Part shown: one piece after another, positions 1 through 64,000 of the stretch | Layout: the number at the start of each line of letters is the position of its first letter | Position numbering within the stretch: the first letter of the stretch is position 1 | Assembly: GCF_014077505.1 (NCBI RefSeq) | Contig: NZ_JACGWA010000009.1 | Span: forward strand, 62,001-126,000 | Direction of reading: 5' to 3' | Length of the DNA stretch: 64,000 nt | From: Colwellia sp. BRX10-3 | GTDB lineage: Bacteria > Pseudomonadota > Gammaproteobacteria > Enterobacterales > Alteromonadaceae | Notes under the pieces: model-generated | Database searches by the model: none | The model's input: the letters and a program-made list of their open reading frames with translations, nothing else | Told to the model about the DNA's origin: nothing | Made by a program: the position numbers and the translations under genes

Positions 1-32
1 TGTTGAATTCCAGTAAAGGTGAATACTCGTGA
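1..32 (+). CDS. 3' end of an upstream reading frame (partial)
   Basis: A frame open from the window edge stops with TGA at 30-32 and overlaps the GTG start of the next gene by three bases (GTGA). Such overlaps are typical of translationally coupled operon genes, so the cobalamin transport operon probably begins upstream of the window. Only about ten codons are visible, too few to name the product. The ATPase BtuD, which is absent between btuC and btuR, is one candidate. Confidence 0.3.
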   Translation, partial: LNSSKGEYS

Positions 33-1036
33 GAATGATTAGTGCCATTAAAGGTAAAAATTCTTGGGTATTTTCAGGCCTAATTATTTTTACTATTTTC
101 TCCAGTATTCTCTCAATTACCTATGGACCAGCAACAATAACAAGTACTGATATATTTCAATGTGTAGTTAATGAATGTGCTTCACCTATGCACGACATGG
201 TGATTTGGCAAATACGTATTCCACGTGTTTTAGTCGGTTTAGTGGCTGGCATGGGTTTAGCTTGTGCCGGGGCCATATTGCAAAATGTAACTCGCAACCC
301 GCTTGCCGACCCTTATTTATTCGGCATTATTTCTGGTGCAGGTTTAGGGGCAACCATAGCCACCTTAGTATTAAACGATCAACAGTCGCTTGCATTGCCG
401 TTGGCGGCATTTTTGGGCGCATTATTTTCTGTGGTCATCGTTTTTGGTATCGCAACTTTACTGCGTAATATGAGCCATTTACTATTAACCGGCGTGGCGG
501 TTTCATTCATGCTGGGTTCTATCAGTCACTTTATTCTGTATCTTGGTGATCCGTTCGCTACCAACCGCGTAATTTTTTGGTTAATGGGCAGTTTAACGCG
601 TGTTGAAATGTTTCACTTTTACTTGATCGGTGCCATGGTATTAATAACTTTACTGACTATTTTTGCCTTACATAGACAAATAGACGCGCTATTACTCGGC
701 GATGAAAGCGCGGCAAGCCTTGGCGTTAATGTTGATAAACTACGCTTAATTCTTTTAGCTTTATGCGCAGCGGTTACCGCCACCATTGTTGCTTATTGCG
801 GTGGTATTGGTTTTGTTGGTTTGATGATCCCACATATTGTTAGGCAACTGGTTGGCGTTACAACCATGCCGTTAATTATTGGTTCAGCGTTAGTCGGCGG
901 CTGTTTTTTAATTTGGGTTGATGTTGCAGCGCGCAGTGCCCTGAGCAATGTCGAAATTCCCATTGGAATCATTACTTCAGCCATTGGCAGTATTTTCTTT
1001 TTAGCGATTATGTATCGCACTCGTAAAACAGGATAA
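29..1036 (+). CDS. btuC: BtuC/FecCD-type ABC transporter permease, probably cobalamin
   Basis: This is an inner-membrane permease of the FecCD/BtuC family, about 335 residues with many hydrophobic segments, normal for the family. Conserved patches include GLACAGAILQNVTRNPLADP near residues 75-95 and GGIGFVGLMIPHIVR near 260, the region that contacts the ABC ATPase. The family imports vitamin B12, haem or siderophores. Cobalamin is inferred from the neighbours, a corrinoid adenosyltransferase 5 bases downstream and a BtuF-like binding protein after that. The start is GTG with AAAGG about 9 bases upstream; an ATG two codons later is possible. No ATPase gene lies in the window, so BtuD must be upstream or elsewhere. 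Confidence 0.88.
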   Translation: MRMISAIKGKNSWVFSGLIIFTIFSSILSITYGPATITSTDIFQCVVNECASPMHDMVIWQIRIPRVLVGLVAGMGLACAGAILQNVTRNPLADPYLFGIISGAGLGATIATLVLNDQQSLALPLAAFLGALFSVVIVFGIATLLRNMSHLLLTGVAVSFMLGSISHFILYLGDPFATNRVIFWLMGSLTRVEMFHFYLIGAMVLITLLTIFALHRQIDALLLGDESAASLGVNVDKLRLILLALCAAVTATIVAYCGGIGFVGLMIPHIVRQLVGVTTMPLIIGSALVGGCFLIWVDVAARSALSNVEIPIGIITSAIGSIFFLAIMYRTRKTG

Positions 1037-1041
1037 CTCAC

Positions 1042-1647
1042 ATGACAACAGATGCAGATAAAACTCAAAAACACCAAGAGCGCATGCAACGCCTTAAAGA
1101 CAAAGTTGATGCCCGTATTGATTCAGCTCAAGAAGAGCGCGGTTTACTTATTGTTATTACCGGCAACGGTAAAGGCAAATCAACCTCAGGCTTTGGCACA
1201 CTCGCTCGCGCTGTTGGCCACGGCTATAAAGCCGCGGCATTACAATTCATCAAAGGTGATTGGGCTTGCGGTGAACGTAACTTATTAGAAAACAATGGTG
1301 TTGAGTTTCACGTAATGGCAACGGGGTTTACTTGGGATACTCAAGATAAATCAAAAGATATTGCCGCCGCAACGAAAGTATGGAACGAGGCAAAACGTTT
1401 GCTAAAAGATGAAAGTGTCGACGTAGTTCTCCTTGATGAATTAACTTATATGTTGTCATTCAAGTATTTAGATTTAGATGAAGTGATTGAAGCTATAGTT
1501 AACCGCCCTGCGATGCAACATGTCATTATCACGGGCCGTGCTTGCCATCGCAGTATTATCGAACTTGCCGATACGGTTAGTGAAGTACAACCCCTCAAGC
1601 ATGCATTTGATAATGGTATAAAAGCACAAAAAGGTATTGATTGGTAG
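1042..1647 (+). CDS. btuR: Cob(I)yrinic acid a,c-diamide adenosyltransferase (BtuR/CobO)
   Basis: Cytoplasmic enzyme that transfers the 5'-deoxyadenosyl group of ATP to cob(I)alamin or its precursors, making the coenzyme form of B12. The P-loop GNGKGKST lies at residues 41-48, after a charged helical N-terminus, and a conserved DELTYM segment lies near 133-138. At 201 residues it matches E. coli BtuR. It starts 5 bases after btuC and ends just inside the upstream region of btuF, so the three genes look like one transcription unit for corrinoid salvage. MetH, encoded 36 kb away in this window, is a B12-dependent client, though it uses methylcobalamin rather than the adenosyl form. Confidence 0.95.
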   Translation: MTTDADKTQKHQERMQRLKDKVDARIDSAQEERGLLIVITGNGKGKSTSGFGTLARAVGHGYKAAALQFIKGDWACGERNLLENNGVEFHVMATGFTWDTQDKSKDIAAATKVWNEAKRLLKDESVDVVLLDELTYMLSFKYLDLDEVIEAIVNRPAMQHVIITGRACHRSIIELADTVSEVQPLKHAFDNGIKAQKGIDW

Positions 1648-1679
1648 CCGACTTGGCTGCAATAACAAATGGAATGTTA

Positions 1680-2573
1680 ATGAAAATAATCCGCTCTCTA
1701 GTCATAGTTTTAATGAGCTTCACTTATGCAGCAGGCGCACAAGCAAGTAGTAAAAATGTTAATAATACCGCGGTTAGTGATGTGCCTAAACCCCGCATCA
1801 TTGCACTCTCTCCGCACATTGTTGAAATACTGTTTAAAATAGGGGCTGGTGATCAAATCATCGCCACTACAGATTACGCAGATTACCCACTTGCAGCAAA
1901 GAAAATCCCAAAGATCGGCAGTGCATCGCGTATTCAGTTAGAGCGAGTAATTGAATTACAACCCGACTTAATTATTGCCTGGAGAAGTGGTAATCCCAGT
2001 GATGATTTAGCGCGCATTAAACAACTAGGCTTTAATGTGGTTTATTCACAACCCGATAGTTTTGAAGATTTAGCTAACGAAGTACGTTCATTTGGTAAGC
2101 TCTCAGGTCACACTGAACAAGCTGATCGTGTTGCCACTAAGTTTTTAACTGATTTAGACAAGATTAAAAAGCAATATGGTAATAAAGCACCACTCACTGG
2201 CTTTTACGAAGTTTGGTCTCGACCACTAACCACCATTGCCAAAGGCAGTTGGCCACAGCAGTTTTTAGACATTTGTAGTATCAAAAATCCATTTTATCAA
2301 GCGCAAGCTCAATACCCACAAGTAAATATTGAACAAATATTGCAAACCAATATTGATGTCATCATTGTGCCATTATCAACAAAACAAGCTAATGAAGATG
2401 CTTATGATTGGCAGAAATGGTCAATATTGAAAGCGGTTAAACATCAACAAATGATTAAACTTAATGCCGATGTTGCCCATCGAATGACGACGCGAAGTTT
2501 ACATGCTCTGACTGAGTTATGTCAGCAAGCTGAGAAAAGCCGACTGTATTATCAACAAGTTATTGGTGAGTAG
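1680..2573 (+). CDS. btuF: Periplasmic cobalamin-binding protein, BtuF-like
   Basis: Periplasmic substrate-binding protein of the helical-backbone metal receptor type (BtuF/FhuD). A signal peptide covers roughly residues 1-22 (MKIIRSLVIVLMSF, cleavage near AGAQA). The mature start PRIIALSPHIVEILFKIGAG is typical of BtuF. The reading frame is open from 1641, but the ATG at 1680 is preferred because it begins the signal peptide and has GGA about 7 bases upstream. The length of about 297 residues is usual. It follows btuR closely, and a hairpin terminator lies after it. Cobalamin is inferred from context; a siderophore cannot be excluded from sequence alone. Confidence 0.85.
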   Translation: MKIIRSLVIVLMSFTYAAGAQASSKNVNNTAVSDVPKPRIIALSPHIVEILFKIGAGDQIIATTDYADYPLAAKKIPKIGSASRIQLERVIELQPDLIIAWRSGNPSDDLARIKQLGFNVVYSQPDSFEDLANEVRSFGKLSGHTEQADRVATKFLTDLDKIKKQYGNKAPLTGFYEVWSRPLTTIAKGSWPQQFLDICSIKNPFYQAQAQYPQVNIEQILQTNIDVIIVPLSTKQANEDAYDWQKWSILKAVKHQQMIKLNADVAHRMTTRSLHALTELCQQAEKSRLYYQQVIGE

Positions 2574-2615
2574 TATTTATAACGCTAAAGATGTTTGAGA
2601 TGTCTGGAAATGAAA

Positions 2616-2638
2616 AAAGGTTCGCACTGCGAACCTTT
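2616..2638. terminator. Bidirectional rho-independent terminator between btuF and the chemoreceptor gene
   Basis: A perfect 11-bp inverted repeat, AAAGGTTCGCA and TGCGAACCTTT, is flanked by A-rich sequence on the left and T-rich sequence on the right. It can end transcription from both convergent genes. Confidence 0.8.
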
Positions 2639-2677
2639 ATTATTCAAATCATTTATATATTTTTATACTTTTATTTA

Positions 2678-3844
2678 TCAAACACAAATTCGGCTTAAAG
2701 TTGTGTCAACTTCTGCCGCTGTTTGCTGCTGCATCTCTGCAAGTTCTGCTACCGATAGTAAATTGGCATTAAGTTCTCTACTTAATTTTACCACCATCGA
2801 CATATTGTCATTTATCGATGCAGTTGAATGCTGTTGCTCTGTGGTGCCTTGAGCTATTTGTGATGTTAAAGTATCTACTTCGGAAAACACTTGGCCTATT
2901 TTTTCTAGCGAATCAACTACTTGTGTTGAATGAATCAAGCTTTCTTGCGATAAAGTCTGACCACGGCCAATCGCATTTACCGCATTAGTCGACTTCTCTT
3001 GTAACCCTTCCACCATGGCATGAATTTCAACGGTAGATTCTTGTGTACGGTGTGCTAACGCCCTCACTTCATCGGCTACTACTGCGAAACCTCGGCCCTG
3101 TTCACCGGCTCGCGCGGCTTCAATAGCGGCATTTAATGCTAGCAAATTGGTTTGATCGGCAATACCACGGATAACCTCTAACACTGAACCAATGCGTGAG
3201 CACTCTTCTTGCAACAAGGCTAAATCAGAGGCCATTGTTGTTACTTCACTGTCGAAGGCTTCAATCGTGTGCTGGCTAGTATTTGAAGCGTTGGTACCTT
3301 GCTCTAAAATAGCTAATACTTGGCTTGATGTTTCACTCACCTGTGTTGCACTATCAGAAAGTGTCGCTGACGTTAAGGCAACTTGGTCAATTGAGTTCGC
3401 CATTTGTTCAATTTGATTTGCTGACTCATCAACCGCCCTAACCGAACCAACCATTTGAGCCGCTAACGACGCTGACCCTTGCTTTAAGATATCTGACTCA
3501 CTGCGAATCTCACTAATAACATCCGCTAAATTAGCAATGAACTTTGATAAGTCATTAGTCACCTTTGCTAAATCATCATTGTTTTCATCTTTTATCAGTA
3601 TGCTGGGTGCTTCATCAATACTCGCAACCTGATCAATATATTGCTGTAATTGTGCAAGTCGTTGAGTAAGTTTTTGCTGGGAATATAAATAACCGACAAC
3701 AACTTGTGCAACCACCATCACTAACAATAATATTGCCGTTACGTTTTGGCTAAGACCCTCTCCGAGAAAAACTAACGAGATGATACTAATAATTCCAATA
3801 AAAAAAGTAGGGACTAATAATTTGATACTGAGACTATTCGACAT
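2678..3844 (-). CDS. Methyl-accepting chemotaxis protein with minimal sensor region
   Basis: Chemoreceptor signalling to CheA/CheW. Two transmembrane helices at about residues 9-29 and 35-55 are separated by only a few residues, so there is almost no periplasmic domain. A HAMP-like linker follows (about 55-110), then a long coiled-coil signalling domain. Its conserved hairpin tip ([20 protein letters not shown] and on through [15 protein letters not shown]) spans about 225-264. At 388 residues it is short for the family. The ligand is unknown; it may sense through the membrane, the cytoplasm or another protein. It stands alone and converges on btuF. Confidence 0.94.
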
Positions 3845-4049
3845 GTTTTTTCCAAATACTTAATTATGATGACTTGTTAAACTTACTTTATGTTTAGGTG
3901 CTGAACGAAAAAGTTCTCCTACACGTGTTCCGAGCTTACAAATAAATTACATGCTATTGTGCTATTTAGCTATCTGTTTTTTTATCTAAATAAACATTCC
4001 ATAGTAAAAAAACACTTAACCATAAATTTCACCTAATAAGGATATAGAT

Positions 4050-4217
4050 ATGACTATCACTAGTATTTTCATTATTGTTATTGCAGTTGGCTCTGTTATC
4101 GCAGGTATCTTATTGATAAAACAATCAGCTAGTAAGTTTCATCTATCAGATGAGCAAAAAAACAAAGTAGAGACCCGAAAAGCAGAGCAAATCAAAAAAG
4201 ATCAAGAGCAAGAATAA
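4050..4217 (+). CDS. Small membrane protein, 55 residues, DUF2897-like
   Basis: Short reading frame with one N-terminal transmembrane helix (about residues 4-24) followed by a highly charged Lys/Glu/Gln-rich cytoplasmic tail that starts after HLSDEQ. AAGGA lies 7 bases before the ATG, a good ribosome binding site. The layout resembles the DUF2897 family of short proteins in Alteromonadales, recalled from memory and not searched. Function unknown. It converges on the ppiC remnant immediately downstream. Confidence 0.65.
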   Translation: MTITSIFIIVIAVGSVIAGILLIKQSASKFHLSDEQKNKVETRKAEQIKKDQEQE

Positions 4218-4247
4218 TTGCTATAGCCTATTAGTTTTAGTCAATGC

Positions 4248-4525
4248 TTAATTTCTGTAAATGGTTTGAATGAGGTGATAACCAAATTTCGGTTTAATTG
4301 GACCATGTACTGCTAGTATCGCTTTTTTGAAAACGGCATCATCGAACGTTTTACCATTTGGCCAGGTTTAAATTCACCCAAATCCCCACCTTTTTTACCT
4401 GAAGGGCAAGTTGAGTTTTTCTTTGCTAATTGAGCAAAATCTGCACCTTTAGCAATTTTATTCTTTAATTCTTGTGCAAGATTTTCTCTTTTAACTCAAA
4501 TATGACGGGCACATGCAGAGGCCAT
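4248..4525 (-). pseudogene. ppiC: ppiC pseudogene (parvulin-type peptidyl-prolyl isomerase)
   Basis: Read on the minus strand from the ATG at 4525, the sequence encodes a recognisable PpiC of 92-93 residues: MASACARHI, then [34 protein letters not shown], and in another frame [20 protein letters not shown] and FGYHLIQTIYRN before a stop at 4248. Two lesions break it. Codon 10, expected to be Leu (TTA/TTG) in HILVK, is TGA (4496-4498), and one A is missing from an A run at about 4349-4352, shifting the frame after MVK. Codon-level similarity is otherwise intact, so inactivation looks recent. A sequencing error could explain one lesion but hardly both. Confidence 0.87.
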
Positions 4526-4701
4526 ATTATTATCCCATTCATTGTTAATGGCGCATTATAGCCATGACAAAGTAAATAATTTTAATCAAGAGCATAACAA
4601 GACGACTAAAACAAAGACCTGTAGATATAAGACCAGTTTTTTCTTTACTTGTGAGCATAACAACTTAGAATCACGGTATATTTTCCTTAGTTGTCTCCTC
4701 C

Positions 4702-5304
4702 ATGAGTTCAATACAGCATTTATTTGACAATAATCAGCAGTGGGCTGAAAAGATAAAGCAAGAAGATCCTAATTTTTTCAAGCATTTATCAGAACAACAA
4801 AATCCTGAATATTTATGGATAGGTTGCTCAGACTCACGAGTACCCGCCAATGAGTTACTTGGTATGCAACCCGGTGAAGTGTTTGTGCACCGTAACATTG
4901 CAAATCAAGTTATTCACACCGACCTAAATTGTCTTTCCGTTATACAATTCGCGGTTGATGTTTTAAAAATCAAACACATTATTGTCTGTGGCCATTATGG
5001 TTGTGGTGGTGTAATTGCCTCTTTAGATGATAAAAGCCATGGTTTAATTGATAACTGGTTACACCACATTAAAGACGTTTATCGCTTTAACAAAGCTAGA
5101 TTAGATGCCGTTAAAGACATGCCAGAACGACTAAAACTTCTGTGTGAACTAAATGTTATAGAACAAGTTGCCAACGTATGTAATACCACAATTTTAAAAA
5201 ATGCTTGGAAAATAAAACAAGATGTGACCGTTCATGGTTTTGTTTATAATTTACAGGACGGTATTTTAAAAGACTTAGAAGTGTCAGTCGACAGCAACAA
5301 ATAG
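4702..5304 (+). CDS. can: Beta-class carbonic anhydrase
   Basis: Cytoplasmic zinc enzyme interconverting CO2 and bicarbonate. Zinc ligands are at the positions found in E. coli Can: Cys42, Asp44 with Arg46 (GCSDSRVPA), His98 and Cys101 (CGHYGCGG). FVHRNIANQVIHTDLNCLSV around residues 61-80 is strongly conserved. At 200 residues it is about 20 shorter than E. coli Can at the C-terminus, which is normal variation. It stands alone, with about 180 bases upstream that separate it from the ppiC remnant. Confidence 0.97.
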   Translation: MSSIQHLFDNNQQWAEKIKQEDPNFFKHLSEQQNPEYLWIGCSDSRVPANELLGMQPGEVFVHRNIANQVIHTDLNCLSVIQFAVDVLKIKHIIVCGHYGCGGVIASLDDKSHGLIDNWLHHIKDVYRFNKARLDAVKDMPERLKLLCELNVIEQVANVCNTTILKNAWKIKQDVTVHGFVYNLQDGILKDLEVSVDSNK

Positions 5305-5610
5305 TATTAACATAAACATAAAACTCACTTGTTTAGTTTTATGTTCACTTAACGATATTATTAGCAATAGAAAAGGCTTAGCTAAACGTTCACTCTGACC
5401 TTGCTCGCATTAACATTGCGACATCATTGTTTCGACTTTTTTACTCAACGTGGCATTTTTTATGCCTGAGTAAAGTCAATTATGGCTTCAATATGACAAT
5501 CCGCTTGCACAAATATTGCAGATTTATGAAATGAAAAGTAGTTGCGATTTTAATATATTTAACTATTTACTTATTATGTCTATAATAAATAAAATAATTA
5601 GGTAAAAACT
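5305..5610. other. Gene-free spacer between can and the binding-protein gene
   Basis: About 306 bases, strongly AT-rich near the right end, with no credible coding frame. An 11-bp inverted repeat AACATAAAACT / AGTTTTATGTT at 5315-5345 with a 9-base loop may act as a weak terminator for can. The AT-rich stretch before 5611 presumably holds the promoter of the next gene; no clear -35/-10 pair was assigned. Confidence 0.4.
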
Positions 5611-6360
5611 ATGCGTTGGATATCTTGTTTATTGGTGTTATTCGTTTTTTGCTCTCTTGCTAATGCCCGTTCAATTCAGGCGATAGCAGACCAGCAAGTA
5701 GATTATGAATTTGCCGCCATTGAATACCTCATTGAACAAGAAATTGGTAAAATAATTTTAACGGCTATTTATCAAGAATTAGGCCTAAAAGTTAATATCA
5801 CGTCTTATTCGGGTAATCGCGCACAATATGCAGCAAACTCAGGGCAGAGAGCCGGCGAAATCATGCGTATTTGGTCTTATGGTGCGGAGAACAAAAACCT
5901 AATTAGAGTACCGACCCCTTATTACAGTTTCATTACCTCAGCCTTTACACTTCGCAACAGCACGATAAATATTACTAAAGCCAAAGACTTAACAGGTTAT
6001 AAAATTGCTCGCGTTAGAGGTGTGAAGCATACCAATAATATCACTAAAAACTTGCCAAAAGTCTCTGACAGTCCCTCCACAGAAGCCATGTTTAAACTAT
6101 TACAGCAAGGTCAGGTCGATATTGCCTTAACTAGTTATATTGATGGTATTCAGGTGTTAAAAAAGCTAAAACTTGAAAAAGAGATCATGATCAGTGAACC
6201 TTTGGCTGGTTATAAACTTTATCATTACATACATAAAGATCATCAAGCACTCGTTAGTAAAGTTGATAACATCATTAAGCGGTTAAAAAACAATGGCAAA
6301 TTAGCTAAAATCATTGCCCTAGCAGAGCATACTGTGCTCAATACTGACCGTTTACATTAA
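5611..6360 (+). CDS. Periplasmic substrate-binding protein (SBP_bac_3-like), ligand unknown
   Basis: A cleavable signal peptide spans about residues 1-19 (hydrophobic LLVLFVFCSLANA). The rest resembles the family-3 extracellular solute-binding fold, with LTGYKIARVRGVKHT near 128-142 matching the usual hinge region with a start of the second lobe. At 249 residues it fits the family. There is no ABC permease or ATPase nearby, so it may be an orphan binding protein or a sensory partner; such orphans are common in marine Alteromonadales. AGGT lies 7 bases before the ATG. Substrate cannot be read from the sequence. Confidence 0.75.
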   Translation: MRWISCLLVLFVFCSLANARSIQAIADQQVDYEFAAIEYLIEQEIGKIILTAIYQELGLKVNITSYSGNRAQYAANSGQRAGEIMRIWSYGAENKNLIRVPTPYYSFITSAFTLRNSTINITKAKDLTGYKIARVRGVKHTNNITKNLPKVSDSPSTEAMFKLLQQGQVDIALTSYIDGIQVLKKLKLEKEIMISEPLAGYKLYHYIHKDHQALVSKVDNIIKRLKNNGKLAKIIALAEHTVLNTDRLH

Positions 6361-6462
6361 TATTAGCCAATGCATTTATTTTCTACAACGGTAAATAACG
6401 TTAGTTTTTATTACACTCAAATCATACAATAGTGTGCTTTACCTCATTAAAATCCTATATCG

Positions 6463-7095
6463 ATGAACAAAATTTTTATAATTGGTTTACCCCGTACCGG
6501 CACCACCAGTGTTTGTGCTGCAATGCTTGAATTAGGTTTTAGTGTTGCTCATACCGCTTATACTGAACGTGCATTCTTTGAAGCACAAGTCATCGCTGAT
6601 ACACCGATATTCTGTGACTATCAACACTTAGATAAAGCCTACCCTGATGCCAAGTTTATATACTTAACCCGAACAATGGATAAATGGCTACCTTCAATTG
6701 GACAGTTGCTGGCTCGTATGCACGTTAACCTTATTCGCGACGATGGTGGCTTTAACCCGATTATTAAACGCTGTTATCAAGCAATATTTAGCCCCTATAG
6801 TTCAGAAAACATCAATAATATTGAGTTTTTAGCGCAGTGTTACCAACAACACGAAAAGCAAGTTCTGGAATACTTTCAAGACAGAGCAGATGATCTTTTA
6901 ACGATAGATGTTAGCGTTAACCAGAACTATGCCCAACTTTTAAAATTTTTAGATATAAAAGACAGTGAAGCGAAAGGCTTAGGTTTTAAAAAACTTAATG
7001 TTGGCGGTAAGGTTACCGCTTGGAAAGATATAAAAAGTGAATTAAAAGTTGAGTCTACCAACAAAGGTAGAGTTACCAAACTGCCCTATTTATAA
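6463..7095 (+). CDS. Sulfotransferase-family P-loop protein
   Basis: The N-terminal strand-loop IIGLPRTGTTS (residues 5-15) matches the 5'-phosphosulfate-binding loop of PAPS-dependent sulfotransferases. The segment KFIYLTRTMDKWLPSIG (about 64-80) matches the 3'-phosphate-binding region of the same fold. At 210 residues it is a compact, cytoplasmic-looking member with no signal peptide. Acceptor substrate unknown. It stands alone and converges on arsJ with only about 10 bases between stop codons. Confidence 0.8.
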   Translation: MNKIFIIGLPRTGTTSVCAAMLELGFSVAHTAYTERAFFEAQVIADTPIFCDYQHLDKAYPDAKFIYLTRTMDKWLPSIGQLLARMHVNLIRDDGGFNPIIKRCYQAIFSPYSSENINNIEFLAQCYQQHEKQVLEYFQDRADDLLTIDVSVNQNYAQLLKFLDIKDSEAKGLGFKKLNVGGKVTAWKDIKSELKVESTNKGRVTKLPYL

Positions 7096-7105
7096 ACATC
7101 ACAGT

Positions 7106-8350
7106 TTATTTAGCAGAAGTTGATAGCTCAGAAGCCTTACCATTAGCGGGTTGAATTAAGCCAGCAAATAGTACAGCTAAAGCAATAAAAATTGCTGATA
7201 CATATAAACAGGCAACTAAACCATAAGCCTGAAAAATCCAGCCTGAAAGCACAGTGCCAAGCAACCTACCACAGGCATTCGCCATATAATAAAAGCCAAC
7301 ATCAAGTGACACGCCATCTTTACCCGCTATATCAACAATCAAAAAACTATGTAGTGAAGAGTTGATCGCAAATAAGAGAGCAAATACTGTCAAACCAGCA
7401 ATAACAACCCATTTAGCTGAAAAGTCACCCTGTAAAGCAAGCGCCATAGCTGCTGGCACAACAACAAGTATAGCGCCCCAAACAGCAGCATCTCTGCTTT
7501 TTGGTGGCATACCAGCACGCTTTGTTGTTAATTTAGGTGCCAGTGTTTGCATAAAACCATAGAGCACAATCCAAGCGGCAATAAAGCCCCCTACCCAACT
7601 ATGCGACCAGCCAAATTCAGACGCTAAATAAACGGGTAAAGCGACAACAAACCAAACATCACGGGCAGCAAATAAAAATAACCTCGCGGCTGAGAGCAAA
7701 TTAATAGCTCGGCTTTTTGACAATACGTCTTTAAATTTAGGTTTGTGTTTAGCTTTACCTAAGTCTGCTTGCAACTTAAAAAGACTAAAGAACCAAACTA
7801 GCGTTAACATGGATGCCATCAGCGCAATAGCGCCCGTAAAACCTAGCCAAGTTAATAGTATGCCACCAAGAAAAAAACCAATGCCTTTTAGCGTGTTTTT
7901 AGAGCCAGTTAATAATGCTACCCATTGATATAACTTCCCGCTCTCACTTGCAGGCACAAGTAGTTTAATCGAGCTTTTTGCACTCATTTTATTAAGATCT
8001 TTAGCAATACCAGATAAGGCTTGCGCTACCATTACATAAGCAATAGTGAGAAAACTGGTCGGTACAAGTAACATAGACAAAGCAAGTATTTGCATGGCTA
8101 AGCCTATGTTCATGGTTTTATTAAGGCCAATTCTAGCGCCCAGCCAACCACCAACTAAATTAGTGATTACGCCAAAAATTTCGTAGAACAAAAACAACAT
8201 AGCAATACTCAGCGGGCTATAACCCAGCTGATGAAAGTACAGCACAACTAACATGCGCAGCGCACCGTCAGTTAGGGTAAATGCCCAATAATTTCCAGTA
8301 ATAATTAGATACTGTTTTACTTGTGCTGATAAACCGCTGAATACTTTCAT
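7106..8350 (-). CDS. arsJ: ArsJ, organoarsenical (1-arseno-3-phosphoglycerate) efflux MFS transporter
   Basis: Twelve-helix major facilitator protein, 414 residues. The N-terminus (QYLIITGNYWAFTLTDGALR, then YEIFGVITNLVGGWLGAR) is characteristic of ArsJ. The known role is efflux of 1-arseno-3-phosphoglycerate, made when GAPDH uses arsenate in place of phosphate; expelling it gives arsenate resistance. The gene starts 16 bases after a dedicated GAPDH and is preceded by an ArsR regulator, the exact arrangement known for this pathway. It is the last gene of the operon. Confidence 0.92.
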   Translation of the reverse strand: MKVFSGLSAQVKQYLIITGNYWAFTLTDGALRMLVVLYFHQLGYSPLSIAMLFLFYEIFGVITNLVGGWLGARIGLNKTMNIGLAMQILALSMLLVPTSFLTIAYVMVAQALSGIAKDLNKMSAKSSIKLLVPASESGKLYQWVALLTGSKNTLKGIGFFLGGILLTWLGFTGAIALMASMLTLVWFFSLFKLQADLGKAKHKPKFKDVLSKSRAINLLSAARLFLFAARDVWFVVALPVYLASEFGWSHSWVGGFIAAWIVLYGFMQTLAPKLTTKRAGMPPKSRDAAVWGAILVVVPAAMALALQGDFSAKWVVIAGLTVFALLFAINSSLHSFLIVDIAGKDGVSLDVGFYYMANACGRLLGTVLSGWIFQAYGLVACLYVSAIFIALAVLFAGLIQPANGKASELSTSAK

Positions 8351-8366
8351 TTATGCAAGTCTACCG

Positions 8367-9392
8367 TTAGCTTTTAGTTTTGATATCTAGATCAGAGCGA
8401 CCTACCATACGAGCGATTTCTGCCGTACGATTTGCGTAACCCCATTCATTGTCATACCAAACATAAAGTTTCACTTGTGTGCCATTAACGACCATAGTTG
8501 AAGGTGCATCGATTATGCACGAACGGGGATCGGTTTTATAATCAATAGAAACTAGTGGTCGCTGTTCAAAACCTAAAATATCTTTTAGTTCGCCATTTGC
8601 AGCCACTTTTAAATAGTCATTTACCTCTTGCTCAGTTGTTGCTCGTTCAAGCTCGAAAACACAATCAGTAATTGACGCGTTAGCCAAGGGTACACGTACG
8701 GCATGGCCATTAAGTTTACCTTTAAGTTCAGGGAATATATGCGTAATAGCTGTTGCAGAACCCGTAGTGGTCGGGATCAAACTCATTGAGCAAGCTCGAG
8801 CACGGCGTAAATCTTTATGCGGTGCATCCAATATGGTTTGGGTATTAGTAATATTATGTATGGTGGTCATCGAACCATGCTTAATGCCTATACTTTCATG
8901 AATAACTTTTACTACAGGCGCAAGACAATTAGTGGTGCAAGATGCCGCCGTTACTATAGGATGTTTATCCGCATGGTATTGGTCATCATTAACGCCCATT
9001 ACAATGTTTAATACGCCATCTTCTTTCACTGGCGCAGTAACTACTACACGCTTTACGCCTTGTTCTAAATAGGCTTGCAGTAACGCTTTAGACTTCATCA
9101 CACCCGTTGCTTCAATAACTACATCACAGTCTGACCAATCAGTGTCTGCAATATTTTTATTTTGGCTACAGATAATTTCCTTGCCATTGATAACTATATT
9201 TTTTGCTGAATGCTCTGCCTGATGCTGCCAAATGCCGTGAACTGAGTCAAAATTAAGTAAATGAGCTAAGGTTTCCGCGTTGCCAGCAGGATCGTTGATT
9301 TTGATAATTTCAACATCATCCCAGCCATATGCCACACGCATCGATAAGCGTCCAATACGGCCAAAACCGTTAATACCTATTTTAATTGTCAT
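8367..9392 (-). CDS. ArsJ-associated glyceraldehyde-3-phosphate dehydrogenase
   Basis: Complete NAD-type GAPDH of 341 residues: Rossmann start [10 protein letters not shown] (residues 7-16), catalytic Cys in [12 protein letters not shown] (about 148-159), and C-terminal [11 protein letters not shown]. In arsenic operons this enzyme forms 1-arseno-3-phosphoglycerate from glyceraldehyde-3-phosphate and arsenate, which ArsJ then exports. Its place between arsR and arsJ, rather than beside glycolytic genes, supports the detoxification role. Sequence alone does not separate it from a housekeeping GapA; context does. Confidence 0.93.
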
Positions 9393-9470
9393 GATAATTT
9401 TCCTGTCAAAAATTTATTTTTTAATCACATAAACTCTTTATGTAAGCCTGCCATTTGAGTTTTGTTTCAC

Positions 9471-9821
9471 CTACTCACAACAACTAGCAATTCGTTCGGG
9501 TCTGTCGCCCATAATTTCTAAAGCTTGCAAATTCGGAGTAATAAAACCTATATTTTCTTCTAAAGTTAAGGTTATAACCTGTTGTGCCCAGGCAGGTATG
9601 TCAGCGTTAATGGTATAAAACACCCACTGTTTTTGTTTTCGGGTTAATAACACGCCTGAGTTTTTTAACACCGCTAAATGTCGAGATATTTTTGGTTGAC
9701 TAGGCTCAGCAAGCGCTGTCATTAGTTCACAAACACAAAGTTCACCTTTTTTAGCAATCAGCAATATAGATTTAAGACGGGTATCATCAGCCAAATTTTT
9801 ATAAAACTCAGTAGGGTTCAT
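9471..9821 (-). CDS. arsR: ArsR-family metalloregulatory repressor
   Basis: Winged-helix repressor of 116 residues. The arsenic-sensing motif GELCVCEL puts Cys29 and Cys31 in the recognition region, as in type 1 ArsR, and a further Cys-Cys pair (114-115) ends the protein. The helix-turn-helix SQPKISRHLAVLKNSGVL spans about 41-58. It probably represses arsR-GAPDH-arsJ until arsenite binds. The gap to GAPDH is 78 bases. A palindrome upstream is the likely operator. Confidence 0.92.
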   Translation of the reverse strand: MNPTEFYKNLADDTRLKSILLIAKKGELCVCELMTALAEPSQPKISRHLAVLKNSGVLLTRKQKQWVFYTINADIPAWAQQVITLTLEENIGFITPNLQALEIMGDRPERIASCCE

Positions 9822-9884
9822 TCACTGCTCGTCAGGTTAATACACAATGTAGATAATCATAACTTAACTCAATGCATAACTAAA

Positions 9885-9898
9885 TAGTTATATAACTA
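9885..9898 (-). promoter_or_regulatory. Candidate ArsR operator
   Basis: Perfect 14-bp palindrome TAGTTATATAACTA, 64-77 bases upstream of the arsR start. ArsR/SmtB proteins bind AT-rich inverted repeats near their own promoter. Position and symmetry fit, but an AT-rich palindrome can arise by chance. Confidence 0.4.
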
Positions 9899-10054
9899 AT
9901 TTATTATAAACTATCTCATTATTATGCAAACCAATTAAAATGGTATGAGTTACAGCACTTGATTAAATCGTAAAACACTTCTTAGTGAATTAAATTATCC
10001 TATTTTTCAAGCTTCTAATAAAAAGCGCAAATTAATTCTTGAAACGAACTTAAA

Positions 10055-10069
10055 TAAGAACTATTATCA
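10055..10069 (+). promoter_or_regulatory. Candidate Fur box upstream of bfd
   Basis: TAAGAACTATTATCA matches 11 of 15 positions of the Fur 7-1-7 consensus TGATAATnATTATCA, with the right half-site perfect. It lies 33 bases before the bfd start, over the likely promoter. Iron repression of bfd through Fur is established in other gammaproteobacteria. Confidence 0.5.
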
Positions 10070-10101
10070 ATCGCGTTATCAATCACTAGCGAATTTTTTA
10101 C

Positions 10102-10296
10102 ATGTTTGTTTGTATTTGCAAAGGCATCACAGATCATCAAATTAAACAATTAGTCACTGAATCAGGTGTCGGTTCTATACGTGAGCTAAAGCAGCACTTA
10201 CCGTTAGGTTCTCAGTGTGGCACTTGTGTTAAAGTCGCTCAAAACATCATTGATAACACTATTATCAATGAAAGCTTATTTAAAGAAGTAGGCTAA
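10102..10296 (+). CDS. bfd: Bacterioferritin-associated ferredoxin Bfd
   Basis: Small [2Fe-2S] protein of 64 residues. The four cluster cysteines are Cys4 and Cys6 (VCICKG) and Cys39 and Cys42 (SQCGTCV), the Bfd pattern. Bfd passes electrons to the haem of bacterioferritin so that stored Fe(III) is released as Fe(II). It lies 150 bases before two bacterioferritin genes, as expected. A Fur-like site precedes it, so it is probably made under iron shortage. Confidence 0.95.
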   Translation: MFVCICKGITDHQIKQLVTESGVGSIRELKQHLPLGSQCGTCVKVAQNIIDNTIINESLFKEVG

Positions 10297-10449
10297 AATA
10301 CCACTACCTTATAAACCTGACTGCAACTGATAACGATTAACATTCTCAAGCTGTTGTTTTTAAATGTTTTTTATAATATACCCTTTGCATTCTCGTCGTT
10401 TCTTTCTATAATTACAGTCAATATTTAATCCGCTTAAATTTGAGGCTCT

Positions 10450-10914
10450 ATGAAAGGCAACGCAACAGTTCTAACAATACTTAACAAAGTACTCACCAGT
10501 GAACTAACATCAATTAACCAATACTTTCTTCACGCCCGCATGTATAAAAACTGGGGCATTAATGCGTTAAACAGTAAGTGCTATAAAAAATCGATTCTTG
10601 ATATGAAGCAAGCTGACAAAGTTATTGAGCGTATATTATTTCTCGAAGGTTTACCTAACTTACAACAATTAGCGCCTCTTTCTATCGGCGAACATACCCA
10701 AGAAATGATCGGCTGTGATGTTAGCTTTCAAACAGCGCAAATTGCGGTAGTAAGAAACGCCATTACTATTTGTGAACAAGAACAAGATTACGTAAGTCGC
10801 GAAATGTTAGATACCATATTGAATGATGAAGAGGAGCATTTAGATTGGCTGGAAACTCAGCAATACCAAATTGATGCTATGGGTATTGAAAAATTCATTC
10901 AGGCACAGTTATAA
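10450..10914 (+). CDS. bfr: Bacterioferritin, haem-binding subunit with degraded ferroxidase site
   Basis: Ferritin-like four-helix protein of 154 residues. Numbered as E. coli Bfr, haem ligand Met52 is kept, and so are Glu18, Glu127 and His130. Three ferroxidase ligands are changed: Glu51 is Asp, His54 is Gln and Glu94 is Gln. It therefore probably binds haem but cannot form a normal di-iron site. It pairs with the next gene, which has the opposite pattern; in Neisseria and some other bacteria such unlike subunits co-assemble into one 24-mer. GAGG lies 5 bases before the ATG. Confidence 0.95.
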   Translation: MKGNATVLTILNKVLTSELTSINQYFLHARMYKNWGINALNSKCYKKSILDMKQADKVIERILFLEGLPNLQQLAPLSIGEHTQEMIGCDVSFQTAQIAVVRNAITICEQEQDYVSREMLDTILNDEEEHLDWLETQQYQIDAMGIEKFIQAQL

Positions 10915-10950
10915 AACGGCTTAAGCTAGACCTATTAGAAGGAAAATAAA

Positions 10951-11418
10951 ATGAAAGGTAATACCCAAATTATTTCTGCATTAAACGGCCTACTCGCCTA
11001 TGAACTAGCCGCAATGGACCAATACTTCATTCATTCAAGTATGTATGAAGACTGGGGCATTAATAAGCTATTCGAACGTATCAGCCACGAGTTTGACGAT
11101 GAAAAATTGCACGCATCAATGCTTATTCAGCGTATTCTATTTTTAGAAGGCATACCTGACATGCAAACCCGTCCAGGCTTAAATATTGGCAAAACAGTAC
11201 CTGAAATGCTGCAAAGCGATTTAGATGTGGAATATGCCGTCGCAAAATCACTTAGAGCCGCTATTGCGTTATGCGAACAAGAAAAAGATTACGTTACACG
11301 TGAAATACTTGAAAAGCTGCTTGATGATACCGAAGTAGACCATGCATTCTGGCTAGAACAGCAACTAGGTCTCATTAAAACCATAGGTTTAGCGAATTAC
11401 ATACAGTCACAATTATAA
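10951..11418 (+). CDS. bfr: Bacterioferritin, ferroxidase-active subunit lacking the haem ligand
   Basis: Second Bfr of 155 residues, 36 bases after the first, with AGAAGGA before the ATG. Ferroxidase ligands are in place: Glu18, Glu51, His54, Glu94, and Glu128/His131 after a one-residue insertion. Residue 52, the haem-ligating Met of E. coli Bfr, is Lys (DDEKLHA), so haem binding should be lost in homodimers. It oxidises Fe(II) for storage in the mineral core. The two genes form one unit closed by a strong terminator. Confidence 0.95.
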   Translation: MKGNTQIISALNGLLAYELAAMDQYFIHSSMYEDWGINKLFERISHEFDDEKLHASMLIQRILFLEGIPDMQTRPGLNIGKTVPEMLQSDLDVEYAVAKSLRAAIALCEQEKDYVTREILEKLLDDTEVDHAFWLEQQLGLIKTIGLANYIQSQL

Positions 11419-11461
11419 GCCAATACTGACGCTAAAAAACGCCGTAAACATCCTAAACATT

Positions 11462-11493
11462 AAAAGCCAGCTATTTTATCAGCTGGCTTTTTT
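11462..11493 (+). terminator. Rho-independent terminator of the bfr pair
   Basis: Stem AAAAGCCAGCT / AGCTGGCTTTT with an 8-base loop followed by a T run; 44 bases after the second bfr stop codon. Confidence 0.88.
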
Positions 11494-11574
11494 ATATCTA
11501 CTGCGCTTGCATATAAAGAATAATTATCCTCTAGAGACAAAAATTGGCGATTCATAGAGAATTTATTCTAATTT

Positions 11575-11889
11575 ATGACGACCCAAGTAATGATAAACAG
11601 ACGAAAGCTCATAAATACCAATACAAACATTCCAGCTGAACAATACTCAATTTATACCAGAGCAGCTAACCAATTTATTGAAAGCACAAAGTCTGGGCTA
11701 AGTTTCTATCTTAAATTTCGAATTTCTTTATTAATAGCGTCAATAGTTTCCATCATCATAATCGTCTACTTACTGGTGACTAGCTCTATGCTCAAAAAAT
11801 TAACTGAGCTACTCGGCACCGGTACTATTGAACTGCTTAAAAAATCACGAGATCAGAGTAGTTTGAGTGAATACCAAAAGTGGTTATAA
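11575..11889 (+). CDS. Hypothetical single-pass membrane protein
   Basis: A frame of 104 residues with one strong transmembrane segment at about residues 51-70 (SLLIASIVSIIIIVYLLV), a polar N-terminus and a charged C-terminus. I do not recognise a family. No good ribosome binding site precedes the ATG, so the start is uncertain; a second ATG lies five codons in. The gene sits alone between the bfr terminator and the secF terminator, both of which point to an independent unit if it is expressed at all. Confidence 0.45.
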   Translation: MTTQVMINRRKLINTNTNIPAEQYSIYTRAANQFIESTKSGLSFYLKFRISLLIASIVSIIIIVYLLVTSSMLKKLTELLGTGTIELLKKSRDQSSLSEYQKWL

Positions 11890-11942
11890 AGTTAATCACT
11901 ATTCCGTGCAAAGTATTATTTAGAGCTAATTAAAAAATTGAT

Positions 11943-11971
11943 AAAAAAACGGCCCGCATAATGCGAGCCGT
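11943..11971 (-). terminator. Rho-independent terminator of the queA-tgt-yajC-secDF operon
   Basis: On the minus strand the stem ACGGCTCGCA / TGCGGGCCGT (one mismatch) is followed by seven Ts. It lies about 33 bases after the secF stop codon. Confidence 0.85.
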
Positions 11972-12003
11972 ATTAAACATTTAACGGTAAATAATAACGC
12001 TTT

Positions 12004-12951
12004 TTACTGTCTCATTTCTTCTTGATCAGCGCCTTCTTTTTCAATCACTTCAGGGATTAAGTCTTCTTTCGAAATACCTAATGCCAAAGCAACTGAGCTA
12101 GCAACGTAAACAGATGAATAAGTACCAACAAAAACACCCAAGAGTAATGCCGTAGCAAAACCATGAATTAGTGCGCCACCTTTAAAGAACAAAGCTGAAA
12201 GTACTAATAAAGTGGTGATTGAGGTAATTATGGTACGCGATAAGGTTTGTGTTAAAGAAATATTAATCACATCTTCAGGGGTACCAACACGCACTTTTCT
12301 GAAGTTTTCTCGAATACGATCCGAGACCACTATCGTATCGTTCAGCGAGTAACCTATTACCGCAAGTATTGCCGCCAATACCGTTAAGTCGAACTCTAGT
12401 TGTAAAATAGAGAATAAACCTAAGGTTAACAATACATCATGAAATAGCGCGATAACTGAACCTAAAGCAAAACGCCATTCAAAGCGAAACGCGACATAAA
12501 CTAAAATACAGATAAGCGCGGTTAACATAGCTAAGCCACCCTGCTCTGCTAGCTCATCTCCGACACTCGCACCAACAAACTCGATACGACGCATATCAAT
12601 GGTTTGCCCTGTACCTGCTTGTAGAACGTCCAGTACTTGGTTACCTAGCATTTCTGCTTTTACATCTTCACGGGTTGCTAAACGTATCACCACATCACGG
12701 CTTGAACCGTATAGCTGCACAACCGCATCATCAAAGCCGTTTGAATCCATAATGCTACGGATTTTGGTTAGATCTGCTGAGTCTTCAAAACCAACTTCGA
12801 TTAAGGTACCACCGGTAAAATCTAAACCGAAATTGAGTTTATTTGTTGCCAATGAAACAACCGAAGCCGCCATTAGTATAATACTAAATATCACCGCTAC
12901 CTTGCGGTAGCGCATAAAGGCAACAGTATCTTTTAATTGTAAAATTTGCAT
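12004..12951 (-). CDS. secF: Protein translocase subunit SecF (SecDF1)
   Basis: Inner-membrane partner of SecD that uses the ion gradient to pull preproteins through SecYEG. The 315 residues show the SecF pattern: a first helix, then FGLDFTGGTLIEV (about 43-55), a short periplasmic domain, and a cluster of five helices including VIGYSLNDTIVVSDRIRENF (about 198-217). It starts 16 bases after secD. A second, diverged SecDF is encoded at 45.1-47.9 kb. Confidence 0.98.
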   Translation of the reverse strand: MQILQLKDTVAFMRYRKVAVIFSIILMAASVVSLATNKLNFGLDFTGGTLIEVGFEDSADLTKIRSIMDSNGFDDAVVQLYGSSRDVVIRLATREDVKAEMLGNQVLDVLQAGTGQTIDMRRIEFVGASVGDELAEQGGLAMLTALICILVYVAFRFEWRFALGSVIALFHDVLLTLGLFSILQLEFDLTVLAAILAVIGYSLNDTIVVSDRIRENFRKVRVGTPEDVINISLTQTLSRTIITSITTLLVLSALFFKGGALIHGFATALLLGVFVGTYSSVYVASSVALALGISKEDLIPEVIEKEGADQEEMRQ

Positions 12952-12967
12952 AATATTGAAGCCCTAC

Positions 12968-14815
12968 CTATATAGACAATTTATCGAGACGTTTACCACC
13001 CCAAACAGCGTTAACGACAGTACGAGTACCAATAACAGCAGTAAACATTGACGTTATAATACCGATTGATAATGTTACCGCGAAACCTTTAATTGGGCCT
13101 GTGCCGACGGCAAATAAAATCAAGGCAGCAATTAACGTGGTGATGTTAGCATCAATAATGGTTGAAAACGCAGCGTCATAACCTTGATGAATTGACTGTT
13201 GAATTGACTTACCTGCACGCATTTCTTCACGAATACGCTCAAAAATAAGGACGTTAGCATCAACGGCCATACCAACTGTTAACACTATCCCTGCCATACC
13301 AGGTAAGGTTAATGTTGCACCTGGGATCATAGACATAACACCAATAATCAAGACTAAGTTCGCGCCCAAGGCTAAGTTTGCCACCACACCAAAAGCACGG
13401 TAATAAACCAACATAAACAAGAAAACAAGACCAAAGCCCATCAAAATAGCATGGAAACCCAGTTGAACGTTTTCAGCACCTAATGTTGGCCCTACAGTGC
13501 GCTCTTCAACAATTTGAATTGGCGCAATCAAAGCACCCGCTCTAAGTAATAGTGCTAAGTTATGGGCTTCAGATTGACTACCTGCACCGGTAATTCGGAA
13601 GGTTTTACCTAAACGCGCTTGAATAGTTGCAACACTGATCACTTCTTCGATTTTCTCAAAAATAGTATTGCCTTCAGCATCAACGCGATCCGTTGGCTTG
13701 TATTCTATAAATACCGTTGCCATTGGCTTACCAATACTGTTTTTGGTACCGTTCGACATTTTACTACCGCCGGCAGAATCCAAAGTAATATTAACTTGCG
13801 GACGACTATATTCATCAAAACTTGAACCCGCATCAACAATATGATCACCGGTTAGCATCACGCGTTTTTTCAATAAAACAGGTTTGCCGTTACGCTCTTT
13901 TAGTAATTGAGAACTTCCCGGCACACGACCATTAAGTGCAGCACCTAAATCACCGTCAGTATCAACTAAGCGAAATTCAATAGTAGCGGTAGCATTTAAT
14001 ATTTCTTTTGCTTTCGCGGTATCTTGAACGCCCGGTAATTCAATAACAATATGCTTTTGACCTTGGCGTTGTACTAGCGGCTCAGCAACACCTAGCTCAT
14101 TAACACGATTACGAATAATGGTGATGTTTTGTTGCAGTGCATATTCACGAGTTTCTTTTAGCTTTTGTTCAGTCATTTTAGCGGATAACGTTAAGTTACC
14201 CTCATCACTAACAAACAATAAATCAGGGTTTTGTTTATCTAAATAAGTTTCTGCACTTACTAGATCTTCAGCATTACGAAATTGAATTTTAACGGCATCA
14301 TCAACTTTTTTCACTGAGCGATAACGAATTTTTTCGCTACGTAAGTCACTACGAAAATCGTCAACTAAACTTTCTTGCGCCTTATTAATGGCTTCTTTCA
14401 TGTTTACTTCCATTAGGAAGCTCACTCCGCCACTTAAATCTAAACCTAACTTCATTGGCGTTCCACCAATGCTTGCTAACCACTTAGGCGTTGCAGGTGT
14501 TAAGTTTAAGGCTACTGAATATTCATCGCCCATATTATCGTCAAGTAAATCACGTGCGCGCAATTGTTGTTCTGTATCACGGAATCGAGCTAATATTTGG
14601 CCGCCTTCCATGACGATACTTGCGTAGGAAATTTCCTTGCCATCTAAGTGAGACTTAACTACATCTAGCGTTGCTGCGTTTGTTTCAATACCGCGCAAGC
14701 CAGAAATTTGTACTGCAGGATCTTCACCATAAAGGTTAGGAGACGCATACAAAGCACCAACAGCAACTATTAATAGCACCATCAATGTTTTCCATAATGG
14801 ATATTTGTTTAACAC
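12968..14815 (-). CDS. secD: Protein translocase subunit SecD (SecDF1)
   Basis: 615 residues, the length usual for proteobacterial SecD. An N-terminal helix is followed by [17 protein letters not shown] (about 122-138), a large periplasmic P1 domain, and six C-terminal helices with [17 protein letters not shown] (about 520-536), where the Asp is part of the ion path. It works with SecF downstream and with YajC upstream. It is separated from yajC by 162 bases holding two hairpins, unlike the tight secD-secF junction. Confidence 0.98.
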
Positions 14816-14839
14816 AATATCACCCTATTTTCTTTTGAA

Positions 14840-14873
14840 TTACGCGATAATACTAAACTGAATTATCGCGTAA
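14840..14873 (-). other. Intercistronic hairpin 1 between yajC and secD
   Basis: Perfect 12-bp inverted repeat TTACGCGATAAT / ATTATCGCGTAA with a 10-base loop, ending 25 bases before the secD start. No T run follows on the secD strand, so it is not a classical terminator. It could set the secD mRNA 5' end or its translation. Confidence 0.55.
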
Positions 14874-14906
14874 AAGTTTGTTAGAATTTTTTGTTATAGT
14901 TATGCG

Positions 14907-14940
14907 AAAGTGTGTACTGATGATTATCAATACACACTTT
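14907..14940 (-). other. Intercistronic hairpin 2 between yajC and secD
   Basis: Stem AAAGTGTGTA / TACACACTTT continues after one mismatch through TGAT / ATCA to a 4-base loop, 14 pairs in all. It lies 37 bases after the yajC stop on the minus strand and is not followed by a T run. Confidence 0.55.
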
Positions 14941-14977
14941 CAAAACCGCTATAGCGAAAAAAGCCAACAAAATCTCA

Positions 14978-15313
14978 TTATAGAGACTTCATTGTACCTT
15001 TAGGTAATACAGCATTAATTGCGCCTTTTTGTACTGTTACTTCAGTACCTTCAGCTATGCTTACTACAATAAAATCTTTTTCATCTGAAACTTTAACAAT
15101 TTTACCAACAATGCCGCCTTGTGTTAGCACTTCGTCACCTTTTGATAATTCAGACATCAAACTTTTATGCTCTTTCACACGCTTAGCTTGCGGACGATAA
15201 ATCATAAAATAAAACACTAAACCAAATACCGCTAGCATAATTAACATTGACATACCGTCTGCCCCTTGAGCGGGACCTGCAGCAGCGTGGGCTTGACTAA
15301 TAAATAAACTCAT
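14978..15313 (-). CDS. yajC: Sec translocon accessory protein YajC
   Basis: Single-pass inner-membrane protein of 111 residues. The helix MLIMLAVFGLVFYFMIYRPQ (about 22-41) ends in the family hallmark FYFMIYRPQ(A)KR. A soluble domain follows, with LSKGDEVLTQGGIVGKI (about 55-71). It co-purifies with SecDF in E. coli, but is not essential. It lies in the standard tgt-yajC-secD order. Confidence 0.97.
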   Translation of the reverse strand: MSLFISQAHAAAGPAQGADGMSMLIMLAVFGLVFYFMIYRPQAKRVKEHKSLMSELSKGDEVLTQGGIVGKIVKVSDEKDFIVVSIAEGTEVTVQKGAINAVLPKGTMKSL

Positions 15314-15377
15314 AAATACCTCTTGTTATTTTTTCTGATTGATTTTTATAAAATGGTGAATTAAACCTGTGAATCTT

Positions 15378-16565
<1,188 letters not shown>

Positions 16566-16631
16566 CTAGTAGCTTTTTCGTTTTAGCGACTAGAATTCTA
16601 GCCAACTACTATTTTCTCTAGTCAGTATATT

Positions 16632-17690
16632 TTACTGGCCAGTATTTAAATCTTTTTTCGTCAACAACATCGCATCACCATAACTAAAAAAGCGATACTG
16701 CTGCGCAACCGCATGTTGATAGGCAGCCATAATATTTTCGTAGCCAGCAAATGCACTCACTAACATCAACAAGGTTGATTCAGATAAGTGAAAATTAGTA
16801 ATTAAGGCATCAACAATTTGAAACTCATAACCTGGGGTGATAAAAATATCGGTGTCACCATAAAACTCACTAAAATTTTTACCTTGTTCTTTAGCTATTT
16901 TCGCAGCACTTTCTAGTGACCGTACTGACGTAGTACCCACAGCAATAACTTTTCCGCCATTAGCCTTAGTTTGTTCAATTTGCACCACAACACTTGGTGG
17001 TACTTCAACATATTCTGCATGCATTATATGGTCGGCAATTTCATCAACCTTTACAGGTTGAAATGTGCCAGCACCGACATGCAAAGTCACAAAGGCAAAA
17101 TCTACACCTTTGGCTTTAAGTTGCGTCATTAATTCATCATCAAAATGCAAACCTGCTGTTGGTGCTGCTACAGCACCCGGCTTTTCATTATAAACCGTTT
17201 GATAACGTTCACGATCACTGTCTTCATCAGGTCGGTCAATATAAGGAGGTAATGGCATATGACCAACTTCATCTAATATTGATAACACCGATTGTTCACC
17301 CTGAAATTCAAGCTCAAACAAAGCGTCATGCCTTGCCACCATAGTGGCTTTAACTTTACCTTCTAATAGTATTTCACTACCCGGCTTTGGCGACTTACTG
17401 CAACGAATGTGCGCTAATACGCGATGTTCGTCTAGTAAACGTTCAACTAACACCTCTAACTTACCACCACTGGCTTTTTGACCAAACATGCGTGCTGGAA
17501 TAACTCGCGTATTGTTAAATACTAACAAGTCTCCCGCTTCAACATGGGCAATAAGGTCTGTAAATGTTTCATCTTTGCGCACACCATCGTTGCCATTTAA
17601 CGTCATTAAACGGCTCGCAGAACGGTTAGCTTTTGGATATCGAGCAATTAGCTCTTCGGGTAAATCAAATGAAAAATCAGCAACGCGCAT
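16632..17690 (-). CDS. queA: S-adenosylmethionine:tRNA ribosyltransferase-isomerase
   Basis: Transfers and isomerises the ribosyl part of SAM onto preQ1-tRNA, giving epoxyqueuosine-tRNA. The N-terminus ([17 protein letters not shown]) and the motifs [12 protein letters not shown] (about 57-68), AAPTAGLHF and [12 protein letters not shown] are typical. 352 residues is normal. It is the first gene of queA-tgt-yajC-secDF. Upstream lies the MITE-like repeat and divergent aceK. Confidence 0.98.
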
Positions 17691-17766
17691 GGTAAATTAA
17701 CTAGTTCAAAGAATAAAAAACGCGTAATTTTAGTGCTGCACGGCACGAATAGCAAGCATTAACTTG

Positions 17767-17934
17767 TATACCCACTGCACTTCAAGTTGCAAACTTCAGC
17801 AAGTTGAGAAAGGGTTTGGTATCGGACATGGGTCGAAGAGAATAATGGTTATATTGTCGAAATCCATAACGCAGGAGAAAACCCTTTATCGGCTTGCTCA
17901 TAGGAAGCTGAACTTGGATTATTGCAGGAATATA
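17767..17934. repeat. Palindromic MITE-like element, 168 bp
   Basis: The two ends are long imperfect inverted repeats. The left end reads TATACCCACTGCACTTCAAG and continues to AGCAAGTTGAGAAAGGGTTT. The right end, complemented, reads TATATTCCTGCAATAATCCA and continues to AGCAAGCCGATAAAGGGTTT. About 55 bases per arm can be aligned with gaps, around an unpaired centre of about 55 bases. It encodes nothing credible. The form suggests a non-autonomous mobile repeat in the queA/aceK divergent promoter region. Confidence 0.6.
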
Positions 17935-18048
17935 GCTTACCCCCTAAGCGCTATCACGATTATAAATAGCGACTATAGTTTAAAAATAATCACCCAAAAC
18001 ATTCATTTTGACGTATGCTAAAATCAAACAACCTTGCTAGGTAAACTA

Positions 18049-19791
18049 ATGAAAAATCTTGCTTTCGCCATCGCAAAAACCATCATCAATGGTTTTGAGC
18101 GACATATTTACCTTTATAGTGAAATTACACAAACGGCAAAACAGCGCTTTGAGCAACATCGCTGGAAAGACATTCAAATCGCTGCTAAAGCGCGTACAGA
18201 TTTTTACGACCAACGCATAGAAGAAACATTGGCCACTATCAAGCAAGATTTTTGCATCAATGCGCTCGATGACAAGCTTTGGCAAACAGTTAAAACTTGC
18301 TATATTGAACTACTGAGCAAACACCCACAACCCGAGTTAGCTGAGAGTTTTTACAATTCAATATTTTGCCACTTATTTGAGCGCAAATATTATCATAACG
18401 CCTATATTTTCGTGCAATCAACTGCAACACGCTTAGACAAATTACCCACACCAAAAATATTCACCAGTTACTTTCCTGCTGAACATGGCTTGTTTCAAAC
18501 CATTAATAATATTATGGATAGCCAAAATTTTTCAGTGCCCTTTACGCATTTGAAAAAAGATATCAATATTCTAATAGCCAAATTTCGCCAACAAGCAGAT
18601 AAAACCCTCTATCAGTTGTCTGATTTACAATTCGACATTTTAGATTCTGTTTTCTACCGTAATAAAGGCGCTTATATTATTGGCCGGGTTATATCCCCTG
18701 GTGGTGAAACACCATTTATTATTTCGCTATTAAATACTGAAAAAGACGGTTTTTTTATTGATGCCTTGATTACCGAAGGTGAGCATATGGCGGTGGTTTT
18801 TGGTTTTGCTCGTGCTTATTTCTTTGTAGATTGTCAGCACCCCCATGCTTTAGTTGATTTTCTTAATCGATTAATTCCACATAAAACAAGTGCCGACTTA
18901 TATTCTGCCATTGGTTTTCACAAACAAGGTAAAACCCAGTTTTATCGTGATTTTTTAAATCACTTGGATAACAGTGACGACAAGCTTGAGTTAGCACCAG
19001 GGATCAAAGGTATGGTGATGTCGGTATTTATGCTGCCGTCATACCCTTATGTTTTTAAAATTATTAAAGATAAGTTTTCCCCGAGTAAAAATATGACCCG
19101 AGCAGATGTTAAAGGCAAATATCGCTTAGTTAAATTGCATGACCGGGTTGGTCGAATGGCTGATACCATGGAATATTCGGAAGTTGCCTTTCCTCAGCAG
19201 CGCTTTTCAGCCGAACTACTCGAAGAGCTAAATACCGTGGCTCCTTCATTGTTAAGATACGAAAATGATCTGGTGATTATTAAACATATGTACATTGAGC
19301 GTAAAATGACCCCGCTAAATTTATACTTAGCAAAAGCCAATGATGATGAAATCGACAATGCTATGTACGGCTACGGTAAAGCCATTAAACAACTAATTGC
19401 CGCAGATATATTCCCAGGTGACATGTTGTTGAAAAATTTTGGCGTAACTCGTCATGGACGGGTTATTTTTTATGACTACGATGAAATTACTTATATGAAT
19501 GAAGTTAATTTTCGCGTTAAGCCTGAAGCGGTAACAGAAGAGCAAATTTACGCAGCTGAGCCATGGTATTCTGTTGCGCCTGGTGATGTGTTTCCAGAAG
19601 AAATTGCCACATTTGCTCTAGCCAACAATCGCTATCGACAAGCTTTTCTTCGTCATCATGCTAACTTACTTGAAGCAAAATATTGGCAGGCCTGTCAAGC
19701 CAGAGTTGCTAAAGGTGTTTTTGCCGATGTTTACCCTTACCCAGAAAAATCACGTTTTTGTTATTGGAAAACAACCAGTACTGAGCAATAA
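18049..19791 (+). CDS. aceK: Isocitrate dehydrogenase kinase/phosphatase AceK
   Basis: Bifunctional enzyme that phosphorylates and dephosphorylates isocitrate dehydrogenase, diverting isocitrate into the glyoxylate bypass. Matches along the full length to E. coli AceK: GFERHIYLYSEI at the start, LFYRNK-like VFYRNKGAYIIGR, APGIKGMVM in the ATP site, HDRVGRMADT, and NFGVTRHGRVIFYDYDEI in the catalytic region. About 580 residues from the ATG at 18049, which has TAGGT upstream; a TTG five codons earlier is less likely. It is separated from aceBA, which are not in the window. Confidence 0.97.
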   Translation: MKNLAFAIAKTIINGFERHIYLYSEITQTAKQRFEQHRWKDIQIAAKARTDFYDQRIEETLATIKQDFCINALDDKLWQTVKTCYIELLSKHPQPELAESFYNSIFCHLFERKYYHNAYIFVQSTATRLDKLPTPKIFTSYFPAEHGLFQTINNIMDSQNFSVPFTHLKKDINILIAKFRQQADKTLYQLSDLQFDILDSVFYRNKGAYIIGRVISPGGETPFIISLLNTEKDGFFIDALITEGEHMAVVFGFARAYFFVDCQHPHALVDFLNRLIPHKTSADLYSAIGFHKQGKTQFYRDFLNHLDNSDDKLELAPGIKGMVMSVFMLPSYPYVFKIIKDKFSPSKNMTRADVKGKYRLVKLHDRVGRMADTMEYSEVAFPQQRFSAELLEELNTVAPSLLRYENDLVIIKHMYIERKMTPLNLYLAKANDDEIDNAMYGYGKAIKQLIAADIFPGDMLLKNFGVTRHGRVIFYDYDEITYMNEVNFRVKPEAVTEEQIYAAEPWYSVAPGDVFPEEIATFALANNRYRQAFLRHHANLLEAKYWQACQARVAKGVFADVYPYPEKSRFCYWKTTSTEQ

Positions 19792-19875
19792 ACCAACAAA
19801 GGGTAAATTAAACCGGTTAAAACTAGCACAAATGCTGTTTATTTAGGCGAACAGTCATTTTTTTGAAATTTGCGC

Positions 19876-19903
19876 TTTACCTTTAGCTTGGCATCAGTAT
19901 AAT
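19876..19903 (+). promoter_or_regulatory. Promoter of tRNA-Trp
   Basis: TTTACC at 19876-19881 and a consensus TATAAT at 19898-19903, spaced 16 bases, end 13 bases before the mature tRNA 5' end. Confidence 0.65.
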
Positions 19904-19916
19904 TCGAATCTGTTGC

Positions 19917-19993
19917 AGGGGTGTAGTTCCAATTGGTAGAACAGCGGTCTCCAAAACCGACGGTTGGGAGTTCGAATCTCTCCACCCCTGCCA
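19917..19993 (+). tRNA. tRNA-Trp (anticodon CCA)
   Basis: Cloverleaf with acceptor stem AGGGGTG / CACCCCT, D-loop AATTGGTAGAA, anticodon stem CGGT/ACCG around loop CTCCAAA (anticodon CCA), T-arm GGGAG-TTCGAAT-CTCTCC, discriminator G and encoded CCA. All parts are present, 77 nt including CCA. It is a single gene, not in a cluster. Confidence 0.97.
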
Positions 19994-20114
19994 TTTTCCT
20001 TTCTTGTGTTATTCCAATTATATTGTTTCTATTTAGACTATTTTTAAAATTCTAGTTTTTCCTATTTAAAAACTCTGTCATGATAACTGTGATTTTAACC
20101 ATACCTGAAATGAT

Positions 20115-20588
20115 ATGAGCATTAACAAAAGACAATTTGATTTATTACAAGCCATGGGTATTACGGTTTGGCAAAGGCGGGGATTACCTGGCCAAAACTC
20201 ATTGTCAGCTGAATCTTCTGAGACGGTTCAAAATACTGAGCAAGCTAACGACTCAATAAATGCTGTTACCCCGCAATCTTCATCTTCACCAGAGCAAGAT
20301 ACAGCTCAACAAACACTACACAATAAAAATATTGCTTTAGATCTCAAGACACTACTTAAGCATCAGCTATTTAAAGATATTATAAGCAGTATCGGTGCAA
20401 GCAGTGCCGATTTATCCATTGCGCATAATCAGATAGATCTAGGCATCATTAATTGGCAATTCACAGCAAATAAAAATATTGAATTTAAGCATAACTGCTT
20501 AAAAACACCCGATTTAACAACGCTGGCCAACTCACCTGAATTAAAAAAATCTTTGTGGCAATCAATAGGACCTTTAAGCTCATCATGA
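20115..20588 (+). CDS. holD: DNA polymerase III psi subunit HolD
   Basis: Small clamp-loader accessory protein that links the chi subunit and SSB to the gamma/tau complex. The N-terminus (RQFDLLQAMGITVWQRR, about 6-22) matches the chi-binding end of E. coli HolD, and the C-terminus (LTTLANSPELKKSLWQSIGP) matches its end. The middle is a Gln/Ser-rich linker (about 30-75), so similarity is low overall, usual for HolD. 157 residues against 137 in E. coli. It overlaps rimI by four bases (ATGA), the conserved holD-rimI order, which supports the call. Confidence 0.85.
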   Translation: MSINKRQFDLLQAMGITVWQRRGLPGQNSLSAESSETVQNTEQANDSINAVTPQSSSSPEQDTAQQTLHNKNIALDLKTLLKHQLFKDIISSIGASSADLSIAHNQIDLGIINWQFTANKNIEFKHNCLKTPDLTTLANSPELKKSLWQSIGPLSSS

Positions 20589-21046
20589 CAATTAAAGCAA
20601 ACACAATCTTCAAGCCTGTTGATCAGGATATAGTTGCACAACTTATGGAAATTGAAGTTGCTTGCCATCCACACCCATGGAGTGAAAAAACTTTTCGCAG
20701 TTGCATTGAAGGTCGATATTTTGGTGAATATCTGACGGTCGACAATATCGTAGTCGGCTTTTATGTTGGTGAGCACGTAGCCGGTGAATCAACTTTAATG
20801 GATGTTTGTGTTGCGCCATCACAACAAGGTAAAGGTTTCGGTAAAGCACTGTTATTGCAGTTCTTCGAACACTGTAAAAAACTAGCAACCACAAGTATTT
20901 TCCTCGAAGTGCGAGCAAAAAACATCAGTGCACAAATGCTTTATATTAATCAAGGTTTTACTGAAATATCACGAAGAACAGGTTATTACCCAAGTAATAG
21001 TGGCTTTGGTTACGAAGACGCCATAGTGATGTCAAAAAAACTCTGA
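20585..21046 (+). CDS. rimI: Ribosomal protein S18 alanine N-acetyltransferase RimI
   Basis: GNAT acetyltransferase that acetylates the N-terminus of ribosomal protein S18. The acetyl-CoA loop is in VCVAPSQQGKGFGKALL (about 78-94), followed by FLEVRAKNISAQMLYINQGF and a C-terminal Tyr-rich GYYP. 153 residues from the ATG that overlaps the holD stop; the open frame extends upstream into holD but the overlap start is preferred. A bidirectional terminator follows. Confidence 0.94.
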   Translation: MTIKANTIFKPVDQDIVAQLMEIEVACHPHPWSEKTFRSCIEGRYFGEYLTVDNIVVGFYVGEHVAGESTLMDVCVAPSQQGKGFGKALLLQFFEHCKKLATTSIFLEVRAKNISAQMLYINQGFTEISRRTGYYPSNSGFGYEDAIVMSKKL

Positions 21047-21105
21047 TCAAACCCTAGTTTCTAACAGCAGATATATATTCGATATGTAAGCATATTGTAG
21101 CTATT

Positions 21106-21133
21106 AAAAAGCAAACCTAATGGTTTGCTTTTT
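21106..21133. terminator. Bidirectional terminator between rimI and napC
   Basis: Stem AAAAAGCAAACC / GGTTTGCTTTTT with loop TAAT; A run on one side and T run on the other, so it serves both convergent genes. Confidence 0.88.
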
Positions 21134-21182
21134 TACTACTCACTATTTTTACTGCTCAATACATCACTACAGTTGAGCATAA

Positions 21183-21758
21183 CTACCAGTTTTCAACCCC
21201 TTTCATATCAGGTAACTGATGAGCGATGCCTTTATGGCAATCGATACAGGTTTTCTCACCTGATGCCAAGGCGTCGGAGTGCATCTTCACACTACGATTA
21301 CCTTGCTCGGAAAAGTCCATATACTCAAAATTATGACAGTTACGACATTCTAGTGAGTCATTGGCTTTCATACGTTTCCACTCACGCTCAGCCATAGAGC
21401 GACGATGATCAACAAACTCTTCACGGGTATCTATAACGCCGGTTAACATACCCCAAACTTCTTTACTTGCGGCAATTTTACGCACTATTTTATCCGTCCA
21501 TTTTTTAGGTACATGACAATCAGGGCAAGTAGCTCGCACACCCGAGCGATTAGCGTAATGAATAGTTTCACGATATTCCTCATACACATTGTCTTGCATT
21601 TCATGACAACTAATACAAAACTCTTCGGTATTCGTTACCTCTAAAGCTGTGTTAAAACCACCCCAGAAAATAACTCCACCGGCAAAACCAATAGCTAAAA
21701 TAAACCACAAAGCAGCACTATTGGGTGACTTTAAAAACATCCACAAATTCTTTAGCAT
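21183..21758 (-). CDS. napC: Membrane-anchored tetrahaem cytochrome c NapC
   Basis: Quinol dehydrogenase of the NapC/NirT family that passes electrons from the membrane quinol pool to NapB/NapA in the periplasm. An N-terminal membrane anchor (about 15-35) precedes four haem sites CISCH, CPDCH, CRNCH and CIDCH. 191 residues, normal. It is the last gene of the nap operon, 26 bases after napB. Confidence 0.97.
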
Positions 21759-21784
21759 TTTAACCTCCTATATTTTGCAATTAT

Positions 21785-22267
21785 TTACTCATGACCCAAT
21801 GATTCAACAGGCTCAAAGGTGTTATCAACCAGAGGCGCTGCATCAGCTTGTGTAACATGACATTGCAAGCAAAAATAACGACGAGGAGAAACATCAGATA
21901 AGGTTTTACCGTCACGTGTTTCATAATGCGTTAAGCTAATTTTCGTTGCACCGGTTTCTGCGGCATATTTCCAACTATGGCAGTTCAAGCACTTATTACT
22001 GTTTAAATCGACGCGATAACCTCGTATTTGATGAGGTATAACGGGTGGTTGATGCACATAATTACGCGCGATTGGATTTTTGTCCTTAATAACACGCTTT
22101 AGTTTTTCAGCTGGACGGGTTTCATCAATAGTTGCAGCCCCGCGAATAGTGGCTAAACCACCTGTATTTACCGTTTCTTGCGCCATTGTGCTAGACATAG
22201 TAGCGAACGTAACCGCACACGTAGCTACACATGCAGTAATGGCAACTAATAAAGGTAATAATTTCAT
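21785..22267 (-). CDS. napB: Periplasmic nitrate reductase dihaem cytochrome NapB
   Basis: Periplasmic electron-transfer subunit with a signal peptide (about residues 1-29, ending near TMAQE) and two haem c sites CLNCH and CLQCH, with the usual PPVIPHQIRGYRVDLNSNKC before the first. 160 residues fits the family. It hands electrons from NapC to the [4Fe-4S] cluster of NapA and lies between their genes. Confidence 0.97.
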   Translation of the reverse strand: MKLLPLLVAITACVATCAVTFATMSSTMAQETVNTGGLATIRGAATIDETRPAEKLKRVIKDKNPIARNYVHQPPVIPHQIRGYRVDLNSNKCLNCHSWKYAAETGATKISLTHYETRDGKTLSDVSPRRYFCLQCHVTQADAAPLVDNTFEPVESLGHE

Positions 22268-22335
22268 TTACTCTCTCCACTGCATCAAGTATCAAGTATC
22301 AACATTATCGATGCATTAATTCGTCAAGGTTGGCT

Positions 22336-24825
22336 TTAAGCTTTAGTTACTTTGACCGCACACTTTTTATAATCAGTTTGTTTTGATAGTGGATCAGTTG
22401 CATCTAAAGTTAACTTATTCACTAGCTGCTTAGCGTCAAACCACGGCATAAACACTAACCCTTTCGGTGGTCGGTTACGGCCTCTTGTTTCAACACGTGA
22501 CTCAACCTCTCCTCGGCGAGACGCCATTAAAACCTTATCGCCTCGGCGTAAACCACGATCTCTTGCGTCATCAGGATGCATAAAAATCACCGCATCAGGA
22601 AAAGCTTTATGCAGTTCAGGTACTCGCGACGTCATGGAACCTGAATGCCAATGTTCAAGTACCCGTCCGGTACTAAGCCATAAGTTGTATTCTTCATCTG
22701 GCGATTCCGCTGGTGGTTCATAAGGCAGAGCAAAAATAACCGCTTTATTATCTTTGTGACCATAAAACTGCACTTCACTACCTTTTTCAACGTATGGATC
22801 ATGGCCTTCTCTGAAGCGCCACTTAGTTTCTTTACCGTTGACCACGGGCCACCTTAAACCACGCTCTTCGTGATATCGGTCAAACGGCGCTAAATCGTGA
22901 CCATGGCCGCGACCGAATTCAGCATATTCTTCAAACAAACCTTTTTGAATATAAAAACCAAAAGCATCACCTTCAAAATTGGTATCGCCTTTTGACTCAC
23001 TCATCGGGAACTTATTCACTTTGCCATTAGCGTATAGCACGTCGTATAACGTTTTACCGCGAAGCGCAGGTTGTTTTGCAATTAACTCTTCTGGCCACAC
23101 TTCTTCAACTTTAAAACGTTTAGAAAACTCAACCAATTGCCATAAGTCTGAACGCGCATCGCCTGGCGCATTCACTTGTTGATGCCAAAATTGTGTTCTG
23201 CGTTCGGCATTACCGTAGGCACCTTCTTTTTCTACCCACATCGCGGTAGGTAAAATTAAATCAGCAGCTTGCGCGGTTACCGTTGGGTAAGGGTCTGACA
23301 CAACAATAAAATTTTCTGGGTTACGATAGCCAGGGATCGCTTCTTCATTGATATTTGGCGCTGCTTGCATATTGTTATTACACATAACCCAGTAAGCATT
23401 AAGTTCACCATCTTTTAACATCCGATTTTGTAATACCGCATGATAACCAGGTTTAGGTGGAATAGTACCTTCAGGCAACTGCCAGATTTTTTCAGCTATA
23501 GCCCTATGTTTGGGGTTTGCAACTTGTAAATCAGCCGGTAAACGATGGGAGAATGTCCCTACTTCACGAGCGGTACCACAGGCCGAAGGTTGTCCTGTTA
23601 ATGAAAACGGACTGTTACCCGGTTCAGAAATCTTACCGGTTAACAAATGCACGTTGTACATTAAATTATTAGCCCAAACACCACGGGTATGTTGGTTAAA
23701 GCCCATGGTCCAAAATGAGGTTACTTTCACTTTTGGATCTGCGTATAATTTCGCCATTTCAATTAAGTTCGCTTCTGGCACACCAGATAATTTTGAAACA
23801 GACTCAACTGTGTAGGTACTAACAAACTTAGCATAAGCTTCAAAAGTCATGGGTTTCGAAGCACCACTACCGGCATTTTTGGCCGCTTTTTCTAATGGAT
23901 GTGTTGGACGTAAGCCATAGCCGATATCAGTAACGCCTTCACGAACATTAACGTGTTTTTTCATGAAGTCTTCATTGACGGCATTATTTTGAATAATGTA
24001 ATTAGCGATAAAATTCAAAATAGCCAAATCGGTTTGCGGTGTGAAGATCATGCCATTATCGGCAAGCTCAAAACTACGATGCTTGTACGTCGATAAAACA
24101 TTTACTTTAACGTGTGGTGCACTTAAACGACGATCGGTGAGTCGTGACCACAAAATAGGATGCATTTCCGCCATATTTGAGCCCCAAAGTACAAAGGCAT
24201 CGGCATTTTCTAAATCGTCGTAACAGCCCATCGGCTCGTCGATACCAAAGGTACGCATAAAGCCACCAACAGCAGAGGCCATGCAATGACGCGCATTCGG
24301 GTCGATATTATTGGTTAAAAAGCCTGCTTTCATTAACTTAGAGGCGGCATAGCCTTCCCAAACCGTCCACTGCCCTGAGCCAAACATACCCACCGAGGTT
24401 GGGCCTTTTTTCTTAATCGCTGCTTTAAACTTATCAGCCATAACATCAAAGGCTTTGTCCCAGCTTACCGGCGTAAAGTCGCCTTCTTTATCGTATTCAC
24501 CATCAGTCATTCTTAATAATGGTTGAGTTAATCGGTCTTTACCGTACATAATTTTCGATAAAAAATAGCCTTTTATACAGTTCAAGCCTTTATTAACTTC
24601 TGCCTCTGGATCGCCCTGTGTTGCCACCACTTTGCCATGTTGAGTACCGACTAATACACTACAACCCGTGCCACAAAAACGACAAGGGGCTTTATCCCAC
24701 TTAATCGTGCTTTGTGACGATTTTGTGATCAAGTTAGTCGCTGACGCAGGGATCGCAACACCTGCGGCAACAGCCGTGGCAGCAATAGCATTAGCTTTAA
24801 TAAAGTCACGTCGAGTTAACGTCAT
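22336..24825 (-). CDS. napA: Periplasmic nitrate reductase catalytic subunit NapA
   Basis: Molybdenum enzyme reducing nitrate to nitrite in the periplasm. A twin-arginine signal (TRRDFIK) covers about residues 1-29. The [4Fe-4S] site is CRFCGTGC with the fourth Cys in GLNCIKGYF. The molybdenum-ligating Cys is in [10 protein letters not shown] (about 180-190). 829 residues matches E. coli NapA. The start codon overlaps the napD stop by four bases. Folding and export need the chaperone NapD, encoded just before it. Confidence 0.98.
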
Positions 24826-25124
24826 AATGCTTTCCCCTGATGCTGTGGCAAACCGGCATCGTTATGATGAAATATTAGTGATGATGAGATAACACCTGAC
24901 ACATTGCTCATGTCTGTAATGGTATCTATGATGCGTTTGGCAGGATTGGTTTCTCCTTCAAGGCCTTCTACGGTGAAAACCAAACTGCCATTTTCGCCAG
25001 TTGCATGTATTTCAGCACCAGGAAATGCTTGCAAATCATCAGCAACTTTATCCGCTTTGTCTGGGTAAGCCATAAACATAACTCCGGCAATATTTACTGG
25101 GCTTTCTTCTAAAAGATTAATCAC
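24822..25124 (-). CDS. napD: NapA signal-peptide chaperone NapD
   Basis: Cytoplasmic protein of 100 residues with a ferredoxin-like fold that binds the twin-arginine signal of NapA and holds it back until cofactor insertion is complete. [18 protein letters not shown] near the start and GSLVFTVEG in the middle match the family. Translationally coupled to napA through an ATGA overlap. Confidence 0.94.
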
Positions 25125-25136
25125 ATTTTTGCCCTC

Positions 25137-25310
25137 TTATAATTTTTCGTTTGCTTCTGCTGAATGCTCAAGTACGGCTGCAGGCTTGCCGCCAAATATT
25201 TTTAAAATAATAACCGCGACTAAGGCTGTGGCGATAAAGCCAAAAAGAAATATCAATGGCATTGAGCTGTAGCCCAAAATATTCCATATTAGTTGCTCTA
25301 AATCACTCAT
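25137..25310 (-). CDS. Small membrane protein in the nap operon (57 residues)
   Basis: The frame starts with ATG at 25310, eight bases inside napF, with GGAG 6-7 bases upstream, and ends 12 bases before napD. One transmembrane helix (about residues 19-37) follows WNILGYSSMPLIFLFG; the tail is polar. It resembles the very short proteins seen beside nap genes in Vibrio and relatives (a TIGR02808-like family, recalled from memory). It does not look like E. coli-type NapE. Coupled translation and placement suggest a nap-linked role, which is unknown. Confidence 0.75.
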   Translation of the reverse strand: MSDLEQLIWNILGYSSMPLIFLFGFIATALVAVIILKIFGGKPAAVLEHSAEANEKL

Positions 25311-25806
25311 GACTTACTCCTGGTAAAACTGTTGATATTTTAATCGCTGATTCCGGACAAACCGCTACACATGCACCGCAACGTGTACAATCTGCCAGCG
25401 CTATTTCAGGCTGAGGTACGCTGCCATGAAAATAATTAAATTTAATAGCTTGTGGTTCGCAACTATCTTGACAAACTTGGCAATGCACCTGCTTTTTAGC
25501 TAAGCAACTTGCTTCAATTTCAATAGTTAACTGCCAAGGGACAGCGTCCAAAAGTTTGAATAACGGCTCTTTACAGGCCTTTACACATTGTTGACAAAAT
25601 GTACATTCGCCAGCATAAAAATTAATTTCTGGAAAACCACCATCACCTTTAATAATGATGTGTTCCTCACAAGCGTCAAGGCAGTCGCCACATTGCGTGC
25701 AGCCTTGAGTAAATAACTTTTCGTCCACGATCCAAGGTAATCTAATCGCTGGCGGTTTAGAAACATGCTTGGCTCGCATAAAGTTACGACGGCTTAAATC
25801 AACCAT
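25303..25806 (-). CDS. napF: Ferredoxin-type protein NapF
   Basis: Iron-sulfur protein of 167 residues with Cys clusters CTQCGDCLDAC, CTFCQQCVKAC, CQVCQDSC and CTRCGACVAVC, the multi-cluster pattern of NapF. In E. coli NapF is cytoplasmic and interacts with the NapA precursor, perhaps for cluster insertion. The RRNFMRAK start looks like a twin-arginine motif but lacks a following hydrophobic stretch. It is the first gene of napF-(small ORF)-napD-A-B-C. Confidence 0.95.
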   Translation of the reverse strand: MVDLSRRNFMRAKHVSKPPAIRLPWIVDEKLFTQGCTQCGDCLDACEEHIIIKGDGGFPEINFYAGECTFCQQCVKACKEPLFKLLDAVPWQLTIEIEASCLAKKQVHCQVCQDSCEPQAIKFNYFHGSVPQPEIALADCTRCGACVAVCPESAIKISTVLPGVSHE

Positions 25807-25859
25807 AAATCCCCTTTACCTGAAAAGATAAAACAACTACATTTTTACCAAGTTAATTA

Positions 25860-25875
25860 AGTGACATAGATCACA
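25860..25875. promoter_or_regulatory. CRP-like site in the nap leader
   Basis: AGTGACATAGATCACA matches TGTGA-N6-TCACA in all but the first base. It lies 54-69 bases before the napF start and downstream of the FNR-dependent promoter inferred below, so it could modulate rather than activate transcription. Confidence 0.5.
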
Positions 25876-25921
25876 TACCAACATTATTAACTGACGATAC
25901 AGCATCTAATCAGCGCGTTAC

Positions 25922-25935
25922 TTGATGCAAATCAA
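25922..25935 (-). promoter_or_regulatory. FNR (EtrA) site of the nap promoter
   Basis: TTGATGCAAATCAA is a perfect TTGAT-N4-ATCAA FNR box. A possible -10 hexamer TGTATC (minus strand, 25896-25901) sits where a class II FNR promoter with the site at -41.5 would need it. This predicts anaerobic induction of nap. Confidence 0.75.
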
Positions 25936-26306
25936 GTTTTTCTTGTACTTAATAGATAAAACCTTGAATAAGGTAAAAATGAATAACGCTAAGATAAAAT
26001 TAGAAATTAACCAGGCAAAATTATTTTCATTTTAGCTGTGTACATTTAAATAATTTTTGAATTATTTTTACATAGTAACGACTTATTCCCCCTTACTTTA
26101 AAGTGCATCATGAGCTGAAATACTCACTATTATTGTTTAAATTAAGCACTTCATGGCAGGAACCTTTAACTATCGAGGTAAAAGATTGAAATTAAAATGA
26201 GAATACAAGATATTGTTACTGCCCTTCGCACTTGTTTTCGCTATAATGTTGCGCTTTAAAATTTAACTTAAATTATTTTTCATCCACTTTAAAACGGGTA
26301 ATTTGC
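25936..26306. other. Gene-free region upstream of prfC
   Basis: No coding frame is credible here. It holds a TATAAT at 26242-26247, about 60 bases before prfC, as a candidate -10 without a clear -35. The rest is AT-rich spacer between the divergent nap and prfC units. Confidence 0.4.
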
Positions 26307-27887
26307 ATGTCTGTACAACAGCAGGAAGTCGATCTTCGACGCACCTTCGCTATTATTAGTCACCCTGATGCGGGTAAAACGACGATCACTGAAAAGGTGT
26401 TACTTTTTGGTCAAGCTTTACAAAAAGCCGGTACCGTAAAAGGTAAAAAGTCGGGGCAACATGCAAAATCTGACTGGATGGAAATGGAAAAAGAACGTGG
26501 TATATCAATTACCACTTCTGTAATGCAATTTCCCTATGACAATTGTTTAGTCAATTTACTCGACACACCGGGTCATGAAGACTTCTCAGAAGATACTTAT
26601 CGTACGTTAACAGCCGTCGACTCATGCCTGATGGTTATCGATGTCGCTAAAGGTGTAGAAGCGCGGACCATTAAATTAATGGAAGTTACTCGCCTGCGTG
26701 ACACACCAATTATTACCTTCATGAATAAAATGGACCGCGATGTACGCGACCCAATGGAAGTGATGGATGAAGTTGAAGATGTACTAAAAATTAAATGTGC
26801 ACCTATTACTTGGCCAATAGGCATGGGTAAAGAATTTAAAGGTGTCTATAACATTTTAACTGATGAGATATTCTTATATCAAACAGGTCAAGGTCATACT
26901 ATTCAAGAAAAACGTGTCATTAAAGGCATAGATAATCCAGAGCTAGATACGATTATTGGTAACTACGCTGAAGATTTTCGTGAAGAGTTAGAGCTTGTTG
27001 TCGGTGCTTCACATGAATTTAATCATGAAGAATTTTTAAAGGGTGAACTCACACCTGTATTTTTTGGTACCGCATTGGGCAACTTTGGTGTTGACCATAT
27101 GCTTAACGGTTTAACACGTTGGGCGCCAAAACCATTGCCGCGCGAAACCGATACTCGAATTGTTAGAGCTGAAGAAGAAAAGTTCTCTGGTTTTGTTTTT
27201 AAAATTCAAGCCAATATGGATCCTAAACATCGTGACCGCATTGCTTTCATGCGTATTTGTTCAGGCAAATATGAAAAAGGCATGAAAATGAAACAAGTGC
27301 GCATCGGTAAAGATGTAAGAATTGCTGACGCCGTAACCTTTATGGCCGGTGACCGCTCTAATGTTGAGCAAGCTTATGCCGGCGATATTATCGGCTTACA
27401 TAACCACGGTAGCATTCAAATTGGCGATACCTTTACCGCTGGCGAAGATATGAAATTTAGTGGTATTCCAAACTTTGCACCGGAAATGTTTCGCCGTATT
27501 CGTTTACGCGATCCTCTTAAAGCTAAACAACTACAAAAAGGCCTGATCCAGTTATCAGAAGAAGGTGCTGTGCAAGTATTTAGACCTTTCAACTCGAACG
27601 ATATGATTGTTGGTGCTGTCGGAGTATTGCAGTTTGAAGTAGTAGTACAACGCTTAAGAACTGAATACAAGGTTGATGCTATTTACGAACCTATCAGCGT
27701 AGCCACTGCCCGTTGGTGTACTTGTGATAATGAGCGCACATTGGAGCAATTTGAAAAGAAAGCCTACGATAACCTAGCACTTGATGGCGGTAATAATCTG
27801 ACTTACATCGCCCCTACTATGGTTAACTTGAGCCTAGCGCAAGAACGTCACCCAGATATTAAGTTTCACAAAACACGTGAACATTAA
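26307..27887 (+). CDS. prfC: Peptide chain release factor 3
   Basis: GTPase that removes RF1/RF2 from the ribosome after termination. G-domain motifs are in order: HPDAGKTT (about 18-25), DTPGHEDF (about 87-94) and NKMDRD (about 141-146). Domain II and the C-terminal domain ([14 protein letters not shown]) follow. 526 residues is the normal length. It stands as a single gene. Confidence 0.98.
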
Positions 27888-27962
27888 TCTCCAGCAGATT
27901 AATTTAATGTAATTGATGACAAGTAGTTAATGACAAGCAAAAATCAATCACGTAATTTACCT

Positions 27963-27992
27963 ATAAGCCTGATGAAAACATTAGGCTTATTT
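27963..27992 (+). terminator. Probable terminator after prfC
   Basis: Stem ATAAGCCT / AGGCTTAT, extendable to 12 pairs with one mismatch, loop AAAA, short T run after it. It lies about 75 bases after the prfC stop. Confidence 0.65.
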
Positions 27993-28045
27993 ACTCAAGT
28001 TAATGCCACATACTTGAGCCTTTAATTGAAGAAGAGTTAATTTAA

Positions 28046-29782
28046 ATGAATATTAGTAACATCCTGAGTGAAAAAGTTAAGCTTGCCATGACGGCGGCAG
28101 GTTTACCTGAAGGCACAAACCCTGCGATAAGTTTATCTAGCCGAGCAAATTTTGGCGACTACCAAGCAAATGGCGTTATGGGTGCAGCTAAAAAGTTAAA
28201 AACTAATCCTCGCGAATTGGCAACCAAAGTGGTTGATGCTCTCGACTTGGCAGGCATTGCTGAGAAAGTTGAATTAGCCGGCCCTGGTTTTATTAATATT
28301 CATTTAGACAAAAATTGGTTAGCCGAACAATTAAATCAAATATCAAATGACGAAAACTTAGGTGTAAACCAGTCAGAAAAGCCGCAAAACGTTGTGGTCG
28401 ATTATTCTGCACCTAACTTAGCAAAAGAAATGCACGTAGGGCATTTACGCTCAACCATTATTGGTGATGCTGTTGTGCGCGCACTTGAGTTTCGTGGTGA
28501 ACATGTTATCCGTCAAAATCACATGGGTGATTGGGGCACGCAGTTTGGTATGTTATTAGCTCATTTAAGCGATAAATTAGCTTCTAATGAAGTGGCCGAA
28601 ACTGCCCTGTCGGATTTAGAGAACTTCTATCGTGAAGCAAAAGTACGTTTTGATAATGAAGACGGTTTTGCTGATCGCGCCCGTGACTACGTAGTAAAAC
28701 TGCAAAGTGGCGACACACATTGTGCAACGCTTTGGCAACAGTTTATTAATATTTCAATTAGCCACAGTGAAGACATATATAAAAAACTTAATGTCACCTT
28801 AGCGCGTAAAGACATTATGGGCGAAAGTGCTTACAACGATGATTTATCAAACGTGATTGATGAATTGATGGCACAAAAAATTGCCGTTGAAGACCAAGGT
28901 GCTAAAGTTGTTTTTATTAACGAAATGGCTAACAAAGACGGCGACCCATCGGTATTTATCGTACAAAAGTCGGGGGGTGGGTACTTATATGCCACGACCG
29001 ATCTTTCTGCTTGTCGCTACCGTGTTGGTGAATTAAAAGCCGACCGAATTATTATTTTTACTGACGCTCGTCAAGCCTTGCACTTTAAGCAAGTTGAAAT
29101 CGTTGCCCGTAAAGCCGGTTTCTTACCTGAGCATGTCGGTTATGATCATTGCCCATTTGGTATGATGATGGGTGACGACGGTACGCCTTTTAAAACGCGT
29201 ACGGGTGGCACGATTAAACTTGCTGAATTACTTGATGAAGCCATTTTACGTGCATCAGCATTGATCAAAGAGAAAAACCCAGATATTACCGATGTCGATT
29301 TAACTGAAATTTCAGAGAAGGTAGGTATTGGCGCGGTTAAATTTGCTGATTTATCTAAAAATCGTACCAGCGACTATATTTTCAGCTGGAAGACTATGCT
29401 CAGTTTTGAAGGAGCAACTGCACCCTACTTACAATATGCTTATTCGCGTATTCAAAGCATTTTTACCAAAGCGGATTTTTCAGCAGATAACATACAAACT
29501 ATTACTATTGTCGAGCCACAAGAAAAAGCACTTGCACTGAAGTTGTTGCAGTTAGAAAATGTAATTAACGCTGTTATAAGTGAATGCACACCAAATTTAC
29601 TGTGCAATTACTTATACGAACTCGCCAGCCTTTATATGAGTTTTTACGAGGCTTGCCCAATATTAAAAGATGACATTGCTACTAACGTTAAACAGTCACG
29701 ATTAGCACTGAGCTACATTATTGCCAATACCCTAAAACAAGGCTTAGACATTCTAGGCATTGATGTAATGGAACGCATGTAA
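28046..29782 (+). CDS. argS: Arginyl-tRNA synthetase
   Basis: Class I synthetase charging tRNA-Arg. The N-terminal tRNA-binding domain (Add1) covers about residues 1-105. The HIGH-type motif is in [19 protein letters not shown] (about 124-142). [15 protein letters not shown] (about 373-387) replaces the KMSKS loop, as in other ArgRS. The all-alpha anticodon-binding domain ends in IDVMERM. 578 residues is normal. A small hairpin CTCAAGT / ACTTGAG at 27994-28018 precedes it. Confidence 0.98.
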
Positions 29783-29808
29783 AACACCGACGGGACAATA
29801 TGCTGTAA

Positions 29809-30924
29809 ATGAAAATATTAATCATTGATAATGTCGAAAATCAGCTGCTCGAGCTTAAACAGGAACTCCTTAAGTCTCGAGCTCAGTTTGCTCATGTAAA
29901 CAGCTTAAATTCAGCTATTTCAGCACTTTCACAACACAAGTTTACTGTCGTAATATGTGTATCAAACGTGGACAAAAATGATGGCAACATCATATTTGAC
30001 ATGATAGCGAAAAAGTTTCCCACTATTGTTCGCATATTAATTAAGGATAACGAGCAAAAAGCAAACAATAGCGCCCACTATTGTTTTGCACAGCCAATAG
30101 AGTGTAAAAGTATCATTAGTACAGTGGCTAAATTGGCAGTTAATAACGCGGCAATAACTAAAGATATTATCGTTAAAACTGTCGCCAATATAAAAACACT
30201 GCCGAGCCCGCCTAAAGTATACATGCAACTCAATGCAGTTTTAAAAGACAGTAATACCGACTCACAGAAAATTGCCCAAATTATACAACAAGACCCAGCA
30301 CTAACAGCCAAAGTACTTCAGTTCTCTAATAATAGTTTCCCTACCGGTGGTAAGCCGATGATGAATATTGGAGACGCCATTACTAAAATGGGTATTGATA
30401 CCCTATGTTGTATCGTGATGACTGCAGAGCTATTTTCTTATACGCCAAAAATTAAAAAATTTTCCATACTGGAAGAACAGTTACATTGCTTAGCAACTGC
30501 AAAGCTTGCCGCTTCAATGGTAAAACCTGAATTGAAACAAGACACAATGATCGCTGGTTTGTTGCACGATATCGGTAATGTTGTGCTGTTTGAAATCAAT
30601 GAAAAATCCACAGCGTCTTTCTTTATGCATCGTATTAATAATGAAAACAATATCGAGTTAGAAAATAAAATATTTGCTAGTGACCATTGCCATGTTGGTG
30701 GCTATTTATTGCATATCTGGGGGTTTTCTTACCACATTATTGAAGCTATTATTTTACATCATCGACCTGATAAGCTTTTACAAAAAAGCTTTGGTATCGC
30801 GCAAGCGGTTTATCTTGCCAATGCCCTTGTTCATCAACAGACACCAGACGCTGAATTTATCGCTCATTATAAATTAGCAGGCGTTATTGATAATCTTTCA
30901 AAACGAGCTGAAAAACTAATTTAA
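29809..30924 (+). CDS. HDOD-domain protein with a degenerate receiver domain
   Basis: The N-terminal 115 residues fold like a response-regulator receiver: MKILIIDNVENQ keeps an acidic residue and TVVICVSNVDKNDG aligns with the phosphorylation loop, but the phosphoacceptor Asp is replaced (Val in my alignment). An HDOD domain follows at about 120-320 (LPSPPKVYMQLNAVLKD, GLLHDIGNVVLFEIN). HDOD proteins take part in signalling, often near chemotaxis or second-messenger systems, but lack proven catalysis. It begins 27 bases after argS and may be co-transcribed with it. Confidence 0.85.
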   Translation: MKILIIDNVENQLLELKQELLKSRAQFAHVNSLNSAISALSQHKFTVVICVSNVDKNDGNIIFDMIAKKFPTIVRILIKDNEQKANNSAHYCFAQPIECKSIISTVAKLAVNNAAITKDIIVKTVANIKTLPSPPKVYMQLNAVLKDSNTDSQKIAQIIQQDPALTAKVLQFSNNSFPTGGKPMMNIGDAITKMGIDTLCCIVMTAELFSYTPKIKKFSILEEQLHCLATAKLAASMVKPELKQDTMIAGLLHDIGNVVLFEINEKSTASFFMHRINNENNIELENKIFASDHCHVGGYLLHIWGFSYHIIEAIILHHRPDKLLQKSFGIAQAVYLANALVHQQTPDAEFIAHYKLAGVIDNLSKRAEKLI

Positions 30925-30960
30925 CCTGTTATATTATTTAAAGTAAAATTAAGGAAGAAG

Positions 30961-31779
30961 ATGGCAAATACATTGCGCTTTACTGACAGCCATTGTCATC
31001 TTGATTTTGACGCCTTTAGTGCTGATTTACCCAGCTTACTTAGACAATGCCAGCAAGCAAACATTTACCATATTGTTATACCTACCATAGGTCCAAAAAA
31101 CTGGCATAAAGCACTAAAACTAGCTAAAAGCCACAAAGGTAATAAATTAACACTTCATCCGTGTTTAGGTATACATCCTTGGTTTCTAAAAGATTTACCT
31201 AGCGATAGCTTAAGTGTGTTAGCACATTTAGTGGAAAATAATATTGATGATATTGTAGCTATTGGTGAGGCGGGTATTGATGGCGTTATTGATAAAGAGC
31301 AAAATAATTTGTCGCTGCAAATTGAGGTTTTTGAACAACAACTTAGCTTAGCAAAAAAACACCACTTACCTATTATTGTCCATCATCGAAGGTCGCATCA
31401 GCATATTGTACCCATGCTTCGACAGAGTAAACTCACTAAAGGTGGTATAATTCACGCTTTTTCAGGTAGTTACCAACAAGCATGCGAGTATATTGATTTA
31501 GGCTTTAAGTTGGGTATCGGCGGTACAATCACCTACCCAAGAGCAGAGAAAACCATAAATGCGGTAAAGCGCCTTCCGCTAGAAAGCTTAGTATTGGAAA
31601 CTGACGCACCGTCAATGCCCTTGTATGGTTTTCAGGGCCAAGATAATTCACCATTACAACTCATAAAAATATTTGAATCGCTTGCGAGCATACGTAATGA
31701 ATCAATAGAAGATCTTGCCCATGCACTTGAGTCTAATATAAAGTCTGTTTTATCTAATTTAACTGATGTTATAAAGTAA
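30961..31779 (+). CDS. TatD-family metal-dependent hydrolase
   Basis: TIM-barrel metal-dependent phosphodiesterase of the TatD/YjjV/YcfH group, 272 residues. Metal-site motifs are in order: TDSHCHLDF (about 8-16), GEAGID (about 101-106), IIVHHRR (about 138-144), HAFSGSY (about 164-170) and ETDAPSMPL (about 213-221). YjjV-like identity is suggested by its place beside smp/serB. Substrate could be DNA or D-aminoacyl-tRNA, as known for family members. AAGGAAG lies just before the ATG. Confidence 0.9.
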   Translation: MANTLRFTDSHCHLDFDAFSADLPSLLRQCQQANIYHIVIPTIGPKNWHKALKLAKSHKGNKLTLHPCLGIHPWFLKDLPSDSLSVLAHLVENNIDDIVAIGEAGIDGVIDKEQNNLSLQIEVFEQQLSLAKKHHLPIIVHHRRSHQHIVPMLRQSKLTKGGIIHAFSGSYQQACEYIDLGFKLGIGGTITYPRAEKTINAVKRLPLESLVLETDAPSMPLYGFQGQDNSPLQLIKIFESLASIRNESIEDLAHALESNIKSVLSNLTDVIK

Positions 31780-31780
31780 A

Positions 31781-32392
31781 CTAGCTTTTAGGAGGCCTGT
31801 ATCCTTGGCGACTAAAGCGATTTAAACCCCGTGTTAAGAGAAAACCAATAACACCTGCAACTATCATCAGCAAACGCATAATATCGTACTGAGAACGGCT
31901 ATCTTTTGCCAACTCATCGACTAATATAGCACGATGAAGTGATAGTCGAATATACCCATGCAATTTGTCACTGCGCAGTTCCTGAACAAAAGGGATCACT
32001 TTATCAGTTTGATTGATTTTTTGGATACTAAGACCAAAAAGATCATTAATCGACTCAGCTTGCTCTGAACTTGCAATTTTTTGCCCGGTAATATCATAAA
32101 TATGGACACTTTTTACTAATGGTTGCAGTACTAACGTATCGGTATATTGTTGTAACTTGCTTTGTTTTTGCACCAAATAAGGCATAACACTTGTCGCTGC
32201 TTGTGCTAAATACAGCTTGGCCATTTTATTAGCATGCACTTGAATCTGCATTTGCTGGGCATCGCGACTTTTCACCCAAAAATTCATCAAAAATACAATC
32301 AACAAAATAGCGATAGCTAATTGCAATATTTTATTATAAATCGGTGATAATTTAGGGTATAAAGGCTGTTCTATTTGCTTCATCAAACGCAT
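31781..32392 (-). CDS. smp: Smp/YtjB-family membrane protein
   Basis: 203 residues with two transmembrane helices (about 25-41 and 176-192) flanking a periplasmic part. In E. coli a protein with this layout, Smp (YtjB), is encoded divergently next to serB, exactly as here. Function unknown. AGGA lies 5 bases before the ATG at 32392. It converges with the TatD gene, with one base between stop codons. Confidence 0.8.
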   Translation of the reverse strand: MRLMKQIEQPLYPKLSPIYNKILQLAIAILLIVFLMNFWVKSRDAQQMQIQVHANKMAKLYLAQAATSVMPYLVQKQSKLQQYTDTLVLQPLVKSVHIYDITGQKIASSEQAESINDLFGLSIQKINQTDKVIPFVQELRSDKLHGYIRLSLHRAILVDELAKDSRSQYDIMRLLMIVAGVIGFLLTRGLNRFSRQGYRPPKS

Positions 32393-32490
32393 TGCTTCCT
32401 ACATTTCTATTACTACAGTATAGAACCATATTTATACTTTTTATACTAGGACAGTCGTTTAAAAGCGTATTTTTCAAATAAGGTATTATC

Positions 32491-33525
32491 GTGACGACCG
32501 AAAAAAAATCAGTTTCTTTAGCTAATATTCAGCAATTAAGTTTAACACAGTGGTTACCTCTCGACTCGACCAAAAACGATATGCCTATTATTTTTGATAA
32601 CGCGCAACAAACATTTATTTTATTTGATGCTCATCAGTCGTTAAACACAATGCAGTTATCAGAAATGCCTGAGCTTGTGGTCTTCGGTGACGTTAAGCTT
32701 CATACCATGGTAGATTTACTTAACCAGTGTGAGTTAACCCTGCACCGCCTAAATAAAATCAATCTTCGCAACAACCTAACAAGCTACCGATTTGCCGTGC
32801 AAGTAAAGGATATTAAACAAGCACGTGATCGCCTTGCGAAATTTAATATTAGTGAACAAATTGAATCTGCCTTATTACTTAATGTGCCAACACTTTCAAA
32901 ACCAGGCTTGTTAGTGATGGATATGGATTCAACCACCATAAAAATTGAATGTATTGATGAAATTGCTGCGCTAGCTGGTGTTGGCGAAGAGGTAGCAGCG
33001 GTTACCGAACTAGCCATGCAAGGACAACTAGATTTTAGCGAAAGTTTGCATCAACGTGTGGCTAAACTTCAAGATGCGTCTGAAGATATATTAGCCCAAG
33101 TTGCGAGTAACATACCGCTAATGGAAGGCCTAGAAACCTTAGTTGCTGAACTGAAAAAACATCACTGGCGCGTTGCCATTGCCTCGGGTGGCTTCACCTA
33201 CTTTGCTGATCATTTAAAACAAATACTATCACTTGACGCCGCCGTAGCTAACGTTTTAGAAATCAATAATCATAAGTTAACCGGAAAGGTTTTAGGTGAT
33301 GTGATTGACGCACAAGCAAAAGCCGATTGTTTGCTACAACTGAAAGAAAAATTCGATATATTGCCAACACAAACGGTTGCCATGGGCGATGGCGCTAACG
33401 ATTTGGTGATGATGGCAGCAGCGCACTTAGGCGTTGCCTTTCATGCTAAGCCATTAGTGCTTGCTCAAGCAGATGCCTGCATTACAACGTCAGGTCTAGA
33501 TTGTTTATTACATTGGCTTAAATAG
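32491..33525 (+). CDS. serB: Phosphoserine phosphatase
   Basis: HAD-family enzyme making L-serine from phosphoserine. Nucleophile motif DMDSTTI at about 144-150, ASGGFTYF (motif II) near 230 and GDGANDLVMM (motif III) near 300. The N-terminal 135 residues correspond to the ACT-like regulatory region of E. coli SerB. 344 residues, slightly longer than the 322 of E. coli. The start is GTG with AAGG 9 bases upstream. It is divergent from smp. Confidence 0.97.
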   Translation: MTTEKKSVSLANIQQLSLTQWLPLDSTKNDMPIIFDNAQQTFILFDAHQSLNTMQLSEMPELVVFGDVKLHTMVDLLNQCELTLHRLNKINLRNNLTSYRFAVQVKDIKQARDRLAKFNISEQIESALLLNVPTLSKPGLLVMDMDSTTIKIECIDEIAALAGVGEEVAAVTELAMQGQLDFSESLHQRVAKLQDASEDILAQVASNIPLMEGLETLVAELKKHHWRVAIASGGFTYFADHLKQILSLDAAVANVLEINNHKLTGKVLGDVIDAQAKADCLLQLKEKFDILPTQTVAMGDGANDLVMMAAAHLGVAFHAKPLVLAQADACITTSGLDCLLHWLK

Positions 33526-33587
33526 AGACAGAATGGGGCAATGAGTTTTCGCTTAGCTAACTTGCCCCTAAATTAAAAAATGCAGCT

Positions 33588-36041
33588 TTAGGCACTACGC
33601 GTTAAACGATAGTTAAACAGCACTTCTTTGGTTATATCGAAAACCTGCGCAATACCCGCCACACTCCAAATATCTTGCTCTATTTGTTTACCGCGATGAA
33701 TAGCATAAGAACTAATGTAACTAAGCTCAGGGTTTAAGTGGCTCATATCTGGCTCAGCTGTACGTGAGAGTTTCATCATCACACAGAAAAACTTACCGTT
33801 TTTCAGCGCTTGATGAATAAATTTTTGTTTTAATTCTTCATTATCGAGCTCTGAAGAGAGCTTTATTGTTACCGATTTGTCTACCGTGTCAAAACTGGTG
33901 TTAATGGCAATATAAAGTACTTTGGAACTTGCTGTTTCCGTATGTGGCATTTTCTTTAGCTTTGCCGTCAAACTTGTCATAATTTCGGCATGTCCAAAAA
34001 TAGGGTATAAATTGTAATATGAACTACGGTCACTTAATTGTTTCATCGCAGACATTAATTTACCATCAGAGTCTCCACCGGCAATTATTTCAGATTTATA
34101 ACGACTACCACTTGTTTGCACAATCAGGGATAGAGTATTTGAACTGCCACTGTATATATTGCGCAGTGCTTTGGCTAAACCTGGGCTCGACTGAACATAT
34201 TCATCAGAGGTTAATTTGTCACGGTTTTTATCAATCAAGGCTTTAAAGAATTTACGCCCAATGTGCTGATGTTTTTCCACAAAAACCCGTAAATTAACCA
34301 TAGTTTTAGCCCGATTAACGCGCATAACTTCGTAAGGTAAACCGGTTAAATCAAATGATGACGTGATTTTTTGTAACTTAGGAAAACCTAAATAAACAAT
34401 GTCACCTGCTACCAAGGTTGTGGCTTTATCTAGCTCAATTTTCAAACCCGAAGTAGAAAAATTAATTGAAGTTCCTTGCGAAATAACTTGATCAATTTCG
34501 ATACTAGCCGGCGCTTTATAGGTGAAGCGTAATTCTTGTCGCTGATTCCTATAGTTTATGCCAACTTCATCAACACTAAAGGGCTTACTCAAACGTTTAT
34601 GACCAAACCTTTTCAATTTAACTGTGTTAATTCCCTCAAAAGACAGCGATTGATAAGCCTGCACACTTTCATCTTGCGTAACATCACTAACCACCACAAT
34701 ATAAGGTGTTTTATCTAATAATGACTTAATCTCTTCAGGTATTGGCGCATTTAAATATTCGTTTTGCTTAGTAATACTATTAGATAAAGTAAAATTTGAC
34801 TCAGCTCGATTTGAAACAATATCCAATAAATTCAATTGAGTAACAGAAAAATGTTCTTTTGAAGCTGCAAAACCTAAAAATTGTGGCATAAATTCTGGGT
34901 CTTCAGCCAGCTGAATTTCATCAGCAGTATAAAAATATGACTTACCTTGGCTTTTATGAATAAAACTAAAAACCAGTAACGACTTTCCTGATAAAGCCAA
35001 CTTCCGCAGCCGAACAATGCGTTCAGGCGTAATTAAGCAGTATAGCGTCGAATAGTGCTTTTCATCTTGCCAATACTGGTAAATACCTTGGTTGTTATTA
35101 CAAGTTAATGCATATTTTGGTGTTAAAATGTTAGCGTTTTTTTCAATAAAAATCGGCAGTTCATTGGATTTAGGTAGAACATACTGTTCAAAACTGCGTG
35201 CTTGTAGCGCGCTAATAGTATTATCCAGATTAATTTTGTATCGACGTTTATTGCCTTGAATAAAGCTAACAAGGTATTGCGTAAAAGCATCTGTGCCAGA
35301 TTTTTCTTGGTTTATTCTTTTTACACCAACTAACTGCATATTATCTAAAACGGTGACGTTTTTTACTTCGTAGATAAAGTCGCTGTCAGCACTTAATTGG
35401 AACTGCTCTTCCAAGCCACTAAAACGTAGGCTAATTTGTTGACCAATACTAAACGGCTTAAGGCTATTCACTCTGAACTTGCAGCCATTGACACTTAAGT
35501 CTAAAGTTGAGCATTCAAACTCGGGCTCTTTGTCTATAGTGACTTGAATAGAAATCACAAAGTTCATCCGTTCTTCAACGCGATTATGATAAGGACCGAA
35601 ACTACAAAACTGTGCAGGATATTGTGATTTTTCTAATATTTTAGTGGTGTCTTCTGACGGGGTTTTATTAACCTTACTTTTTTCTTTATGATAAATAACC
35701 CGAAAGTTATTTTCTGTATTCATTGTCGCTTCGTAAACACCAAGCGTGTAGCCGCCATAACGTGAAAACGCCTCTGTAAAAGCTAAGCTAGCAAGGTTGT
35801 CTAGAAAATGAATTCTGTCTTCGTGTTCAAAGGTTTTACATTCCCCATCAACGTGACCTCGTAAATCAATCAAACGACTACAAGGCGCAGCAAGACGTTT
35901 TAATTCCATCTTCAAAAGAAAGCGTTCAGTCTTAGGTATTTTTTTTGTGACAGCATTAAATCTAGCTTCAAAGTCACTATTTAAGACTTGGCCACTAAAT
36001 TCGTTAATAATTTTTTGATATTTTGAAAAATCTTTATTCAT
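33588..36041 (-). CDS. Large protein with two PilZ domains (probable c-di-GMP effector)
   Basis: 817 residues, soluble. Two PilZ signatures are visible: RVEER (154-158) with DLSVNGCKF (181-189), and RQELR (501-505) with NFSTSGLKI (527-535). These match the RxxxR and [D/N]xSxxG elements that bind c-di-GMP. The other parts have no domain I recognise. It sits between serB and radA, facing away from radA. Relatives in Alteromonadales are seen at the same place, recalled from memory. The output process is unknown. Confidence 0.85.
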   Translation of the reverse strand: MNKDFSKYQKIINEFSGQVLNSDFEARFNAVTKKIPKTERFLLKMELKRLAAPCSRLIDLRGHVDGECKTFEHEDRIHFLDNLASLAFTEAFSRYGGYTLGVYEATMNTENNFRVIYHKEKSKVNKTPSEDTTKILEKSQYPAQFCSFGPYHNRVEERMNFVISIQVTIDKEPEFECSTLDLSVNGCKFRVNSLKPFSIGQQISLRFSGLEEQFQLSADSDFIYEVKNVTVLDNMQLVGVKRINQEKSGTDAFTQYLVSFIQGNKRRYKINLDNTISALQARSFEQYVLPKSNELPIFIEKNANILTPKYALTCNNNQGIYQYWQDEKHYSTLYCLITPERIVRLRKLALSGKSLLVFSFIHKSQGKSYFYTADEIQLAEDPEFMPQFLGFAASKEHFSVTQLNLLDIVSNRAESNFTLSNSITKQNEYLNAPIPEEIKSLLDKTPYIVVVSDVTQDESVQAYQSLSFEGINTVKLKRFGHKRLSKPFSVDEVGINYRNQRQELRFTYKAPASIEIDQVISQGTSINFSTSGLKIELDKATTLVAGDIVYLGFPKLQKITSSFDLTGLPYEVMRVNRAKTMVNLRVFVEKHQHIGRKFFKALIDKNRDKLTSDEYVQSSPGLAKALRNIYSGSSNTLSLIVQTSGSRYKSEIIAGGDSDGKLMSAMKQLSDRSSYYNLYPIFGHAEIMTSLTAKLKKMPHTETASSKVLYIAINTSFDTVDKSVTIKLSSELDNEELKQKFIHQALKNGKFFCVMMKLSRTAEPDMSHLNPELSYISSYAIHRGKQIEQDIWSVAGIAQVFDITKEVLFNYRLTRSA

Positions 36042-36428
36042 TTACGCTTCAATATCTTTACAATAAAGAAAACTACTCATGGGGTAATAATCTAGTATAT
36101 TTGGCTTGTTATAAAATTAACACCACAACACTAGGCTAAACCTTGAATAGTAAAGAATTTATTTTTAACTGTTCTATAGCAATAACATTAGCAATAAACG
36201 TACCTGTTAATTTGCCAACGAAGATATAGATCTAAAAAACTCTGTTTACAACAAGCTGAACACTTAAATTAGCTAAACTAAAAGCTTGAATATCAACAAT
36301 AAAAAATAATAACAGAATAATGACACCCCTGACAAACAGCTTTAAATATTTATTACCTTGCTGTGTTGTCATAATTTTGACTAATAATAATTGGTTGAAG
36401 AATTTAATTTTAGAAAATAGGCAGCCAA
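36042..36428. other. Gene-free region between the PilZ protein and radA
   Basis: About 387 AT-rich bases holding the divergent promoters of two genes. A minus-strand frame of 46 codons (36372-36232) with a hydrophobic segment is present but has no ribosome binding site, so it was not called. Confidence 0.4.
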
Positions 36429-37817
36429 ATGGCAAAGTTAGCAAAATTAGAATTTGTTTGTACTGATTGCGGAATGAACTACCCACGTTGGCAAGGGCAA
36501 TGTCGATGTGGCGCTTGGAACACCCTAGTGGAAATGAAAATTCCTGCTAACCAAAGTAAAAGCGCAGCACAAAGTCGTACATCCTCTGGTGGTTACGCTG
36601 GTGGAACTGGCGGCGGTTCGAAAAAAATTAATGAAATAGAATCAACCGAGGCTGAAAAGCAATTAACCGGTATAGGTGAACTTGACCGAGTTTTATGTGG
36701 CGGTGTAACTACAGGTTCTGTGAATATTATCTCAGGTGATCCAGGTGCAGGGAAAACCACTTTACTTTCCGATTTAGTTGCCCGCATGTCAAAATTAACG
36801 CCATCACTTTATTGTACTGCCGAAGAGTCGCTTTCACAGTTCAAAAACAGGGTTCAACGTTTAAAGCTTGATTATAATCCTGACGAATTATATTTGTTAT
36901 CTGAGACCAGTGTTGAAGCCATTATTGAAGAGTTAGACCAAAAGAAAATTAAATTTGCCGTTATCGACTCTATTCAAGCCGTTGTTACTGAAAATGCCAA
37001 TGGTAGCCCAGGTTCACCATCACAAGTTAAGAGTGCAGCTCAATCATTAACACAGTACTGTAAACAAAATAACGTCACTATGTTTCTTATTGCTCACGTT
37101 AACAAAAACAACGAAATTGCTGGGCCACAAACCTTAGTACATATTGTTGATGCTCTACTACATATCGATACTAATGATGGCCAAATACGGACATTGAGAG
37201 CAAATAAAAATCGTTTTGGTGACATTGATACCGTCGGTATTTTTAAAATGTGTGAACGCGGTATGCTCAGTGTTGATAACCCGAGTGAAATATTTTTATC
37301 AGGTTCTAGTACTGAGTCACCGGGCTCTGCTATTACTTGTATACGCAAAGGTAACAGAAATTTACTATTAGAAATTCAGTGCTTAACGACAGAAACTGAA
37401 GCAGAATTCCCCCAGCGGGTATGTGTTGGGCTTAATATGAATCGTATTAAGATGTTAACCGGTATTTTGCGCAAGCATACCAAAACCAAAATTTATCATG
37501 ATACTTTTTTTAATATTATTGGTGGCCTAAAAATAGATGAATCAGAAACCTGTATTGATCTTGCCTTAGTCACTGCACTTTTAAGTAGCTTGAATGAATT
37601 TGTTATCCCAAGAACCACCTGCATTATGGGTGAGCTAAGCTTAAATGGTGATGTACGCCCGATAGACAGCGGTGTGCCGCGCGTAAAAGAAGCAGCTCAA
37701 CATGGCTTTACTGAAATATTTATTCCTTTTAGAAATTATCATAAATCGATGGAAGGCTTAGGCGCTAAAATATCGCCAGTAAAGACAATTCATGAATTAA
37801 TTGAGCTAATAAAATAG
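36429..37817 (+). CDS. radA: DNA repair protein RadA
   Basis: RecA-like ATPase that drives branch migration of recombination intermediates. The four-Cys zinc finger CTDCG and CRCGAW lies at about 11-30, Walker A GDPGAGKTT at about 98-106, the RadA-specific KNRFGDIDTVGIF near 258-270, and a C-terminal Lon-like domain (MGELSLNGDVRPI). 462 residues is normal. It is separated from metH by a bidirectional terminator. Confidence 0.98.
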   Translation: MAKLAKLEFVCTDCGMNYPRWQGQCRCGAWNTLVEMKIPANQSKSAAQSRTSSGGYAGGTGGGSKKINEIESTEAEKQLTGIGELDRVLCGGVTTGSVNIISGDPGAGKTTLLSDLVARMSKLTPSLYCTAEESLSQFKNRVQRLKLDYNPDELYLLSETSVEAIIEELDQKKIKFAVIDSIQAVVTENANGSPGSPSQVKSAAQSLTQYCKQNNVTMFLIAHVNKNNEIAGPQTLVHIVDALLHIDTNDGQIRTLRANKNRFGDIDTVGIFKMCERGMLSVDNPSEIFLSGSSTESPGSAITCIRKGNRNLLLEIQCLTTETEAEFPQRVCVGLNMNRIKMLTGILRKHTKTKIYHDTFFNIIGGLKIDESETCIDLALVTALLSSLNEFVIPRTTCIMGELSLNGDVRPIDSGVPRVKEAAQHGFTEIFIPFRNYHKSMEGLGAKISPVKTIHELIELIK

Positions 37818-37869
37818 TTAAATAGCACTATTATTTAGCTTAAACACAGAATAAAAATTGCCTAGTATC

Positions 37870-37918
37870 AAGCATTAAAAAGTGACATAACTTATTAAGC
37901 TATGTCACTTTAATGCTT
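37870..37918. terminator. Bidirectional terminator between radA and metH
   Basis: Long stem AAGCATTAAA(A)AGTGACATA / TATGTCACTTTAATGCTT with one bulge and an 11-base loop. AAAA lies in the left arm and TTT in the right. Both convergent genes end within about 55 bases. Confidence 0.7.
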
Positions 37919-37960
37919 TACACGATTAAATTAATACTCAAAATCGTTATAAAGTAAGGT

Positions 37961-40900
37961 TTACGATGGTTCGTAATCTAAATTAGCTGATAACCAGCGC
38001 TCAGCCTGTGGCATGGTCATTTCTTTACGTGCGGCATAACTTTCAACTTGGTCTTGTGCCAATTTTGCTACCGCAAAATATTTCGAGTCTGGGTGGGCAA
38101 AATACCAGCCACTGACTGCAGCACCTGGCCACATGGCAAAGCTTGATGTTAGTTCCATACCAATATTTTCGTCAACCTTAAGTAACTCCCACAACAAGCC
38201 CTTTTCCGTATGTTCTGGACAGGCAGGATAACCAGGTGCAGGTCTAATACCTTGGTATTTTTCACGAATTAAATCATCATTCGCTAAGCTCTCTTCTGGA
38301 GCGTAGCCCCAATATTCTTTGCGAATTTTCTCGTGAAGATACTCGGCACTTGCCTCTGCTAGTCTATCGGCAACCGCTTTAATTAAAATACTATTGTAGT
38401 CATCGTGATCTGCATCAAAGGCCTTTACTAACGCTTCAACACCAAAACCTGCAGAGACAGCAAAGGCTCCTACATAATCATCAACGCCTGAGTCTTTATC
38501 GGCAACGTAATCCGCTAAACAACGATTATATTGACCGCTAGGCTTTTTACTTTGTTGGCGTAATTGATGCAATTTCATTAATGGCTCAGTACGAGTTTCA
38601 TCAGTATAAAGCTGCAAATCATCTTGTACGCGGTTCGCTGGAAATAAACCAAAAACCGCTTTCGCTGTTAGTTTTTTATTGTTAATCACGTCATCTAACA
38701 TGGCATTGGCATCATTAAATAGTTTAGTTGCCTCTTCGCCCACCACCTCATGTTTAAGAATTAACGGGTATTTACCTGATAACTGCCACGTCATGAAAAA
38801 TGGCGTCCAATCGATATAGTGCCGAACAATATTGAGGTCTATATTATCAAGTACGGTTACGCCTAGTTTATTTGGCACCTTGGGTGTGTAGTTATCAAAA
38901 TTAATAGGCACAGCATTAGCACGCGCGTCTTTTAAAGAGATTAAACTCGAACGTGGGCCTTTTTTATAATGGCGCTCACGTACTTTGACGTATTCTGCGG
39001 TTTGGCGCTCAACAAAGGCGTCTCTATTTTCATCAGAAAGTAGCGTACTGACCACTGAAACTGAACGAGAAGCATTAGGTACATACACCACAGGATGCTG
39101 ATATTGCGGCTCAATTTTTACCGCAGTATGTGCTTTAGAGGTAGTCGCACCACCAATCAATAATGGTAGGTCAAAGTCTAGTCGCTTCATTTCTTTAGCA
39201 ACATGCACCATTTCATCTAGCGATGGTGTGATCAAACCTGACAAACCAATAATGTCGACTTTTTCTTCGCGTGCGACACGTAAAATATCTTCACACGATA
39301 CCATGACACCTAAATCGATAATTTCGTAATTATTACACTGCAACACGACTCCGACGATATTTTTACCAATATCATGAACATCGCCTTTTACCGTGGCCAG
39401 TAGTATCTTACCGTTCGACTTAATTTCGGTTTTTTCCGCTTCAATAAAAGGGTTTAAATGCGCAACGGCTTGTTTCATGACTCGTGCAGATTTCACCACT
39501 TGCGGTAAAAACATTTCACCAGCACCAAATAAGTCACCAACAACATTCATACCATCCATCAACGGCCCTTCGATTACATCTAGTGGCCGTTTGGCGACTA
39601 ATCTAGCCGCTTCTGTATCTTCAAGAATGAACTCATTAATGCCTTTAACTAGTGAATATTCTAAGCGCTTATTAACTTCTAATTCACGCCACGTTAGATC
39701 AGCTTTGCTATTTTGACTACCGGTTTGACCGCGATATTCTTGTGCCACATCGAGAAGACGCTCAGTGGCGCCATCATCTGAATTTTGAATCACATCTTCA
39801 ACAGCTAAAAGCAAGTTATCAGGAATGTCTGAATAAATGGCTAACTGACCCGCGTTAACAATGCCCATGTCCATACCATTCTTTATTGCATGGTAGAGAA
39901 ACACCGCATGAATCGCTTCGCGCACAGGGTTATTACCCCGAAATGAGAATGAAACATTCGACACGCCACCAGAAATCATGGCGTGAGGTAAGTTTGCTTT
40001 GATATCGCCAACGGCTTCAATAAAGTCACGCGCATAATTATTATGATCGTCAATGCCGGTGGCAACCGCAAAAATATTTGGATCGAAAATAATATCTTCC
40101 GCAGGATAGCCAATTTCATGCACCAAAATTTGATAAGCACGCTTACAAATTTCATACTTACGTTCGCGAGTGTCTGCTTGGCCTTTTTCATCAAAGGCCA
40201 TAATAATAACCGCAGCACCATAACGGCGTAACAGTTCAGCTTGTTCACGAAAGTTATCTTCGCCCTCTTTTAAACTAATAGAGTTAACAACACCTTTACC
40301 TTGAATACATTTTAAGCCCGCTTCTAAAATATCCCATTTAGAAGAATCGAGCATAATTGGCACCTTAGCAATATCTGGCTCACCGGCAATTAAGTTTAAA
40401 AATCGCACCATAGCCGCTTGCGAGTCCAACATGCCTTCATCCATGTTGATATCAATAATTTGCGCACCGTTTTCAACTTGCTGCAAAGCCACCGCAATGG
40501 CTTGATCGTAGTTTTCATCGGTTATTAGGCGTTTAAAAACAGCTGAGCCTGTAACATTAGTACGCTCACCTACGTTAACAAATAAGCTATCTTCTTTAAT
40601 GGTCAGTGCTTCTAGACCTGATAATCGACAAGCAATTTCTTTCGGCTTTATTTCTCGCGGAGCAATATTAGCAACCGCATCTGCCATACCTTTAATATGA
40701 TCTGGCGTGGTGCCACAACAGCCACCAATAATATTTAAAAAGCCAGATGTTCCCCACTCTTCAATATGCTTGTCCATTTCTTCAACGCTAAAATCATAGC
40801 CACCAAAAGCATTCGGTAAACCAGCATTGGGGTGAGCAGATACAGCCACGTCTGAAATACGACTTAACTCTGCAACATATTGGCGTAATTCAACCGGGCC

Positions 40901-41689
40901 TAACGCACAGTTTAAACCCACTGAAATTGGCTTAGCATGGCGTAACGAGTTGTAAAATGCCTCAGTTGTTTGGCCTGATAACGTACGCCCTGAGGCATCG
41001 GTAATCGTGCCTGAAATCATCACAGGAAAACGTTCACCACGGCTCTCAAAAACGGTTTCAACGGCGAATATAGCTGCTTTAGCATTTAGCGTATCAAATA
41101 TGGTTTCAATTAAAATGATATCACTGCCGCCATCAAGCAAGGCGTTGGTGGATTCAATATAGGCATCTTTTAATTGATCAAAGGTTACATTGCGATACGC
41201 TGGATCGTTAACATCTGGAGAGATTGAACAAGTGCGGTTTGTTGGCCCTAAAACGCCAGCAACAAAACGTGGTTTACCAGGGTTTTTCGCGGTAAATTCG
41301 TCGGCTACTTCTCGTGCCAACCGTGCTGCAGTGAAATTAATATCAGCACTGTGCGCTTCCATGTCGTAATCGGCCATGGCGATAGTCGTAGCATTAAAGG
41401 TATTGGTTTCAATAATATCAGCGCCAGCAACTAAATATTCACGATGAATCGCTTTAATAACTTCAGGTTGGGTTAGCACCAACATATCGTTATTGCCTTT
41501 AACATCGCTATGCCAGTCGGCAAACTGTTCGCCGCGGTAATCTTGCTCTTCAAACTTGTACGCTTGTATCATAGTGCCCATAGCACCATCTAAAATTAGA
41601 ATACGCTGGTCTAATTGCGTTTGTAATAGGCCATAAGAGGAAGATTGCACCACAGGTGCTTTTGGGTTTGTGTTTACTTGCTTAGCCAC
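37961..41689 (-). CDS. metH: B12-dependent methionine synthase
   Basis: Transfers methyl from methyltetrahydrofolate to homocysteine through cobalamin. Modules in order: homocysteine domain with zinc cysteines in GLNCALG and GGCCGT, folate domain ([14 protein letters not shown] onward), B12 domain with [13 protein letters not shown], and the SAM-dependent reactivation domain ([15 protein letters not shown]). The GTG at 41689 with AGGGAA upstream is preferred; it overlaps the metA stop by eight bases. An ATG at 41728 would add 13 residues that lie inside metA. 1242 residues against 1227 in E. coli. It needs the B12 system seen at the window start. Confidence 0.97.
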
Positions 41690-42632
41690 GAGATTTCCCT
41701 GGGTGAATTGCTTTAATATGGTCTGCATCTAGTTGATACGGCGTAATTTGATAAACGTAATAGTTTAACCAGTTAGTGAAAAGCAAACTACCATGGCTTC
41801 GCCAAGTGTTTGCCGTGGCGGAGTTTGGATCATCTTCAATAAAATAATTCTCAGGAATTGACGTTTTACGGCCCAACTCAAGATCACGAAAATACTCTTC
41901 ACTTAATGTTGATGCATCATACTCTGGATGACCGGTCAGGTAGACTTGCTGCTTGTTCTTGCTAGTAACTAAATAAACCCCTGCCTCGACCGACTCAGCC
42001 AATATTTCTAGATGGTCAAGTGACTCATAGTCTGATTTGTCAATATAGCCATAGCGCGAGTGAGGCACGTTAAATTTTTCATCGAAACCTCGAGTAAGCG
42101 GTTCATCAGGCTTTAAACTGCTGTGGCGATATACGCCCGAGAGTTTTTCCTTACGTAAATGTCTTTTCAAACCATAATGATGAAAAAGCGCAGCATGTGC
42201 CGCCCAGCAGGAAAACATCGTTGATGTGACGTTTTTTTCTGCCCAATCAAACACTTCGCAAATTTTATCCCAAAACGTTACTTGCTGATAATCTAGTAAT
42301 GCTAAAGGCGCACCCGTAATGATCAAACCATCGTATTGCTTTTCTTTAATATCGTCGAACAAGCGATAGAAATTATCTAAATGTGCTTGTGGGGTATTTT
42401 TAGATTCATTAGCGTGGATACGAATAAATTCAACATTGATTTGCAGTGGGGTATTGGCCAACATACGCAAAATTTGCACCTCGGTTTCTATTTTGTTGGG
42501 CATTAGATTGAGAATAGCCACTTCCATTGGGCGAATTTCTTGATCCGCAGCGCGACGTTCAGACATCACGAAAATATTTTCTTTGTCTAATATCGTTAAA
42601 GCGGGTAATTCATTGGGGATCTTTATGGGCAT
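41682..42632 (-). CDS. metA: Homoserine O-succinyltransferase
   Basis: First committed step of methionine synthesis: activates homoserine with an acyl group from acyl-CoA. The nucleophile is Cys142 ([10 protein letters not shown]), and GHPEYD (about 234-239) carries the His and Glu of the catalytic set. 316 residues. Proteobacterial enzymes of this kind use succinyl-CoA, though acetyl-CoA users exist and were not excluded. It is coupled to metH downstream, and a MetJ operator lies upstream. Confidence 0.97.
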
Positions 42633-42746
42633 AGCACTAACCTAATGTGAGGTATTTCGTCATATCTGCAATAAGTATAAAATAACACTGAAAAACAGTT
42701 TTTTTCTTTACGATTTTTAACTAACTACAATGTGACTTGGATTGCT

Positions 42747-42778
42747 AGAGATGTCAACCTCTAAACGTATAGACGTCT
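42747..42778 (-). promoter_or_regulatory. MetJ operator (met boxes) of metA-metH
   Basis: A perfect met box AGACGTCT at 42771-42778 adjoins AAACGTAT (6 of 8 matches), then two weaker 8-mers (5 of 8 each), all in register at 8-base steps. MetJ binds tandem met boxes with SAM as co-repressor. The array lies 115-146 bases upstream of metA. Confidence 0.68.
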
Positions 42779-42833
42779 AAATGAATTTAGTATGAGTTAG
42801 TGTTTTTTCGTTTAATCGCAAAAAAAACCTGTA

Positions 42834-42860
42834 AAAATTATTAAAATTATTAAAATTATT
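42834..42860. repeat. Short tandem repeat, 9 bp x 3
   Basis: Three perfect copies of AAAATTATT in the spacer between metA and the methyltransferase gene. The spacer 42633-42985 otherwise holds the met boxes and no gene. Confidence 0.8.
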
Positions 42861-42985
42861 TTGTAGCTTAATCATAGCGCACGAAATGCATTGTCATTTT
42901 GTTTAGATACTGTACGCTGTTGTCACATTCCCGTTGTATCATTTTTCTCCAGATACTAGGCTCAGCGCCAACATAGGCAATCCCC

Positions 42986-43636
42986 ATGACAAACCTTCGT
43001 TACAGTTATCAAACAATAGAGTTTGGTAAAACTGATATTCACCTTTGTACTTTGCGCGATAAACAAGAATTTTATGATCCTGAAGACATCGCGAAAAATC
43101 TTGGTATTTCATCTGCGACTTGGTCTTTATTTGGTGTTGTTTGGCCGTCAAGTTTAGTACTTGCTCATTTTATTGAGCAATACCAAGTGGGTACAAAGCG
43201 GATATTAGAAATTGGCTGTGGTATGGCGCTTAGTAGCTTACTGTTAAATAAAAGAAAAGCAGATATTACCGCCACAGATTACCACCCTGAGGTAGGAGCT
43301 TTTTTACTTAGAAACACCTTACTTAATCAAGATAGTCCCATAACCTTTGAGCAGACAGATTGGTCAAATAAGCAAGACACCTTAGGACTGTTTGATTTAA
43401 TCATAGGCAGTGATCTATTGTATGAAGATGAACATATTGAATTGCTGGCAGACTTTATTGAAGCTCATGCTAACAAAAGCTGTGAAGTTATTCTTGTTGA
43501 TCCGGGACGCGGTAGAAAAAGTAAATTAAGTACCAAAATGCTAAGTTTTGGTTTTAGTTCGGATCATATAAAGCCTGAACATACTGACTATATTGCACAA
43601 GATTTTAAAGGTCATATCCTTAAGTTTAAACGATAG
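42986..43636 (+). CDS. Class I SAM-dependent methyltransferase (METTL16/21-like group)
   Basis: 216 residues. Motif I ILEIGCGMALSSLLL (about 73-87) and the acidic ADITATDYHP (about 93-102) bind SAM. GLFDLIIGSDLLYEDEH (about 132-148) resembles the post-motif of protein-lysine methyltransferases of the METTL21/FAM86 type (PF10294-like). WSLFGVVWPSS in the N-terminal part is also typical of this group. Substrate unknown. The start has only a weak ribosome binding site. Confidence 0.8.
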   Translation: MTNLRYSYQTIEFGKTDIHLCTLRDKQEFYDPEDIAKNLGISSATWSLFGVVWPSSLVLAHFIEQYQVGTKRILEIGCGMALSSLLLNKRKADITATDYHPEVGAFLLRNTLLNQDSPITFEQTDWSNKQDTLGLFDLIIGSDLLYEDEHIELLADFIEAHANKSCEVILVDPGRGRKSKLSTKMLSFGFSSDHIKPEHTDYIAQDFKGHILKFKR

Positions 43637-43693
43637 AGTCTTAGACGCTTGCAGCAAGTTAAAAAGCTTCTAAGGCTCTAATTTTAAAAGGTG

Positions 43694-44287
43694 TTATTCG
43701 TTTAGTAACCAGCCATTTTCTACAGCAAGCTCAATTTGTTCAGCAACATAAGTCCAGAGCTTAGGCGCCAAGCCATCCAATAAATTATTACGAGCAATAA
43801 CCTCTGACTTTCTAACATTATGCTTAGCCCAACTCCCCCCATCATTTTTCATATTTTGCAGTAAAGGTAATACTCGATCCATCGCTTTGGCAAATTTAGC
43901 ATCGTTCGTTTCAGCCGCTTCAAATTCTAACCACAGGTTTAACATTTCTTGATATTGCTTTTCAGGCAGTAAGCCAAATATACGATTTGCCGCATCAAGT
44001 TCTTTCGCTTCTTGTGCATCAAGTTCGGCTTGTGCAGCAAACGCAAAGGTGTCACCTGCATCAATTTCTACTATGTCATGTATCAGTAACATGGTGGTGA
44101 CACGAGCAACATTTACCGGTTCTGCGGCGTAAACATGGAGCGTTTGCGCCAGCATGGAAATATGCCAGCTATGCTCGGCACTGTTTTCTTGCCTGTTTTT
44201 ATCCGACTTTACCATCACCTTTCGATATACAGCTTTGAGGCGGTCTAACTCTAAAATAAAATTTAATTGTTGTGCTAAGTCTTGCAT
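43694..44287 (-). CDS. HD-domain phosphohydrolase, HDDC2/YfbR-like 5'-nucleotidase type
   Basis: 197 residues with the HD metal-binding set: ENSAEHSWHISMLA (about 34-47), LLIHDIVEIDAGDTFAF (about 67-83), and a distal MDRVLPLLQN. This pattern is that of HD_3 proteins such as human HDDC2 and relatives of E. coli YfbR, which remove phosphate from deoxynucleoside 5'-monophosphates. Activity on a given nucleotide is inferred. It converges with the methyltransferase gene. Confidence 0.82.
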   Translation of the reverse strand: MQDLAQQLNFILELDRLKAVYRKVMVKSDKNRQENSAEHSWHISMLAQTLHVYAAEPVNVARVTTMLLIHDIVEIDAGDTFAFAAQAELDAQEAKELDAANRIFGLLPEKQYQEMLNLWLEFEAAETNDAKFAKAMDRVLPLLQNMKNDGGSWAKHNVRKSEVIARNNLLDGLAPKLWTYVAEQIELAVENGWLLNE

Positions 44288-44527
44288 TTTTTATCCTATT
44301 TAAAACAAATCTGGTTATAGGTACTAGTCATATAAACTGATATGGGGGCTAACATTAAAAACTCCACCTTGGTAACTAACTGAATATATTAAAGACTAAT
44401 TAAAAGCGACAAATAAGTTATGTATAAAAACCTATACGATTTATTTCTACTAAAGTACTTATACGCTATTGAAAAGTAATAAAACGGCCTTATATTAAAC
44501 TTATTCAAGGTAAACAAATCTCTCGAT

Positions 44528-44947
44528 ATGTGGCGTTACATAACAATATTATTGGTGTTATTTTTATTAGCTCAAAGTGCTAATGCCTCGTCGTACTCAG
44601 AATTTAACCAAAACAAATTAGTACAACAAAACGATGTAGTTCAGCTAGACCAAAAAGCTAGAACTAATTTTGATGGGCAGCACTCACAAGATTTATTTAA
44701 CTTACCTCGCATCAATAGCATAAGCCCAGCAACTTTTTCGGTAGAAGCACAAACAGCACCAAACTATGTGTTAGTTATTGAGTTTTTTAAAACGAATAAC
44801 AGCGAAAGAGAATTTAAAAATTTAGCCTCCCCAGCAAAATTAATTAACTGGTTCGAACAATTAAACCACCAAGCAAAGTCATCTCGTATTTCCGGCTGGA
44901 AAGACGGCAATTTTTTATACAGTTCAAGAACCACCTACCACAGCTAG
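44528..44947 (+). CDS. VemP-like secretion-monitoring arrest peptide upstream of secDF2
   Basis: 139 residues with a Sec signal peptide (about 1-20, LLVLFLLAQSANA then SSYSE) and no other recognisable domain. Near the C-terminus, residues 119-128 read SRISGWKDGN, then 11 more residues to the end. Vibrio VemP, as I recall it, stalls the ribosome through a C-terminal segment containing RISGWKE and a stall site a few codons before its stop, and its gene lies directly upstream of secDF2. Position, size (VemP is 159), signal peptide and motif all fit. Stalling during slow export would expose the secD2 start. The ribosome binding site is weak. Function is inferred. Confidence 0.75.
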   Translation: MWRYITILLVLFLLAQSANASSYSEFNQNKLVQQNDVVQLDQKARTNFDGQHSQDLFNLPRINSISPATFSVEAQTAPNYVLVIEFFKTNNSEREFKNLASPAKLINWFEQLNHQAKSSRISGWKDGNFLYSSRTTYHS

Positions 44948-44964
44948 TTCATCAACACTCCCCC

Positions 44965-44995
44965 TCTAGTAATATCTTTTTAATTTATTACTAGA
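44965..44995 (+). promoter_or_regulatory. Intercistronic stem-loop between the VemP-like gene and secD2
   Basis: Perfect 10-bp stem TCTAGTAATA / TATTACTAGA with an 11-base T-rich loop, starting 18 bases after the stop codon. A ribosome stalled near the end of the upstream gene would come close to it. It is not followed by a T run. In Vibrio a structure in this interval controls secD2 translation. Confidence 0.6.
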
Positions 44996-45102
44996 ACAAA
45001 AATCGACTATTTTCCTTTTTATAAACTGATGCAAAGCCATCGGTCACTTATGAATTCGTTCAACTTAACGTTTCATTCCTGTGTAAATGTAGAGATTTCA
45101 AG

Positions 45103-47040
45103 ATGAACTCACGTAACAAATCCGCCAAAAAATACATTAGTTGGCAAAATATCGTCATTATGATCACCCTGATATTTATGATCATTAATGCCCTACCGAA
45201 CTTATACCCTGAAAAAGCAAGCATTCAGTTAACCAGCAATAGTAGCCAAAGCGTGCAAACATCGCCGCAAAAATTAAACACCTTATTACTCAGCAATCAG
45301 CTAGCGACAGAAAAAATAACCGCTAACGCAACAGGTATTACTATTATCTTAGCGAGCAAAACCGATGAGCAAGCAACTAAAGATCTATTAAAATCTGAAT
45401 TAGATGATAATTACTTGATTGCCAGCACACTAGAGAGTGATGCGCCACCATGGTTTAAGTCAATGAATATGGAACCGATAAAACTAGGGCTCGACCTGAG
45501 TGGTGGTGTGCTATTTGTATTAGACGTAGACACCGAAAGAGCGTTATTTGAACATCTTAAAGGATTCGCTGTTGACATAAAAACACTCAGTGTAGAAAAC
45601 AGAATTCGTGGCTTGAATATTTCTCAGCCAACTAATAACTCTATTGAAATTAGCTTTCCATCATCAATGCACAGCAAAGTTGAAAAACTGCTTAATGCTG
45701 TAACTAATAGCACGCCAGAACTCAGCATGAGTAAAACTAGCAATACTCAAATAACACTATTTTACCCACCGCAAGAGCAAGTTAAATTTAGACAAGCCAC
45801 CATGAAACAAACCTTGAAAACAATGCGAGGTCGTATTGAAGAGTTAGGTATTACCGAAGCGGTAACTCAACAGCAAGGTAAAAATAGAATTCGTATTGAG
45901 TTACCCGGCGTACATAACCCAGAAGAAGCCAAACGCATTATTGGCGCTACCGCAACACTAGACTTTTACCAGTTAGCTGATGGTTTAAATACCGCAGGTG
46001 TTATGCAAATGATAGATAGTAGTGGCCGTAAATTAAGCTTGAATAGCAAAGCTGTTTTTTCGGGTAGTAGTATTAAAAATGCACGCGCTGGACAAGACGA
46101 AATGGGCATGCCATTGGTCAACTTGACCTTAGACAGTATCGGCGGAAAAAAAATGTCGACATTCTCTAAAGCAAATATTGGTAAGCCTATGGTGACACTG
46201 TTCTCTGAGTTTCACCGCAACAGCGACAATGAAATAGTCAAGAAAAGCAAAATCATCAATGTCGCCAATATTTCTCAACATTTAGGTGCCCAATTTAGTA
46301 TCACTAATATGTCTAGCCCACAAGCAGCGCAAGAATTATCACTATTGCTACGTGCCGGTTCATTAAATGCCCCTGTTACCATAGTGATGCAGCGTAATAT
46401 TGAAGCAACGCTTGGCGCGGACAACATAGATAATGGTATTAAAGCGCTCAGTATCGGTATTTCGTTTACCTTATTGTTTATGGCTGTTTGGTACCGAACT
46501 TTAGGCCTTATTGCCAACATTGCTTTGGCATTAAATTTAGTAAGTTTACTTGGCCTAATGTCATTATTGCCCGGCTCTGTGTTAACTCTGCCCGGTATTG
46601 CAGGCTTAGTATTAACTGTAGGTATGGCAGTTGATGCCAATGTACTTATTTTTGAAAGAATTAAAGAAGAATTAAGGCGAGGGCGTCAAGTGTTATCAGC
46701 TATTGAAACCGGATACAAAAGTGCCTTCGCTACTATTCTTGATGCCAACATTACCACCATGATCACCGCTATTATTTTATACACCATAGGTTATGGACCA
46801 GTAAAAGGTTTTGCCATTATTTTGTGCTTAGGAATACTCACCAGTATGTTTACCGGCGTATTTGTCGCTAAAGCATTAACCAATATGGTCATCCGTGAAA
46901 ATAAAAACCAACTTATGGGTCTTAAATTGGCAGATAAAGTTGGCATTAGCTCATCGAGTAAGTTATCTACTAACTCTTTAGCTGAATTATCAGAAAAGTT
47001 AGGCACTAAATCCAAAGTAAAGCTAGGAGTTAACTCATGA
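45103..47040 (+). CDS. secD: Second protein translocase subunit SecD (SecD2)
   Basis: 645 residues with the SecD layout: an N-terminal helix, [17 protein letters not shown] (about 126-142), a large periplasmic domain and six C-terminal helices with [17 protein letters not shown]. It is clearly diverged from the SecD at 13-14.8 kb. A polar tail of about 45 residues after the last helix (repeated Lys-Leu-Ser patches) is absent from SecD1. AGAGA lies 7 bases before the ATG. It overlaps secF2 by four bases. In Vibrio, SecDF2 replaces Na+-driven SecDF1 when Na+ is low. Confidence 0.96.
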   Translation: MNSRNKSAKKYISWQNIVIMITLIFMIINALPNLYPEKASIQLTSNSSQSVQTSPQKLNTLLLSNQLATEKITANATGITIILASKTDEQATKDLLKSELDDNYLIASTLESDAPPWFKSMNMEPIKLGLDLSGGVLFVLDVDTERALFEHLKGFAVDIKTLSVENRIRGLNISQPTNNSIEISFPSSMHSKVEKLLNAVTNSTPELSMSKTSNTQITLFYPPQEQVKFRQATMKQTLKTMRGRIEELGITEAVTQQQGKNRIRIELPGVHNPEEAKRIIGATATLDFYQLADGLNTAGVMQMIDSSGRKLSLNSKAVFSGSSIKNARAGQDEMGMPLVNLTLDSIGGKKMSTFSKANIGKPMVTLFSEFHRNSDNEIVKKSKIINVANISQHLGAQFSITNMSSPQAAQELSLLLRAGSLNAPVTIVMQRNIEATLGADNIDNGIKALSIGISFTLLFMAVWYRTLGLIANIALALNLVSLLGLMSLLPGSVLTLPGIAGLVLTVGMAVDANVLIFERIKEELRRGRQVLSAIETGYKSAFATILDANITTMITAIILYTIGYGPVKGFAIILCLGILTSMFTGVFVAKALTNMVIRENKNQLMGLKLADKVGISSSSKLSTNSLAELSEKLGTKSKVKLGVNS

Positions 47041-47945
47041 AAAACAACGTATCTCGTATCAGTAAATTTCGCTTTGCCAGCTTCTATTTTGCCGCAATGC
47101 TTATCACTATTTCATTATTTGGCTTATTTACGCAAGGCCTTAACCTTGGCTTAGATTTTACCGGTGGCTACTTAACTGAATTTTCAACTGAGCAATCGAT
47201 TGACCAAACCAAAATGAACCAACAGCTTAGTGAGTATTTAACGGATGATTTTCAATTATCTGCTGCCGACAACGGCACACATTGGAGCGTTCGACAAACT
47301 GATGCCAACATTGGACAACAAGATAGCAGTTGGTTGACTGAATTCTCCCAACAAAGCGGTTTATCGATAACCCCACAAAACGCTATATATATTGGCAGCC
47401 AAGTCGGTGATGAACTTATTGACCAAGGTGGCCTAGCGTTACTCACCGCTGTTATCGTGATATTAGTTTACTTATCGCTGAGGTTTGAATGGCGACTAGC
47501 TGCAGGCTCAGTAGTTGCTCTGGTTCATGACGTGGTTGTCGTACTCGGTATATTCGCGTGGTTTAATATCTCTTTTGATTTAACGATATTAGCAAGTTTA
47601 TTGGCCATTATAGGCTACTCGCTTAATGACTCGATAATCGTTGGAGATAAGGTTAGAGAGATCATGATACGAAACAAAGACGGCGATATTGATGACATTA
47701 TTAACCAAGCGATTAAATCTACTTTAGTGCGAACATTAATCACCTCAGGCACAACACTTGCTACGGTACTGGCAATAGGATTATTTGCGGGTGAATCATT
47801 GGCGGGTTTTGCTATTGCATTGTTTGCTGGCATATTAATTGGCACATATTCATCAATTGCCATATCAGCTACTATCCCACAATTATTAGGTTTGAGTGCT
47901 GATCACTACCATAAAAAAGAGCATGAAGTTTGCACTCTACCTTAA
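47037..47945 (+). CDS. secF: Second protein translocase subunit SecF (SecF2)
   Basis: 302 residues, SecF pattern with NLGLDFTGGYLTEF (about 38-51), a periplasmic loop, and IIGYSLNDSIIVGDKVREIM in the helical bundle. The start codon overlaps the secD2 stop (ATGA), so both are made in a fixed ratio. No yajC is linked to this copy. A terminator about 110 bases later ends the unit. Confidence 0.96.
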   Translation: MKNNVSRISKFRFASFYFAAMLITISLFGLFTQGLNLGLDFTGGYLTEFSTEQSIDQTKMNQQLSEYLTDDFQLSAADNGTHWSVRQTDANIGQQDSSWLTEFSQQSGLSITPQNAIYIGSQVGDELIDQGGLALLTAVIVILVYLSLRFEWRLAAGSVVALVHDVVVVLGIFAWFNISFDLTILASLLAIIGYSLNDSIIVGDKVREIMIRNKDGDIDDIINQAIKSTLVRTLITSGTTLATVLAIGLFAGESLAGFAIALFAGILIGTYSSIAISATIPQLLGLSADHYHKKEHEVCTLP

Positions 47946-48053
47946 GTTTTTGTGTTCTTTAAAATATCAGTGTGTTTTAAAATATGATTGAGCTTTTAAA
48001 GGTATGTAAGCAGCGAAAAATTTATTGCGCACGAAGCAATAATTAAAAGAGTT

Positions 48054-48098
48054 AAAGGCACAGGTTCATCGTTATAAATTGAGCTTGTGCCTTTTTTT
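48054..48098 (+). terminator. Rho-independent terminator of the secDF2 unit
   Basis: Stem AAAGGCACA / TGTGCCTTT with partial pairing inside a 23-base loop, followed by a seven-T run. Confidence 0.8.
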
Positions 48099-48192
48099 CG
48101 AGAATACTATCTCAATCCATAGTACTAAATATAGGATTTAAAACTCACTTTATATTCAAGCTGAACATTGCTTATTTAATTCATTATTAGAC

Positions 48193-48369
48193 TTAATTAA
48201 ATAAGCTGGCAAGCCAATCAAAGGTTAACACAGTTGTGAATATTTTTAAGCCAATCAAACCAATAACTAAGACGATGAGTAATGCTTTCGCTTTCTTACT
48301 TTTTATGTTCTTCCAATATACCCACTTTGCTTTAATCTCCTCTTTAACTTCATTACTTGCTTCTTTCAT
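48193..48369 (-). CDS. Small basic membrane protein, 58 residues
   Basis: A charged, Lys-rich N-terminus (residues 1-28) precedes one transmembrane helix (about 29-48) and a short C-terminus. No family recognised. GAGAAA about 8 bases before the ATG is a weak ribosome binding site. It begins 38 bases after the lipoprotein gene on the same strand, so it may be co-transcribed with it. Confidence 0.55.
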   Translation of the reverse strand: MKEASNEVKEEIKAKWVYWKNIKSKKAKALLIVLVIGLIGLKIFTTVLTFDWLASLFN

Positions 48370-48407
48370 AATAATATTTCTCTTAATAAAGAATAGCTTT
48401 GGCTTGT

Positions 48408-49241
48408 TTAGCTAAATTTACGACACCCATTTTTATTGACTAACATGAACAAGGAGAACAATAACAAATAGTAACTAATTGACCCGCCACTATAACCTTC
48501 TCGGCGTTCAACTTTTGCAATTTTTTCTTCTTTAACTCTAGCCTTAAATTGAGCAAGTTCCGCTTCTAGATTAATAGTCATATCGCTAACGGCCAAACCA
48601 AAACCTTCGAGTGATTTTTCCATTAAGGTGTCATCAATTCCTATCGCTGTCGTTCTTTTTTCAAGTTTGTTCAAACCTGGAGCTCTAAAAAGCATTTTTT
48701 TACTTTTAATGTCAAAAACAGCTGTATCTACGAAGGTTTGAATAGAGTTTTCATTTCCAGGAATGATATACATACCGACTATTGTCCAATAAAGTAAGGC
48801 GGCATTATTTTCAAGTGATTGAGTGACTTGGTCGTAAGAAACCAAAGCCATTACGTCAACGTCATAAAGTCTTCCTACTTGTTCTAAAGTTGAAAACCCT
48901 TCGCCGCCATTTAAGTATGTGCTGGGAATGATTTCAATACGATCAATGTAATCATATTTGAGGAATGACTTTTTGACTTTTTTAAGTAAATCCATCTGAT
49001 CTTTACTGTGAATACCATCTCTTTGCCAATTTTTAGATGGTACAAAAGCCAGGCCGACTTTAACCGGTAGTGTTAATACCGGAATTTCTGGTTTATGTGC
49101 AGCTCGGCTTTCTTGGTTTGGATACAGAAAATCCATCAAGCTACTCGACTGTGTTTTCTTACCGGTATTATCACTTATAAGTGAGCTACACGACGCTATT
49201 AATATTACACCTAGCATTATGATAAATATTTTAGATTTCAT
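48408..49241 (-). CDS. Rhombotail-type lipoprotein with GlyGly-CTERM-like tail
   Basis: Lipoprotein signal with lipobox LIASC (Cys at about residue 18 from the ATG at 49241), preferred because AGGA lies 6 bases upstream; the frame extends nine codons further. A globular domain follows (about 50-240). The C-terminus has YSGGS, then a hydrophobic helix (ISYYLLLFSLFML), then basic residues (KNGCRK), the tripartite form of GlyGly-CTERM signals cut by rhombosortase. Such proteins are named rhombotail lipoproteins. No rhombosortase gene lies in the window. Function unknown. Confidence 0.8.
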   Translation of the reverse strand: MKSKIFIIMLGVILIASCSSLISDNTGKKTQSSSLMDFLYPNQESRAAHKPEIPVLTLPVKVGLAFVPSKNWQRDGIHSKDQMDLLKKVKKSFLKYDYIDRIEIIPSTYLNGGEGFSTLEQVGRLYDVDVMALVSYDQVTQSLENNAALLYWTIVGMYIIPGNENSIQTFVDTAVFDIKSKKMLFRAPGLNKLEKRTTAIGIDDTLMEKSLEGFGLAVSDMTINLEAELAQFKARVKEEKIAKVERREGYSGGSISYYLLLFSLFMLVNKNGCRKFS

Positions 49242-49436
49242 CGACATTCCTTTTGGTCGTATTAACAAGCTTGAATAATTACTCGTTTTTACTATTATTG
49301 ATTAATCGTAACACGCTAACTGGATAGATTTTTTGAAACAATCAAAAGTATTTAGGTTGCAGCTGTTTCGAGTTTTTAATCACGCGGTTTTGATAGCTGG
49401 TACCAACTAACAGCAGCTTCGCTAATGCTAAAGTTT

Positions 49437-49997
49437 CTAATTTAAACGAAGTGTTAATTTTGCCACCCTGCGGCCTAAGTATTTCGCTGTAGCGAGGTCA
49501 ACTTCATTAACGATATTATTGGATGTTTGGGCAACTACTCCTAACTGGCAACCAAGCCGATTAATGCTAGCGTCCACAGAGTCATATGAGGCGTCTACGC
49601 CAACCCATAACATGCCATGTTGGCTTGCTAAAGTTGCTAGGTATTGCAAAGTGCTTGATTGGTCGCCGTTTAGCCCAGTTCCAGAGGTGAAGCCAGTTGC
49701 AACTTTATCTGCCCATTCTTGGCACTGCCAATGTTCACTTGAGGCATCGGCAAAAGCCTTAAATTGAGCAGCAACACTTCCCATATAGGTTGGGCTTCCA
49801 AAGATGATTGCATCGCATAATTTTAGCTGTTCGAATAATACAGCGTTTTCAAACCTACCTTCAACAATTTCATGACCATAAATTCTATGCTCAAGCACAC
49901 TTATATCAGGCTCTTGATTAATGCCCGCTACTATCGCTTTGGCAAGTTGGCTGGTGACATTAGTTTCCGAGAAGTAGACTACTGCAATAAGAGGCAT
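49437..49997 (-). CDS. Flavodoxin/NADPH-dependent FMN reductase-like protein
   Basis: 186 residues from the ATG at 49997; a TTG eight codons earlier is also open. The flavodoxin fold is seen as PLIAVVYFSETNVTSQLAKAI (phosphate loop) and LCDAIIFGSPTYMGSVAAQFKAF (about 68-90), matching WrbA/NAD(P)H:quinone oxidoreductase-type proteins. GFTSGTGLNGDQSSTLQYL is also shared with them. FMN binding is likely, electron acceptor unknown. It is a single gene. Confidence 0.85.
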   Translation of the reverse strand: MPLIAVVYFSETNVTSQLAKAIVAGINQEPDISVLEHRIYGHEIVEGRFENAVLFEQLKLCDAIIFGSPTYMGSVAAQFKAFADASSEHWQCQEWADKVATGFTSGTGLNGDQSSTLQYLATLASQHGMLWVGVDASYDSVDASINRLGCQLGVVAQTSNNIVNEVDLATAKYLGRRVAKLTLRLN

Positions 49998-50201
49998 CGA
50001 TTTTAATTCCTTTTTTTTCAATTAGTATGATTGAAACGTACCAATTGAATTATAAACTATGTTGCTGTGGGTCTTTGCTTAATAGCGTATTGAGACTTAA
50101 CTCTGATAATCTGAGCCGCCAACGGCTATTTTCACCTCAAAAGCTGTATCTAACGTTTAAATTCTAACAAGGAACTAATAGAAAAGGCGTATTGAAAAGA
50201 C

Positions 50202-50233
50202 AGAATAGGAGCCGCTTTTATAGCACCTATTCT
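50202..50233 (-). terminator. Probable terminator of the DUF4870-like gene
   Basis: Inverted repeat AGAATAGGAGC / GCACCTATTCT with one mismatch; the minus-strand copy is followed by GTCTTTTC. It lies 14 bases after the stop codon. Confidence 0.55.
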
Positions 50234-50246
50234 ATTTATAATTTAT

Positions 50247-50597
50247 CTAGAAAAACCAACCTGTCGGATTAGGATGTACCACTCTAGCTTCTAATGATTT
50301 CATCCCTTTAACACATCGAACAATAAGCCAGACAACCCAAAACATAAGGACAAACCAGCCGACTAGAATGAGTGAAAGTATTGAGCCGATAAATAGAAAC
50401 AAAGCGCCTATCCAAAATGTTCTAATTTGAAATTGATAATGTGATTTTAACCAATCAGGTGCATCATCTTTGTTAATATAAGCCATGACAACGCCAACAA
50501 TACCTGTAATACCAAATAAAATGCCAACCATATACAATATGTAGACTATTTTAGCCGTGCCCTCAGTTGCTGGCCCCTCATTTACTATTTCACTCAT
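50247..50597 (-). CDS. DUF4870/COG3671-like membrane protein
   Basis: 116 residues with three hydrophobic segments (about 17-40, 60-80 and 81-96). The pattern YILYMVGILFGITGIVGVVMAYINKDDAPDWLKSHYQFQIRTFWIG is typical of a widespread small inner-membrane family (COG3671/DUF4870-like). Function unknown. A ribosome binding site GGAG precedes the ATG. It may form a pair with DUF3185 gene upstream on the same strand. Confidence 0.82.
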   Translation of the reverse strand: MSEIVNEGPATEGTAKIVYILYMVGILFGITGIVGVVMAYINKDDAPDWLKSHYQFQIRTFWIGALFLFIGSILSLILVGWFVLMFWVVWLIVRCVKGMKSLEARVVHPNPTGWFF

Positions 50598-50682
50598 CTG
50601 TTTTCTCCTTTTGTTATGATGAATTTATTAACATATTCCAATGACATGCGAAGTGAAATTATCTCTTCTGTTAATTCTGAGA

Positions 50683-50719
50683 TTAATGGGTTGATGTAAG
50701 TTCGACAACAACCCATTAA
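50683..50719 (-). terminator. Inverted repeat after the DUF3185 gene
   Basis: 11-bp stem TTAATGGGTTG / CAACCCATTAA with a 15-base loop just after the stop codon. No T run, so termination is weak or the hairpin stabilises the mRNA end. Confidence 0.45.
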
Positions 50720-50722
50720 CTT

Positions 50723-50914
50723 TTACTTTAACCTTGTAATGCCAATTAAAACAGCAACAACACCGCCAACCATTCCGGCCCAAGCTTCAATTGGCGTATC
50801 ACCACTTACAGCACGGGTAACTTGCGACGTAGCTGAATCGTATATATTAAAACCCCATAGTGCTAAAGCAACACCGGCAATGATAAGCACGATACCAATA
50901 ATTTTATTATTCAT
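50723..50914 (-). CDS. DUF3185-family small membrane protein
   Basis: 63 residues with two transmembrane helices (about 4-23 and 43-60). The Gly-rich first helix IIGIVLIIAGVALALWGFN and the linker SQVTRAVSGDTPIEAW are typical of DUF3185. Function unknown. It is divergent from the LysE exporter gene. Confidence 0.8.
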   Translation of the reverse strand: MNNKIIGIVLIIAGVALALWGFNIYDSATSQVTRAVSGDTPIEAWAGMVGGVVAVLIGITRLK

Positions 50915-51327
50915 TTTAACTCCAAAGTTTATAAGATTACACTAGCGTCAACTTGCTACTAACATAAAAAACTAACAGCGTTATTAGAGGGCTTGCTGGT
51001 GTTCACTACCAATCCTAAAGTCAGCCCAATGTATAACCATTTATTTTAATATACAGCGCTTACATAATAGCTTCAATGACTTACTTAGTTTTCATTCAAT
51101 TCTCACTCAATTTTAATTGACTAAAAAAAGCAACAGAACATTCTAACTAGGGTATTATTTGCAGGTAAATTTTAGCAATGTTAATTTAGTTATCAATTTA
51201 TAAAATGTTGCAGACTTTCAGGTTTAGAATTAGTTTGTAAACTACTTTAATAGTACACATTATAAATAACAGGTATCAGGTTGCTTTTTTTGCTTTTACA
51301 TTTTCAGCTACAGTTTAGGAGATACTT
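50915..51327. other. Gene-free divergent promoter region
   Basis: About 413 AT-rich bases between the DUF3185 gene and the LysE-type gene, with no credible frame. GGAG immediately precedes the LysE gene. No clear repeat or operator was found. Confidence 0.4.
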
Positions 51328-51963
51328 ATGGATTTAGTGCAAGGCTTAATTTTAATTACCTCCATCCATTTATTGGCGGCGGCATCTCCAGGGCCTGATT
51401 TTGTTTTAGTATCCCAGCAAACCTTGTCTAACGGTAAGCAAGCAGGGTTTATGGTCAGTATTGGCATTGCTTTGGGCTTGTCGGTTCATATTATTTACTC
51501 AGCCTTGGGCTTAGCTGCCGTTATTGCGAATTCAACAACAGCCTTGTGGTTGATAAAAATTATCGGTGGCTGTTATCTAATTTATTTAGGTATTCATGGC
51601 TTAAGAGCAAAACCTGTGCACCCGGCTAGTAATATAATCAAACAAAAAGCGATTACAAAACATTCAAACTTAAAAGCTATCGCAAAAGGGTTTTTATGCA
51701 ATGCTTTAAACCCAAAAGCGCCAATCTATTTTGTGGCGCTGTTTACCGTGGTTTTATCGCCAAATTTACCACTATTGCATTTGGTTATCTACGGTGTTTG
51801 GATGATGATATTGCAGCTACTTTGGTTTTCTACTGTCGTGGTTTTGCTTTCTCGCCCCAGTGTTAATAAAAAATTTCAACGCTTAGGTCATTGGATCGAT
51901 CGTGTGTTGGGTGGCGCTATGATTTTAATGGGCTTAAAAGTACTAACGAGCAAAATAAACTAG
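51328..51963 (+). CDS. LysE-family translocator
   Basis: Inner-membrane exporter of the LysE/RhtB family, 211 residues, six predicted helices. The N-terminus (AAASPGPDFVLVSQQTLSNGKQAGF, about 17-41) carries the PGPxxxxV signature. CNALNPKAPIYFVALF in the middle is also typical. Members export amino acids or homoserine lactone-like compounds; the substrate is unknown here. TTTAGGAG precedes the ATG. Confidence 0.92.
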   Translation: MDLVQGLILITSIHLLAAASPGPDFVLVSQQTLSNGKQAGFMVSIGIALGLSVHIIYSALGLAAVIANSTTALWLIKIIGGCYLIYLGIHGLRAKPVHPASNIIKQKAITKHSNLKAIAKGFLCNALNPKAPIYFVALFTVVLSPNLPLLHLVIYGVWMMILQLLWFSTVVVLLSRPSVNKKFQRLGHWIDRVLGGAMILMGLKVLTSKIN

Positions 51964-51972
51964 GTTATTTTT

Positions 51973-52290
51973 ATGACAAATTCACATGTTAAACAATATA
52001 ACGACTTTAAGTCGTTCTATCCTTTTTATTTAAGCCAGCATAAAAATATTATCTGCAGAAGGCTGCATTTTATAGGCTCTAGTTTGATTATCATAACGCT
52101 AGCCTATATTTTGATAAACTCTGCCTGGACTTTACTTTGGGCATTGCCTTTGTTCGGTTATGGTTTTGCTTGGCTTGGTCATTTTTTCTTTGAGAAGAAT
52201 AGACCCGCTACTTTTACTTATCCTTGGTATAGCCTGCTTGGCGACTGGGTTATGTATAAAGACATGATAATGGGTAAGCTTAAGTTCTAA
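51973..52290 (+). CDS. Mpo1/DUF962-family membrane protein
   Basis: 105 residues. FKSFYPFYLSQHKNIICRRLHFIGS (about 13-37), WLGHFFFEKNRPATFTYPWYS and the end GDWVMYKDMI match DUF962, the family of yeast Mpo1, a 2-hydroxy fatty acid dioxygenase. The His residues of HKN and of GHFFFEKNRP are likely iron ligands. Two hydrophobic helices. It follows the LysE gene by nine bases. Substrate is inferred from the family. Confidence 0.85.
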   Translation: MTNSHVKQYNDFKSFYPFYLSQHKNIICRRLHFIGSSLIIITLAYILINSAWTLLWALPLFGYGFAWLGHFFFEKNRPATFTYPWYSLLGDWVMYKDMIMGKLKF

Positions 52291-52352
52291 TACTATTGCT
52301 AGCTTCAGTTTGATGCACAAGTATATTAATATTTAGTCAAAGGATAACCAAA

Positions 52353-52928
52353 ATCACCACTTATATTTCATTACTGCGCGGCATTAATGTCGCAGGCCAA
52401 AAGATAATAAAAATGGCAGATTTGAAAATGCTATATCAACAATTATCGTTTGAAAATATTCAAAGCTATATTCAAAGTGGCAATGTAATCTTTAATAGTC
52501 ATGATAATGAGGTAAGTGATTGCTCACAACTCGCTAAAAAAATAAACCAAGCGATTTTTGCACATTATAAATTTGAGGTACCGGTATTTGTCATAACACC
52601 TATTGATTTACAAAACGCTCGTGCAAATTTGCCCTTTGATAATATTGACGTTGCCACAGATGGTAGCAAAATATTACTTTGCTTTTTATCTGATTTTCCA
52701 AACAACACAATCTCGAATAACCCGATAGCATTATTAACACCTTACCTTAAAAAAAATGAACACTTGCACATTATTGGCAAGGTGCTTTATTTACATTGTG
52801 AGGATGGTTATGGTCGCTCTAAATTAACCCATAGTAATATTGAGAAAAAATTAAAAGTAAATGCTACATCCCGTAACTTAAAAACTGTCGATAAGCTTAT
52901 TGCCCTTGCAGCAAAAAATATCAGCTAA
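52353..52928 (+). CDS. DUF1697 protein, apparently with a non-standard ATC start
   Basis: Family similarity begins at TTYISLLRGINVAGQKIIKM, the usual DUF1697 N-terminus, and continues through ENIQSYIQSGNVIF. But the frame has no ATG, GTG or TTG between the preceding stop (52311) and the ATG at 52413. AAAGGA lies 8-9 bases before an ATC at 52353, where family proteins have their start. Either ATC is used, as AUU is for infC, or the gene has lost its start codon and uses the ATG at 52413, removing about 20 conserved residues. Function of the family is unknown. Confidence 0.75.
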   Translation: MTTYISLLRGINVAGQKIIKMADLKMLYQQLSFENIQSYIQSGNVIFNSHDNEVSDCSQLAKKINQAIFAHYKFEVPVFVITPIDLQNARANLPFDNIDVATDGSKILLCFLSDFPNNTISNNPIALLTPYLKKNEHLHIIGKVLYLHCEDGYGRSKLTHSNIEKKLKVNATSRNLKTVDKLIALAAKNIS

Positions 52929-53131
52929 GCACCTAGTCCTTATAAAGTATCCCTTTAAACTTGCCTTTAAAAACACAACTACGGCATTCAGAGGCATTCA
53001 GAATTCACATCTAAAATATCAGTAACCCAGCATAGCTTAACTCTGAAAATGATTAACGCCCTCCTAATAGTAGCTTAACCATCAAAGCTATAATCATTAC
53101 CTCCATAGTTATGACCTAAGTAAAATTTACC

Positions 53132-53224
53132 TTACATGGTGTAAAAAATATTTGACTTGGCAACTCTGTTCAACTAAAGTCAAAATATCATTACATCATG
53201 TCAAATATTTTATACATCGATGTA
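53132..53224 (+). promoter_or_regulatory. Repeated TACAT-N2-TGTA operator cluster
   Basis: Three related palindromes precede the membrane protein/XRE pair: TTACATGGTGTAA (53132-53144), TTACATCATGTCA (53191-53203) and TACATCGATGTA (53213-53224), the last two 21 bases apart. A longer inverted repeat, GTGTAAAAAATATTTGAC (53139-53156) against GTCAAATATTTTATACA (53200-53216), spans the first two. The gene-free spacer is 52929-53287. The XRE protein downstream is the likely binder. Confidence 0.5.
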
Positions 53225-53287
53225 AATACATTTCTGCATTGATGCTAACCAATAATTTATGAGTCTGAGTAAACTTAAGGAATAACT

Positions 53288-53746
53288 ATGTCATACAAAG
53301 AACGCAGTATTTGGGTTTCATTAGCCATTACGATATATATTTGGTTTAATTATTTTTCAACGCTTTATAGATCAGCGCAACAAGAAATTTTAACAACAAG
53401 TATTATGCAATCAGCCCTGCTAACAGTAGTCATAATGACTATTGTTTTAGAAATTTTTCATCACATTGTTATCGCGATAATTGATAATAAAAATGCTAAC
53501 TATGATGAAGATGAGCGAGATAAACAAATTGCGCTTTTAGGTACTCAAAACGCTTATTACATTTTAAGCTTTACGACGATTGCAGCGGTACTGCATTTAC
53601 TCTTCCCTTTTATGAGTCAGCGGTTAGAGTCTTTGCTTAATTTGCCTAATGAATATGTCATCATAAATATTATTATTTTTGGTGCTCTAGTTGCTGAGAT
53701 TGTTAAGTTTGCAACGCAAGTATTTTATTATCGCAGAGGCTTTTAA
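53288..53746 (+). CDS. Four-helix membrane protein paired with an XRE regulator
   Basis: 152 residues with hydrophobic segments at about 9-27, 40-68, 90-109 and 122-143. A charged loop (NKNANYDEDERDKQIALLG, about 67-85) between helices 2 and 3 resembles DUF2178-like proteins. AAGGA lies 7 bases before the ATG. The next gene starts two bases after the stop, so the pair is one unit. Such membrane protein/regulator pairs are common, and the function is unknown. Confidence 0.75.
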   Translation: MSYKERSIWVSLAITIYIWFNYFSTLYRSAQQEILTTSIMQSALLTVVIMTIVLEIFHHIVIAIIDNKNANYDEDERDKQIALLGTQNAYYILSFTTIAAVLHLLFPFMSQRLESLLNLPNEYVIINIIIFGALVAEIVKFATQVFYYRRGF

Positions 53747-53747
53747 T

Positions 53748-53954
53748 GTGTCAAAAAAAATAACTAATAATATTCGACGACTGCGCTTTGATAATGATGA
53801 AATGACACAACAAATGTTGGCTGACGAGGTTGGAGTGTCGCGACAAACGATTGTCGCGATTGAAAAAGACAAATACTCACCGTCTTTAGAGGTCGCATTT
53901 AAAATTGCTGAATATTTCAATGTACCTTTGAATGTGATTTTTCAGTATAAATAA
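53748..53954 (+). CDS. Small XRE-family transcriptional regulator
   Basis: 68 residues, nearly all one helix-turn-helix domain (QQMLADEVGVSRQTIVAIEKDKYSPSLEVAFKIAEYFNVPL). The start is GTG at 53748, two bases after the upstream stop codon; the frame extends upstream inside that gene but the family begins here. It probably represses its own operon at the palindromes upstream. Confidence 0.88.
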   Translation: MSKKITNNIRRLRFDNDEMTQQMLADEVGVSRQTIVAIEKDKYSPSLEVAFKIAEYFNVPLNVIFQYK

Positions 53955-53980
53955 TATAACTTAAATGCAGTAATAGGTAG

Positions 53981-56899
53981 TTACCACAATACCTGATCTA
54001 TCTCATTCAACAACTTTTGGGTGTGATCATGAACGCTAGCACTCTGGTTGCTTTTAATCACTGTTTCTAGCTGAATAGCATGTTTAGATAAATCGGCGAA
54101 ACCAAACATTTGCGCGGCACCCGCGATACGATGCGATAGTTTAGCAAGTTTGTCGAAGTCTTCATTATTAATGTGTAGCACCAAATCTTGTTGCTCTAAC
54201 ACCAAGTTAGATTTAAATTCTTGCACTAAATCTGACATATCAACGTTGTTAAAGTTTTCATTAGCCTTTTCTTGCGAAATACTACCGTCATAATATTTAA
54301 CGATAGTAGGAATAAAAATACTTCGTTCAATCGGTTTAGATAAATGACCATTAAAGCCCAAGGATATATAATGGGCTATTTCATGCGACATTGCGTTTGC
54401 AGTTAGCGCTAGAATAGGTGTAGTACAGCCTTTTTGTCGTAATATTTTAAACGCTTCAATACCGTCCATTTCAGGCATTTGAATATCCATCAATATTATT
54501 GTGGGTTTGTGTTGTTCAAATAAGGCCAAAGTTTCATAACCATTACGTGCGGTGATAACCTCCAAGCCCAGTGATGCCAATAACCGAGCAATTAGCCGTC
54601 GATTATCGTTATGATCATCAGCAAGTAAAATTTTGCCCTGCAACTGTTGGTGTTCATCGTTATTATCAACCTCGATAGTCGATATTATACTTTCACTGCT
54701 CTGCTCACTTTCACTGGCTTTACAGGGTAAACTAAAGACAAAAACACTGCCTTGGTTTAGCTCACTTTCAACTTCAATTTTACCACCCATAATTTTAGCT
54801 AACTGATCTGATAAACATAGGCCTAAGCCTGTACCACCAAAGCGCCGGTTAATGCTGCTATCTCCTTGGGTGAAGCTTTCAAATAAATTTTGTAATTGCG
54901 AACTGCTCATACCAATACCACTGTCGGTAATTTTAAACATCAGGTTATTTTCACTTTGACTGATATTGAGTTCTACATGTCCTTTGGGTGTAAATTTAAT
55001 GGCGTTAGAGCATAAATTAATTAAAATTTGCTTAACACGAATACCATCAATATCAATTAAAAATGGCTTTGATAAACAATGATTTATTTCAAAAGTTAAG
55101 CCTTTTGACCTAGCAAGTAAACTAAACATATTAGCAAGTTCTTGCAGCATGTCGTGTAAGTTGTGTGTTTGTATTTCAAGTTCTATTTTATTCGCTTCAA
55201 TTTTACTTAAATCGAGAATGTTATTGGTAAGCTCTAATAAATGTAAGCTGTTACCAAGGATAATCTTTACTTCTTTAGCGATAAATTCATCATCAACATC
55301 ACCACTAATTATGGCTTCAGCTTGACCAATAACAGTGGTTAATGGTGTTCTAATTTCATGACTCATATTGGCTAAAAATTGACTTTTAATATTATTAGCA
55401 CTTTGTAACTCTTGCATTAAATATTCGAGTTCGGTGGTTCTTTGTTTTACTTTTATCTCAAGTGCTTGCTTTGAGCGCCGCTCAATTTCTCGACGTGTAA
55501 TTAAAAAACCTATAAGTAAGGCAGCGAAAACCACAATGATAATAAAAAAACGCTCTTGTGAAGAACGTTCCATTTCTAGTTCTTGTAAACGCTTTTGCTG
55601 TTTTAACTGTTCAACTTGTTGTTTGAGTTGATCAGAATTAAACACCGCTAACTTAGAATTAAGTTCATTATTAACCCACTCATACTGTGTTTGCAAAAAA
55701 TCGCGCTGGCTTTTAACTGCCTTAAAAGACTGATGTTGTGCAGCATATATAAGTGAGCGCAGTGAAAGGTTCTTTCTTATTTGCTCCTTATATTGCATTT
55801 TATGCGCCATTTCATTGGATTGCTCGACATAGCTCAAAGCTAAATCATACTTTCCTTGATAAAAATATGCATTAGCTAAACTAAATAATGCGCCGGAATA
55901 AGCATTGTCATTTCCATACTTAGCGCTTAAACGAATACACTCCTGCGCAAACGCTATGGCTTGGTCAATATTACCAAGATTATTATTAAGCTCGGCCAAG
56001 TTTTGTAAGGTAGTAGCAGCCCAGTAACCATTATTGTTGATACGATGATAATCGAGGGCCTTTGTCAGGTAGTATTCAGCCTTTTGATAGTCACCTGCAT
56101 ACATATAGGAGGTGCCTAAGCCACCTTCAGCCTCAGCAAGTCCTTGCTGATCGATGATTTCTAAACGACTTTCTATTACCTCAAGAAATAAAGAAATGGC
56201 AGTATCGTAGCGCTTTAGCTGTAAATGAAAAGCGGCAATATTGTATTTAACGTCAATTTTATCCGCTTCACTACCAAACTTTTGATATATCTTTTCCGCT
56301 TGTTGGTAGCTTAACAACGCATTTTCTAGCTCGCCTGTAAACGCATGTACTAGGGCGATATTGTTGTACAAATTTGCTTGGGTGATAGATTCATCAAGCG
56401 TGAGGTAATAATTGAGCGACTGCTGATACGAGTGCAAAGACAATCTATTTTGGCCCTTTAAATAGGCATAAATCCCGACCCTTTTATAAGCATCGGCTTC
56501 TAATTGCGTAAACTCAAATTTATTAGCAAGCTGTTGTTCTTCCTGTGCTACTTCAATAGCATTATCAAGTAGGCCTAATTGATGAAAAACCCTACTTTTA
56601 CTGGCTAAAACAGAGAGTTTATCTAACGTTGATAAACTGTTGTCTTTACTGAGCTCAGTGATTAAAACTAAGGCTTGGGTTTGATCTGCCATCGCTTCGA
56701 TTGCGGAGAGTTTTTGACCGAAATTTTTACCTAAAAATTGAAGTGAGTTCTGATTTTGACTTTGTGCTGTAAAACTGGGGCACAAAGTTGAGAATAAAAA
56801 AAATACGGATAATAACAATGTTCTATTGTAAACCGCCATCCATGACACCTTAAAATACGCGTTATTTTTGCTATCAAGTGAATTATTTTTTTGACTCAT
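53981..56899 (-). CDS. Hybrid sensor histidine kinase with periplasmic TPR sensor
   Basis: 972 residues: an N-terminal signal or anchor (about 24-45), TPR repeats (about 60-400), a Gln-rich coiled coil (about 420-450), one helix (451-468), HisKA with His514 (MSHEIRTP), HATPase (about 615-728, with GIGM and GTGLGL), a receiver with Asp805 (MDIQMPEMDG) and a C-terminal HPt with His923 (SHRIAGAAQMFG). A full His-Asp-His relay needs an outside regulator, and none is adjacent. The signal sensed by the TPR part is unknown. Confidence 0.93.
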   Translation of the reverse strand: MSQKNNSLDSKNNAYFKVSWMAVYNRTLLLSVFFLFSTLCPSFTAQSQNQNSLQFLGKNFGQKLSAIEAMADQTQALVLITELSKDNSLSTLDKLSVLASKSRVFHQLGLLDNAIEVAQEEQQLANKFEFTQLEADAYKRVGIYAYLKGQNRLSLHSYQQSLNYYLTLDESITQANLYNNIALVHAFTGELENALLSYQQAEKIYQKFGSEADKIDVKYNIAAFHLQLKRYDTAISLFLEVIESRLEIIDQQGLAEAEGGLGTSYMYAGDYQKAEYYLTKALDYHRINNNGYWAATTLQNLAELNNNLGNIDQAIAFAQECIRLSAKYGNDNAYSGALFSLANAYFYQGKYDLALSYVEQSNEMAHKMQYKEQIRKNLSLRSLIYAAQHQSFKAVKSQRDFLQTQYEWVNNELNSKLAVFNSDQLKQQVEQLKQQKRLQELEMERSSQERFFIIIVVFAALLIGFLITRREIERRSKQALEIKVKQRTTELEYLMQELQSANNIKSQFLANMSHEIRTPLTTVIGQAEAIISGDVDDEFIAKEVKIILGNSLHLLELTNNILDLSKIEANKIELEIQTHNLHDMLQELANMFSLLARSKGLTFEINHCLSKPFLIDIDGIRVKQILINLCSNAIKFTPKGHVELNISQSENNLMFKITDSGIGMSSSQLQNLFESFTQGDSSINRRFGGTGLGLCLSDQLAKIMGGKIEVESELNQGSVFVFSLPCKASESEQSSESIISTIEVDNNDEHQQLQGKILLADDHNDNRRLIARLLASLGLEVITARNGYETLALFEQHKPTIILMDIQMPEMDGIEAFKILRQKGCTTPILALTANAMSHEIAHYISLGFNGHLSKPIERSIFIPTIVKYYDGSISQEKANENFNNVDMSDLVQEFKSNLVLEQQDLVLHINNEDFDKLAKLSHRIAGAAQMFGFADLSKHAIQLETVIKSNQSASVHDHTQKLLNEIDQVLW

Positions 56900-57154
56900 T
56901 TAACTATAATCTATTATTTCAATTGATAAAAATATTATGTAGTCGTTAGTTATAGCATTTTGCTATTCTACTAACAACGTTCAGGGCAATTGATTTTTAT
57001 ATTGCCATGCATCAACACTGCGGTAAGGTAATCCAGCATTTATTTTTTACATAAATAGTTACTAAAATTTCACTAAAAACTTAGCTAAACTCACTACAAA
57101 AAGTTTATAATTCGGCTCAAATATATTTACAACCCATGATTTAAGTTATCCCCA

Positions 57155-57952
57155 ATGTACCAGAACACAAAAGCTGCCTTTACCAAGTTAAAAAACAACA
57201 AGTTTTTCGAATTAAGTGTCATATGTGTCATTATCATTTCTGCACTTGAAATTGGCGCTAAGACATTTACTTTGTCTAATACCGCTATTTCCATTACCTC
57301 TGTACTGGACACCTTTATTACGGTTTTTTTCTTATTTGAAATTTTGTTACGGTTTCTAACAGAAGAAAACAAAAAACACTTTTTTAAATCAGCTTGGAAT
57401 GTTTTCGATACTCTAGTAGTTGCTATAAGCCTTATCCCAATAAATGACTCTGAAATGGCTTTACTCGCTAGGTTAGTGAGGGTTTTTCGTGTTTTAAGAA
57501 TGGTGTCTGTGGTGCCTGAACTTAGAATCCTGATTAACTCATTGATAAAGGCCTTACCTCAATTAGGTTATGTCGTATTGTTAATGTTTATAATTTTTTA
57601 TATCTATGCAGCTGTTGGTAGTTTTTTGTTTAATACCATCAACCCGGTATTATGGGGTGATATAGCCATATCAATGCTAACGCTTTTTAGGGTAATGACC
57701 TTCGAAGATTGGACCGATATTCAATACGAGACTATGGAGGTTTATCCTTATAGCTGGATTTATTACATGACCTTTATCTTCTTTACCGCATTCGCATTTC
57801 TTAATATGGTGATTGGCATTGTTGTTAATGTAATGGAAGAAGAACACTCAAAAGAAAAAAATAAAAATGAGCCAAGTTTAAGTGAATTAAAACAAGAAAT
57901 AACCGCATTGAAAACGCTTATTTTAAAACTTGATGATAAAAATAATAATTAG
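57155..57952 (+). CDS. Bacterial voltage-gated cation channel (NaChBac family)
   Basis: Six-helix channel subunit of 265 residues acting as a tetramer. The voltage sensor S4 is RLVRVFRVLRMV (about 106-117). The pore selectivity sequence is TFEDWTD (182-188), where NavAb-type channels have TLESWS and engineered Ca-selective CavAb has TLDDWSD. S6 is AFLNMVIGIVVNVM, and a coiled coil follows (about 240-260). The two extra Asp residues suggest Ca or mixed permeability; this is inferred. It lies alone between the kinase gene and gabD. Confidence 0.92.
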   Translation: MYQNTKAAFTKLKNNKFFELSVICVIIISALEIGAKTFTLSNTAISITSVLDTFITVFFLFEILLRFLTEENKKHFFKSAWNVFDTLVVAISLIPINDSEMALLARLVRVFRVLRMVSVVPELRILINSLIKALPQLGYVVLLMFIIFYIYAAVGSFLFNTINPVLWGDIAISMLTLFRVMTFEDWTDIQYETMEVYPYSWIYYMTFIFFTAFAFLNMVIGIVVNVMEEEHSKEKNKNEPSLSELKQEITALKTLILKLDDKNNN

Positions 57953-58039
57953 AGATAAATGGTGCTTTGATAAAGTGTTTATTCAACTCAAACTGTTACC
58001 GTTAACAATATATCGCCAAAATTTTTAATTCAACAACTG

Positions 58040-58076
58040 AAAAATCCGGTATTACTTTACGTAACACCGGATTTTT
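58040..58076. terminator. Bidirectional terminator between the channel gene and gabD
   Basis: Stem AAAAATCCGGT / ACCGGATTTTT, continuing after a mismatch as TTAC / GTAA. A run at one end and T run at the other. Confidence 0.85.
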
Positions 58077-58127
58077 AAATATGATACATGATCTATTAGA
58101 ACAAATTAAAATATGATCCCTTTAGGA

Positions 58128-59600
58128 TTATTTATCTAAGCCGCCCATGCATAAATATTTAATTTCTAAATAATCATCTAGGCCATATTTAGAACCTTCT
58201 CGGCCACTGCCTGATTGCTTAATACCACCAAATGGCGCAGCAGCATTAGAAATAATGCCTTCGTTAATACCAACCATACCAAATTCAAGCCCTTCCGCTA
58301 CACGCCAAATTCTACCAATATCTCTGGCGTAGAAATAAGAGGCTAGGCCAAATTCGGTATCATTTGCCATGGCAATAACTTCTGCTTCTGTATCGAATGA
58401 AATAATTGGCGAAACGGGACCAAATATTTCATTTTTAGCGACTGGCATATCATTCGTTACATTAGTTAAAATTGTTGGCTGATAAAAGTTTTCGCCTGCG
58501 GGGTGTTTTTTACCACCCAAGATAATCTTAGCGCCAGCCGCAACCGATTCTTTTACTAACTTGTCAACATCACTAACCGCAGTACTTGAAATCATAGGAC
58601 CTATGATAATTCCGTCATCTAAACCATTGCCTATCGCTAATTTTTCAACAGCAGTAGTAAATTTTTCTGTAAATTGCTCAAGCACTTCTTTTTGAACAAA
58701 AATACGATTAGTGCACACACAGGTTTGACCTGCATTACGGTATTTGGATGCCAATGCACCTTGAACAGCAGCATCAACATCTGCATCTGCAAAGACAATA
58801 AAGGGTGCGTTGCCGCCTAATTCCATTGACACTTTTTTCACTGTGGTGGCACATTGTGTGAGTAAAGTTTTTCCTACTGGCGTTGAACCAGTAAAGGTAA
58901 ATTTAGCAACATCAGGATGCTGAGTTAACACTTTGCCCATGCCACGAGAATCGTCTCCCACAACAACATTAAATACGCCAGCAGGAATTCCAGCACGCTC
59001 GGCTAGTTCGGCCATAGCCAAAGCTGAAAGTGGTGTTTGTGTTGCAGGACGTACAACAAAGGTACACCCAGCCGCTAATGCTGCCGCTGCTTTTCTTGAG
59101 ATCATAGCATTGGGAAAGTTCCATGGTGTGATCGAGGCAACCACACCAACCGGCTGTTTAATCACAATAATACGTTTATCACCTGATGGGCCTGGAATTG
59201 TATCACCGTAAACCCGCTTACCTTCTTCGGCAAACCATTCAATAAATGCGGCTCCGTAAGCTACTTCCCCTTTGGCTTCGGCAACTGGTTTGCCTTGCTC
59301 TAAGGTTAATATACGGCCAAGATCATCTTGATGTTGCATGATCAAGTTAAACCAATTACGCATCACCTCTGCACGGTCATTTGCTGATTTAGCCGACCAC
59401 ATCTTTAATGCAGCTTTGGCGGCATCTACTGCTAATTCTGTTTCAGCTACACCTGCATTACTTATTTTTGCTATTTCACTGCCATCAGCCGGATTAGTAA
59501 CACTGATATCAGATTCACTTCGATGCCAGTTACCATTAATATATGAAGAATTTTTAACTAACTGACTATCTTGTAAACCCAGATCTGATTGATTTTGCAT
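58128..59600 (-). CDS. gabD: NAD(P)-dependent succinate-semialdehyde dehydrogenase
   Basis: Aldehyde dehydrogenase of the GabD group, 490 residues from the ATG at 59600, chosen for GGAG 6 bases upstream; eleven codons of frame lie before it. Catalytic Glu is in ELGGNAPFIVF (about 260) and the nucleophile Cys in GQTCVCTNRI (about 294). The pair CxC at the active site is as in E. coli GabD. The reaction is succinate semialdehyde to succinate, the last step of GABA breakdown. No gabT adjoins it, so another aldehyde could be the substrate. Confidence 0.9.
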   Translation of the reverse strand: MQNQSDLGLQDSQLVKNSSYINGNWHRSESDISVTNPADGSEIAKISNAGVAETELAVDAAKAALKMWSAKSANDRAEVMRNWFNLIMQHQDDLGRILTLEQGKPVAEAKGEVAYGAAFIEWFAEEGKRVYGDTIPGPSGDKRIIVIKQPVGVVASITPWNFPNAMISRKAAAALAAGCTFVVRPATQTPLSALAMAELAERAGIPAGVFNVVVGDDSRGMGKVLTQHPDVAKFTFTGSTPVGKTLLTQCATTVKKVSMELGGNAPFIVFADADVDAAVQGALASKYRNAGQTCVCTNRIFVQKEVLEQFTEKFTTAVEKLAIGNGLDDGIIIGPMISSTAVSDVDKLVKESVAAGAKIILGGKKHPAGENFYQPTILTNVTNDMPVAKNEIFGPVSPIISFDTEAEVIAMANDTEFGLASYFYARDIGRIWRVAEGLEFGMVGINEGIISNAAAPFGGIKQSGSGREGSKYGLDDYLEIKYLCMGGLDK

Positions 59601-59831
59601 ATTTGGCTCCGCTACAATCTGTTTTAGTACCAATTAAAATAAGTAATCTATGACCCCATAGTTTCACTAGTGAGCTTAGACATGTTTATTAAAATTTGTG
59701 ATAATTTGAGAGAATTAAGGGGAATGATGACAATTTAGAAATTAAAACAGGGCCCAGTGAACACAACGGAAAAGCAGATAAGCAAAACCAGTATTCAACA
59801 GCGGCCCTAAATATTATGTCAAAATGATAAG

Positions 59832-61010
59832 TTAATCACTTTGAACCGGTTCATCCCAAGAGAGATGATGTTCAGCCAATACGACTAAATTTTCGCTATT
59901 AATCAAACGATGTGAAGCGGCATAACCGAGTATATTCTTAACCGTCTCTTCTGGACGACTTGAAATAATGGCAGTTTCATCTGATGAGAAATTACACAAA
60001 CCACGAGCGATTTCCTCGCCTTTTTCATCATAGACATGAAGCACATCTGCACGCTCAAATTTACCGTGAATGGAAACTACATCATGGCATGTAAATCCGT
60101 CGTCACCACCAAATAATGAGTCAGCTACATCCTGTTTAATTACTAAACTACCGGCCATTTGTAGGCGATCAGTCAGCCAGATATTCCATGCAGATGAAGG
60201 TGATGAATGAGCGATACACACGGTGTGTTTGCGTTTGCCACGTAGAATTGCCGTAACCGGAGCTTCCATTGTTCCTCTAGCAATAATAGTGGTACAACCT
60301 GCGTTTTGCGCCATGTTTGCCGCTTGCAATTTAGTCAGCATACCGCCAGTTCCTAAAGAACTCGTGCCGCTAGCAGCTTCCATATAGCTACTCACATCTT
60401 CGATAGACTCAACGAAAATTGCGCCTTCTTCTGAAGGGTCACGATCATAAACGCCATCAATACAGGTTAAAATAAATAAATACTCTGCACCAATCATCTG
60501 AGCAACTTTTGCAGCAAGTCGATCGTTATCGCCAACACGAATTTCTTCGGTGGTCACGGTATCGTTTTCGTTTACGATAGGCATAACACCTTGTTTTATT
60601 AAACGATGAACCGTATTTTTAATATTGAGGAATCGACGTCTGTTTTCCAAATCATCGAGGGTTACTAACACCTGAGCAATATCAAAACCATACTCTAATG
60701 CAATTTGCTTGTAAGCGTGCATTAAGATGGGTTGTCCACAAGCAGCAGCGGCTTGTTTGTCTTGAACACTAGCGTTTTCAATAGTGCAGCCAACAGTATT
60801 AAGACCTAATGCGACTGACCCGGAAGAGGTGAGCACAACTTCATAGCCTTGGTCTCGTAGCGTAGCAATATCGCTTAGTAGGCCATGCATGAAGGCAAAG
60901 CTAGGTGTTAAATTCTTAACATTTGCTAAAAGGCTCGAGCCGACTTTAATAACTATGCGAGGTTTGATTCGAGAGGTTTTTTCTGTTTTTGGTTGTTCAA
61001 ATGTGGGCAA
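59832..61010 (-). CDS. proB: Glutamate 5-kinase
   Basis: First step of proline synthesis from glutamate. The kinase domain begins at PRIVIKVGSSLLA; VTSSGSVALG, NENDTV and GTGGMLTKLQAA are conserved. A C-terminal PUA domain follows (SLLFGG onward). A TTG at 61010 with GGAG about 6 bases upstream is preferred, giving 392 residues; an ATG at 61064 would give 410. E. coli ProB has 367. Even from the TTG about 15 extra residues precede the family core. Divergent from proC. Confidence 0.95.
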   Translation of the reverse strand: MPTFEQPKTEKTSRIKPRIVIKVGSSLLANVKNLTPSFAFMHGLLSDIATLRDQGYEVVLTSSGSVALGLNTVGCTIENASVQDKQAAAACGQPILMHAYKQIALEYGFDIAQVLVTLDDLENRRRFLNIKNTVHRLIKQGVMPIVNENDTVTTEEIRVGDNDRLAAKVAQMIGAEYLFILTCIDGVYDRDPSEEGAIFVESIEDVSSYMEAASGTSSLGTGGMLTKLQAANMAQNAGCTTIIARGTMEAPVTAILRGKRKHTVCIAHSSPSSAWNIWLTDRLQMAGSLVIKQDVADSLFGGDDGFTCHDVVSIHGKFERADVLHVYDEKGEEIARGLCNFSSDETAIISSRPEETVKNILGYAASHRLINSENLVVLAEHHLSWDEPVQSD

Positions 61011-61235
61011 AATGACTCCGTACTTTGATTGATTAAAATAAATAGCTGAGTTAATCGATAACACAACTTGTTATCGAAACTACAGGTATTCTCTTGATTT
61101 ACCGGTTTTGTTCTCTTGTCGTATTGCAATTACTTATGATCAAAAAAATCAGCTTTATTAGCGATTGATTGAGTTGAAAATAGTTGATAAAAATTTGCTG
61201 AAACGCTTAAATTAAACGTTAATAATTGACAACAA

Positions 61236-61264
61236 TCGACAAATGAGTGCGGATATCATATACT
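61236..61264 (+). promoter_or_regulatory. Candidate promoter of proC
   Basis: TCGACA (61236-61241) and TATACT (61259-61264) with a 17-base spacer, in the 391-base spacer between proB and proC. An AAAAACCC / GGGTTTTT hairpin (61265-61319) lies in the predicted leader; whether it terminates is unknown. The rest of the spacer holds no gene. Confidence 0.5.
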
Positions 61265-61401
61265 AAAAACCCTTTTTTTTCAATTGGACTTAAAATCACC
61301 GCTTTAAAAATGGGTTTTTAAGACTTCAAAAAAGTTTACACTGAGCACTTGCAAATCCATCTGCACTTATTCAAAAGCAAACTAAAAACATGAGGAGTTT
61401 T

Positions 61402-62181
61402 ATGTCTTTACTTATGATTGGTTGTGGGAAAATGGGCGGTTCATTATTGGTTCGCTGGGCAACCTCTACAGATCAAGAAATCACTATAATTAATCCTTCT
61501 TTCGTTAAAGCACCATCAGGCGTTATCGTCACACAAACAATTGAAGAGTTGGCAGATAAACGATTCGATATCATCGTTGTTGCGATTAAACCGCAACTTA
61601 TTGAAAAAGTATTGCCAGCTTATCGACGCTATCTTGCTAATTCTGGTTGCGTTATTTCTATTGCTGCGGGTTACTCTGTATCTTCAATAGAAAAGCTAAT
61701 TGGCGAGCAAGCCATAATGCGCATAATGCCAAATTTACCAGCGCAAATTGGTCGCGGCGTCAGCGCACTTTATGCAAACTCAAAATGTAGCCCTGCTCAA
61801 TTAGCAATCGCCACGGCGCTAACTGATGCGGTTGGTTATACCCATTTAGCTGTTAGCGAAGATGAGCTAGACCGAGTAACAGCAGTGGCGGGAAGCGGAC
61901 CGGGTTATGCCTTCGAAATAACCCGCTGCTGGATAGAATCGGCAATGAAATTGGGGTTTTCACCTCAAACAGCCAAAGAGTTGGTGCTAAACACTCTAGG
62001 TGGTTCAATTGAACTGGCGATGACCAGCATTCAGAACGTAGAAACTTTACGAAATTCAGTAACCAGTAAAAATGGGACAACCGAAGCAGGCTTAAGCGCA
62101 CTTATGCAAGATTCCAAATTAGATACCCTCATTGAGTCGACCGTTTTAGCGGCTTATGAACGCGCTGTAGCATTACGTTGA
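61402..62181 (+). CDS. proC: Pyrroline-5-carboxylate reductase
   Basis: Last step of proline synthesis, reducing pyrroline-5-carboxylate with NADPH. The Rossmann start LLMIGCGKMGGSLL, the middle IMRIMPNLPAQIGRGVSALY and VTAVAGSGPGYAF, and the C-terminal TSKNGTTEAGLSAL are signature parts. 259 residues from the ATG at 61402, which has AGGAG 4-5 bases upstream; an ATG four codons earlier overlaps that site. It reads toward proA, 264 bases downstream. Confidence 0.96.
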   Translation: MSLLMIGCGKMGGSLLVRWATSTDQEITIINPSFVKAPSGVIVTQTIEELADKRFDIIVVAIKPQLIEKVLPAYRRYLANSGCVISIAAGYSVSSIEKLIGEQAIMRIMPNLPAQIGRGVSALYANSKCSPAQLAIATALTDAVGYTHLAVSEDELDRVTAVAGSGPGYAFEITRCWIESAMKLGFSPQTAKELVLNTLGGSIELAMTSIQNVETLRNSVTSKNGTTEAGLSALMQDSKLDTLIESTVLAAYERAVALR

Positions 62182-62445
62182 TTTCGTCTTTGACTGAAAG
62201 ATAACCTAGCCGAAGATTGAAAAATTGAACATAGATCATTAAAAAACATAACCGTTATAAAACTCAAAATAGTATGCTAACCATTGAATACTATAACTTT
62301 ATATAGACTGAACTTTTAATAATATTTGTAATATTTAATTGAGTATAAATATCGACAATACATCAATAAAAGTTGAAAGATTCAATAAAATTGAATTTGA
62401 CCAAACAGTTTAATAATAATCGAAGAAGAAACAGGAAATTAATTC

Positions 62446-63714
62446 ATGTCAAACAGCAAAAAAATCGATATCGAAAGTATGATAAAAAATCTTGGCAAAC
62501 AAGCTAAGTCAGCAGCAAAAGTGCTTGCAAGTGCAACTACAGAACAAAAAAACCAAGCATTAACGGTTGCCGCAGATGCCCTTCGTCAAAATACACCAGC
62601 ACTTTTAGAAGCGAATGCGCTAGATGTTTTAAGTGTAATGCAAGCAGGTAAAGCCGAGTCATTTATTGACCGATTAAAACTAACGCCTGACAGGATTGAA
62701 GCTATGGCTGTCGCTTTAGAAGATATAGCAAAACTGCCTGATCCGGTTGGTCGTTCTTTGGCACAATTTGATCGTCCCAATGGACTAAAGATCACCCGTG
62801 TTTCAACCCCTATTGGTGTTATTGGTATGATCTACGAGTCTCGTCCTAATGTTGGTGCAGATGCTGGTGCTTTATGTCTTAAATCGGGTAATAGCGTAAT
62901 TTTACGTGGCGGTTCTGAGAGCCTTAATTCTACGCGTATTATTGTTGAATGCATGGCAACAGGATTGTGTGCAGCTAATTTGCCAGCCACATGTATACAG
63001 TTAATTGATACAGATGACCGTTCTGCAGTTGCTGCATTATTACGTTGTGCTGAATATGTTGATTTAGTTATTCCTCGCGGTGGTCGTGGGCTAGTTGAAC
63101 TTGTAAGAAATGAAGCGCAAGTACCAACCTTGCTTCACTTAGATGGCAATAACCACATTTATATTGATAAGGATGCCGACTTAGCAAAAGCATTAAGCAT
63201 TGTTAATAATGCTAAACTGCGCAGAACAGGTGTTTGTGGTGCAACTGAAAGCTTGGTATTGGACCAAGCAATAGCCGCTGAATTTTTACCTCAACTGGTT
63301 GATGCTTTAAAGGACTGTGAAATTAGAGGTGACCAAACGGCCCAAAATTGTGATGAAAGAATAATAGCCGCTAATGATGCTGACTGGGACACTGAGTATC
63401 TAGATGCTATTTTGTCGGTCAAAGTAGTTTCAGGCTTAGAAGAAGCGCTTGATTTTATTGACGAGCATTCATCTAAACATACCGATGCCATTATTACTGA
63501 AAACACTGAGACAGCAGAAATATTTATGCGTGCAGTTGACTCAGCTGTAGTCATGCATAATGCTTCAACCCAGTTTTCAGATGGTGGTGAATTTGGTATG
63601 GGCGCTGAAATAGGCATTGCGACCGGTAAAATACATGCACGTGGACCGGTTGGTCTGGAACAGTTGACGATTTTTAAATATCGTGTTGCTGGCCAAGGAC
63701 AAATTCGTCCTTAA
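62446..63714 (+). CDS. proA: Glutamate-5-semialdehyde dehydrogenase (gamma-glutamyl phosphate reductase)
   Basis: Second step of proline synthesis, acting on the labile product of ProB. 422 residues, family core from residue 20. Markers: [26 protein letters not shown], the nucleophile Cys in [14 protein letters not shown], and [21 protein letters not shown] near the end. ProB and ProA usually work together, yet here proA is encoded with proC and apart from proB. AGGA lies about 10 bases before the ATG. Confidence 0.97.
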
Positions 63715-63732
63715 TCCTAGCCATAGGATTAA
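63711..63732. terminator. Inverted repeat at the proA stop codon
   Basis: 9-bp stem TTAATCCTA / TAGGATTAA with loop GCCA, overlapping the stop codon. No T run, so termination is uncertain. The remaining 268 bases to the window end are AT-rich and hold no gene I can support. Confidence 0.4.
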
Positions 63733-64000
63733 TTAAGGTATGCGGAAAACTATTAATTAATATTTGTTAGTATTGCTTAATTTCGATTTCCGTTTACTTT
63801 ATTCACAATTTAGCGACAAGTTAATATGAGACCGTAAAATGTGTTAGAACCTTATGCTTGTTGAACTGTTGTCGTAAATTTAACAATAGTTCAACGATTA
63901 AACTTTTATTAACCAACGCTTAAATAATATCTCCATAAGTCACCCGCCGCAGAAAAATTTACAAAAACATAAAATCAAAAAAAACAAATCGTTAAAAAAA

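Follow-up and report, generated by a model that had tools for sequence, protein, structure and literature searches.

The 139-residue open reading frame (ORF) that precedes secD2-secF2 in the window, the whole stretch of 64,000 nucleotides from a Colwellia-like marine bacterium analyzed here, is very likely a VemP-type export-monitoring arrest leader for these two genes; that it stalls, is freed by export, and controls secD2 is predicted from its sequence. The sequence-level support consists of the gene order, a conserved anchor and tip, a co-varying RNA pairing, and the orthology of SecD2. An earlier note had proposed that an arrest leader resembling VemP precedes a second SecDF in a bacterium other than Vibrio, and the proposal is now supported by comparison, a profile match, and motif conservation.

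The leader gene (44528-44947; coordinates refer to the plus strand unless stated) lies directly upstream of secD2 (45103-47040) and secF2 (47037-47945) in the same orientation, which confirms the gene order noted earlier. SecD2 was assigned by NF009545 (758.8 bits, cut-off 728) and falls in the SecD2 clade, and SecF2 was assigned by TIGR00966 (262.1 bits, cut-off 160). The leader begins with a hydrophobic, signal-peptide-like N-terminus (residues 1-21, MWRYITILLVLFLLAQSANAS, 44528-44590), recognized by eye and by Kyte-Doolittle hydropathy, and carries SRISGWKDGN at residues 119-128. It had been described as having no other domain, and it indeed reaches the cut-off of no Pfam or NCBIfam family. 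The leader ORF is the only significant match of a leader-profile search in its own genome (runner-up E 2.2). The secD2 ribosome-binding site (RBS), which together with the start codon spans 45090-45105, had been called weak and reads TAGAGAT (45090-45096). An Rfam search of 44200-48200 gave no match at the gathering threshold. The promoter scan was uninformative (11 sites found versus 14.7 expected), and TTGAAA-16-TATATT at 44469-44496 is a promoter candidate only.

Similar to VemP systems, the genome contains a second SecDF. Inside the window, but 30 kb from secD2F2, secD1 (12968-14815) and secF1 (12004-12951) are located behind tgt-yajC, all on the minus strand; these ORFs were identified by tblastn with E. 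coli SecD (59%) and SecF (48%), and their neighbors with E. coli YajC and Tgt. SecD2 proteins form a single clade (100/100). Family loci were located via SecD2 rather than via the leader, and leaders were then read with a motif expression; among the best 30 loci of the SecD-model list, the only ones read, 28 have a leader with the anchor, and the remaining two are secD1 loci.

The 28 leaders of the family (alignment A1, 28 rows; alignment A2 has 37) share the pattern R..GWKD.N..Y, which corresponds to the anchor R120-Y131 (RISGWKDGNFLY, 44885-44920), the counterpart of VemP R139-Y150. W124, D126, N128, Y131, and Y137 are kept in 28/28 leaders, and R120, G123, and K125 in 27/28, each being changed once. 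An alignment of the RISGWK region had been suggested as a check, and with these positions kept in 27-28 of 28 leaders, the lack of conservation that would have spoken against a VemP-like leader did not appear. In the tip T136-Y137-H138-S139 (44933-44944), Y137 is kept in 28/28 and T136 in 27/28, and the codon of Y137 (44936-44938), at the position of VemP Q156, is the proposed P-site codon. Codons of anchor and tip vary synonymously among leaders, which indicates selection on the protein. Trp108 (44849-44851), possibly the counterpart of the outer Trp124 of VemP, is Trp in 28/28 A1 and 36/37 A2 rows, and LF57-N-L-P-R61 is spaced like the short hydrophobic segment of VemP and the Arg85 close behind it, although this Arg85-like R61 is kept in only 20/28 A1 and 6/37 A2 rows. 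The leader sets used for codon, tip, and pairing statistics were picked by an expression that fixed W and allowed R/K at position 1, K/R/Q at 6, and N/L at 9, and part of the anchor conservation seen in them follows from this choice; the contig scan of genomes used GWKD[GS]Nx[LQ]Y. Worn anchors occur among secD2 leaders, three of which (L232, L237, and L238) miss N128, and one leader (L060) stops short of the Tyr codon. Tips other than the Tyr type are found in 45/99 leaders.

A conserved C-terminus could also be expected if the small protein has a function after export, such as that of a periplasmic partner of SecDF2, with regulation by plain translational coupling. Both the signal-peptide-like start and another conserved stretch (F70, Q75, and P78, each 28/28 in A1) would fit such a role, but similarity in the broad leader set is concentrated near the C-terminus and matches the tunnel-contact residues of VemP, and the same leader type precedes unrelated genes, where complementarity is again lowest at the stop. 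We therefore regard this explanation as very unlikely.

With a broad family profile that includes Vibrio leaders, the VemP nascent chain (5nwy_s) is the best PDB match (E 5.2e-4); with an Alteromonadaceae-only profile it is again the best PDB match, not significant at E 0.19, and the single leader sequence as query gave no match. The motif RxxxWKxxNxxY, given for the VemP cluster by Fujiwara et al. 2024 (PMC10987492), occurs exactly in the leader (R120, W124, K125, N128, and Y131), while the whole V. alginolyticus arrest sequence HRIxGWKETNAMYVxLNxQ does not. The leader shares with VemP of Vibrio alginolyticus (vemP-secD2-secF2), whose host belongs to a different bacterial family, the gene order, the signal-peptide-like start, the upstream Trp, the R-I-x-G-W-K..N..Y anchor, and a predicted RBS-masking RNA that a stalled ribosome could open. 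R, I, G, W, K, N, and Y of the arrest sequence are kept, whereas H138, E145, T146, A148, M149, V151, L153, N154, and Q156 are not. As noted earlier, the residues after the Trp differ from VemP, E145-T146 being D-G in the leader; A148-M149 is replaced by F-L, VxLNxQ near the peptidyl-transferase centre (PTC) by SxRTTYHS, and the P-site Gln156 by Tyr137, which is invariant among the 28 relatives. L153, N154, and Q156 near the PTC are named as important for VemP in PMC5449182, and their absence here counts against the arrest reading. The mid-tunnel half thus matches VemP and the half near the PTC does not, and the comparison of sequences supports the ORF as a VemP-type leader outside Vibrio with a different tip.

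Arrest might instead take place at the leader stop codon through slow termination, as in uDF_NAP-stop and DGMK-stop. All 28 A1 leaders end two residues past Tyr137, and other secDF leaders arrest at the stop codon, according to PMC10987492. On the other hand, among 54 leaders with the Tyr the stop follows two residues on in 48, one in three, and three in three, and some yqjA leaders end later, while the spacing between anchor and Tyr is fixed. Because this spacing holds while the distance to the stop varies, the Tyr codon is favored over the stop codon, and we consider arrest at the latter possible but rather unlikely.

Downstream of the proposed P-site codon, AGTTCATC (44946-44953) pairs with GATGAACT (45102-45109) at the secD2 start codon, and CTCTA (44964-44968) pairs with TAGAG (45090-45094) in the RBS; the duplex of both pieces together reaches -12.4 kcal/mol in the window. 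CTCTA overlaps the perfect 10-bp stem-loop reported after the stop codon (44965-44995; arms 44965-44974 and 44986-44995), which we confirmed at -9.8 kcal/mol and which sits inside the long-range pairing. This stop-side pairing, missing from the earlier note, is better than the AAATCTCT-AGAGATTT complementarity proposed there; the latter is present (44516-44523 and 45091-45098) but is not kept among relatives, where over 42 loci it is no better than chance (cognate -7.90 versus non-cognate -8.46 kcal/mol, p 0.94).

Across 54 non-redundant loci, with secD starts picked by a heuristic, the post-stop segment pairs better with its own secD2 start (-9.40 kcal/mol) than with non-cognate starts (-7.34 kcal/mol), and 0 of 20,000 permutations were as low as the cognate pairing. 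The 24 loci whose leaders share <45% identity gave p 0.0016 at offset 0 and 1e-4 at offset -10. In the position control, pairing energy dips around the stop only: 4-28 nt after the Tyr137-equivalent codon in 45 short-tail loci, and weakly in nine long-tail loci (-6.9 versus about -5 to -6.5). At single loci, the rank of the cognate start varies from 1 to 52 of 54. An RNA predicted to mask the secD2 RBS next to the putative stall site therefore co-varies across the 54 loci. In a fold of 44930-45130, the start codon is unpaired at 0.00 when free and 0.43 with a ribosome, and the opening energy falls from 9.1 to 5.4 kcal/mol, whereas in two longer stretches it barely changes (5.7 to 5.4 and 6.0 to 6.4 kcal/mol), so that the single-window fold depends on the stretch chosen and is not robust. 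This variability would suit the idea that the complementarity merely reflects base composition, that the hairpin is a spacer, and that the leader does not regulate secD2; the permutation and position controls argue against it and make it highly improbable.

Together, these features suggest the following mechanism. The signal sequence would direct the growing chain to the Sec translocon, and when the export pull is too weak, R120..G123-W124-K125-D126..N128..Y131 would hold in the ribosome exit tunnel. The ribosome would then halt shortly before finishing the ORF; Tyr137 would most likely occupy the P site and His138 the A site. About 15 nt beyond its P site are covered by a halted ribosome. The pairing lies within reach of a ribosome stalled at Tyr137, so a stall could open the secD2 RBS: the pairing of the leader-stop segment with the RBS and start codon would melt and SecD2F2 would be made. 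Working export would pull the chain free, the leader would be completed, and the RBS would close again.

Other arrest peptides described in PMC10987492, whose screen was confined to genes preceding secA, secDF, and yidC, share some of these features. uDF_RQH_Enterobacterales (Alteromonas naphthalenivorans) is likewise an arrest leader preceding secDF2, where one stem-loop is local and another stem masks the SD, but its arrest motif, RGPP, is unrelated to that of the leader described here; an R-A/G-P-P-like motif as in RAPP/RQH peptides is absent near the leader C-terminus, with no Pro after P102 of 139. uC_KYxIW, which we read as the same peptide as CliM, also has a conserved motif in mid-tunnel and weaker conservation of the residues close to the PTC, but precedes yidC in Clostridia rather than secD2. 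The main text of PMC10987492, a study with 339 VemP-like sequences, names, as far as available, no VemP taxa outside Vibrio and does not mention tip classes for the VemP cluster.

VemP-type leaders were also identified before other genes. In 12 Enterobacteriaceae-like genomes and in Serratia sp. Ag1 the next gene is yqjA, in 10 genomes it encodes an S41 peptidase, and in some Vibrio it is chaA. For yqjA and S41 leaders, complementarity to the next gene is again lowest at the stop (position control, no permutation), the yqjA dip being modest (-10 to -10.7 versus -6.8 to -9.1). A class-wide search matched 5/369 genomes, among them the leader's own genome and G001; the other three matches were weak, and two of these contain stop codons. 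The G136 match and the second G119 match were left out of the reading, and L142 and L143 were set aside as chance after reading. Two leaders (L089 and L094) have no ORF of at least 90 aa directly downstream. E. coli yqiM (27 aa, before yqjA) was rejected as a short relative as it has no anchor. MzrA carries a SecD-TM1 domain, but the idea that it is a SecD2 remnant found no support: in L067 (Serratia sp. Ag1) and L130, MzrA has a slight preference for SecD1 over SecD2 N-termini in score, and E. coli MzrA alone scores better against SecD2. On balance, we lean towards a portable class of export sensors of which VemP is one branch, with a fixed anchor RxxGWK[DE]xNxxY, an exchangeable tip, and a stop-codon RNA complementary to, and changing with, the next RBS. 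Such sensors may govern spare SecDF, yqjA(DedA)-mzrA (Enterobacteriaceae-like), S41 peptidases (Alteromonadaceae, a related family, and Gilvimarinus), and ChaA-type cation antiporters (some Vibrio), reading failing export or motive force into several envelope responses.

Several families retain the anchor, whereas the tip differs from lineage to lineage, a natural swap of the PTC-side half of an arrest peptide; the roles of the two halves, in holding the chain and in stopping peptide transfer, therefore become directly testable. If the arrest reading is true, a Sec-monitoring stall switch for Sec motor exchange exists outside Vibrio. If yqjA, S41, and chaA leaders also stall, arrest-based export monitoring would control envelope and ion genes beyond the Sec machinery, and this control of non-Sec envelope genes would reach relatives of E. 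coli too.

The window holds two SecDF sets, as an earlier note on this DNA had claimed, with tgt-yajC-secD1-secF1 on the minus strand (secD1 at 14815-12968) and secD2 (45103-47040; 758.8 bits to NF009545, cut-off 728) followed by secF2 (47037-47945). An E. coli SecD query shared 59% identity with the secD1 product and 40% with SecD2. Upstream of secD2, the leader ORF described in that note was identified at 44528-44947. It encodes 139 residues; the N-terminus is hydrophobic, and residues 119-128 read SRISGWKDGN. No Pfam or NCBIfam family scored above cut-off. Its nearest named relative is that of Colwellia polaris (63% identity).

Searched as a single sequence, the leader had no match in the PDB. 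The VemP nascent chain (5nwy_s) was the best PDB match of the Alteromonadaceae leader profile, though only at E 0.19 (alignment at RISGWKETNAMY), and it was also the best match of a broader profile built from 37 rows including Vibrio leaders (E 5.2e-4, 118 profile positions). The VemP arrest sequence is given as HRIXGWKETNAMYVXLNXX (PMC7897499), and R139, I140, G142, W143, K144, N147, and Y150 of VemP correspond without gaps to R120, I121, G123, W124, K125, N128, and Y131 of the leader. Arrest is described as occurring with Q156 in the P site (PMC5449182), a position equivalent to Y137 of the leader. The VemP residues reported to contact uL22 and U747 (W143, K144), to stack on A752 (R139), and to stack on C2610 (Y150) are all retained in the leader, whereas L153, N154, which reaches U2506, and Q156 are absent from it (PMC5449182), so the mid-tunnel half of the leader is VemP's and the peptidyl-transferase-centre half its own. 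The main point of the earlier note, a VemP-like leader before a second SecDF, was right. The leader agrees with VemP in the published motif, in gene order and homology, and in the architecture of the RNA; the full V. alginolyticus arrest sequence is not found in the leader, in agreement with the further claim that the residues after Trp are unlike those of VemP. A 2024 study of genes before secA, secDF, or yidC in 30,175 genomes assembled a VemP-like set of 339 sequences, which carry an RxxxWKxxNxxY-like motif (PMC10987492). A literature search on VemP in Photobacterium gave no paper on the subject.

The expected conservation of the RISGWK region among relatives was also observed. Among the best 30 loci, including the window's own, from a SecD-model search of 147 genomes of the family, 28 have an ORF ending just upstream of secD2 that bears the anchor (R120-Y131, R..GWKD.N..Y), and the remaining two (L036, L037) have tgt and yajC frames upstream, i.e., are secD1 loci. 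F70, Q75, P78, W108, W124, D126, N128, Y131, and Y137 are invariant in the 28-row Alteromonadaceae leader alignment, and R120, G123, K125, and T136 are retained in 27 rows. Most codons of conserved leader residues vary synonymously, which indicates that constraint acts on the protein; Lys is AAA in 53 of 53 cases. A broader leader profile matched 38 of the same 147 genomes, and nine further regions were inspected from these matches (G091, G019, G047, G144, and five before S41 peptidase genes). Leaders before secD2 in G019, G047, and G144 lack N128 of the anchor, and that of G047 also lacks Y131, which argues against strict anchor invariance. In G091, of the same genus, a plain, intact-looking leader (L231) precedes a secD2 frame truncated to 337 aa, with no secF2 match. 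The locus of Thalassotalea sp. 42_200_T64 (L060), where the leader stop at 3406 precedes the Tyr codon and SecD2 similarity starts only at residue 260, is a copy that has decayed or been misassembled.

Tyr at the Y137 position, preceded by T, R, or N, occurs in 54 of 99 distinct leaders before secD2, and the other 45 have different tips (e.g., HHHIRFS, SHFRELLS, VFLNTQYA). Tyr is followed by two residues in 48 of the 54 Tyr-type leaders, by one in three, and by three in three; the spacing from anchor to Tyr is fixed and that from Tyr to stop is variable, which favours the Tyr codon as the putative stall site. SecD2 forms a single clade relative to SecD1 (support 100/100; 29 SecD2 and 14 SecD1 rows), with one branch comprising Vibrio/Shewanella/Moritella/Photobacterium and the other Psychromonas/Pleioneaceae-Kangiellaceae/Alteromonadaceae/Colwellia. 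Judged by eye, Tyr-type tips occur in the latter branch, with exceptions such as L064 of Thalassotalea marina and L100, and V. mediterranei (L093), with a VemP-like tip, is the earliest split in the former. Genome G154 carries two SecD2 copies (L193, L201), one from each branch.

At the leader stop, AGTTCATC (44946-44953) can pair with GATGAACT (45102-45109), start codon included, and CTCTA (44964-44968) is complementary to TAGAG (45090-45094) at the secD2 ribosome binding site; together both pieces give -12.4 kcal/mol. A local 10-bp hairpin (44965-44995) lies between the pieces and overlaps bases of the second. Pairing of the 25 nt from the leader stop codon with own and other loci's secD2 start regions was compared in 54 non-redundant loci out of 130 with a secD start, and averaged -9.40 for cognate against -7.34 for non-cognate regions (z -6.4; no permutation among 20,000 reached so low a value). 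When each leader cluster was represented by a single locus (24 loci), the p values were 0.0016 (offset 0) and 1e-4 (offset -10). When the segment was slid along leader and spacer, a dip appeared around the stop only (-8.4 to -10.3 between offsets -10 and +5; -6.3 to -7.4 elsewhere), lying 4-28 nt from the Tyr-equivalent codon in 45 short-tail loci and being weak in nine long-tail loci. Pairing is retained with altered sequence in Paraglaciecola-type loci (CGTTCTC with GAGAACG), in L081 (TTTGTTCTC with GAGAACAAA), and in Shewanella L075 (CTCTGTTA with TAACAGAG). The footprint of a ribosome with Tyr137 in the P site would reach about 44951, and such a ribosome would extend into the anti-start segment at the leader stop. 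Two results count against a switch: the predicted window fold has a clear ribosome effect in one of three stretches only, and the rank of the cognate start in individual loci varies between 1 and 52 among 54 starts.

Eight of 59 leader loci have no secD within 2.4 kb (L066, L067, L083, L087, L088, L089, L094, L096), and their neighbours revealed three recurring contexts, namely yqjA, S41 peptidase, and chaA. Two of the eight loci (L089:2671-3123, L094:2737-3210) have a leader with a good anchor and no same-strand ORF of at least 90 aa within about 700 nt downstream. Leaders directly before a yqjA-kind DedA gene were identified in Serratia sp. Ag1 (L067:2806-3246) and in 12 of 14 matches among 148 Enterobacteriaceae-like genomes (L130-L141), with mzrA after yqjA in L067 and 11 of these 12 loci (not seen in L136). 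Tyr occupies the Y137 position in 12 of the 13 yqjA leaders, and here too the complementarity dips to its minimum around the stop, though modestly. The two yqjA-leader genomes checked (G421, G446) encode one SecD each at E <= 1e-60. According to Pfam (SecD-TM1, 67.8 bits), MzrA (L067:4009-4425) is the N-terminal domain of SecD as a stand-alone protein, and the yqjA context therefore also has a SecD-like domain encoded downstream of the leader. In E. coli K-12, the 27-aa yqiM (L175:5169-5252) takes the leader's place before yqjA, and the anchor is absent. YqjA has been linked to membrane potential and alkaline pH (PMC10846249). Literature searches for a leader peptide with yqjA and an arrest peptide with DedA found no paper.

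Ten genomes carry a leader before an S41-family peptidase gene (G018, G101, G135, G093, G041, G030, G045, G251, G289, and Gilvimarinus; L233-L236, L174, L240-L242, L248, L096); tblastn confirmed the peptidase in all ten, and Pfam did so in each of the four that were scanned. Their anchors are more worn, that of G030 lacking Trp and those of G018 and G045 lacking G and K. Four of six S41 leaders examined contain a second, central membrane-like hydrophobic segment with a Kyte-Doolittle mean above 2.3, whereas in 133 secD2-type leaders this value averages 1.06 and does not exceed 2.26; complementarity is once more lowest around the stop (six loci). In Vibrio, leaders precede a chaA-type cation antiporter gene (L083:2992-3447, L088:2992-3447, L087:2216-2668), as also in G1096, whose chaA is identical to that of L083 and which may be the same species; the pairing test was mixed for chaA leaders. 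A DedA gene follows the antiporter gene in L087. In a single case, a Pseudohongiella MAG (L066:2914-3342), an anchor-bearing leader precedes a MacB/FtsX-type permease gene.

As far as sequence comparison indicates, the window leader is a variant of the VemP kind with its own end next to the peptidyl-transferase centre. The putative leader targets secD2, yqjA, S41 peptidase, and chaA may have dependence on motive force in common, and a wider leader class with other target genes would be a more surprising result than the window leader itself.
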